Source: Thysanoteuthis rhombus
Lineage: Eukaryota; Mollusca; Cephalopoda; Oegopsida; Thysanoteuthidae
Assembly (NCBI GenBank): GCA_963457665.1
Contig: OY735209.1
Location: forward strand, 9,471,814 to 9,535,813
Direction: 5' to 3'
DNA length: 64,000 nucleotides
Positions 1-64,000 of the stretch are shown here, piece by piece. The notes beneath the pieces are model-generated. The model saw only the letters and a program-made list of their open reading frames with translations. It did not search any database and was not told the origin of the DNA. The position numbers and the translations under genes are program-made. How positions within the stretch are numbered: the stretch's first letter is position 1; the number at the start of each line of letters is the position of its first letter.

Positions 1-293
1 GGATGGTATGATAGTTTGAGGGAAGAAGAAAAAGTGGGGGGGATCCAAATATATTTCCATCACAATTTTTGAATTTGAGACTGAGGAACAGGGGAAATAG
101 TTATGAATAAAAAAAACATTGATAAGTATGAAAACCGATGCATTCCAGTCTCTGTTCCAGTCCAATAATTTGTATTTGATAATTAAATTAAGTAAAATTT
201 TATTGTATATAACTGAAATTTTGTTTCAGCCTAGGCAAAAAAATTCTTGGTCAAGGCCCAAAAAGTTGGGGAGATACTCATTTCAAGTTTGAA

Positions 294-727
294 CAGGGTT
301 GCCATTTCTGCCTTTTTATGGCCAAATTTGATTTGGTCATGAGCTTTTGAGTTTTGCCATATTTAAATTTTGGCTATTTTGACTTTGTTGCAGTAATATT
401 TTTAAATGAATTTTGATTTGTACATCACTATGGCAACATTTCATAGACAATTGTTATCATCCATTTTTTCAATACTATTGTTCATCTCAATTTTCCAGTC
501 ACTCTTTATCAAAACTTCAATCAGACTCATCAAGTTGCAACAAAAGAACTGAAAAATTAAGAGGGAGATAAATAAGATAAATTCAAATTTAATAACGATG
601 ATTAACAATACTTCTAATTAAAAAAATTCAAAAGAAAAATGCTTATATGAATTTTGGCATTTGGCAGTTTTTGGCCAATTTTCATGTGTTTTCAACCAGA
701 AATGTTTCCAACTATCTGGCAACTCTG
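294..727. mobile_element. hAT-like non-autonomous element (MITE)
   Basis: Begins CAGGGTTGCCA and ends TGGCAACTCTG, which are inverted repeats of each other (10 of 11) with hAT-type CAGRG termini. The flanking 8-mers AGTTTGAA and AACTTGAT agree at 5 of 8 positions, consistent with a decayed 8-bp target duplication. It is A/T-rich inside with no coding capacity. Confidence 0.55.
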
Positions 728-735
728 AACTTGAT

Positions 736-1490
736 TCATACTTTGGTGTAAGAAGCTATTCTTGATTTATCTAAATCATTGCCAGAACTTTTTTCCCTTC
801 AGATGCTGGAATAGATAACCAGGATATGAGCAACAGAGAATAAGAAGTCCTCTTCTTACTCAGACCATACCCACATTTGAAGGAAACAAGGAAGTGAGTG
901 TCTTTTGGTAGCCCTGATAGAAGCAAGAGACTATGACATTCACAGTGGAAAGAGTATTACTTGAGAGTACAAGTAGGCAGACATATGACCATTATAGTAG
1001 GAATTTTAACAATGGGAGTGGTGAGGCGACATGGAAGTAGGGGGGGACACATCGCAAGCCCTACTATTATCTCCCTGCCCCCACTCTGCTTCACTGGTAG
1101 AACTGGAAGTGAATGAGAGAGATATATAAATAGGTTCATAAGAATTTATCTCGCTTCCTCCAAGTGAAATAAAGTAATGCCAATCCCAAGGTATAATAAG
1201 CAACAAACAGCTGGAAAAAAAAGGATTGACATCGAAGAGAGGGGGAGATACTCTGTTAATCCTTCACTGGTTTGCACTTTTCACTCAGTTTGGGGGGGGT
1301 AGGGAAAAATGTTTTGGAGGCGGACCAGATTAGGAATATTTTTGTCTCTAAATAAGTCTGATAAAATATAAAACAATGAGGGGTCTAACCAACCGAATTC
1401 AATGAATCCCAATATCAAGTATGTACTTCAAACCAGGATTAAAATCATAAAATACAATTAATGAAGACTAAGATAATATTACGATATGTT
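736..1490. other. No gene seen
   Basis: AT-rich with a few G-runs (1040, 1290). Short frames on the - strand at 957-1206 show no family resemblance. Confidence 0.6.
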
Positions 1491-1930
1491 AAATTTCTAA
1501 ATAATTCTTGGATGAAGTATTGAAACATGAATTTTGACTAGTTTTTGAATCAGACCTTAATCCTACAGCAACGATAGCACAGCGTATTCAGAAAATAAAG
1601 AGCAAGTCCACAGTGAGAATCGAATTCATACCCTTTAGCCAGAGAGGATCCAGTATACATCTGACTGTTTTTAACCTTTTAGCCACGGGGACTTTATAGT
1701 TAAACCGATGCCGATTTTACTCCCTAAACCCAACTCCTTACAACCAATATTCCACGCTGATTAAATTGAGATCTAGTAATCTCAGTATAACGATATTTTC
1801 AATCTATTTGTGAAGTATTGTAACATTATCAATTATGACTAGTTTTTACCTTCATCCTAACTTCAGTTGCTTTTTATCACAACAAAAATTCAGTTGTTAC
1901 TAATTCTATTCTGTGACATGATAAAAATAA
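1490..1930 (-). repeat. tRNA-derived SINE (family V) and an extra tail, - strand
   Basis: On the - strand 1690-1490, a head with ATGTATACTGGATC and the B-box-like GAATTCGATTCTCACTG is followed by TTGCTCTTTATT, GGATTAAGGTCTGATTC and an A/T tail. The same parts in the same order occur on the + strand at 53815-54035. A second tail-only copy (ACTAGTTTTTACCTTCATCC..) lies at 1800-1900. Confidence 0.6.
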
Positions 1931-2059
1931 CACAATAAAACCCATCAAGGAAAAGGGAAAAAAAGCCAAATTTTAGTCTATATCCCTTATCATACAAAGC
2001 TATCGAAGCACCTCATTTTTGTGACAAAACATGTTCGCATATCAAACAAAGAAAGAGGG

Positions 2060-2375
2060 GGACCATTAGCTTTAGTGGGAATTGGTTGTGAGGTAGTTTT
2101 GACTCACCTAGCCAATCAGCATACGCCTTGAAAGTAGCTCCCTTTTCATTGGATGACTCTTCAATAAGCGATGCTTGCAGCGAAAACAGCAGAGAATTTG
2201 AATTGTATTATAGCAGTTGGAAGAGGACACGAGAAACAAACCCAATAGTCACCAGTTGTCGGCTGGCGAGGCAGCGATAAAAGATCTAGCCATGAAGTTA
2301 AGATTCATATTCTTCAAAGTTACAACTCCAGAGGAAGGGGCTAGCGAGTTACTAACCAAACTAAATATATGGGGT
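2060..2375 (+). promoter_or_regulatory. Possible promoter and first exon
   Basis: Two CCAAT-type boxes in opposite directions (AGCCAATCAG near 2110, CATTGGATG near 2148) precede a GC-richer 150 bp. An ATG at 2294 opens MKLRFIFFKVTTPEEG through LTKLNIW, up to a donor-like ggtaattt. An earlier ATG (2171) opens a 25-codon frame. No downstream exon was recognised, so the product is unknown. Confidence 0.2.
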
Positions 2376-2519
2376 AATTTTGTTGTGGAAATTCTTTTGA
2401 CATCTCTTATGGTCCTATCCGATTTGAACCCTTCACTTCCTTTGTCATCTCTTTTGTTAGCTTTTTTTCATTCTTTTTCTTCCCGGAAACTGTTCTTGTG
2501 ACAACGAACAATTCAATTC

Positions 2520-3940
2520 ACAATACAGCTTTTCAGATCTGCACGTGTGCCACAATGCAAAAAGCTTTCCATCACACATGCAAATGTGTTTTCCCCACAT
2601 AATTATACTTCTTTCCAACTATATTAATGGTTTTCCTTACAGGAATACCTACATTAACTTCCAAGGGCTATCAACCAATGGGAACAATGAAATTTTTTTT
2701 AGTTGGGTTAAACATTGATTAGTTTGAGGCTGCAGCAAAAATATCCTGTTCTCTATTTTCCTATTCTGAATTTTACTGTTTGCTCAAAGAGTTAGAGAAA
2801 ACAGAATTTCAGTACACCATATCACATATTCTATCAATGTAGTCAGCAGGACAAATGAAATGAAGCCATGGGCCAAATGGACTGAGGCTGTGGGCCTTAG
2901 TTTACCGACCCTATTTGAAACATTCAGTTAAAATGAGCTATATTATGGGGAAGCACAGTAATTTCTTTTCAATTTAATATTTATAAAGGAGATTGTTTTG
3001 AGTATAAATAGATGTGGCCAAGACAAAAATCAAGACTATTAGCTCAATTTGAATATGCATACATGTGTGCACGTCAATCAGAACTAGTGTTAGCAAGTGT
3101 CATTGTCATCATATATTTCAATGACTTGTCCTATATTGACTCGTGAGAGTGCAGAAGTCCCTCAAATTCTGCGGGCAGCTTATTAATACTATTTTCCAAA
3201 TTTTTGATTCATGAGGTACCTAAATCAGCAAAGCTTTTTGTTTAAAAACAGCAATTTTTCAGATATGTTCTCATAATACTGGATTATTTTAAGCTTGCTC
3301 TTAAATTTCTTTTGAAAAAAATTTAAAGCATTTTCCCAAGCCATTATCAAGATCCCCAAGACACTTGGCACCTCAAAACCTTCCTTCCCAACACCCTATA
3401 TTTCAATTTCCAACTGTGGGCAACCCTAAAATCAAAGTTCATTTGTATATTTCATTGAAGATGTGGCAAAAGAATGGAAATTATAAATAGCACTTGAAAT
3501 GCAATCACAGCTGAGCTTGGAATAGAGAAACCAGAGTCTCTTAGAGAAACTCTAGAGTATCTTTATTTAGGGAGAGACTGAAACATAAGAGGAATAGATT
3601 TCAAATAAAAAGCTCTAAATAACTTGTATCTGATAAAAGCTCACAGGGCAAGATAGATGTCATGAGTGAGTAAAAACCGGCAGAGACACCACAGTTATGA
3701 CCTAAATAACTTGAGAAAAAATTTTTGTGTGCGGATAGACCTAGGTTGTATTTTTCTTTTTTTTATATAAAGAAAGATTCAAGGATAAAATTCTTGCCAA
3801 GAGAAACGGTGGATGTGAGAGAGAGAGAGCAAGTTATCACCAAAGTACTTGGGGGGGGGGGTTCATGAAAGTGAAAGTGTCTTTATTTTCCTAAAATTTT
3901 CAAGTTTTGATAACATACATATTTACCAAGCTAAGCTAAG
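2520..3940. other. No gene seen
   Basis: AT-rich, no repeats I can pair inside the window apart from G-run and GA-run microsequences near 3815-3860. Confidence 0.6.
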
Positions 3941-3949
3941 CTTAGGTGT

Positions 3950-4040
3950 GGCACAAGATCATAGAGTGTACCCAGTGAGGATCAATCTCACTACAGTAGT
4001 ATTAGTTCGCTCGGCTAGCTTGCTAACCGTTAAATCACGA
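3950..4040 (-). repeat. tRNA-derived SINE head
   Basis: The - strand reads GTGATTTAACGGTTAGCAAG with GCTAGCC and, 35 bp on, GTGAGATTGATCCTCACTGG, matching A-box and B-box spacing. The full cloverleaf does not close. Confidence 0.5.
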
Positions 4041-5286
4041 TATTAAAGCAAATACAAAATACTTGACATTCCATGTCGAATGACAGAAATACAAAATCAT
4101 CTCTACACAATTTGAGACATGCTTTATATAATGACTTTTCACCACTTTGAACTTGTGCTTTTGAGAACACACCAGAAAAGCCTCGTCCATGTATCATTGA
4201 TGACAAAAAAGTGAAAAATAGCATTCAGTTTGTTTGGCAACCAGCCATTGAAGAGGCAGTTCACACCCTTTTCCTCTACAATACAATCAACCGCAACTCC
4301 AACAAATGACTCAGCCTGACAAACCATCCTCAACATTTTTTGAGTCTGAGGACACTCAAAAATTTTTCCCCTATATAAATTACTGGACTGTTATCTTAAT
4401 TTATGAAAAATATCTTCCAACCAAAAGAAAATTTCTGGATCCACCAAAACACTTGATCAATTCTCCCTCAGCCCATGGCCTCTCCTTGCAAAAATGTCAT
4501 TGAAATTCTTTGAGAACTTCTGGAGATATTGTATGGACAGACAAATGAGTGAATACATGAGTTCACACATAATTGCAAAACAAACCATTATAAAAAAAAA
4601 TTCAAAATTTTTTTCCAAGTTGATATTTTTGTTATTTCCAGAGCCACAATGGTCAGGTTTTATTTCACTTTTTTGTTTTTAAAATTAATTTGAAGCTTGA
4701 ATGCACTGTATTATGATTAATAGAGTGCTAGAGCTTCAAAATAAAAACTGATTATCTTAGCTCTATAAATAACGAAAAACATCAACTTCAAGGAAATGGT
4801 TCGTTGGGCATTTATACATGGCTATTCATATACCTCTTTTGGTACAAGAAAAAAACAAAAAACAAAAAAGCATACACACAAATGGCCATAATACAATCAG
4901 ATTGCAAATTATACCAAGAGTTTTATAACTTGAACAGCTGATTAAGACTTGACACTAATCTTGAAGCAGGATCACTTTTACTGCAGACAGAAAAGATTTA
5001 AAGCAGCACAAATCCAACACTGAGTCCCACTCTGACACGTGAGATTTAAAGCTTAGACACTTGAAAGTCTATTTCTTAATACAGACAACCACTAATAGCA
5101 AATGTCATGAAATCTGCCATTATCATTATTCGGCAATTTAACTTAATACTCAACCAAGTACATGCCACCCACATTATAACACGAATCATGCTATAAGGAC
5201 AGTGACCTGAACTATGTGGAGTATCAAGTTCTATTACACAATTGAAGTCCCTCATTAAAGCAGGGTTTGAGTTATAACACAAGTAG

Positions 5287-5990
5287 ATGGTGGAAACCAA
5301 AATTGATGAATTTTATCACAACTGTTATAATACAGTTGGCTTTCTAGAACCCCAACAACCGCGTTATAACAGGGATCCATCATGTTCAGTAAACTCTCGA
5401 TATAATGAATTTCAGCTTCAAAAAACAAGTAGATTCATCCGAATCAACTTCAGATTTACAGAACGAAGTTCGATAAGTGAACGAATACAAACTTTCAGCA
5501 CAATAATGTTTATAGGACATGAATGGATTCATCAGAAAGGTGGGGGTTTTCACTAATCGAGAGCATGAAGCCTCACATGCTATATTTTTCAACAAGTTGT
5601 GGATTTTTTTAAAAATGTTATACTAAAATAAATGAATAAATACATTAATTCAGTCAAAATTGAATTCAATCAAGACAAGGATGCCACAATCAAAATCCAA
5701 GATAAGCGGCATAAATCAGGTTCTTATGTACGCCACCTACATTATGGCAGCTTAATCATTTTGAGCACGGAAAACAGTATATTTTAACAATTCAATACAA
5801 AAATATAACAGCTTTTCAATAGTTTCTAACCAACTCATTTGTTCCAGTATCAAATTATTTTAATATCATATAAAATATGTAAATAAATACTTTTTGTACA
5901 ACTTATAGAGCTAGTGAGGGATATTGCCAATGTACCATCAGGTATAACAAACTTTCAGCTTTAACGAACAGACCCCCCCCCCCCATTGGC
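5287..5990. repeat. Pogo/Tigger-like DNA transposon remains
   Basis: CAGTAAACTCTCGATATAAT at 5390 resembles pogo/Tigger ends. It is followed by GAAGTTCGATAAGTGAACGA and CAAACTTTC. GTATAACAAACTTTCAGC and TTTAACGAACAG near 5945 could be the other end. A related piece occurs at 51170-51345. Words such as GTTATAACAC (5265) recur at 33955. No transposase frame is recognisable. Confidence 0.4.
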
Positions 5991-5999
5991 TTGTTAGAG

Positions 6000-7430
6000 C
6001 AAAGGTTCACCATATGTTTCCAATAAATATGTGAAAATTTCTTTCTTCAAAATGGATCACTTCAACATCCTTCACACAAATTTTTCTCAATCCAATATCT
6101 TCCTCCCTGGAGCAGTCTGATGATGCAAAGATGCTGACATCGTAATTTGGAGAAAGTTGGATGGGGGAAGGAAAAGGGAGAAGAAAAAAAAATCCTTGAA
6201 ATTATCAGATACAATAAAACTTGGTGAAACTAATTGAGTTCATTAACACAATTAGTTCAATCAAGTTCTCACTTTTGTATTATTTAATAGTTGTCTTTTG
6301 ATGAGGAAAATCTACAATTCTCACCCGCCAATTATTAGAGTAGAAATAGACATTCCAAAATTAGTGAGGCGGGTGAGATCCCCAAACCCCACCCAAAATA
6401 GGAGGGGATTTTGGCACCTTAAAATATTTTCAGATTCAAGAAGTCAGCTAAAAAAATTCTTGCATTTGGGTTGGGTAATGATGAGTGGTCAAGATTGGCA
6501 ATAACAAGTCACCTTGCTGATGCACGTAATTCACTTGAATATTTTAAGCAAATATTCATTAGTTCCAAAAACACAATTTGGGCTAGAAGAAACTTGTTCC
6601 ACTTGAACTAGGATAAAAAGATAGACTGGAAAAAAATGTCCAAAGTGTCAAATGTAGAACCTGTCCCTCTTATATATAAAAATGAACAAGGAAGTCCTTT
6701 TACACTTCAATTATTAATTATTCTGACATTAAGCCCAGGCACTAATTTTCAAAGTGATGATTAACCAAAATTAGTTCATCAGATGAATGGGCACTCCCAT
6801 TAAAATAACTTCTGCAAACTTTAAACTAGTAACAGATGTCTTGAATGCTTACTTCATACCTTGGATTAAAGCTTGTATTGATTAGAATATAAAATCAGAA
6901 ACAAAAGAGAAAACTACAAAAAGAACAGCTTGTTCAAAAACTGATGTATATATAATTTTTGACTATGTTGCCAAAATAGAACTCTTTTTCCTGGATTGAT
7001 AACACTGGTTGGTATAAGACCTACACGTGTCACAAGTGAAACTGAAGGCCACACATCAAATACTTTAATACTGGTTAAAAAGTTTAGAGCAAAATCAAAA
7101 GGTTTAGCACCAAGGCCACTTTCTGGCTGCTCACTTCTCATTAACACCAGTGCAATAAGAAATTATAAGCTTAGATAAACAGATTCTGGAGATGGCAGCT
7201 GTGAAAGCTTGACACTAAAACCATAACTATGAAGCTTTTTCTCTTCCCTTTCAAGTAGCCATGTTTGTTGTTGAAGAGAAGAACCACAAGTTCAACAATG
7301 CATCCACCATCTATGGTAGTAGAAGCAGCAAGGAGGAGGAAAAAGAGCAAGAAGTCTTTCTCAGAGTCAATTGATTCTATTAATAAGACATTGTTATGGA
7401 AATATCCCAATAATTTCATATTCAATAAAA
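6000..7430. other. Mostly featureless; weak open frames
   Basis: At 7147-6914 on the - strand an open frame reads SEQPESGLGAKPFDFALNF, then VFDVWPSVSLVTRVGLIP. It looks somewhat coding-like but has no recognised relatives. At 7260-7370 both strands are open over a purine-rich run. Neither is supported by splice context. Confidence 0.4.
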
Positions 7431-7436
7431 TTCATA

Positions 7437-7600
7437 AATTTTCTAGCTTTTTTAAAGGCAAAAATGCCTTACTCGTAATACTATTATGACATCATAGTAG
7501 TTGGTTTCTTAATGGTGTCACATCTTCAATGACATCACCTCTTCCTTCTAATTTAACAATTCTACTTGTAGAATCCTATACACTAAAAGCAATGAAAGTC
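7437..7600 (+). repeat. Dispersed repeat with TGACATCA words, copy 1
   Basis: Contains TATGACATCATAGTAGTTGG, TTTCTTAATGGTGTCACATC and TTCAATGACATCACCTCTTC, matching 17360-17480 in order. No coding potential. Confidence 0.65.
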
Positions 7601-7609
7601 AGTTCATAT

Positions 7610-10500
7610 ATAGCTACAATGCAGAGGAAGTAACCACATTTTGATTTAACATACATTGACTCGATCATGAGGAAATAATCTAACTCAATTCTTCCTTAGC
7701 ACATGGCCCACCCTTCCATTGTTAACTCTGGGGAAATATTTACACCAGTGGTACCAAAACTTTGTCATAAAACCCTTATACAATTTCTAAAAATCATGGA
7801 ACCCATACCTATATTTTATGGACAACCCTAGCCACCCTAATTCTTAAAAAAACATTACATGATACAAAAATTGTTTTAGAGAGGATTCATTGAAGAAGAA
7901 AAAAAAAAAAAGATGAATTTTCATTAAAATAAAATATATCTAATTTTCATGAATTTGTAATCATAAAAAAGAAATTATTAAAAGACGATCAATGTGAAAA
8001 ACATTGCTGCTTCTTAGACTCCAGTATCCTCTGAAAATTCGGTTCGATATTGGATGATTGAATTAACATATCTAGTTCAGCATCTACTGATACAATTATA
8101 GTTCTTGTGCAAAATATTTTTTTTTTTTTTACTGAAATAAATTATCAAATTTCATCAAAAAACAATTTATCTTGTGGAACTCCAGAATTGTACCATGGAA
8201 CCAACTTTAGGAAAACCCTGGTTTAAATGAACAATTGGATACATTAACCTGTTTCAGCTTTGTTCTCAGAGAAATTAATCCTATTCAAGCACATCAGATA
8301 AAAGAAAATCAATCTGAGTTTGTTTCATATTCCAAACAGTAGAGAACGAAACACATTGGCAACAAAATAAAGAGAAAGAACGAAACACATTGGCAACAAA
8401 ATAAAGAGAAAGAAAACCCAGAAGAGTTATGAAGTCCAAAAGTTCACTTCAAAGTATATCTTAGTTACCAATAGAAAATTATTGTAAACATAGGACAAAT
8501 TTGAAGTCATAAGGAGGTTAATCATTTCAATTCCTCGATTGAACCTTTCATTTGAAGAATATAAGTGGGGGTTGGGGAGAAAAATCTTTTGAACATTCCA
8601 TTCTCATTTGATTCTTTCAAAGCAATCACATTATTTGCACATTTCAATTGGGTAAGCTACACGATCATGACAAAAAAAAAAAAAAAAAAAAAAAAAAAGA
8701 AGACTTTCCTTATCTGAATTTTGTTAAACATGGTGTTTCAATTATTGTATATGATTAAGTTGGCCCTCATCTTCGTGGCTCAAACAACGGCTAATGAAGA
8801 CCCAGTGGTATACAGCCGGAATGTGGAAAAAATGATTAACAAAGACAAGGAAAACAATAGTCTGACTAAACTACATGCAATTATGAAAAAAGGCTGCTGT
8901 CCTTACAACTCAATGACCCAATTTACAATTAGCCAAGTCGAAATATAAATTGTTATTTATATCAACTTAAATGTGAGAACATAACTCAAAACAATTGTCA
9001 TCAAAGCGAGTCAAAAATACTAATTCTCAAATGTCAAACAAAAACAAATATTTAGGAAGAATTGCTGATATTTGTACAAGAATAGAAAGCATGAAATATT
9101 CAAGTTGGAGACAAGAATCCAGAAGTCAGAACAATATTTGTGATATGATAAATAAAATGTGGCATAAGTCCCAGTAAGGAGATAGGATGGTGGAGGGCTT
9201 CAACATTCTGATTATCAACTTCACTAATCACATTCAGATCCAGCATTTGTTACAGCTTTTTACTTCAAGACTTAATTGACAAAAGAGTAATTTTTTTAAA
9301 AAAATCCAATCAATTCACTGCAGAACTAAAAATATACCATCATATACTTAGATTAAAAACAAAATTTATTGGGTTCTTCTATTTATAAAATTTCTTCACC
9401 TAGATATTTTTTCAAAAAGTGTAGTTCTGTCTGGTTCAGGGTCTGTAGTCAAGTAAATAAATGCTTATATAATTCAATCAGCAGTTTACGTCCACCTTAA
9501 CACTAGGAGCTGGGTTGAGTTCTATATTCACGACAGAGTCAACCAAGTTTTACATTCCCTTGATACAAGGTCTAAGAATCATAAGTAGGTAGCAAGTAAA
9601 CATACCAACTACATTGCTGAAACAGGTGTACTAAAAGGGATAGCTTTCATGGACATAGTCTCAAGACACTTGCGTGTGTGAGATGATCCTAAAAAGAAAT
9701 TTTGATTCTGAGTGCGTGTACAGTTATGTTCTCTAGGTTTATTTGAGGATGGTACATAAATTCTTATCCTATTCTAGGGAGATTTATCTGACTACCAGTA
9801 CATTTAACACCCCCCCTTCTTATGTAAATAATCTATTAACATGAAATTTGCTATCCAACAATATACAACATTACCATATTTGGTAAAATGTATTTAATCC
9901 TGACCATAGTCTAGAACTCAAAATGACAGACAACCAACCATGAATCAGCAAGAGCCACCTACTTTTTGATAATACTTAGACCATGTATCAACAAAATATC
10001 AAGTCAGACTTGACTCAGAGATGGATACAGTATGGAGGACCTGACCCAGCATTCACAGAAAAACAGTATCAAAATTTCAGATTGGAGCCATTTTATTCAG
10101 TCCTGGCAATTTTATCTAACACTTGGCAAGTCTATTTACTTATATTAGAGGAAAACAAAATACAGTCATTTTCAAGGCCTATTTTACAATTACTTGCAAT
10201 CATTAGGGATTTCATTTTATATATTTCTTTGACCTAGATTACGTCAAGGGGTGATTCTGCAATTTTACCAAGGGTAGGGTCCAAAATAAATAAGAGGAAA
10301 GGAGACAAATTTTTTTGCTATCATTTTCTGGTGCTTTTCAAAGTTTTCTAAGGTAATGGTAGTGGGAGGGGTACAAAGTAATTAATGTAAACTGGGACGT
10401 TAATTTCCGTTTATCTTACGGAAGTAGGTCCTCAAGTTATGAGCTACGTAAAATGGTAAACACTAAAGTAGTTCATCATTGCATCAGTTTTTTTACTGTG
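7610..10500. other. No gene seen
   Basis: AT-rich. Includes a 28-base A-run at 8670-8698 that may mark a retrotransposed 3' end, and the 34-bp duplication annotated separately. Confidence 0.6.
8344..8411 (+). repeat. Perfect 34-bp tandem duplication
   Basis: GAACGAAACACATTGGCAAC plus AAAATAAAGAGAAA occurs twice in a row without difference, so it is recent. Confidence 0.9.
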
Positions 10501-10513
10501 GTGAAGTCTTTTC

Positions 10514-10987
10514 TCAATGTCCACAGATACAAAATGTTGTGATGGTGGCTCTCTCAACTTCTTTGCACAAGTCAAAAGGTTCAACCAAGACAATAATATT
10601 CTTGCACGTGAACAGCTCCCGCAGCTCATCCATACTGTGCATTGTCCAACCTATGGTAAAAAATCTTTTTCTTCACCAAGTTCTTTTTCATTAAATTAGG
10701 TTTTCTCATTATTTTTACTTTTCCCTGGAAGTAATTGCATACTTAAAAGACCTTACTTCCGTTAGACATTAAATAATGGCTTAGTTTTAGATTACACTTC
10801 ATAAATATAAGCGACCACTGCCCACCATGAAAATTATGTAAAAATTTTTCAGATAAATTTCCAAAGGTAAATATGGTCTTATGAACAGAAAATAAAATTG
10901 AGTTTTTCTCATTCATTTTAATATAAAATGGAAGATTTATTCCAACCTCAAGTCAGCTTCTCCCAGGCAACGCCAGGTATCTCTGCT

Positions 10988-11033
<46 letters not shown>

Positions 11034-12671
11034 CATGCACACACACACACAAGAATTGATTAAGTACTGCAGTCAAAAATTGCAGAGAAGATGATAGGTT
11101 TTGAGTTGAATCTATGACACAGGGTCTGTGAATGATCTATAGATAAGTTACAGTCAACGGATAGAGCATTAGCCCTGGGGAGAACATCTATAAAGATCTC
11201 ATGATATAAAAGCTAACAGGTATATCAAGTTTAAGCAGACTAATGAGTGAGGAGACTTGAGACAATCTGGGGCAGCAGTTCTCACAGGATTGAAAACAAG
11301 AATAAAGACATGCTAGCCATTTAGAGGTCTGGTGAAAAAAAAAAAAAAACATGGTTAAATGCAGTGTTCACCAGACTTCTCTCTTCAAGGACGATTGTCA
11401 GATCATTATTCATTAAGTTTACCATTTAAGAGAAATCATTAGTGCAAAAATCATTCTGTCCACAGAATAAAGAACTAAATTTCTCCAACCACTTTAGTGA
11501 GAGAGATACCTCAATTGCCACCTTTTTTTTTTCTAGTCACCCCTGCTTTCTCCAACCACTTTTTGAATGTTGAAATTACTTCAGAAGATAATGTCACAGC
11601 AAAAATGTGCGACTGGTTGATTCCATTGGACAAATCATTCAACCATTAATGGGTTTCAAAACAACAACAAAAAATGCCAATTAATGACATCCTGAACAGC
11701 TATTGACACACAAACAATGCTCATGGGTCATTACATATCAGATATCACCTAGTTTGAGAAAAGTTCCCCCCATGTCAGTCAACCTCTCAAATTTCCGAAG
11801 AAAAAAAAAATCTTAAGTCAATAGGAAACTTATGGAGGAATCTCAAACATTTAGTCTGGTGTTAGTTTCGAAACTAAATAAAAATCTTCTTGCCGAAAGA
11901 GCCTTTTGGTTCAACTTACAACATGCCTAAAGCTTAGAAACTAAGTGACCAGGGCTACTTCCGTAGAATTTCATTATGCAAAAAGATCAGGTGCATTTTA
12001 TGCTCTTTTTCTTCAACAAAGCTATAAAAATAGCCGAAAAGAAAAATCTTGAAATAGGTCTCTTTAAAAATATTTGGTAAGATAGAAGTTCAAACTGTTC
12101 TACTAAACTGACTACCAACTTGACAAATGATTGTATTTGCATACCTTGATGAAAAAAATTTATTCGCGATAAAAACGAAAGCCAGCTACGATAAGCTGGA
12201 TTCTATCGGATCCAGGAATGAAAAAAAAATAGATAAAATAAGTTTCGGCTACCCTTGTACCAATGCATCAAGCAACCCACGTTTTAGAATAGCTAAAAGT
12301 GACTTGATTAGAAATACTAACCCTAAACCTTACCCTGCGATCGGGCTCGCTCGGACATTATATAGAGTCAAAGAGAATAACGTTATTTGAACAACGATAA
12401 AAAAAAGAGCCACTTTCAACATTTTTAGTTCTATTCGTTTTCGTAAACGAAAACAAAAAGAGGGGTGTCAGGAAGAAGTTTAAATGTCCGGAGTTATGTG
12501 TTATTTTCGATTGTTTAATGAACATATTGGTTAAATCGATAAATGGTTCCAAAACTGCATGGCCCAGATTTTTTGCAGGGGGGGGGGGGCACTTCATTCT
12601 CTTGTAAGGTCACAAATTGGATCCTTACCCTTATCAAGACTAAGACAGCCGACAAAATAAATTCTTGACAT
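10514..12671 (-). CDS. Candidate two-exon small gene, product unknown
   Basis: Exon 1 on the - strand runs 12671-12629: start MSRIYFVGCLSLDK plus one base, then donor gtaagg. Upstream, 12680-12750 is unusually GC-rich and holds a GC box (CCACGCCCC). An exon with the fitting phase lies at 10650-10514 after acceptor ttaccatag: WTMHSMDELRELFTCKNI, then VLVEPFDLCKEVERA and ITTFCICGH before TGA. Joined, it would be 59 residues. I recognise no family. The + strand of 10517-10660 is also open (FFAQVKRFNQDNNILAREQ), so the strand of exon 2 is not settled, and exon 2 could equally join the 14428 exon, which ends in the same phase. Confidence 0.25.
10996..11029 (+). repeat. (TA)n microsatellite
   Basis: About 17 TA units, then a CATACATGCACACACAC run to 11051. 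Confidence 0.97.
11030..12500. other. No gene seen
   Basis: An 87-codon + strand frame (12127-12390) has no recognisable content. A tRNA-like word GTCAACGGATAGAGCATTAG at 11153 may be a SINE head. Confidence 0.5.
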
Positions 12672-12942
12672 AACTTTCCTAACCCGCCGACTCGACCGGA
12701 CATTGACAGGGGCGTGGCGACTGGCTAGCAAGCAACAGTAGGGATTTTTAGTTTATCAATAAACCGTATGTCATGAAAACAGAGAAAAAAAAATATCCGC
12801 AGAGTGGTCCAATATAACATCAAGCAACCTTTTCTGCTATTAACTAAATATTTGACTTCAACAGTCTGCACCCCCCACACACTTTTTTCCTACATAATTA
12901 CAATTTTAGGGGTAAGATAAAAACTAAAACTGCATGCCAAGA

Positions 12943-12949
<7 letters not shown>

Positions 12950-12973
<24 letters not shown>
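12950..12973 (+). repeat. (TA)n microsatellite
   Basis: About 12 TA units after an A-run. Confidence 0.95.
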
Positions 12974-12974
<1 letters not shown>

Positions 12975-14427
12975 AGTCACTTGAGATGATTTTCGGTTTG
13001 GAAGAAAAATAAACCAGACAGAGTGACCCCAAAAAAAAAACTGGGAATGATACTGACGCATTTCCAACTCCAATTAATTGCTAATTTAAAAAATCAATTG
13101 GATTTTTTTTCTTTACTTTTTCGTAACCCAACGAAAAGACAATTTCATCAAATTTTCAGACAATAAGATGAAAGGAAACACTAACGTCAAACTTAAACTT
13201 GCTATTTAAAAAAAAAGAGGAAAAAAAAGATTTAATGATAGTCAATTGAATCGAAACAATGGACAGTCACCATCCCCAAAATCGTTTCAGACAGGGTTAT
13301 CATGACATGAAAAAATGTCAATACCAGGTTTCAAGGTTCATTTCAAACTGTCAAAAGAGAAATCCTTACTGAAACAGGGGGATGACTAATACGGGGGGGG
13401 CTGACAAGTGTCGAGTAAAAAAATAAAATTTATGAATCACTAACAATGTTGAGGAAATAAAGAGTGGTGGTTGATACTAGTTGTGGCAAAACCAACAAGC
13501 AATTGAATTTACACTTTCAAGAGTGTAGACATCCGAACAACATAAAACAAGAGAAATACAAGTCTTTTTTCAAATCTCTTAGTTCATCATCTTAGTGTTT
13601 CTAATACTTACGTATTTTTTAAAATCTTGCTGCTTTTATAGTCTTTTAGAATCTTAATCTATTAACAGGTCATGCTATAATGTTTACCAGATTCATTACA
13701 AATTCTACATGACCAGTATCCACTACTGGCCTCGATTCTGAGGCAAACATTTTTTTTTTTATACAAACCCTGAGAAAAGGGTCCAAAGACCTTTCTTAGA
13801 GTGACCAAAAGTATTCTTCTCAGGGCTATAAAATTTAATAGAACTAGATACACTCAAGTGAAAATAGATGCTTCTTTATACTGTTGTAAGCGATCTGCAC
13901 GGATATCAAGATTTATATCATACCCAACAATGAAAGAGAATTATAGTCTATTGTTATTGTCTGCGGCCAACTTGTAGTTCAGAGTCCCAAATTATCACAT
14001 TTATTGTATAAGTTGTTGACATGAAACCAAACATATTTAATGTAGGTTGACGTTTACATCTTTACGGCATTTGTGTAGTTTGCTCTATTTCATCGCAAAA
14101 ATGCAAGACGAATCCGTATTTTCCAAATTATTAAGAATAGAAAAAAAAATTAAAACAAGAGGAAACCATGATAATTTGGAACGTTAAACTACGAAATCGG
14201 TTTGAAATTTTCACCAAGAACAAGTTGTTTGAAGGAAGCAGCTTACACTAACCTCTCAAAATATCGAGATTATCTCGAAGCTAATATCAAATTATCAATT
14301 TATCAAGATACATAACAGAGTTTAATTTTAGTGACAATGTTCGAGACATTTCGTTAATTTTTCATAAAATAAAATCGCTTTCAACAAATGAATATAATTA
14401 AATAAGTCAACTGCTACTTCTACTCAC

Positions 14428-14560
14428 CGCAGATACGATCTTCTGTGAGCTGAGCCTAGACGACAAAAAAAAAAGAGAGAGATTAAAAATGCATTATTTC
14501 GGGATCTGAATACAAATCAAAGATTATGATTTCGAAAGTCTGAATAGGTAAACTTACCAT
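14428..14560 (-). CDS. Possible first two coding exons of a calmodulin/myosin-light-chain-type gene
   Basis: On the - strand, ATG at 14560-14558 is directly followed by donor gtaag. An intron of about 100 bp ends with acceptor gtcgtctag, and a 28-nt exon (14455-14428) then reads AQLTEDRIC plus one base before donor gtgagt. An exon 1 that stops right after the ATG, followed by a short exon encoding an ..LTE...(A/C)E segment, is the layout of calmodulin and of essential myosin light chain genes (family knowledge). The next exon, with the first EF-hand, was not found down to base 1, so the gene would need a large intron leaving the window. With only 10 residues this is inference. The 140 bp upstream are more GC-balanced than the surroundings and may be the promoter. 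Confidence 0.35.
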
Positions 14561-14715
14561 GATAAGTAACTATAAACCGGAGCGAGATCTCTTTGTAAGT
14601 AACCCAAATGGGAGGATAAAATGGTGGAACTCAATGATAAGTTGAAAGATGTCTAAGACTTGGTGCGACTTCTTCCGGTGAATTGCATGATGGGAATTTT
14701 TTGGGACAGGCAACA

Positions 14716-15010
14716 CAGTGTTACAAATTTGAATGTTTTTCATCTAAATCTAGATGTTTTTGATGACAGGAAGTGATATCTAGATGATTTTTTTGATAAG
14801 TAATATTCTTTATTTAATTTTTACAGGGATAAAATAAATGATATTTTCGGTAAATTAAATAATAATTATAAAAGTAAATGTTGACGATTAAAGTTTCATT
14901 TGATTTATCCGTAATTTGTGATATTAGTGGTATCTGAAGAATCTAAATGTTTCTAAATGTTTTTTGACTCGATTTTAGATGTAAATGTCAATATAAATGA
15001 GGCAACACTG
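14716..15010. mobile_element. hAT-like MITE with about 40 bp inverted ends
   Basis: Starts CAGTGTTACAAATTTGAATG and ends with GGCAACACTG. The reverse complement of the right end reads CAGTGTTGCC, then an ATTT..ACATCTAAAATC block that parallels the left end's CATCTAAATC. No coding capacity. No perfect target-site duplication is visible. It lies just upstream of the candidate gene start at 14.56 kb. Confidence 0.55.
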
Positions 15011-15701
15011 GACAGCATGACAGGTATGAGCGCATAACATGCCCCTCCTCCCAAATATAAAAATAACTTCCTCGAATGGGTTAAGAAAACTTTTACAAAT
15101 CAGTTCGAACCTAACTGAGTGCTCCATACTTGCGACCTTGTGCCATAACTAAGCTAAATTTAGTACATTTATACTGTTATATTTTTTCTTATAAAGAATG
15201 AACACATTTTTCTTACTTTCTTATTTTCCCCAACTTTAATTCAGACTTAGCTGTCTCTTCTCCCTTTAATGAAAATGGATTTATTTCTGAATTAAAATTT
15301 TTTTTTTTTTAATTTTTTACTTAAAAAAAATTCATTTAATGGTTTTTATTTCAAGTTCGTAAAAAAAACTGTAGTGCAATATGAGTAGTGATAAAAAAAA
15401 AACAATCAACAACTTGTTGGAGTGGGTTAGTACTCTCTTACTATAAGAAATTATCTTTTTTAAGGCCAAGTAATGCTGTACTTATTTGTTTCTTCCCTCC
15501 ACGCCATATAAGGAAATAAAATGTGGTCTGACGAACAATTTTTACAAGTCGTTCGCCCAATGAACTCTCAAGACCCAACATACTTTTTTCATTTTTCTTA
15601 GAGGAAGAAGACCGTTGTCCCTGCTCCACGATCTCTGGGATTTATATGTCACATTCCAAACCATTTATTCAACAAGTTAAATATGATTGACAATTTAATC
15701 A

Positions 15702-16671
15702 AGACGGGGACACCAATTCAGCCATTCTTCGGCTAGATCTAGCCGATATTTCCCCCTATTTAGCCAATTAAGATCTGCGATCGAAGTGAACCGAGAACCT
15801 GGCCAGTGGCCATTTTCTGAAAAATAATTAGCCGATTTAATTTTATTTTATAGCTTACTCAAGACATATATATTCAACATTTTTATCCATAAAGTGAGAC
15901 AAGACTGGAAAATATTTAGCCTGTTTTAACCATTTCTTGAAGCAGTCTTAGCCGAAAAAAATCAAAACAAGGGTCAAGTTGATTAAAGAAAAATTGAACA
16001 TCGGGTGTGGCCAAGATGGACGTATCGTAGGGATCCAGTTTTATATTATGATGTCCTTTAACGTCCGTTGTTGGACATACACCTTCCCCAGGATCCTCCA
16101 CATTTCTCTATCATGGGCGTCGCGGAGCCAGTATTTTCTGAATTTGCCTACTTTATTTCCCCCTCTTGTATTTTGTCGGCCTCGGTTTTGCATGTGATTT
16201 CTGGGGATCCATGTTGTGAGTCGTGATGTCCATCGGTTGTCTGTCATTCTTGCAACATGACCTGCCCATTGCCATTTGAGTTTTCTAATAGATTCTCCAA
16301 TGTCTCGGACCCCCGTTTTCTTCTTGATATATTAAATCGGTCACCCTTTTTGGAGACAATACACTCGATTTCTCCTAAAAAGTTGATTTTTTCTTAAGGG
16401 AAAAAAAAGAATATTTATTTCATCATATTTCATTCAAGATCGATGAACCGAATTTTATCTAAAAGTCAGATACCAAATAATTGTATTTGCAAATCCACTA
16501 CTAATTTTACCAGTTTAATAAAAGTATATGCACAATCTTAAACGGTTATTTGGTCTGGAGTCTTATCATAGGGTTATTTTATTTGAAAATTTTTAGCCAT
16601 CAAGTTGGCCGAAAGTGGAAAAGATTTAGCTATTTTTAGCCTAGAAAATCAAATTGAAGTTGGCAACACTG
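15702..16671. mobile_element. Decayed hAT-like element interrupted by a LINE end
   Basis: The right end TTGGCAACACTG matches the ends of the elements at 0.3 and 14.7 kb. The left end near 15702 (GGGGACACCAATTC) is only a loose inverted match. Inside are repeated TTTAGCC / AGCCGA words. The LINE piece at 16045-16335 splits it. Confidence 0.4.
16045..16335 (-). mobile_element. RTE-like LINE 3' end, nested in a hAT-like repeat
   Basis: The - strand shows [20 protein letters not shown] and [20 protein letters not shown], the same family as at 47.4 and 53.3 kb, with shifts. It sits inside a region (15702-16671) that itself resembles a decayed hAT-like element, so it inserted later. Confidence 0.8.
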
Positions 16672-17199
16672 ATAAGACCATAGCAACTTTTATAAACAGC
16701 ACTTGACGCATTCATAGTCTTATGTCTCAAAATAGGTAATGCCTACTTGAGATAATGATACCTAAAAGTTGGTTTTGTACGACTTACCGAAGGTGGTCCC
16801 GATTGGAATTCAGTTGACGTCACGTAGTCAATGTGATCTATCGAAAATTTATGAAGCTAGGCAAAACAATATATCATTTTCAATCATTCAAAGCGATAGC
16901 CATATAATTTTTGTATTTGCTTACTGTTTTTCTCTCATATTTATTTTTTTACCTGTGCGCCTTTTTTACGCCTTTTATAACATCGAGTGTGCGCAGGTGT
17001 GAAATTTTCTCACTCACTGAGAATTCCAATCGGGTCCACTTTCGCTGAATTGTGCCATTGATTTGACTGGATATCTTAGTTGCCGAAAAAAAGTAATGGA
17101 AGAAGATCAAAATGTTGACAAGGAAAAAAGTTGCATTTGATTTATTTTAGAGGATAAGTTCGTCATATTTTTAATAAAATAAGAAACAGCTCTGACAAA

Positions 17200-17290
17200 T
17201 CACTCAATTGAAATTGTCACGTGACCAACGTCCTTTGGCAGTCGGGCAGTGATTACTAAAAAAAAAGTCTGAATTTTTTTCTTTGAGCCA
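17200..17290 (-). repeat. Unnamed dispersed repeat, end fragment
   Basis: CACTCAATTGAAATTGTCAC, GTGACCAACGTCCTTTGGCA and CAGTGATTACTAAAAA match the inverted end of the repeat. The remainder is absent. Confidence 0.55.
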
Positions 17291-17354
17291 ATTGATTCTC
17301 ATACTTGTAAAATGTTGCCATATGAAATATTCCGAGAGTATTATGTTCAATTAA

Positions 17355-17500
17355 AATTGCAAATGGCCATTTTAGGCATTTTTAGATACAAAAATGCTGA
17401 ATTAGTACATTCAATTCTGACATCATAGCAGTTTGTTTCTTAATGATGTCATACCTTTAATGACATCATGCCTCTTCCTTCCTTACTATTTCTGTTCTAT
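17355..17500 (+). repeat. Dispersed repeat with TGACATCA words, copy 2
   Basis: Contains TCTGACATCATAGCAGTTTG, TTTCTTAATGATGTCATACC and TTTAATGACATCATGCCTCT, parallel to 7480-7550. It carries three CRE-like TGANNTCA palindromes in 70 bp. Confidence 0.65.
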
Positions 17501-18850
17501 ATTCTGCTCAATACAACTGAGACCGACCGACGGAAAAGCATTTTATTGTGATGTGTGAACACATCTAGAAACTTAGTTGAGAATTAAAAAGAATATTAGA
17601 ATAATCTTATTGTTAAAAAAAGCATGTCACTTTTTTACCTGCTAGTTAGTTGATTTCCATTGCCCTAAAACAATCAGAGAGAGAGAGAGAGAGATAGGAG
17701 GGGGCCAATCGAGCTATACTGTTTGTGTGTTCATGTCTACTCAACTACTACTAATACTGAGGCTTTGAAAGTTCGCACTGAAAACAATTCCACTAAATAT
17801 AGGCATCTTTGATTTTTTATGAATGGAATTGATGTTTTACTCATATTAAGAGAGAAATTTTTTTTCGCCTAATTCTGTTACCTTATTATTTTGAAATTAT
17901 TTAAAAAAAAAACAACATAAAAAATCAAGTATTGTAGAAAATCGATAGAAAAATTAATTTCATTCTTTTTTTTCTGCACTGCATCGAAACCAACCATTTT
18001 GGACTCAATAACTTACTTTTTTTCGCACACAAAATACCAAAGCTTTTGAATTCAAAATGAAAAACTTGCATAAAACCACGAAAACTCAAGTCCCTTTTCT
18101 ACTTCTTCTTTCTCTTGAAAATTTGAACCACGAGCTGAAAATATTTGAAAGATAGTTGTTAGGGAATTGAAAAATAATTATTTCAGTACTTCTATCAGAT
18201 TTTATTTAGAAAAATGTTAATTCGGTAGCAATGCTGCTTGGTCCAAATAAACGGTGCATTGGTCTTAATAAACGGAGCAAATTAACGACGATAACATAGG
18301 TTTGTATCCTTTCTTACAAGATGGGTCGTATTATGCGAATTGTCCTAATTAACCGTTGATTCTATTCAGTGGAATCCGTGGAATTTGTATCATTTATCCG
18401 TACAAAATGATCCTTACAAGGGAACTGAAAAAATTGTGAAACATTAAGATGACAGTTGTGCCTAAAGTTGTTTGAACACTTGGAACGGCATTATAGAGCC
18501 TAGCAAAATGGTTAGAAGAAGTGTAAATCGAAGAAAAAACCAAAGCCGCCCAACAACGGCGCTGCAAAAAAAAAAAACAAAAAAAAAACAGCTAGAATAC
18601 TGAGGAGAGTGCTGGAGTATTGAGAAGACTTGCATTTATTCAATCTCCAGTGATAACCTCCGAACACCTGGTGTGAACATGCAAATACATTAAATGATGA
18701 TAGTAAAGATAATATAAAAGCCTAAATAAAATATTTTGGTTCGTTCGTTCGTTTGTCTGCTCATTCACAGGGAAAGGGGAGATTGATTTTATAAATCCAT
18801 AATGCATATTTTTCTTATATCTGAAAGGAAGAAGAAAGAGAACAATACGG
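17500..18850. other. No gene seen; fragment of the R2-like 3' tail
   Basis: At 18555-18630, GGCGCTGC, an A-run and AGAATACTGAGGAGAGTGCTGGAG resemble the tail units at 32.67 kb, so this is likely a tiny piece of that retroelement. The rest is AT-rich. Confidence 0.45.
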
Positions 18851-18859
18851 CTGCCTTCC

Positions 18860-18930
18860 GACATTCCCCGCCCAATACTCACTGTCACCTTGGATTTCCA
18901 CTTCCCACCTTCAACTGAAACCACGCATGC
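18860..18930 (-). other. Candidate internal exon, unassigned
   Basis: On the - strand, acceptor tctgttgacag is followed by a frame reading CVVSVEGGKWKSKVT and donor gtgagt. The segment is GC-richer than its flanks. No partner exon with a matching phase could be linked, so this may be chance. Confidence 0.2.
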
Positions 18931-19129
18931 TGTCAACAGATAGCTTGTGAAGAATTTTTAATTGAATTTCAAATGAAAAGCACAAATCCATCTCCTTCGA
19001 TAACTTGACCCAGATTCACCGATTTTCCCTCTTTTTTTTTTGCTCTTATTTAAATTAAAAGAAAATACATTCCCCATCTTATTTACAATAGATACATTTA
19101 TTCTTAGATTATCCATACGTAAAAATGGT

Positions 19130-19480
19130 TACTATGCTTGTAATACTAATAATGTACTGAAAATGCTCTGTGGAGTATTATTCTGCTTGAATATTATGTT
19201 GATAAGTGTGTGAACGCTGGCCGCAACAGCTGTTCCTACCCGGGCTTTATATTTCACAATTTTCTCCTCGCCGCGAAGTTCTTCAAGGGTTTTTTTTTTT
19301 CGACAAGTAAGTGACAATCACGCATCACTTGCGTCGCTATACGCTATTTTACCCCCAGCTGAGAAGAACTGTTAGATCTATGCCTCTCTCAAGGACATGA
19401 GTCGGAGTTTAAACTCAACTCGCTCAGTCCATTTTTCTGCGCTGCTAGCCGATCGAACACCGGTATTTCCACTGATAATT
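19130..19480. other. GC-richer island with open - strand frame
   Basis: The - strand 19317-19132 is open and reads KTLEELRGEEKIVKYKAR with AAASVHTLINIIF further on. The + strand offers a strong donor (cgacaagtaagtg at 19305). CpG is more common than in the flanks. It could be a promoter or first exon; I cannot decide the strand. Confidence 0.2.
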
Positions 19481-19684
19481 ATAAAACTTTGTTATGTTGG
19501 GCTTACAGTATTTCTCAGGCGTAGGGAACACTCCGTCCTCAAGGACGCAACCCAATTTTGATTGGGAAAATTTTGAAAAAACGAATAAACAAAGAATTAA
19601 AGTCTTAGGACTTTCATGTATATCGTTTTAAATTATCCATAGTGCATCTGTATCATGAACAAAACTATCACCAAAACTTCTTCA

Positions 19685-20080
19685 GTTTTTAAGTGAGTCT
19701 AACTGGCTGTCTGGCTAATCTAGGTGTCACGCGTGTTCAGTCTGCATCTACGGGGCTCGAGTGCTGATAATTTGAACATTCAATCCTTAAGTCTAGAAGG
19801 AATATTTTGTTTTGTTTTTTGTAAATACGCCAAAGAACAGGTTTTTAGTGAAGGTTCAATTTACAATGTAAGTTTATGCTAAGTTGGTCCCTTAGTTTGT
19901 ATCTGATGGCGTCCGAGCTTATTTTTTTCAAATTCGATTTTTTTAGAGATCACCGCTCAACAAAAGGCGAAAGAGGTAACATTCATTGATCTCCCCCATC
20001 CTCACTATCAAACACGGCTTGCTGTCAAAAGACGTTGGTTACTTTACGGTTTCCATTGAGTGATTAACCAGACCTGTTTG
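19685..20080 (+). repeat. Unnamed dispersed repeat, copy
   Basis: Contains AACTGGCTGTCTGGCTAATC, GTGCTGATAATTTGAACATT, CAACAAAAGGCGAAAGAG and GTCAAAAGACGTTGGTTACT, and ends TTTCCATTGAGTGATTAACC: the same order as at 29.3 and 51.4 kb. Confidence 0.7.
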
Positions 20081-20784
20081 TTTAGTATTTTCTAATAAGT
20101 GTAATTCATGTACTTCATTAGGATGGTAGAGGAAGTTTTTCGTAGATTACATTCCTCTGCTGGGTTAGGATAGGCTTATGAAAGAAGTAACCTCCGGCCT
20201 GTAGGAAGTAGGGTAAATTTCCTAGACTCATTTGAAGGGAAGAGGCGCAGACTTTTCAATACCAGGAAAATAAGGTAATTAAAAAAACGTTTTACAATCT
20301 AAAATATGCCAGTCACCGCGAGTGTGGAATAAATAAGTGTTTGTATCAATCAGGCCAAAGCTTCCAGTCAGGGAGTGTAGCTAGAAATATAGGTACTTGG
20401 GGGAGAGAAGTGGCTGGCTTGTAGTGCAGTGGTTAACAACCTGAGAGCTGCTGATCCCTGAGAGTTCACAGAAGTATTAGTGGGGGTCCACTGGCTGACA
20501 TTAAATGCCTGGAGTCCGCGAGCTTGTTGAGTTGGCAGACCTTTAAAAGCCTGGGATTTGTAAAAAACCTTATTTAAATCGATGGAAATCACCCATTTAT
20601 TAAGATTTGATGAAACCTGCCATGCTAACGTGGGTAGTAGAGGATATAAATCTTTTTTCATTAAAGGCAGAGATGTAGCCAGAAATTTCAGAAGTCTGGG
20701 TCCGTGAGTTTATGGATTGGGCAGACCTTTCGAAATCCTAGCAAGAGATTTGAGGGTTCCGGTCGGGGAGCTTGGATTCTTGAT

Positions 20785-20870
20785 GGTCCCCTCCAACATT
20801 TAGTGAGATTTGTTCTTGTTCAATCTTTGTAGTATGCAATAGGTGAACTACTATTCCTAAAGCTTAGCTC
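20785..20870 (+). repeat. Dispersed short repeat, copy 1
   Basis: CCTCCAACATTTAGTGAGAT, TTGTTCTTGTTCAATC and AGGTGAACTACTATTCCTAA match 23345-23420 in order. Unknown family. Confidence 0.5.
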
Positions 20871-20899
20871 CCCTCCTGTGGGAGCCCATGTGGCGACTT

Positions 20900-21290
20900 A
20901 AAATTGGTGCAAGATATTGGAGTACATGTAAGGCAGTTCACGACTTGATGAAAGCTGATAAAAGGTGGCACCCCTAGCGAAAAATCGACACTGGGAAGAA
21001 GACCTTCAAAAAACGTGCGTTGATGAACTAACCTACCATCTCAATTACTACATTGAAGAAAAAGATCAGTGATCTCCAACAAAATGTCACTGTGAAGACA
21101 ATTCAAAATCGTTTACAAAAGCTTTCATCAAGTTGTAAATTGCCTTACTTGCACTCCAATATCTTGCACCACAAGAAGCACAGAAACTGCTCCAAGGCAT
21201 GGAATTTCTCTTCATTTGTAAGCTTACGTCTTCCCATGGCAGCAATCAGAGACAAAGTTATAACGCTCGAAGTGCAACTAAAATGACAAA
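20900..21290. pseudogene. Rearranged Tc1/mariner-like transposase fragments in opposite directions
   Basis: The - strand 21236-21147 reads MGRRKLTNEEKFHALEQF, the same amino start as the 28.4 kb copy. The + strand from about 20905 reads YWSTCKAVHDLMKADKRW, and later TISITTLKKKISDLQQNVTV and KTIQNRLQKL, the next part of the same protein. The piece with GATATTGGAGT..AAGGCA occurs at 20908-20955 and inverted at 21119-21166, so one part was inverted or duplicated. Confidence 0.65.
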
Positions 21291-21699
21291 AAGTCGCAGA
21301 TTGAGTGGTCAGTAGTCTGTTCTCTTAGATCCGTATTTACTTGCTTTTCTACAAGAGCAAGATGTAACACAAAGTCGGTTTAATGTGGGGGTTCCTTGAA
21401 GAAGTATGTTTTCCCAGATGGATAGTTCTTGGTACACTGACACCAATTCTGCTTTGGCACCAAGTCTAGAGGTGTGGATGTCTACTAAATGTACAATGAA
21501 TCCCTTCCGCCTTTTAATTGGCGGGAAATCAAGTCCAACTCAAACAAACTTATGGTTTTTAGTTTTATTATAAATTTTTTTGAGCCTTTTTTATGTTTAC
21601 ATTTCTTTTGCAGTCACCATATTAATGAGAAATCATAAGAGAGGGGGCGATATAAGTATTCAGGGAGAAAGGAAGCAAAAGCAAACAGTTGTGAAAAAA

Positions 21700-22425
21700 A
21701 CAAAACTGGTCTGGTTAGTCACTCAATAGAAAGTGGTACATGACCAATGTCTTTTAGGTGTTGGGGTGATCAATTGAAAAAGGAATTATCAATGAATAAG
21801 TTACTTCTGTCGGCATTAGTTGATAAAAGTCTGAACTTTCGAAAAACAAGGATGACGCAAACTAAGGGAATAGTTTAGCGTTAACTTACATTGCAAATTG
21901 ATCCTCTCAAAAAACTACTTAAGGGGGTAATTTTATTAAAAGAAAAAAAAATTCGATATTTGTGGATATAATAAGGAGTATATATTCAAAATTTCAGCCC
22001 TGTAGCTCACTGGTTTCGAAACTGGGGCCTGACAAATAAGCTCGGGACTTCGCTGTTGGGTTCCTTCTGAACCCAACATTACGAATCTTGTGAGAGAGAA
22101 ACATCATCGTACATCGCACAGCTATCAAATAACAATTTTTGTACACAGACATATACAATATAATAGATTTCAAATAAACATAAAATTGATATGATTTTTA
22201 AAGCTCAAAAATTGTTCATTATTGTAGTTCATTGATTACTGTATAAAAATTAAATGACAAAAATAGAGGTCTGCTAGAATATTTCCTTTGTAGAAGGTGT
22301 CCTTGTGTTTTCAAAGTTTCGAAAACTCTTGCTCCATTGATATGATGCGTATGTATGATACATACAAATCACAAGTCAGACAAACTTAAAAACTGAAAAA
22401 AAATCTATGTTGACAGTTTTGGTGT
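21700..22425 (-). repeat. Unnamed dispersed repeat, inverted copy, probably interrupted
   Basis: 21705-22012 holds the inverted end (GGTTAGTCACTCAATAGAAA, ACATGACCAATGTCTTTTAG) and middle. The other end (AAACTTAAAAACTG..TGTTGACAGTTTTGG) appears only at 22380-22425. The 350 bp between may be a later insertion with GTGAGAGAGAAACATCATCG at its start. Confidence 0.6.
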
Positions 22426-22539
22426 GTGTTTGGGGGGGGGGGTTAAAGAGGTGAAGATTTGTTGAAGGAGATGTTGATAAAGTAGGGGGAGGGATCTTTT
22501 TTGCAGGTTTGGAAAAACAAAAAAAAACAAAAAACGTAA

Positions 22540-22775
22540 AATGCTTCTGTGGCACTAGATTTGGATATTGAGATCAGACATGACCAGCAACATGATTATG
22601 ACCTAAGAATTTATTCCATCCCAGAATCGACGGCGAAATGGGGACATTCTGTTCCCACGGTTCAATGTAGACCTTGCGAACACTCCTGACACCAATCTGG
22701 GGGAAAAAATGATGGTACAACGATCGGAATCTTGCGTGCAAAAGATGAACCAAGATGAGGACAACAGTCTGAAAA
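22540..22775. other. GC-rich open stretch, coding strand unresolved
   Basis: On + at 22540-22689: ASVALDLDIEIRHDQQHDY, DLRIYSIPESTAKWGHS and PTVQCRPCEHS before TGA. On - from an excellent acceptor (ttttttcag at about 22773) to 22587: VLILVHLLHARFRSLYHH, FFPQIGVRSVRKVYIEPWE and ending HNHVAGHV. Both readings look protein-like and overlap, and at most one can be real. The compositional jump suggests a past or present exon. No domain is recognised. Confidence 0.3.
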
Positions 22776-23329
22776 AAATCTAAATATTGATGAAATCAGA
22801 GAGAGAGAAAAAAAAAGATAGTAGTCGGAGAAAAGGGAGATGTAAGTGAGAAGGACATGCAAGTAGAAATATTTGTCGACTTGACAAACCTGATTGGGCA
22901 AGAAGAGCAATGTAAAGCTTTAGGATCTTTTATACTTGTTGGCAGGATCAAAACACAAGTGTGTTCATGGGGGTTTCGTTAATCAAAAGCTGGAGTGGCT
23001 ATATTTGAGAATAGGATCAATGCTCGCATAAGATTTATCCGACAAGATGATATTAGTAATGACAATGAGGAAAGGAAACTTGAATTGTTCATTTTTAAAA
23101 ACATTTCAAGTTTCTTCCCTCGTTGAAAAAGGGCTTTGAATGGGATGTAACCAATCATTGTGATCCGATGATTTACGAATATTTTTAAAGTACAAAAACG
23201 AATAACGCGAATAGTTTGCATGTACTTTTCACCAAGAGAAATTCATAGACTTTTCCCGCTTGGGGTCTCACCAGTTATTGATTGGTACTAGCACCCTCAG
23301 GGGCATAACTGGAGATGAGAAGTGGGGGT

Positions 23330-23425
23330 TGTTCCCTGAGGACCTCCTCCAAAATTTGGTGAGATTTGTTATTGTATAATGTTAATAGGAATGCAGTAAG
23401 TGAATTACTATTGATAAAGCTTTTG
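23330..23425 (+). repeat. Dispersed short repeat, copy 2
   Basis: CCTCCAAAATTTGGTGAGAT, TTGTTATTGTATAATG and AAGTGAATTACTATTGATAA, the partner of 20785-20870. Confidence 0.5.
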
Positions 23426-23779
23426 GGGAAACTGTCCATTTGGGGGGCCTGGGTTGTGGATTTAAAATCATCCCCTTTCTTCTGCGAAACCCCAGAGGAT
23501 CCTAGATAGTGTGTTCTTAATTGCGAAGAATTTTGCCGTTTCAAAGCAAAACTCGCGTGCCGGGTTTGTGGTCTCGTTAATAGAAATAAATTTATTTAAA
23601 TGAACAATAACCCAAACTATACATGAAAAAAGATACACACACAAATAATTAGGTAGACTAGAAAGTGCTCAGAGAATGCGTACCCCTTCCAAAGCCATTG
23701 CCAGAGGTGATAATTGTGCATGGATCCGTGCCAAACTTCAATCACTTCTTCTGTAGCATATGGTCCACTCTTTGGAAAA

Positions 23780-24060
23780 TGCCATTGTAATTCGTTGAGA
23801 ACTTTTGGCTATATTACGAGGTGTGGGCATAATTACAACGGAGGGGTGATAATGAATTTCAATTTTTGCACAATTGAGAACTTTTGGATACATCGTGTGG
23901 ACAGCCATCAGCGAGTACACAAATGTAGGGGGGGGGACAAAAGAAAAACGGAAAAGTATCTTTCAATAGAAAACAAACAAACAAACAAAACATTGGCTAC
24001 CCTTCCATGAAATCTTTTGGGTACTTTCGGAGATATCGTGTGGACAGACAGACAGAATGA
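23780..24060 (+). repeat. Repeated GAGAACTTTTGG..ATCGTGTGGACAG words
   Basis: GAGAACTTTTGGCTATATTA, GAGAACTTTTGGATACATCG (ending TGTGGACAGCC) and CTTTTGGGTACTTTCGGAGA (ending TATCGTGTGGACAGACAG) occur at 23798, 23877 and 24013. A further copy (GAGAACTTCTGGAGATATTG, TATGGACAGAC) lies at 4510-4545. They look like copies of one short repeat. Confidence 0.45.
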
Positions 24061-25075
24061 CGAAAAGATGCGACTGGATACTTCGTAGAGGTAATTAGTT
24101 CACGGAGAAAACTATGTCCACAGTTCTTTCTACACTGGAATTAGAATAGATATGAGTGGGTTTGTTGCGTATGGGCCACGTATAACAATACACAAATTTG
24201 ATTCAAAACACGATCAAATTAATCATTGACAAAGAGATGAATGATAAATATATATTACTCATTCAAAAATAACAACAGCGTGGATAGTTTATCTTTTTGT
24301 GTGAATGTCAAATTATGTTTGTGTTCGAAAGAGTCTGCGATGAATTTATGATGTACCGTTATGATTCACAGAAATAAGTGCATGTAAGTGCGAGTGTGAA
24401 CTTTTTAGGATTTTATGAACGTATGCGCGCATTGGAATAGTTGCAACATTTTTAAAAAGGGTGAAAAAGTCAACAAAGGATCGAAAATGGGGGGGGGGGA
24501 GAAGGTTACTAGCTATCCATAGAAATGTATATAAGTATGCGTGGAGTGAAAATAAATCGTAAATAATTGTGCAAGATCGGACTGATTGTTTAACTGATTG
24601 TTACTGCCTGACGGCAATGAACTAAACTTGATCGAGTTGACTTCGTTTTATGTTGTTTTTTTTCTTCGGTGGGAGGCTCCAGTGAAGGCCCATATTGCCT
24701 GCTGGAAGGCTGGCCTGTGATTGGTCATTAATTCGTGGATATTTTTCTGTTACGCTTTGGAAGGAATCTCATGGAGCCTATTTTTCACGATTTTTGTTCA
24801 AATTAGTTCGAGTGGCCCCTACACACTGAACCCAGAGAGAGAATACAGAGACATATCCGTAACAAATATATTTCTTTATTTCCACGATTTATAGACAAAG
24901 AGAAGAGAAGTTATCCCGAGAGTCAAGTGCTATCGTATTTCTTGATTAGAATGGATTTGAATTTTCTTTGAAAGTGCTATTTTAGAGAGGAAGATGATAG
25001 AAGTTTCTATGCAAAAATAGTTTGAGAAAAAGGAAATTTTTGGCGCTGACAGAATTCTTTACATTTTCAGAATGC
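24060..25075. other. No gene seen
   Basis: AT-rich with a nine-G run at 24490. No pairings found. Confidence 0.6.
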
Positions 25076-25078
25076 ATA

Positions 25079-25140
25079 CGAAAAGGTGTATACGTACAGT
25101 ATTGTCCTACGAAAAGGTGTATACGTACAGTATTGTCCTA
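25079..25140 (+). repeat. Perfect 31-bp tandem duplication
   Basis: CGAAAAGGTGTATACGTACA plus GTATTGTCCTA occurs twice in a row without difference. Confidence 0.92.
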
Positions 25141-25236
25141 CCTTGACAAGGGGTAAAAAAATTAATTAGCATAATATTTTTTTTAGCATTTCATGTATTT
25201 TGTACTGAAGCTTCTTTAAAATTACTGAATTTCAAG

Positions 25237-25421
25237 AAAAAAAAAATCTTATCGTCGGCAACAGGACACTTCACTTGGCTTCTTTTGACGGAATGATCTT
25301 CAAGATGTCATACTATCCCGGCTGCAGCGAGGCAAAGAGAAGGATTCGGCTGCTTTTTGGCGCTAACATCAGTTTGGGCGCGAAATTTGAAAAAATGGGT
25401 TACTTTGAGATTACCGTCTAA
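25237..25421 (+). CDS. Candidate terminal exon or short gene, product unknown
   Basis: Open + strand frame from an AG at 25235-25236 to TAA at 25419-25421. It reads NLIVGNRTLHLASFDGM, then MSYYPGCSEAKRRIRLLFG and ANISLGAKFEKMGYFEITV. It contains two possible starts (25293, 25305). GC content rises sharply over it compared with both flanks, and the sequence looks protein-like. It is too short to classify; it resembles no family I can name with confidence. A following piece TGGCCCATTCGCAGG with donor-like AAAAGgtagg at 25508 could be another exon. Confidence 0.3.
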
Positions 25422-25549
25422 CGTTTTAAAATGTAAAATCAGGAATTATTTTGATTTATGCTCCCAACAGTGGCCCATTCGCAGGAAGATTGCATTTTGG
25501 AGAAAAGGTAGGAAAAAAAGAGAAAATGCAAGGAAAAAAAAGTGATAAA

Positions 25550-27740
25550 TATTATTTTTTGAATAAAATCAAATGCATAAAAGGAATGTCCTGTTTATAT
25601 CCCTTCTATGAGTGAAGGTGTTTTTTTTTACACTTAAAAACAAGGAAAAATTTCTTCCAGAAAAATATGCGAGAGACTCAAATGATCAAGTGTCAGGAGT
25701 TTGGGGCATTCAGGGCACTGGCGATTTCCATTCGTCTGCTATTCCTGTCCAGACACGAGCGGCAGTAGAAATAATGACATTGTCTTTGATTCCAAATTCA
25801 ATTCTTTATGGCACCCATGCATTGAAACAAATTTCGATTCTAATTCGAAGTCATTTTAATTCTTTAACAGACAATCTAAAAATGAAGAAACCTTAGTTTA
25901 TAAGAAGACATGCCATGGAAAAAAAAACCAAAAAAGCATCTACTTGAATAATTAAGAGAGTGATTTTGTCTTTTTCTGTCCTTAACATTAGGCTCTTCCA
26001 CTTATAGGTAACAATTTTGCTAATGAAATATAAAACTTTTCGTAGAATGACAGTAGTGTGTGGGATTTTAAAACGAAAAAAAATCAAAATCAAAGGAGAT
26101 TAGTAAATATAGAGATGAAGGGAAAGTGGGAGAGAAAAATAGAGGGTGTAAGCAAAGATACGGGGGGTGGGTATTAAGAAAAGATAAAAATACACAGGGA
26201 GTAAGAAAGCAAGAAAGATGTAGATATAGAGTGAAATAGTGTAAAAATATAAGAATCAACTTTCAAAGTCGGGTGGTACTTTTTACACCGGGTGGTTCCT
26301 GACACTTCCTACCATTGTTTGACTGGCATTAACGAAATATTTTGATAAAAAATTTATACCTGACATACGTTAATGAAATTACACTCCAGAGATCATATGA
26401 GAGATTATGGCTGATAGAATACAAGATGGTCTGAGGAGACAAAAGTATTGGATCTACGACGCCCATGATAGAGAGGTCTGGCGAATTTAGGAGAAGGTCT
26501 ATATCTAGGTCGCTAAAGAGCTGATGGTGATAATAATGCTGATGGCTTTAAATGAGTATATAAAACATTTTAGCCACAAAGTTAGCTATACATGAAAATT
26601 TCGGCGATGTTCACGATTTTTAACTATAGCAATGAAAATATGTTGTAAAATGACCTTTCTAAAAAGCTACCCCCTCCCCGAATTGTTCTTGACACCGCTA
26701 ATGAAATATTTCGATCGAAAAATCTATACACGACACTTTCCTGACACACATTAGCGAAATGTTCCAATCAAAAAATCTATACTTGACACTTTTCCTGTCA
26801 CACATTGTCGTTAACAAAATATTTCGATCAAAAATCAGGTGTCAGGTAAAGATTTTTTTATCGGAATATCTCGTTTTGTGCTCTTAATCCAATAAGACTT
26901 TCCTTTCCGAAGGGAATTTGTCAGTTTAGAGGAAGTTAATTTTCAAAGATTTTAAGGCTATTTTTTTATTTTTTTTTTTTTTTTGCAGGCGATCCCCTTT
27001 CATTTGTCAGAGGGGCCAAAGCAACATTCCAAGAGTTTGGATTGGCATGTTATTAAAAAAAAAAAAATGGAATTCCTAATTTGAATTTAAAGAGGAAAAA
27101 AACAAAAAAACAAATTCAATCTCATCAATCACAAGTAATTGTTGCGCATTCACTTGGATTTTTCACACCTGCGTCCATGTTGGATAAAAAGCTAAAAAAT
27201 AAAAGTAAACAAAATAATGCAAAGAAAAGATTGAAGTAGATAGATTATTTTCAGTGTTTCACTTCTCAAATTTTGGTCAAAATAAGTTGAAATAATCCAC
27301 AACTGAATTTACGCCGCTAATTCATATAATTAATCCAAATCCCCGAAATAAAATGAATTTCAGATAGAGGCAGATAATACGATAATCTTAAATACAGGTT
27401 GGAAATAAAATGTTCGCAAACCTTTAGGGTCTGATGATAAATCTTCTCCGATTGCCGATCGAAGGTTTCTTCTCCCTAAATGACGGGTGTCAATAGTTTT
27501 ACAAATAATCTGTGGAGAATATCATGGTGTTAGGGATGTGCCTTTTCAAGAAGAATTTTTACGTCTCGAAAAATCTGAACGAATCAAAACTTATTAAAAG
27601 AACTGTTCATATTCAACACAGCATATTCACGCGTCGAAGTGACTAATCAGAAAGACAAAGAGAGGCCGTTTCTTTCTGTACCAGAAATATAAAATGGGGA
27701 CAAAGGCAATCAACACAGCAAGAGAAATCTAAGCATTACA
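25550..27740. other. No gene seen apart from the LINE fragment at 26.42 kb
   Basis: Around 26280-26860 the words CTGACAC, GAAATATTTCGATC and AAAAATCTATAC recur four times (26290, 26690, 26740, 26800) in loose tandem. This is a diverged local repeat. Confidence 0.5.
26418..26545 (+). mobile_element. Short LINE 3' end fragment
   Basis: [18 protein letters not shown], then a stop and a (GATGATAAT)-type tail near 26522-26545. A degenerate copy of the same LINE end. Confidence 0.65.
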
Positions 27741-27749
27741 GGGTTTTAA

Positions 27750-28490
27750 ATGAAATTAAGAGTTAATCAATGCAAGTACACCTTCATTTTGTTGCACAAC
27801 TCAATATTTTGTCATGGCTCCTTTGACTTTCAACACCTTTTCAGTTCTTGAAGACATGGATTTCCACATTTTGCGAAATACTCAAGGTTCATACCAATCA
27901 CGCTTGCTATATCGTCTCTGTCATTTCTAGAAGATAAGCTGGATGAGTTTCTATATCCATGTCATTTAACTATTACCAGCAGCTCTCTGTTGGACTGCAA
28001 AATGTTTGGTGCATCACGGATGAGCCTGGTGACCAGAAAAGAACTCTCCATATCTTTTCAGTCGAGGAAGCGGATTTCTGAGACAACTCTTATTTTCATA
28101 CGCCCAGTAAGTAGGGATTTGAATTGTCGGCGCATGGGCATACCTGAATATTTTCGTAAACGATGTTGTATTGTCCTCATAACCAAGTCCTGCAGATGAC
28201 CACGGAACTTTTTCACCAATTCAGCTGCTGATATTGTAGGTTTGTTCATCATCCAACATTACAGAATCTTGTCGGTACTCCTTCCTCTTAGTAATGGTTC
28301 TCCGGTGCTATCCAGTCCAGGAGTTTTCGTCAGGTCGTAAGCAGCTTCTGGTCCGCACTCCAATATCCTGCGTTACACGAATTACAGAAGACCATTTTCG
28401 AGCTTAGCCAAGGAACAAGATTCCTCTTCAATTGTAAGCTTACGCCGTCCCACGGTGGCATAAGCTAATGTGAATTGATCATTTCGTTGA
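27750..28490 (-). pseudogene. Tc1/mariner-like transposase remains
   Basis: On the - strand from about 28465, GRRKLTIEEESCSLAKLENG is followed by ILECGPEAAYDL and TISAAELVKKFRGHL. After that come VMRTIQHRLRKYSGMPMRRQ and LLTGRMK. The ISA.ELVKKF..L....RTIQHRL...G...R pattern is the paired helix-turn-helix start of Tc1-type transposases. Several shifts and stops; the DDE/D catalytic region is not recognisable further on (27750-28000). Target-site TA and terminal repeats were not located. Confidence 0.7.
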
Positions 28491-28815
28491 AGAAGTACAG
28501 CTTACGAAGAGCAAACAAAAAAAAAAAGGAAAATAAAATGCGGAAACGAAAGATTTGAGACTGAATCAAAAGGGTCCAAATCAGACAGAAATAGATAAAC
28601 GTTGAAAGATTCCTTTTTCTTCAACAAAGTATTCAAATCTGTGGGATACTGACTTTCCTATCTACTTCCTGTAAAGCTTTCCCAAACCTCATCAGCCAGC
28701 CTGGCTCGTGAAGGATGTGCTCGTTTCTGGCGTTTTTTGCCGTCTCTAAACAATTTAAATTTTCCTGCCGCTGACTCTGTTGCCCAGGGTGACTTGTTTG
28801 AAGAGTCAAACCAAT

Positions 28816-28818
<3 letters not shown>

Positions 28819-28879
<61 letters not shown>
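28819..28879 (+). repeat. (GA)n microsatellite
   Basis: About 30 GA units without interruption. It produces a long Ser-Leu shadow ORF on the - strand that is not a gene. Confidence 0.97.
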
Positions 28880-28881
<2 letters not shown>

Positions 28882-29264
28882 ACTTAAAAGCTGCACGCTG
28901 GTTAGCTAGGCTAGCCAAAACCCTTTGTAGAGGAAAGTGCAATTGTCCAGCCGACTTCACAACCAATTTCCGCTAAAACTGATGGCCCCATTTTCTCATT
29001 GTTCTATGTGCCAACACGTGTTCCACTAGAACCAACATCCCGCCGTTGTTATTGCTTTTTTTAAATGAACTAAACGTGGATGTTGGTCTTTTAAAGAAGA
29101 GATAGTTTGAAATCTGATACGATAGGTGGATCATCTGCTCCATCTTTCTGGCTTCAAGACATTTTTAGAATTCTAAAATCCAACTTTGATTTGCATCTTG
29201 TAAGGATGGCTTAATTCAAAATAAATGAGATTTAAAAGAAAAACACACACCTATTTTACTTATT

Positions 29265-29680
29265 AGAAACCGTCACAAAACTGTCAACATGGGTTTCTCA
29301 AGTTTTGAAGTCTGTCTGCCTGGCTGGCTATGTATGAATCACGCATACAGTGATGGAGCTAGAGCGCTGAAAATTCAAACATTGACTCTACATTACATCT
29401 TGGAAAGAAATTTTTCTCGAAAATTCCCCCCACCTTCAATTGGTTTGAGTAGATGTTTAATACGCAATTGTTATATGCTAAGTTTATGCTAAATTAGTTC
29501 CTTACTAAGCTGAATATTCAGATTTTTTTTCAGCCCAGCAAAGGGCAAGAGATGTACTTCATTCATTGATCAAGCCTTTTTTACAATTTTTAATCGACCG
29601 CCTCAAAGACGGTGTGCTGCCAAAAGACGCTGGGTACTTGATGGTTTCTATTGATTGACTAACCTGACCAGTTTAATGAA
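29265..29680 (+). repeat. Unnamed dispersed repeat, copy
   Basis: Starts AGAAACCGTCACAAAACTGT, passes CTGGCTGGCTATGTATGAAT and AGCGCTGAAAATTCAAACAT, and ends TTTCTATTGATTGACTAACC. The start (TTAGAAACC) looks like an inverted, decayed version of the end (GGTTTCTATTGA), so short terminal inverted repeats are possible. Confidence 0.7.
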
Positions 29681-30544
29681 TATTTATTTTAGTAATAATA
29701 ATAATCAATATCTAGATAATATCATTTTGTGCAAAATGTATTTTAATGTTCTTAGGGGAATATTTCAATCATTTGGGTTTGGTTTGAGATTTTTTGAGAG
29801 AGAAGTAATAGAATCGTTAAAATTTCCTATAGCTTCTGGTTTACTGGCTCGAAATACTCTCAGGGGAGAAAATTGTCCGAGGGTCCGAGAAAGGATATCT
29901 TCATTAGTCTGTATCTTTATCAGACTATCTATATCTTTGTTGCTATCAACGCAACATTTCGGCTGATAAGCCCCTTAGCCTGATGGTATAGTTCATAGTT
30001 CTGAAATGAAATATGTCCATTATCGAATCACCGTAGCAGTGCAATAGGCAAGTAAGAGAGCTGACAAATATAATAAAGGACAGAAACATTTTTTTGGTCT
30101 TCTGAATACCTGTCTTTGCACGTCCACTGACATTTTTCTGTCGCGTGTTTGAACGAATCAAGAGAGACCTAATTGTTTATGTAACCGGCGATGTATTTAT
30201 CAAACACTTTTTATTTGTTCTTATAATTACATACAGAATTTCACAGCAATTACGATTGTATTTTTAGTGCTGACTGAATTTGAATGGAGGCAAGGTCTCA
30301 GCATTTTTTTTTTCACATCACTGACCAATGTATTTCACTACTACTCGGCTACTACTTCCCTTTCAGTCATTTTCTGTACTAACAGACTATTTCTAATTGC
30401 AGGGGGAGAATATTCGACAAAATATGTTGTGAATTATAAAATCGGGGATAAAAACGGATCCTCAGTAAAGAAAGCAAACGTTACTAACAGACTAAGGTCC
30501 CCATCAAAGTTGATTATAGGGATTTTTCAAGCCAAATAAAAAAT

Positions 30545-33020
30545 ATATATACCATGGATTGACCAATACATGCATGCAAAACAAGAAAGAAACTTTTACT
30601 GAGACTCGAATGGAGAAAGAAGATGGAATATAAGACTAAACTCCACAGGCATAAAGAGCCTCTGGAATGACAAATGGGAATGTTGGAAGAGACAAAAAAC
30701 ACCAGAATGTTTAGATAACATAAAAACAGATCTCCAAAACATAAAGGAAGGGAAAAATAGAACTGAATGCATCTACACTAAAAAACAGCCTCCAAAAAAT
30801 AACCAACTGGAAAGCACTAGGACCTGATGGTATCCAAGGAAATTGGTTTGAGAAATTCATCACACGACATGACAGACTGATCTACCAACTTCAAAATTGC
30901 CTAGAAAAAGGATGGATGACCAAAGGCAGGGCAGCCCTCATCCAAAATGACACTGAAAAAGGAAAACAGGCGAGCAACTAAAGACCAATCACATGCCTAC
31001 CCTTTATGTTGAAAAATTTGACTGGACAGATAACAGAAAATATATATTTCCATGGAAAGTAGAGGACTCTTACAAAAAGAGCAGGAAGGATGCAGAAAAG
31101 GAACCAAATTACCAAATGACTTGCCCTATATTGGATAGATACAAATAAGCTGACAATATGATCCCGCATAGCTTGATACTCAAATGCCTTGGGATATTCA
31201 AGATTAATGGATTGGTAGTGAGACTCATGCCAGCCCTATAAAAAAAACTGGAGAATAAACTTAACAGCTTCAGGAGACTCGCTGTGTGCACTACTATTTG
31301 TAATAACAATGTTGCCACTAAACAGAATCTTGAAAAACAGAGAAGGATACCAATTCTCCAAAACAAGGGGATAAGTCAACCTCTCCATGCACATGGATGA
31401 CATGAAACTATTTGCAAAGAACAGGGAAGGACTTGAAATGCTATTCAACAAAACTGAGGAATATAGCAATGACATTGGAATGGAATCTGGAAATTGTTGA
31501 TAATGTGCAGAAAAAGACTTATGGCGGTTGAAGGGATAGACTTACCAGACAAAAACCTATTAGAGTATTAACCACACAAAATCTATACAAATATCTAGGG
31601 ATTCTCAAATGTAACTCTATGAAACAAGAAGAAATGAAAGAGAAAATAAAAAATGAATATACTAGGAGAATAAGAAAAATACTGAAAACTAAGCCAAAAT
31701 TGTAGAAATTTAACAAATGGCAGCAGAAGTAGTAAGATACACAGGACCATTTCTTGGGTGGACACCAATCAATGGACTGGTAAGCTAGGAAACTTATGAC
31801 AATGCACAAGGCCCTAATCCCCAGAGAGGACACAAACAAATTGTATGTGAAAAGGAGAAAAGGCAGCCAAGGAGTCATCAGCATGGAAGACTGTGTCCAA
31901 ATGGCCAAAACTCTTTTGGTAAAAGAAGCATGCATTGATGATATTATGGAAAGTGCTTGAAGCAGTTCAACAAACAATAAAAAGGTAGCAAACAAGGTAG
32001 TAATGATAAAAAGGAAAGATAAATGGAAAGAAAATAACTCCATGGAGAATCCAAAAGTTAGAAAATATCAAAAACAAAAGGACACCTGGAGAGAGAAATA
32101 GAATCCTTCATAATGGCAACCCCAAACAAATGAATTGGGACAAACTATGCCAAGGTGAAGATCGATGGAACCCAGAAAAACAGCAAATGCCGTCTCTGTG
32201 GAAGAAGGGATGAAACAATGAACCACATAACCAATGAAAGTAACAAATTAACCCAAGATAGGTCTAAGAACAGGTATGATAGGGTTGTGATAATCATTTA
32301 TTGAGAACTATTTTAATGACTAGGATTTGGCCATGAAGACAATTGATATCTGCACAAACCAAAGTCTGTCCTGGAAGGTAGAAGCCATAAATTACTCTGG
32401 GACTTTGACATCCAATCCAGCCATCCCATCCAAGCAAGAAGACCGGACCTGGAAGTGGTGCACAAGGGAAAAAAAACAACACCAAATCACATGCTGATAA
32501 GAGATTGAGAGACAAGAAAAATACCAGGACTTGGATCTGAGGAAGGTGAGGAACATGAAGGTCTTGGTAGTGCCAATGGTTGTAGATGCACTTGGAACAG
32601 TGAAGCCAAGATTTAAGGAATTAGAGATAGAAGGAAGGATCTGAACTATGCAAACCACAGCACCACTGGGTCTGCAAGAATACTGAGGAGGGTACTGGAA
32701 ATATAAGACCAATGACCTCCAGTTGTCATCAATGGCCTCACAGCTAGTATGAAGATGGCATAAGTTATAAAAAAGTGGGGGAAGATTGGGACAGTACAAA
32801 CAACAGCACCACTGTGGTATGTGAGGACGTTGAAAGGAGGGTTGGAGATCTGAGGAGACTTAGTGTCCCTCAGCCTTGAGCGATTATCACAAGACATCTG
32901 GTGATAAAATACAAACCACTGCACTACCGTGGAATGCGGGAATGCTGAGAGCTGGGCTGGGAACTTGATGAGACTTGATGTTACACTATATCGGGTGATG
33001 ACTAATAGACGCATAAAGAA
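30545..33020 (+). mobile_element. Broken non-LTR retrotransposon, restriction-like-endonuclease (R2/NeSL-like) group
   Basis: A + strand reading with many shifts and stops shows, in order: a reverse transcriptase entry segment (KALGPDGIQGNWFEKF near 30815-30870); a catalytic-box relative HMDDMKLFAKN at 31390-31422; YKYLGI near 31590; the downstream EDCVQMAKTLLVKEACIDD stretch near 31885-31945; a zinc-knuckle start CRLCGRRDETMNH at 32188; and an endonuclease-like RPDLEVVHKGKK at 32440-32475, the PD..(E)xK-type core. This order (RT, Cys-His knuckle, restriction-like nuclease) is that of R2/R4/NeSL elements. The usual first residue of the RT box is changed (H for Y/F), and the frame is ruined throughout. 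It looks 5'-truncated. ORFs reported on the - strand here are shadows. Confidence 0.7.
32641..33015 (+). repeat. Three diverged tandem units of about 125 bp at the retroelement's 3' end
   Basis: Units start near 32646 (GCAAACCACAGCACCACTGG), 32796 (CAAACAACAGCACCACTGTG) and 32920 (CAAACCACTGCACTACCGTG). Each continues with a GGAGGGTTGGAGATCTGAG-like block. They follow the endonuclease part of the broken retroelement and precede (GAA)n, so they are probably its 3' untranslated repeats. Confidence 0.65.
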
Positions 33021-33071
33021 GAAGAAGAAGAAGAAGAAGAAGAAGAAGAAGAAGAAGAAGAAGAAGAAGAA
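33017..33071 (+). repeat. (GAA)n microsatellite followed by (AAC)n/(AAT)n
   Basis: Roughly 18 GAA units directly after the retroelement 3' end, followed by short AAC and AAT runs to about 33110 and a TTTA run to 33140. It may have grown from the element's tail. Confidence 0.95.
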
Positions 33072-33184
33072 AAATAGCAACAACAACAACAATAATGATA
33101 ATAATAATAATGATTTATTTATTTATTTATTTATTCATTTACCATTTATTATTATTATGTGTGAGTGCAATCTCTCCACTAACT

Positions 33185-33545
33185 TAAATTTTGTAATCTA
33201 TATAAAATGTAATTTGCTCTCCTCTGTTTTCATATTTGTTTCATTTGTGTGTGTAACGGCTGAACAGGGGATGAAGTGCAGGCCCTTTGGGGTGGGGGGT
33301 ATGATTGCAACTCCCTCATCCCCAAACTATTTTTTAAATTTTTCATAAAACGTAATTTCTTTTCTTGTGTTGATATATTTTAAGTTTTTTTTTATGTGTA
33401 TAGGCCTGACAGGGGTAGAGGAGGCCCATGAGACAACCCTGCCCCCAACATAAATAATTTTACACAATCTATATGAAATATGTATTTGCTTTCCTATGTT
33501 GTTGTATTAGGAGTTTTTTTTATTCCGAGCAATGCAAGGTACCCC
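33185..33545 (+). repeat. Diverged tandem repeat, about 2.5 units of 130-150 bp
   Basis: Repeated blocks ATAAAA/TGAAATGTAATTTGCTNTCCT..TGTT and AACAGGGG/GACAGGGG..GAGG..CCC start near 33199, 33345 and 33475. No coding content is seen; the T-runs cause spurious ORFs. Confidence 0.5.
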
Positions 33546-34369
33546 TTCTAGAAAGAAATATGTATCACAATAACCTGTTATAAAACAATAAATATAAACT
33601 TGAAGAAAGAAATTGGTCATTTTTTAAATTAAATTTCTTTTTATACTGGCTTTGATGGCATAGTCCTATTCAACATAACTCACTAATTTTATCAACAAAT
33701 CTGCATATTTGAAGAAGCGACCAATTATACCTAGGATTGTCATAGAAGTCGTTCCCGCAAATATCTCAGCTGGAACAGTTGTGGCCGAATTTTTTGGTTG
33801 CCTCTATAAATAATATTATCCCCATTTTGGAACTGCAGGCATTCGAGAAACCTAAACTGCATCATAACCAAACTGGGATCAATTTAGCTACTTTGGAGTA
33901 AGGTCTAGCTATTTTGGAGCTAGATTATTATTTTGGGGTTCACTATCCATCGGGGTTATAACACAAACCTTGTTATAACAGAGGAGGCCTGTGTCAGTCA
34001 CTAAATTGAAAATGCCACACATCAGGTTTTCAGACCAAGTTATGAATAAATTTTATCAACAAAATATTCGGCAAACTTTTTACGTTTTGTGTGTATTTGC
34101 TTTCATACATTTTAAAACCATTTACATAGCAGTTATAAATATTCTCTCTGGCAAATAATCATATTATTTGATCATACAGAAACTGTCTCTTCTCCTACCT
34201 GTCTAGAAGAAATGGGGGCTAACCTTGACTTTTGGTTAGTTAGTTGCAAACACTCTTTTGTTACAGATTGGACTGTTAATTTCCTAACCGTACAGATAAC
34301 TTAAAACACTTTCACAGGAAAATAGCTTCAATGACTCCACTGACAATCTACTGCTTCAGTACGTAGAAG

Positions 34370-34610
34370 TTTTTTTTTCACTTTTTTCATCAGAATTTAG
34401 TCCTAAATCAGAATCCAATTGATGCCACCTTTCAAAGCTTAGGCAATTTGAGATATTTGGATGAATTGATAATGATGTCATTTCGGCTGGGATCCAAAAG
34501 GGGTTGAAAACCAACTTGTCTGAATGTACACTGGAAAAGAAATTAGAAAAAAAATTTTAAGCTATAAGAACCAAGGGTTGAAAACCAACTGAAAATTAGA
34601 TAATGATCAT
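34370..34610 (+). repeat. Left inverted repeat of the 4.5 kb element
   Basis: About 240 bp matching, inverted, 38655-38900. Strongest match around 34385-34450 (start TCATCAGAATTTAGTCC); it weakens inward. The outer limit is uncertain within about 20 bp. Confidence 0.65.
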
Positions 34611-34628
34611 TTCAAGCTTTCTATTTCA

Positions 34629-34927
34629 TGATACAACACAACAAAAAGCTTTACCATTATGATACAACACAACAAAAAGCTTTACCATCATGATACAACA
34701 CAACAAAAAGCTTTACCATCATGATACAACACAACAAAAAGCTTTACCATCATGATACAACACAACAAAAAGCTTTACCATCATGATACAACACAACAAA
34801 AAGCTTTACCATTATGATACAACATAGCAAAAAGCTTTACCATTATGATACAACACAGCAAAAAGCTTTACCATTATGATACAACACAACAAAAAGCTTT
34901 ACAATTATGATACAACACAACAAAAAA
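34629..34927 (+). repeat. 31-bp minisatellite, about 9.6 copies
   Basis: Tandem unit TGATACAACACAACAAAAAG plus CTTTACCATCA (31 bp). Units differ at only a few sites (ATCA/ATTA, AACA/AGCA). Each holds AAGCTTT. There are no unique spacers, so it is not a CRISPR. It lies just inside the left inverted repeat of the 4.5 kb element, as subterminal tandem repeats often do in DNA transposons. Confidence 0.95.
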
Positions 34928-34979
34928 TCAAGATAGGTTTATATCCCATTGAAAATGATATTGAATTTTTGCAGAGTTT

Positions 34980-37900
34980 ATCACATTGTCTGATTGCAGA
35001 CTTTTATCATTTGAATTTATGCAACTGCTGAGAGCACAGGAAGTTCAGTCTTTAATATCCTCATCCAGTAATTCCACAACAAGCTTAGCTGAACATCTCT
35101 GCAGAAAACACACATTAAGCTGCAAGTGATCTTTGCTGATACACTGAACATCTTTTATTTACTCATGGTGCGCTTGATGAGAAGCCATATCTTATATGAT
35201 CGATGGTCTCATTTGGTGCTGGTGAAATGCCATCAGGTATTGCGACTTTGTTTTCCTTGCCACATTTCCATCCTTACAATGCGGGATCAAGTTTCAGAGG
35301 ATCTGATTCCAATGTAGGGTACCAGGTAGTAGACTGTAAATGGGTCCTTTTTTTTTTTCAAAAGCTTTATCTATGGGTGGGCTAAGATCTCAAAGGAGGT
35401 ACAGTTTTTCTGGTGTTCAAGCTGATTCTGTATTTGGTCATGTTCTTTGTTTCCAACATGTAGCAGCTACTAATCAAGGAAGCAGGATCCTTGATGATAA
35501 TATCAACACTAGCATCAACATCCCCAGGAAAATTCAATTGAATTCCTTTGTCTTCTCTATGCCATGATATAGTGCAATATCAGAACCAGATACTGCATAG
35601 ACTGCAAAGAGGCGAGAGATGATACTTTCCTTGTATGTTACAATACCATCTATATAAATCATATCATTCTCTCCACTCATTTCTTGCATAAGAACAATTG
35701 CTTTTAGTCCTAATTTCCAATAAAAGTGCATAGAGCACAAGTACATAAAACACACACACTGATTTAGTACCATTCTCAAGGACTGAATGAAAAGTTAACA
35801 GAGAAGTTCCATGAAGAGGTACCTTGTGGTTTTTAAAAAACCACTTATTAAGCTTATTGAGACCTTGGACATACTCAATAAATCTTTGCAAGTTAATAAT
35901 GTCGCAGTAGACGAAGACTGAGCGTTCAGACAATCGAACAATACCTGAGAGCCCAGGGTACCAAGGGGCCCAAGTAGCCAAAGATTAGCTTCTTTGTATG
36001 TTGTTGTGTTGGGTCTTCTTTTTCAAAGACAATGCCATTGTGTACTTGGATAGGTGTCATAGAGGAGCCAGTCACAATTGGAGAAAATTGTGTTCTCCTC
36101 AAAACAACTGTAGACACTAATTGGTCGCATACAAGTTTGATTATCTGTGATTTACCATGGCTGGTGATGAGAAATGTTGATTTGGCTGAAGGAGTGGAGG
36201 GTGGTGCTGTCAGTGAGGTTTTTCCACAGCCAGATCTTGTTGAAGATTTTATACAAAAGTCAAAATATCTATTAAAAACCAGATTAGTGTCACCCTTTTC
36301 AAACATGTCCAAGCATGTAACCTCTTACATTGTCTACATAGTCTGATACCAATACCCTCATGGGCCAATTGACTAACTACAATATTGCATGAATTACAGT
36401 AAGCTCTGGCTGCTTTATTTCATAAGATATAACTTTATATCCAGTCATCTTTGAATCAGGCTTTGCCTTGGTTGCCCTCATCTCACCACTGTCTTCAAAG
36501 AGAGATCTTGGAATCAGGTACAGCTCATGTTTTCAATTTTCATTGAATGATTAGTTAGTTTCGTTGTAATGACTCTGAAATAGATGAGGGAAGTGTTTTA
36601 ACTTTGACAAAGGGATGGACTGACAGTGATTTGGGCCCCTATGCCAAAGTGGTTACTAGCTCCTTGACCCATCTTATCCTACTCTCCATTCTATTCAGAT
36701 AGAACAGTGGGGATTCATAGTGTTATTCATCTTAGCTATAGCACATTGATTCATTTGAAGCCACTTCAAAAATGTGACTTTTGCTACTTGGGCCCCTTGC
36801 TGCCACAGGCCCTCAGGTATTGCCCAATAGCCTGAACGCTCAATCACTTTGACTTCATTAACTTGTACAGATTTCTGAAGTTTGTCCATAGCCTTTACAA
36901 GCTTACTGAGTGGTTTGTAAAACCCATGAAGTAACTCAGCATGAAAGTTCTCTGCCAGCTCTCAACCAATCTCGATACATCAATCTATATTGACATCCTT
37001 GTTTGGAAGCTTACCTGGGGGAATGTTCACAATGTCAGATGGATGTTCCTCAGTAGAAAATGGATTTTGTATTTTCTCTCAATCTTGTCTATCTGTAACA
37101 ATTATAGACGGCTCCCTCTCTCCTGGGTTTGGTTACATCTGTTTTTTGATTTGATTCCTTTAATTCCAAGATCTTTCCCAGGGTGCTGGACTTGGGACTT
37201 CTTGGCCAGCAACGCAAAGCCTTTTCATTTAGTATAATTTCTTCCATTCCCAAGGAACTATGGCCATAACACATAATAGTGGTCTCTGTCATCCTATTGG
37301 ACCAAATAGAATTCCACAGGACATTCTGATGCATCATGACATGCTCTCTGCAAATAAACTCCACAAGAAGATCTTTGGGTAGCTTGGTCATTTTAATCAA
37401 ATGCACTATTGTTGAATTCCAATGAACACGAGCAACAAGATAAAGGAAACTGAGCTCAAGAGTATGGAATGTGCAAAGGGTTTCTCTGTTTGTTCTGACA
37501 AATTGCATTGCCAAAATATTTGGCTGAATAAAGGCATCCAGCCACAAATGAGCAGATCTATTGATGGTGGCAATCAGTTCTAATCTAATTCATCAAATCA
37601 TCATAATCTTTCAAAGTTTTATCAACCGAAATAGGGCACAGTATCTCCTTTGCATGTGTGTGTAAAGCTTGGTTGTTCAGTTGGAAGTTGTCTCTAATCA
37701 GCATCTTTTCGACACCTTCCAATTCAGCCTTTAACGTGTCACCTAAGCCTGTGTTTACCATCAATATGCCAATACAACCAATAAAAGATATCAATGTATG
37801 CATTTTGCTTAGAACAGGGTAGATATTTTTCCATCTATCTGGCTGCAACCAAGTGACTTAAGTAATAATTCTGAATAATTGCTGGTCATTTGTAAATACT

Positions 37901-38070
37901 GTGCAATTCTGATCAGCCTTTTCAGTTGTAGACAGTACAAGGTGCATAGTAGTCAATAATGCATCTGGTTCAGCAGAATTCATATTGATGAGTGGTATGT
38001 ATGTTACATGTGAGGCTGGTTGGAGCTCTAGCCCCGACTCTCTGGTAACTTTTTGTATTGAATCCATTGT
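34980..38070 (-). pseudogene. Decayed gene of an expanded invertebrate family, function unknown
   Basis: Open - strand blocks continue one another in a single protein order despite stops and shifts. They are 38067-37860 (with CTVFTNDQQLFRI), 37848-37585 (HTLISFIGCIGIL, then GVEKML), 37547-37250 (WNSIWSNRMTETTIM, LNEKALRCW), 36889-36695 (QVAKVTFLKW), 36312-36150 (NLVFNRYFDFCIKSSTR), 36100-35930 and 35779-35560 (AVYAVSGSDIALYHGIEKTK). A further degenerate tail reaches about 34980. I recall this order, especially the SGCDT-like and GIGK-like motif, from a highly expanded, uncharacterised family in invertebrate genomes; that is memory, not a search. There are at least six frame interruptions, so it is not functional. 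It fills the 4.5 kb inverted-repeat element, so it is probably that element's cargo or protein. Confidence 0.6.
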
Positions 38071-38654
38071 ACTCAGGAACTTTTACATCATTGGCAGTTA
38101 GTTGGAAGAAACGGAGATCATTTCTTGAGACAAAGTCACAGATTACTGCGTCATTAATAACTTTTTCAATCTATCAATCCAAAAATAGTTAAATCAATTG
38201 TTATCAGGAAAATTTATATGAAGAAAAGATCACAGCAGTTCTATCACTCAAAAAGCAGCTCTTACTTAGATTTTATCTACCACAAATTTGTGATAGAATG
38301 CAAAATGAACTTAAGCTTGCTGAGATACTGAGAGTAACTTCATCCTTCAAAAGATTAAGGAACTTATTCAATACTATCTGACAAGGTCAAGGTTAATTGA
38401 GAGTTTAGGTCAAGTGACACATGAATCAGTTTTTACAGAGGTGACAGAACTTAGTAAATTTGATAAAGCTTCTATTTCTTTGATAAGCTCTCAAATATTT
38501 ATGTCACTGCCCTTAAACAGTACATGATTTTAGATGAGAATGCCATTAGGTAGTATAGAACATAGGTTATGGGAATATCAGACTTTAATTTCTTAATTTT
38601 TACTGAGATACATTTTATATTGGTTTACCTCAGTGAATCTTAAATTGAGTATAT

Positions 38655-38900
38655 ATGTAATTTTCTGTTTAGTTTCAACCTCTGGTTTTATAACAATTTG
38701 TTTCAGCAAATAATTTTCTTTCGAATGAAATATTAATGTATATTTGGACAACTTGGATTTCGACCTCTATTGGGTCTCAGCCCAAATGATGCCATTTTGG
38801 ATTTGCCCAAATATTCCTGTTTGTTCAAGCTTTGACAGGTGGCATCAATCAGATTCTGATTCAGGACTAAATTCTGATGAAAAACAGTGAAAGAAAAACC
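38655..38900 (-). repeat. Right inverted repeat of the 4.5 kb element
   Basis: Reverse complement of 34370-34610 at roughly three-quarters identity by eye. It includes AGGTGGCATCAAT and AGGACTAAATTCTGATGA in the outer half. Confidence 0.65.
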
Positions 38901-39874
38901 CATAGCATGCTAAAAGGCAAGCTTCTTTGCAATTTTCTGTAATTCCCGCAAGACTACGTCCATTAATTGATCTTAGACTATTTTTAATCTTTAGAATAAC
39001 TTTTAAAAGTCCTTTTCAGAAAAAATATTTTAATTACTCGTCAATTAATTTGATCTGAGACAGAGCTAATTCAAAAAATAAAAGCAGAAATATGAATAAC
39101 CATAATTGAGCATTTTAAAGTTCAGCAAGAATTTTAAGTTGTTTATGATTCACTTAGAAAATTTCAGATACTCACCCATTATACTGAAAAATTGAACGTA
39201 TCAAATAACTGTGGCCCTATGAAGTGCCCAACCAACCAGCCAAGTGAGCTACAGATTATTCTCTCTCGAGTGTTCATGTGTCTGTGGCTATGTGTCTCTG
39301 GGTACTCCTGATCACATTTTTGGGGTTACAGCCTCAAAAATTTGCATACCCTCTCCACTAGGCATCATCTAGGGATGCTTCTTTTTTGTATGTTCAAAAA
39401 ATTGCTTTTTTTGGTCTTTATGGTCATTTTGGACCAACTGACAATGCCCAAAGATGAAATATTTTTTAAAATAATTTCCGATAAAAGATCCATTTGAAAA
39501 AATATTTTTCAGATAATTGTTCTGGTACATGTGCGGGCTATGGTGATCCATTTATGTGAGATACAGATATTATTATGATAAAGTTGATGTTGCAATATAT
39601 AATATAAAGTTCCTGTCTTTATCATTGCACAGAAACTATCATGCAACTGGCTAATATGACAATATTTCAAATTTTAACCGGATATGTGAGCTAGAGGGAT
39701 GAAAATCTAAACGTACACCTTAATGTGACCACAAAAAACAGTTTTTCTGTTTTGGGGAAAATTCCTCCGCAAAAGAGTTTTTTTGCTTACACACTGACAG
39801 AGTTTTCTTCTAATTGTAGTACGATGATTTATATACTAAAATTGATCCTTTAATGGTACAAGAGAGAAGCCCAA

Positions 39875-40040
39875 ATTTCAACTATTTCATCAATCTGATA
39901 TTTTGGCTGTATCAAAAAAGGTTTTAAATTATGTATTCATTATATGAGACCAGATGAAGAAATTGAACCATTTCATCAATCTGATGTTTTGGCTTCATCA
40001 AAAAAAAGTTTTTAAAATATATATTTAATATAAGACCAGA
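39875..40040 (+). repeat. Diverged tandem duplication of about 85 bp
   Basis: TTTCATCAATCTGATATTTTGGCT and a GAGACCAGATGAAG end recur as TTTCATCAATCTGATGTTTTGGCT and AAGACCAGACAAAAAG. Non-coding. Confidence 0.55.
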
Positions 40041-40976
40041 CAAAAAGAATTATGTGGAGGTCAGATGAAAAAAATTTGATTCTCTGTAATATTATTCTTT
40101 AATTTATGGAAAAAAAGTAGAAAAATGCTCTGAAGAATAAAAAAGTGGGTCACATGAAAAACCCAACAAGAATAGATTGTGGGTGGTATCATTTTTTTAG
40201 TTTTTGGATGCAGTGAAATGAAAAGCTTTGAAAGTAAATATTTAGGATGTTAGACCAGGTGAAAGAAAATGTACAGTCACGAATCATTGGATTTTTGAGG
40301 TTAGGGGAGGGGTTAGCACTCCAAGTGTTGGGATTTTGTGGTCAGAAGTTTTGTCCTAGGGTGTTTTGTCCCCTGGGAATTTTGTCCTAAGCCCAGTAGC
40401 TCTGGGACCCCTAACAGCTGCTCAGTTTGCTTATGCTTTGGGTCAGGCTCCGAAACCAATTCCAAAAAGGTACTGAAAATAAATAAGTTTTCATTGTTAC
40501 CTGCGATGAACATTGACAGGTCAATAAATGCTAAAATCATTTTTCAAACTAAATTTGAAAAGGTTCAAAGCGTTCGTAAGAAAGGAGTTGGTGAAGAAAG
40601 ATGAATGTTTTTTCTTCTTTTTTTACATCTCACTATGTCATACTGTTCTTTTTTCAATCAGTTTTCAAAATGAAAATGCGATGTAAGATGCATTCATAAT
40701 TCAGGAAACGTAGACATTTTTAGCATATTCCATATTGTAAGCCTCAAGAAAATCAGTCAGTGTCCATTTTCAGAGAGTTTAAAAATAAAAAAAAAGTCTC
40801 TTAACAGTTCTACATTATTCTTTTTCTTAATCAATTGGAAATAGTTGTTGCCAAATATGGTCAAAAATAGTGTGAACAATATTATAGGTTTTGAATGGAG
40901 TCTGTTCTCTCTTTCTTGTTTCCGTTTAAAATAGATAAGGAATAAATGGCATGAAAGAGAAAAAAATGAAGGTTAT

Positions 40977-41764
40977 CTTTGCAAATCAGGCACTAAAAAA
41001 CACTTGTGTAAATATTGAAAAAATGCTACCTTTCTAAATGGCAAAAAATGGCTGAAAATGGTCAGCTTTTTTCATTTCGGGCTAACTTTGTAGCTAAGAA
41101 TGTTAAGTACACTTGAAAAATTGTACGAAGACTCCTGAAATGTTTTGTACAAAAACTGAAAAGGCAGTTTGGCACTTTGTATACACTGTTTCTATTGTAC
41201 CTGTGTGAGTTCATAATCTGAAATGTTTTGACGAAAAACTGAAGATATATATATATTTAGTGTAATTATTACACTAAATATATACATCTTCAGCCTTGGT
41301 ATCTGATCAATATGAACATGAAAATGAAGGTAAAAAACAACAAATTACTGGCTTCTATTTTCAGTATTTTGTTTATATCTGATACATGTTTTATATATTT
41401 TTATTATTGTATTAATTTCTGATCAATGTTGAGTACACTTGAAAAATCATTTAAAGGCTCCAATTATCAAGTAACGTTTAAATCTTATTTTAACAGATAT
41501 AATACTTTAAAATAATAATAATCATATTTTTTTCATCTATTCTCATTATTGTCTCAACACCTGATCAATGCTTTGTATAATTAGTTACGCCTTTTGGCAC
41601 CTTTGTATGAATTTTTGAGTGTACTCAACATCCTCAGCTATAAAGTTAGCTTGAAATGAACAGAGGAAAAAAAATCTAGCAACTTTCAATCATTTTTAGC
41701 CATAGAGGGAGATAACTTTTTACAATATTTACACAAGTGTCTTTTTAGTGCCTGATTTGCAAGG
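40977..41764. mobile_element. Fold-back element with about 170-bp inverted arms
   Basis: 40977-41150 and 41595-41764 are inverted copies. Both begin, from the outside, with TTGCAAATCAGGCACTAAAA followed by ACACTTGTGTAAATATTG, and later share GCTAACTTT.TAGCT and GTTNAGTACACT. The middle holds a separate 55-bp palindrome (41239-41293) and a direct repeat of GTACACTTGAAAAAT (41110, 41432). No coding capacity. It ends about 130 bp before the tRNA-Arg. Confidence 0.75.
41239..41293. repeat. 55-bp near-perfect palindrome
   Basis: CTGAAGAT..ATATTTAGTGTAA pairs with TTACACTAAATATA..ATCTTCAG around a short centre. As RNA or single-stranded DNA it would form a hairpin of over 20 bp. It lies inside the fold-back element. 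Confidence 0.85.
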
Positions 41765-41892
41765 ATTACTGAAATAAATATACCAAGCAACCTGCACATG
41801 AAACGAGTAGGGTTGTTCAAATATTTTTGAGATAAAAATAGATATTTGAGGTAGGAAGAATGGAAACGCTGGAAAAATAACGTAACAATATC

Positions 41893-41965
41893 CGACCCTG
41901 ATGGGACTTGAACCCACAATCTTCGGCTCCGGAGGCCGACGCCTTATCCATTAGGCCACAGGGCC
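41893..41965 (-). tRNA. tRNA-Arg (anticodon CCG)
   Basis: Full 73-nt cloverleaf on the - strand. The acceptor GGCCCTG pairs with CAGGGTC (one G-U pair) and the discriminator is G. The D arm carries the A box TGGCCTAATGG. The anticodon stem TCGGC/GCCGA encloses loop CTCCGGA, so the anticodon CCG reads CGG. The T arm has loop TTCAAGT. A run of five T on the transcribed strand (41873-41877) gives a pol III stop about 16 nt downstream. CCA is not encoded, as usual for eukaryotes. It sits about 130 bp from a fold-back element and 650 bp upstream of HUS1, in the opposite direction. Confidence 0.96.
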
Positions 41966-42592
41966 ACGCCAAAGAGGGAAGAAATTTAAGTATATATTCC
42001 ATAGAAGAAATTTAGCACTGAATCTTCATTAACAACATCGATATTCTAACTCGAGATTTGTGAATAACGTCAAAAATCTGACTAAGAAAAAAACCAGGGT
42101 GAAAAATTCACGTATTCTCGTCTGCGTTGATCACCGAGCCAAATCTACATCGTTTTTGTTCTATTTAAGCGACTAAAATTAACGTAAATCAGAAAAAAAC
42201 GAATGACTACGACATTGTTATTTAGATATTAGGTCTACCTAATTTCATTTTTATTCACTGTGTACGAATTACCCAGAAAAAAGATATAAAAATCTGGTGA
42301 GAAAATATATAAAAGAATGTAAATAACAACAAAGTGTTTCGTGCGTGATGCATCCTGCCCAACTTTCAAAGCCTAATTCATTCTTTTTGAGTAAAGAAAT
42401 AAAAACAGACGATAATGTTCGTCATTCTCAAAGTGAAAAAAAATTATAACTTGTTTTTTTTTTCGTTCTTAGTAAATTAAAAAGTCTTTATAATGAGAAG
42501 AAAAAATAATCAAATAATAGGTAAAAAAAGAAAATATCGAAGATAGAGGAATTATATCTCGAGTCAGTGCATCACGTCTTATTTGGAGTAAA

Positions 42593-42601
42593 TGGCGGGA
42601 A
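42593..42601 (+). promoter_or_regulatory. E2F-like site next to the HUS1 start
   Basis: TGGCGGGAA lies 12 bases upstream of the HUS1 ATG and matches the TTSSCGGGAA-type core bound by E2F factors. HUS1 acts in S phase, so E2F control would make sense, but one short motif is weak evidence. It may lie in the 5' untranslated region. Confidence 0.3.
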
Positions 42602-42613
42602 TCATCAACCAAC

Positions 42614-42665
42614 ATGAGGTTTCGTGGAAAACTCGTAGATACTGCCTGTATCCAACATTTTTCTC
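42614..42665 (+). CDS. HUS1: HUS1 coding exon 1
   Basis: Encodes 17 residues plus the first base of an Arg codon: start [17 protein letters not shown]. The donor is gtatgt at 42666. Its length of 52 nt and phase 1 end match what I recall of vertebrate HUS1 exon 1, which supports an ancestral intron position. It is too short to be found by an ORF length cutoff and was found by searching for the missing amino end. Confidence 0.93.
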
Positions 42666-45600
42666 GTATGTCTTTCCTAAATGATAATCTTTTATTTAAC
42701 AACATAACACTCTGACACTTACTGAAATATCTATCTCTTTCATAACTATGGATATCGTACTAAATTTAGATCACATGAAACGAACACAGTGCAACTGCCA
42801 CAAAAAATGGACAGATCTCAACTTCCGTATTCTGTGATGTAGTTGTATTTGTTCATTTTGTGGGTAATTGTTTGGGTGGGATTCGCTAAAAAAGGGTAGA
42901 AACTAATATAGACGCTATACAACACATGATAAAAACACAATTCTTGAATTAAGTGGACGATTCGGTACTAAAAGGAGACTTCTTATTTATAAGTGTTCAG
43001 GAGGACAAATACTGTAACTAGTATTAGAAAATTACTATTTTAGTGTTACTGTAAAGTCGAATATGGAAAGAAAAAGATTTAATCTTTTATTTTTATTGCA
43101 ATCCCAAGCTCAAACACAAGAGACACTAACCCTAAACTATCCTTTGTAGTTAAATCTAAGTGCAGTTTTAAAAGGTGAAGTTTTCTGTTTGCTTTCATTT
43201 GTTCCGTAATAGCTAGCAGCAGCAGCTGAGATAATTATTCATACTAGTTACCTTCCTTCTCTTGCGGATCCTATCTGAACAATTTTCATTTTCTATTACA
43301 ATTGAAGTATATTTCATTCTTGAATCGCATCGCATTTTAGGCAAAAAATATCAATATTAAAATGAAATAAATAGATTTTAAGAATTCGGATTTTTTTTTT
43401 TTTCATGTTGGTCTACTTTGCTTAGAATATATGTATAAAAAGAATTTCATTTTTCAACTATATGAAATCAATATTATTTCGATATATAAAGCAACTAGAA
43501 AAACATTTTCATTAATTCAAACTCAGATTTTGATTTATAAAGTCAACGTTTCTTATACTCAGCAAAAACTCAATCATGATGCCATTTTCGATGACAGTGA
43601 AAAATATTTTTTGAAATTTCATACTCAAAATCCTCCCAAGAAAAAAGTTCCAGTTAAATGCAGATAATTTATGGGGAAAATACTTAGTTTTATCTTTATT
43701 CAACAAAACTGTGCTAAAAACATCCTATATTTTGCATTAAAAAATTGAAAAATACATTTTTAACACAATCAGTCAGCATATTTGTAAAGTGATTAAATGT
43801 TTATAATTGAATGATAACTGGTGGACTATTTTTTGCTGTCATCTCAGCTGTACAGAAAACACAGGAAATACAGTTGAATTTATGCATCACAGCTGTGCAT
43901 TGTAAAAAAAAGTGTTGTCATCTGCATTAAACATTTGCAGGTTCCCATAATTTGAAATGACCGATTTGAATGTCTGCTGTTTAGCTTTTGTAGCCAAGTC
44001 GGGTTTTCCCAGTCAGCCACATTTCCAAAAATGGAGAATGCAAGTTCAAATCTTGTCAGAGGCTTATTTTTTCATTCCCTATTTATGCTATTTACTTGAT
44101 AATTGTAGAATGTAAAAATGACCTAAACTTTGTGATAAAAAGCATCAAAAATAAGATGAGAGTAATAGAGTTAAAAAAAAAATGAACAATAAAAAAAATG
44201 GCTAGAAAACTCACTCCTTGGTTAATTTAAAAAAAACACTGTAAATCCTCTTATTAGTGGACTGATGGGGGTGATGCAAGTTCCATTAATGTTGATTATC
44301 TGGTATTACCGAATTATGTATAAGAAAAAGAAAAAGTAATTCCCTTGAATCTTTTCTTTTTTAAATTTTCAAAGCCAGATACACAATGAAAACAGTTCCT
44401 CACAAAAGGGTTCTGGGTCTGAGCAACATACTGGGAGTTGAATACAGATATTTTTCGTTTAATTTCATTCGATGATTTATTACAAATCATTATTATCAAT
44501 TTTTATGATTACTTTTTACCTTCTGCTTCAAGGGGAGTTACTTTTTTTCACAGTCATTTAGACCAAACTCTCATATTAGTACCTAGATGTAATTAACACT
44601 AAAAGAATATGAATTAGTCATAAATGAAGGAAATAAGACCAATTTTATCTACACTATACTCTAGAGCATACTGCCTTAGTTTGTCTGTGGTCTCAAATAT
44701 GTCCAACACATTTGTTTCTTTACACCGTCTTCATCACACACCTGTGCCATATATTTTTTGGTAATACCAGTTCCACCTATTTGTTAGGAAACCATTGTAA
44801 GTGATAGCATGAGATAGCACAATAAATCCAGGGGTCATAAAGGGAGTGACTTAGTAAATACTACTTCCACTGAGAGTGTAAATAAATAAGGTGGAGTGAG
44901 AGTTTCTGCTGCCTACCAGTCACTTTGCGCACCAACTGACAGGACTGGTAATTTCAAATATTTTCAATATTCCTGTTGTAGATGAAATGTTTGCCATGAA
45001 CAGATTTTGTCCAGTATTTCTGAAATCTGGTGATAAGAGGTCCGTTAATAAGGGGGTTTACAGCATCAAATTAGATTTGGTGGCAAATCCAGAAAATTTA
45101 TTTAATATGAGAGATATTTTTTCATATATGAACACAGTAATTTGAAGTATGGAAATTTGAAATACTGTTACCTCCCGTGCATCGAATCTATACATGAACT
45201 GATTTTCATTCAGTTTTTAGTTTGTGTATGGCATTGAGAGAGGTTTGCACCTTCTGCGTGCTCTTTTGTTTATATTGGATTCATCTGAAGGACAAGGTAG
45301 CTATGTTAGGAGAAGATCGGACTGAACACAATGTGACCGGGTTACCAAAAATTAAATTGTTTCATGTTTCTCCTACGTTTGAATTGAAAAATTTTGTTTT
45401 TGTTTTTCAGGAGTATTGGGTACAATCGCGAAATTGTGTAAGACATGTGTGTTGAGAATAACACCTGATAAAGTTTATTTCATTCTCATGGAAAAGTCTG
45501 TTACCGGTGGAACGCATACGTGGTGTGAACTCCCTCAGGTAAAAACACTCTTATGACAATAGACCTGGTCTGAGTTTTTGTTGTTTTTTAATTAAAGTGT

Positions 45601-48600
45601 GAAAAAAAAATGTTAAAAAAAACAAGCCTGGTTGTAGCAGGGTCAAACTTCACTCTTCTTCTATTCGAACTGAAGATAATTGCTTTCATGTTATAATATA
45701 GATAATAAATATAAAATTATAAAAAATATTCATTTTTTAGTATAGATGTATCAATCTATTAGAATGAAATAAGTCTTTGCATATTTGTAACATAGATTTT
45801 CCTAAATATGTAAGACTTGTCAGTTTGGCTCAGTCAGTAAGAGAGCTGTCTACTGGTCACTTGGTTGTGATTTCAGATCATGGTAGGTAAATGTTCATTT
45901 TATAAGTGCATTTATCAATTAGAATGAAACAAGCTCCTGCTTATTTCTACTATAAATTTTTGTAGATATATAAGGCTTGTCAGTCGGTAAGAGAGCTGCC
46001 TACTAGTCAATTGGTTGTGATTTCTAATCATGGTAGGGAAATGTTAAATTTATGAATCGGTTTGGTTTAATGTAACAGAACTGATGAACAGTGAAGGGTT
46101 TACTCCCCTAAATTAGGTGAAGATTGGTCTTGTTATGGTAGAGATACAAAATCAACTTAAGCCCCTGACTTCAACTGGAATTAGACAGAAAAGAGAATGA
46201 CGTAAAGATTAGTACAGTTCAATATCACTAAGTGAAAATCAGTACCACTCAATGAGACCATTTTAGATTTGGTAATACATATACATCTTACCACACTGTC
46301 AACTTTTTTAAAATTGTATTTTGATGTTTTGGGATCTTTATAAACTTTTGATTCAAGTTTTTCAAGCATTTGTCAGTGAGGTAAAATATGTGACAACTTT
46401 GCATTTTATTTTATCGTAAAATCAAATCCTATTTGGATGTATTCTGAACTTTATAAAGTTTGAATAGATAAAATTTATTAAAAAAATTGTCAGTGAGGTA
46501 AAATATATAACAACTTTGCATCTTATTTCATTGTAATAAGTTTCATATGACCAAATCCTATTTGATCATCAGCAGACTTACACAGACTGCTGATGTCATC
46601 TGATGTTGAAACAAAATGTGTCTGTTTCAATTCGATCACTTCTGGTGTACCTGTCGTATTTCTTTTTTCTTTTTTTTTCTTCAAACAAATACTTGGTCTC
46701 TTTTCTTTACAGCAAAAGCAAGAAAAAACTTGTGGACAAAATATTATGTATTTTATTCTCAAAAATCTGTGAGAGTAGCTTCCCTTTATTGATAAAAAAC
46801 CCATGAATAATCAAATCCACAAATTTTGAGGGACTACTGTATATTCACTATAAAAATTGGAGTAATCATGTTCAGTTGGAATAGAAGCAAGAGTAGAGTC
46901 TTACCCTGCAGCAACCAGGCTTGTTTGAATTAGCATCCTTATCTTTGTTGTTATTATCATGTTATGACAAATACATTTTCAACCTTCTTCAGGTGTCAGA
47001 TGCATCTTCTATTTTTTTTTTCAAATAATTTTATACATTTATCCTATAGTCTTTTGACAATTATAATTTTTATTCCCTTCTGGGTCATATCAACATAACT
47101 GAGTGCCAAATGGAGATACTTTTCATTTAATTTCATTTGATAAACTTTCATCAAACATTATGAACTTTATAACTAGTTTTTTCTTTCAGTGTAATTTGTT
47201 GGCTGCTATTTTATTTTTCTTAACCGGCCTGAATGGAAGTTATAAAATTTCTTATCCACACCCATTTTTTTTCTTGCTTTTGGTTTAAAGAAAAGAGACC
47301 AAGTATTTGTTTGAAGAAAAAAAAAAAAAAAAGAAAAAGAAATACGACAGGTACACCAGAAGTGATCGCACAGCACATCCAGGAAAAGACAAGAGTTAGA
47401 GACATCATAGAATCCATAAAAAATCTCAAATGGCGGTGGGCTGGCCATGTTGCAAGAATGGCTGACAATCGATGGACATCACGACTCACAACATGGATTC
47501 CCCGAGACCACATGCGCAACCGAGGCCGGCAAAATGTTAGATGGAGAGAAGAGCTAGACAAGTTCAGGAAGTACTGGCTCCGTGACGCCCATGATAGAGA
47601 AGTGTGGCAAATCCTGGGGAAGGTCTATGTCCAACGACGGACGCTAAAAGACTGATGATGATGATGATGAAATCTATTACGGTGATCTTTTCATGCACGG
47701 AAGAATTTTTACTTTAATTCTAAAACAGACATAGAATTCTGATTTGTGTCTTCTGTGCATAGAAACATTTGCCAAATAGATTTTGAAAGCTTTAAACGGG
47801 TGAAGGGAAGCTTTATCTATTGTAACGTTTATTCAGGCAGGTTAAGAGAATTAAACATAAAAGCAACTACAAAATTAAGTTGAACATTCAAATTAGTCAT
47901 AAAAATTATTAGTATAGAGTCATAATTCTTAATCGAATAAAATTGAATGAAAAATATCTTTATTTAACTCCCAGTAATGTCGCTCACATCTGGAAGACAG
48001 AAGTGCCTAGATGGGCATAAAAAGTATAACCTGCCTCTTGATAAAAAGTAATTTGTTTGGGGTTATTTGATAAACTTGCATTCTGTCTTCCTGTAATAAT
48101 GATACTTTCTTTTTTGTTTCTTTTTTTCTGACAGAGTCATTTCTTTGATGAATTCATGTTGGATGGTCTTTCCAAAGAAGATAATGAGATCTTCCTGGAG
48201 TTGGTCCCAGAAAATTTACTGAGGGCCATGAAAACTGCCCAAGTTGCTACGTGGATTAAAATAAAATTGACTAAAAAGCACACACCGTGCCTCACAGTAG
48301 AGGTGGAATTGGTGAGTTGATACTTTTGTCAAACCCTAGTTCCAAGTCTGGAGTTAACTTTGTTAACTGCAAAGTCAACTGTTCTAAGAATGGAAAATTT
48401 CATGTTTAAGATCAAATTTAAATTGATTAATGGTGTTTGTAAGAAATTAGGTAAACAAGGAGAGAATGGTGGGAGGGAGATTGACAGTATTGGTAACAGA
48501 GAAAGAAATCTGTTATCTTGGTAAGAGGTAGTAGATGACAAGAGAGAAAGTGTTGGTGAAAATAAAAAGATATGATATAATGAGTGGTCTGAGAAACGGG

Positions 48601-49035
48601 AATATTTTTCTCTTTGTACATCACATTATGTTGTCATATTCCTGTTTTAAAATAAGAAAGTAGACTAGAATGTTTACACATTGTATGTATGTATGTATGT
48701 ATGTATGTATGATTTTTTTTTTACAATGAATTATGCTGTATTTCGTTGATCGACAGTGTCTAATATCAGGCTACAAATATTGGTCTATAAGCACTGTACA
48801 ATGCTCTCCCATAGGAATAGAGCACTCTGGTGGGTGAGGGATTTCTGGGTAAATAAATATATCGCTTAAATCCAGCCTTACTGCCTGTCCAGTTCCGTAG
48901 TCCAGAGGTAGGATATCGGCCTGCGGGTCTGAAGCGAAGGTTTCAATCCTGCCTCGTGGTACTGGATGGGATAATGGAAAGTCTATAGCCACACTGAAGA
49001 GATGTAATACATTGAAACAGCTGTCTGTGGATGAC

Positions 49036-49101
<66 letters not shown>

Positions 49102-52100
49102 GTATGTATGTATACTATATTTACTGATCTACAAATACTTTTTACATTCTGTACGTAAACAAATACTGACTCACAAACATAAAGCTTGATTATACCTTCT
49201 GTTCTATATACTCTATATCTACTGTGTTGAATAGATATAGATTTGGGTAAATGAACAAATTTATCACTGAACAGCTCAGCTCATGGAGAAATGACAGGAA
49301 TTTTTATTTTGATTTTGTATAAATCTGATTATCTATTTATTAGGATGAAATACCAAGTTGAGAGTTTGTTTTTATAATATTATCATTTTTCTGGTTTTCC
49401 AGCGCTTTTGGGTAACTAAATTTCATCCCTCTGAAAGATTGATTTTTCTGACTTCACTGTTTTTATTCATTTAATTACACAATCCTACGCACATGCATTG
49501 ATAAACTCGTTGGTGATATGGGATGTCTCCCAGAAGATTTCCTTTCTGTGATCGAGGACTGAACAGGACGGAGAGAACATATCAGGTGTATCTGAGGAGA
49601 CCCCTCGACCTAGTGATGATGATAATGATAATGATGAATGTTTGGTAATTTTGCTTTTCAAATATGTTGGATTGTTCCTCTGTGATTACCAGTCTATATG
49701 TTGTTTATCTTTTGAATAGCCGACTTCCACTGGACTTAGTCGTAATGTTGTTCATGATATTGCTGTGACTGTGCTCCCCAAGAGATTGTGGAGTGACTAC
49801 GAGGAGCCAGAAATGCCAGAATTTGATGTAAGTAATTAAAAATTCCTGATCTAATGTTTTGCTAAAAAAGACTTTGAATAACAAAGCTATATCATTATAC
49901 GCTGATTTATCCCGACTAGTGTCCTTGTCTTGTGTCTTGTTTGTTATAGACACAACGTTGTGGCCTTCTTCAGGTCTGTTCGTCTGTTAGAGTCGGTAAC
50001 CTTCCAGAAATTTCAAACTAAACCATTATTTGTCCAACCCTGGTAGATTGTTCTCATTCTGCTGTCTATACCATAATGTGTATCATTTGATTCTTTCTTG
50101 TTAATTTGTCCTTATGATGTCACTTGTCTGCCTATTCCACTGAACCTTAGGATATGATTTGTCTGCACTACCCTATCCAAGGATTGAACTTGTGGCCTCT
50201 ATGCAGATTGTTAGATATGCTTAACCACCACTTTCATGCTGGTGTTATAATTGAAATTAAAAAAATTGAAAAAATTAATTAAAAAAATAGAAAAAATTTG
50301 TTTCAAATTGATACAATTCTGAAAAAACAAATCCTTGTCTGGCTTAAAGTAGACAAATCTGCACAATGAGTTGATTTCTTCTTTGTTTCCTTTTAGTAAT
50401 CCTATGCAAGGCCTTTGAGACACTTTTCACATCTGAGGGTTAGTAAGCAGGGAATCATTTATGCCACAGAACCAGTGAAAAGAAGGAATGTTAAAATAGC
50501 TTATTGATGTTAAAATGGTAAAGTTGGAAACACTAAAACATGACATGTTTGAAATGAAGACTAAAATGACTTTTTTTTAGTCATTTTAGTCTCAAGGAGT
50601 TGAAATGAATTATGAGAGTAAGATTTAGTAAGGTCCCTGGTTTTAAAAATGGTGAGATTTTACAGCAAAATGGTTGGTTGAACGGCATATCAACCCTTGG
50701 TGGGTTACTAATGACAAATCAATTGTGAACAAAAGAGTTTGTATGTTTAGACTTTCTTTTTTTCCTCGAAAGATAAAATTGTGGAAATAGTTTTTCCTTT
50801 TCACAAAAATTCAAATTACAAAGTACCAACTTGTTGGGGAGGGAAGAGGGTGCTAGGAAGGGAGGATGGGGGTGGGTAATTGAAAAAAATTAACACTAAA
50901 GATGGAGCCGGGACAAAAATGAAAAATTAAATAAGGGGGCCAAGGATAAGGGTATATAGTTGTTGTTTTTTTTTTTTTGGAGGGGGGTCAGGTTTGGCCA
51001 AATTCATTTCCTTTGTCTTGTCCGACTTGGTTGGACCTACTAGAAATTGAATTCCTGCCAACTTAGCTCTCTGGCTCATTGGAATAAGCAAGCCACTCCA
51101 CCATGCTAAGGGACTTATTTGCTGAGTGGTACAGAGAACTATATTAATCATGCAATATTTCGACAATTACCTTTACTATAACAAACCTTGATATATTGAA
51201 TTCTGGCTTTACCAAATTCATGAATCCATCTGAACTGACTACAGAATTGCCAAACAAAATTCAATAAATGAAGTGAACACTTGGACTGTACAAACTTTCT
51301 TCTTTACCCACGAAAGTTCGATACATGCGGCAAATAAGTGGACCATATAAATATGGTGAACATATGGTCAATGATGAATTTTCTTTTAGAAATCGCCAAT
51401 TTAAATTGTCAAAATAAGTTTTTCATTTTTCAAGTTAGTTTGGCTGGCTTACTATGTATGCATCGTGCATACAGACAGCACCAATGGAGCAAGAGGGCTG
51501 AAAATTTAAATGTTTAATCCTTATCATGTCTAGATAAAAATGGTCCTTTTGTTTTTTTGAACATTCCCCTTTGAAATAAGTTTTTTGTTGGGGGGCTCAA
51601 TTTGCAGTCTGAGGTTATGCTAAATTGATCCCTCAGTTTGTGTCGGGCAGCGATCAGTTTTTAATGATCACTGCTCCAACAAAAGGCAAGAGAAGTAGAT
51701 TATTCATTGATCGCCGGTTTTTCCAATTTTTTTAATAGATCACCCCCAACACCGCATACTGCCAAAAGATGTTGGTCATGTGACAGTTTCTATTGAGTGA
51801 TTTACAATTCAAAACATTACCTAAAAATAGGTTTCTTCACTTTTCAAGTTGGTCCAGCTGGTTGTCCGGCTATGTGTGTATCACATGTACAGTCCACACC
51901 AATGAAGCTATAGGGCTGAAAATTTAAACATTTTCTCCTTATTATGTCTAAAGAAAAATGCTTTTGCTTTATGTTTGGCTTTTAAATTGCCCCCCAAATA
52001 GATTGGCGGGGGGGGGGTCAATCTACAATTTATATGGAGGTTGCTTAGTTTGTGACCAGCTATGTTTTCAGTGATCTGATGAAAAAGAAATAAGTTATTC

Positions 52101-55100
52101 AATGATCTCACTTTTCCCAATATTTTATATGATCACGGCATGCTGCCAAAAGACATTGGTCATTTAATGGTTTCTATTGATTGACTAACCAGACCTGTAT
52201 TTATATTTGATAATTGGTCTTCCTACCTTTTTTTTTTTACGAAACAGGTAAGCATTGCCCTGCCTGCCTTGAGGCTGCTTCGAAATGTTGTTGACAAAAT
52301 GAAGAGCATGAGTAGTTATGTGGTAGGTGCTCCTATTTATGACATTTTTCTTTTGTACTGCAAGGTCCTTGGACTCATATTATTACCTTGCAGGCCTCGC
52401 TATCAATAACTTGGAGATTGTGTAAAGCAGTACTCTTGTAATAGTGGAGTCCAGGGTGTAATACATGCAAAAGACTAAGAGTTATTTTCCTTGCAAGATT
52501 TTTTTTCAACTTTGGAAGTTCAGACATGCATGAATAAATCCCTTACGAAAAACTCTATAACTACAGAAAAACAATAATTTATTTAGATACAAAAAAATTT
52601 AATAAAAATAATTTGATACATAATTTTATACCAAGATATCTCATTTTTAACAGTTCGTATCGATACAAGGGGAATAACTTTTGGTCTCCTGGTGCATATT
52701 ACACTCTGGAATCCTTTCAATGAAGCGGAAATTTTTACTGTTGTATTAGAAGTTGATAGTTGAGTATTTATTTTTTTTTGTAAACCCTTGTCGAAGGAGT
52801 TTAGCAACAATATATGTCCTTTCCACTCCAGAGTTGTAAAATTTGAAGAGAAATTTGTTTTTAATCATCAAAATGAACAGATATTTTAATTTATAAACCC
52901 CCAAAATACATACATTTATTGTAAGTGAATGTTACTCAAAATTTTAGTTTATTTATTATTGGAATATTAATTCGGTTGTGTTTCTTTCTTCTAACTAAAA
53001 AGTTTATGATTTTGTGATTCAGAAACGATACCACTGACTCTTTTAAAAATATTCACGTACAGTTGAAATATTACAACATTTTGATTAGTTTTTACTTTCA
53101 TCCTAATTTCTAGTTGCTTCTGACCACAACTATGGCAATAAATAAACAACGTAATCATAATATTTTTTCTAATTGGGCTGTTGAATTGCTGCCGTAGGAT
53201 TACGGTCCGATTCATAATGAATCAGGATGAGGGTGAAAGCTGGTCAAAATTAATGATAATGTTGCAATACTTCATAAAAAAAAAAAAAAAATGAAGAAAT
53301 GCATCCTCCCAATAGTCACTTATGAAGCTGAAACATTGAACCTAACCAAGAGACAGATCCGCAAATTTAGAACCATGCAACGTTCACATGAAAGGATCAT
53401 GCTCAACCTCACGTATAGAGACCACAAGACAGCACAATACATCCAGGAAGAGACAAGAGTCAGGGACATCAGAGAATCCATTAAAAATCTCAAATGGCAG
53501 TGGTCTGGCCATGTTGCAAGAATGGCTGACAACCGATGGACATCGCGACTCACGACATGGATCCCCCGAGATCACATGTGCAACCGAAGCCGGCACAATA
53601 TTAGATGGAGAAACGAGCTAGACAGATTCAGAAAGTACTGGCTCCGTAATGCCCATGATGGAGAAGTGTGGCGAATTGTGAGGAAGGTCTATGTCCAATG
53701 ACGGACGTTTAAAGACTGATAATGATGATGATGATGAGGTCTCGATTGTAAACATCACCAACTGTAATATGTCGGTTGTAAGGAATTAAGTTTGAGGTTT
53801 GAAATCTGTATCTGCCCAAGTATAGAGTCTCTATGGCTGAATGATCAAAGCATCTAAGTGTATACTGGACCCCCTCTATCCAGGGGTTATGAGTTTGGTT
53901 CTCACTGTGGGTTGCTCTTTATTTCCTGATTGCGCTCTTTAATCATTGCTGTTGGATTACGGTCTGATTCATAGTTGTAATAAAAGGCGACTGAAAGTTA
54001 GAATGAAGGTAAAAATCAGTCGAGATTAATAATAATGTCTACTGATTATGTCCCATTGACTGCAAAAGGAAATAACACCGATATCACTTTTACTTCTATT
54101 GCATTTCACTTCAGTCCACTAGCTAGATCAGTGAATTTCAATTTTCATTCTAAATGCTGGATTAATTGCCATAAAATCACTTTGAGAAAAGAAATCTTTG
54201 CTTTTTTTTCTTTTTTTTTCCCAGTTATTTGGAAGTATTCTCATTGCATGATTTTGAAAGATTATTTTAATTTTCAGATTGTTTCGGCCAATCACGAAGG
54301 TGAAATGAAGCTACTGATTGAAACAGAAATAGCATCAGTCTGCACCTATTTTAAAGAATTGGCCAACCCAACCTGGAGTAAGTAAATCCAGTTCTTATCA
54401 CTGTTGTCTGTCTATTTGTATCGAGTGGTGGCTCAAGTTTGAGTATTGAACCAAACTCAAGTCAAGATTAGTAAATAACGATATAGATATGCCCATACCA
54501 AGGGAAAAATGTGGGTAGGGGGAATGTCTGAGGAAGCCAAAATCTCATTAATCTTATTTTATTGATTTCAATTAGTTATTACTTTTATCTCAATTATTAC
54601 AGCAACATGTAAACAGTTCAATCAGAAATATATAGAATTATGGCTGGAGTCAAAGTTGTGATAAAAAGCAACTAAAAATTAAGATGAAGGTAAAAACTAG
54701 TCAAAATTAATTATAAAAATATTGTCTCTATATTCCATCCAATATTGAAAATAAAAGGAAATTTAAAATGAATTGAACAAATCATATTTGTTCATGTTTG
54801 CAAGATTGGTGACATTATCTGGTGAAGACTTGATATGCGTTCTTTTCCAATTGGTTCAATTTTGGGGTACTTATTTCAAATTTGATCCTAATAGAATAAA
54901 GCAAATATAGCTTTTGTCTCAGCCTTCGATCAAATGGGACTGGCCAAGACCTTATTTGCATCTCAAAATAATATACAGAGTGTTCCTATGAAACCTTTCA
55001 TAAGCCGATATGGCTTAAAGCGAAGAAACAATTACCAATAATTTATGAGGAAAATTTTCAAGTGTTCCCAGACCCCCCTGAAATAACTTTTTTTCTAAGT

Positions 55101-63009: not shown

Positions 63010-64000
63010 GTGACTGTTGAGCATTACAAACAATATTTGAATCTAGCAGTGAATCTGAACGGATCCACTTATGACCAAGAATTTTCACCTAATGAATGCA
63101 TAAAAAGACTGTGTGAGGGCCAAACCCCACTCTCAACGCAACTATTTTAGCCACTAAGCCGAATTTTCAAAAATAATTGTTTCCCCTACTCATTGAGGGG
63201 AGTGTGTGTGCAAAATTTCAAGCTTCTGTTATGGACGGTTAGGGCTGAGATGAATAGAGAAGAAAGAAAAAGAATTATATAGATTTTTACGAAAGAAAGA
63301 AAAAATTTTAAATTCTGATTTCAATAACCTCTTTAGCGACATCAGATAATCCAGTCTAGCGCCCATAGCTTTGCCTCTTCTATTTCTCACTTCATTTCTT
63401 TTTTTTCCTCTTATCTTTCTTTCTCTCTTCCGTTATTTCTTCCTTTCGTTGATTGATGGCGTAGGGATAGAATCTGTCTCTTTCTCTTCCCCTTCTCTCT
63501 ATTCATCATTTAAATCTTATAACATTTTCACTTTAGTCTTAACCAGAAGTCTGAACTTGTCATTGTTGTTAGGCGAGGAAAATGAAGTCAACTCAGTAGG
63601 CGTTTGACACTAACTAAAGATATTCTGCTTCTAAAAAAAAGAAATGAATATAAAAATAAAACTAGTTGAATACCCGTTGTTTTGATATCAGGGTCAAGAT
63701 CTAAGGCTTTGTAGTAGTTGAATAAAACTGATGCAACTATCCCCGGCACTTGACCAAATTTTTTGCTAGCAGACATCCGAAAGAGTATTCAGTTCCACCT
63801 CATTGTACTTCCCTGCACATTGTCTTCACTAAACGGTCAAGTTCAGTCGTTTTCCTTTAGCAAATATCTTTGTTTCACCCCCTATCCTTTTGCATGCACC
63901 TACCTTGCATCTCCCTTCTCTGCAGTCGTTGTGTTGCAATTAATGATTCAGAACCTCTTCTTTACTCCACCCCCTTCCAGGATAGATTTTCATTCTCACA
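63010..64000. other. No gene seen
   Basis: AT-rich with pyrimidine-rich stretches (63390-63450, 63480-63505). The window ends without a visible gene edge. Confidence 0.6.

Follow-up and report, generated by a model that had tools for sequence, protein, structure and literature searches.

A decayed DNA transposon of Thysanoteuthis rhombus that probably belongs to the AcademX lineage of Academ

The AcademX lineage of the Academ superfamily, reportedly covered by Kapitonov and Jurka in 2010 and by Kojima in 2020, carries a nuclease of the XPG kind. P elements and hAT transposons leave 8-bp target-site duplications, and Transib and RAG leave 5-bp ones. An excerpt of PMC10045372 gives duplications of 9–10 bp for AcademH and 3–4 bp for AcademX, and ties them to the encoded helicase or nuclease. 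The RecQ helicase reported for Academ in an excerpt of PMC3627910 fits the helicase lineage, not that of the element described below. According to an excerpt of PMC10294476, bivalve Academ consensus elements average 5,565 bp, and Academ is nearly confined to bivalves among molluscs.

The window is the 64,000-nucleotide stretch of the Thysanoteuthis rhombus genome analysed here. Based on its architecture, and with AcademX compared by published description, we interpret a block within it, with a probability of about 0.85, as a class II (cut-and-paste) DNA transposon copy that is now dead and belongs to the AcademX lineage of the Academ superfamily.

The window copy and its limits

An earlier, sequence-only reading of the window reported inverted repeats at both ends of the block. 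Alignment of the left end with the reverse complement of the right end shows that these are real: 34370–34530 and 38737–38897 pair over 161 nt, ungapped, with 76% complementarity, and blastn gives 163 nt at 79% (E about 1e-34). The limits proposed for the block were too narrow; outer flanks aligned across copies share sequence for a further ~60 bp or so, these common ends begin with TAGTC, and the element ends at 34199 and 38956. A 4-bp duplication (GTAG / ATAG) at the narrower limits is wrong, since the ends of other copies lie further out. The ends fall into two types: type A lies 3' of the gene and type B lies 5' of it. The A end of the window copy is interrupted by ~120 bp absent from the ends of other copies, so its outer part is easily missed. 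The features are as follows.

34199..38956, - strand (gene strand): whole element, decayed, 4758 bp (many-copy end alignment and boundary test)
34199..34239, + strand: left terminal repeat, outer part, type A, gene 3' side (blastn matches to other copies' outer flanks, profile match)
34240..34358 (approximate), no strand: ~120 bp interrupting the left terminal repeat (gap between two profile matches, blastn offset)
34359..34534, + strand: left terminal repeat, inner part, the part seen by the earlier reading (repeat alignment, blastn, profile match)
34628..34926, no strand: 31-bp minisatellite, 9.6 copies, 97% matches (tandem repeat in the window)
35139..38122, - strand: remains of the transposase-nuclease gene, with stops and frame shifts (tblastn of homologues)
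35400..36547 (approximate), - strand: XPG/FEN1-like nuclease part, heavily decayed (tblastn and homologue fold)
35832..35983, + strand: inverted duplicate of gene segment 36778–36922 (window self-alignment)
37116..38052, - strand: remaining DDE transposase part (frames, tblastn, conserved triad)
37885–37887 and 37284–37286, - strand: retained DDE triad codons for the second D and the E, respectively (codon check)
38732..38956, - strand: right terminal repeat, type B, gene 5' side (end alignment, profile match, boundary test)

The single broken gene on the - strand, as the earlier reading described it, runs from about 38122 to 35139 through several frames with stops and is confirmed by tblastn of homologues; the peptide blocks then quoted, including WSNRMTETTIM and FDFCIKSSTR, lie in - strand frames. 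This gene is collinear, with gaps, with residues 277 to 1148 of homologue P0014 and 205 to 955 of the lancelet homologue P0023 (tblastn). The block bearing the first D was not found in the window copy even at E ≤ 10, one chance match elsewhere excepted; genome copy L014 retains it (E 9e-6), and L009 gives a weak match (0.029). The 31-bp subterminal minisatellite is present as first noticed, but it is not part of the element: none of 28 other loci contains it at ≤8 substitutions per unit, and a working role for it is rejected. Because of its stops and frame changes, missing first catalytic block, partly lost nuclease motifs, inverted duplication, interrupted left end and private minisatellite, the window copy is dead, and in itself it is an ordinary fossil.

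Inverted gene segments also occur inside the element in copies L018 (6876–6983) and L031 (1705–2087), making three copies altogether, and may reflect either decay or recurrent rearrangement. Elsewhere, the window contains three tRNA genes, one for Arg (CCG) at 41892–41966 (-) and two for Ser (GCT) at 61203–61286 (+) and 62653–62736 (+); the latter two have equal Rfam scores and lie 1.4 kb apart.

Association of the gene with the ends

A left-repeat search of the 2.73-Gb genome (514 contigs) gave 67 candidates and 40 scored matches, the window's own two ends included, and 25 stretches (20 and then five more) were selected by their repeats. A gene match at E ≤ 1e-3 is present in 19 of them, in some cases short, as in L024 with two pieces of 27–28 residues; the six without a match are L011, L015, L016, L017 and two short copies, L021 (1.57 kb) and L029 (0.46 kb). 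When homologue P0001 was compared with the genome, 116 matches were obtained (104 of 384 candidates scored), 105 with stops and the remaining 11 being pieces that cover ≤160 query residues; no intact copy of the element gene was seen among the genome matches listed.

Clustering of these matches yields at least 35 repeat loci and at least 79 gene loci. A gene match lies within 10 kb at 19 of the 35 repeat loci, against 0.02 expected, and a scored repeat lies within 10 kb at 20 of the 79 gene loci. For the remaining gene loci this does not show that repeats are absent, because no more than 40 candidates were scored in the repeat search. The profile was also applied to three gene loci for which no repeat had been listed, and all three contain at least one end, one of them both; as far as this check was run, gene copies lacking the repeats, which the earlier reading had named as evidence against its proposal, did not appear.

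It had also suggested looking for target-site duplications in other two-ended copies. Of 11 end pairs, five have the same three bases outside both ends (ATC, TAA, ATA, ATG, and AAC); the remaining offsets between -6 and +6, twelve in all, give no match at k = 3, and mismatched pairings give one match among 110. With k = 2 there are five matches at offset +2, due to the TA...TA termini, and at most three at any other offset, while k = 4 gives one match, at offset +2. Two of the three flanking bases agree in L021 and L028, but not in L029 or in the window copy, whose flanking bases are TAC and CGT; its duplication has therefore been lost or was absent from the start.

The 11 pairs include L024, whose flanks are mutual inverted repeats, and L009, whose gene is truncated, both without a duplication, and they omit one-end loci, partial second ends (L014, L020) and the later-fetched L034, which has two ends and an unclear left boundary. 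The duplications of L025 and L026 were noticed before the boundary rule was set; L030, L031, and L032 were fetched afterwards and played no part in finding the TAGTC start. Together with the co-occurrence and the fixed orientation of the repeats relative to the gene, these duplications bear out the idea that the repeats belong with the gene, and they support expansion of the family by transposition in this genome.

In the short copy L024, the flanks at 6783–6999 and 8941–9153 are mutually inverted (78% over 217 bp), as though this copy were nested in a larger palindromic element or its terminal repeats were longer. Copy L027 contains, at 7486–8094 (+), an open frame that by eye resembles a LINE reverse transcriptase, located in the interval that separates the terminal repeat from what remains of the gene.

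The encoded protein

Successive homologue searches gave 3 proteins, then 25, and finally 186 at E ≤ 1e-10 among 7,995 scored candidates; among the best 120 of the 186 there are 41 uninterrupted predicted proteins of 1,450–1,500 residues. Named homologues come from Branchiostoma (lancelet), Nucella (dogwhelk), Holothuria (sea cucumber), and Pinctada (pearl oyster), and among the matches listed their annotations read uncharacterized, hypothetical or CXC-domain protein, never transposase. Homologues P0056, P0089, and P0119 sit in bacterial metagenome bins (Sedimenticola, Bacteroidota) and are probably animal DNA in those bins. Scanning viral contigs twice and contigs of prokaryote genomes once confirmed no relatives.

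Full-length relatives of the element encode one protein of about 1,450–1,500 residues, in which N-terminal conserved cysteines and histidines are followed by an RNase H-like DDE domain with a helical insertion and then by a nuclease of the EXO1/FEN1/XPG type. Several members also contain a cysteine-rich CXC tail C-terminal to the nuclease; this tail falls below the Pfam cut-off in P0014, and two of the named homologues bear CXC-domain names. A transposase was one of two guesses made from the window, along with the suggestion to predict the structure of a homologue, and the prediction favors it: the predicted fold is that of an RNase H-like DDE transposase with conserved D, D, and E, for which P element and hAT are the nearest solved folds. 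The nuclease part of the homologue has a predicted EXO1/FEN1 fold, and genome copy L027 contains an XPG-like motif, recognized by eye.

The Pfam family DUF6589 (PF20231) passes its cut-off in one of nine scanned proteins (best 7.3e-07), reaches E ≤ 0.01 in two of 14, and is a precomputed domain in three listed homologues; the window pieces and P0001–P0003 gave Pfam matches far under cut-off only. No helicase family is among the Pfam matches of the scanned proteins. One PDB profile search returned the splicing factor CEF1 (E 0.0067), taken as a chance match, and a second PDB sequence profile search returned nothing at E ≤ 1. In a BFVD fold search, nucleases of the XRN or XPG type make up the named top rows, which stand alongside herpesvirus proteins that are unnamed or uncharacterized. 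The literature searched contains no mention of DUF6589 and nothing related to PF20231, and a search joining Academ, XPG, and transposase had no match.

Assignment and comparison with known transposons

Features published for AcademX are found in this family, namely terminal inverted repeats, a duplication within the 3- or 4-bp range (exactly 3 bp), a DDE transposase as judged by predicted fold and conserved D, D, and E, and an element-encoded nuclease as judged by the homologue fold and the L027 motif. The earlier suggestion that the element may be undescribed is therefore not supported, and its kind is most likely already known.

Ordinary duplication of a host gene family that happens to lie near unrelated repeats is hardly credible; the names of its members, none of them transposases, would suit such a history, but the repeats accompany the gene far above chance, keep a fixed orientation to it and are bounded by target-site duplications. 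Membership in another known superfamily with 3-bp duplications, such as CACTA/EnSpm or PIF/Harbinger, is very unlikely. Duplications of 2–3 bp or 3 bp occur there too, but the termini of the present element are TAGTC and those of CACTA/EnSpm are CACTA, whereas the TWA target duplication of PIF/Harbinger is seen in one of the five exact duplications (TAA) and not in the other four; moreover, we know of no XPG-fold nuclease in either. It is also unlikely that this DDE transposon represents a superfamily of its own, as yet undescribed, that is similar to AcademX solely in its nuclease and 3-bp duplication. The best Pfam match has no known function and goes unmentioned in the literature searched, and the predicted fold comes closest to P element and hAT among solved structures, all of which would agree with a separate origin; however, the combination of DDE transposase, nuclease, and 3-bp duplication is the very set given for AcademX in the published excerpts, and Academ elements of similar length are common in bivalves in the excerpt of PMC10294476.

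For an AcademX element, the transposon protein would bind the terminal repeats, with TAGTC as outermost bases, and the DDE site would cut and join strands with a 3-base stagger that produces the 3-bp duplication, while the nuclease may trim flaps or nicks at the ends. We tentatively suggest, as a possibility we consider somewhat doubtful, that two nucleases cooperate in one polypeptide, the DDE site joining the ends and the FEN1/EXO1-like site cutting flaps or nicks and helping to set the stagger. If this is correct, such a route of transposition would differ from those seen in the solved systems (P, hAT or RAG) and would underlie a large animal gene group that lacks a useful name. Poorly named proteins of lancelet, sea cucumber, pearl oyster, and dogwhelk are now tied to a specific transposon, for which the ends, the target duplication and both predicted folds are shown. 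This link is of use for annotating genes and masking repeats, and it provides a defined protein and defined ends on which the role of the fused nuclease can be tested.

Compared by description, AcademX and this element share a DDE transposase, a nuclease, a 3-bp duplication, terminal inverted repeats and a similar length, with no difference found, the window copy being without the first-D block. AcademH has the superfamily and the DDE transposase in common with it but, in the excerpt of PMC10045372, a helicase and 9–10-bp duplications, whereas here there is a nuclease fold, and no pair of the 11 has a duplication at k = 9 or 10 (the L032 flank being too short for these k). The P element, hAT (Hermes) and RAG1/Transib share the RNase H-like DDE core and the helical insertion ahead of the last E; they differ in having no XPG-type nuclease, and the PDB profile searches listed none of them. 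Pfam DUF6589 matches the helical transposase part in some members and is weak or absent in most of those scanned. Relative to the EXO1, FEN1, and XPG nucleases, the version found here is fused to a transposase and borne by a transposon.
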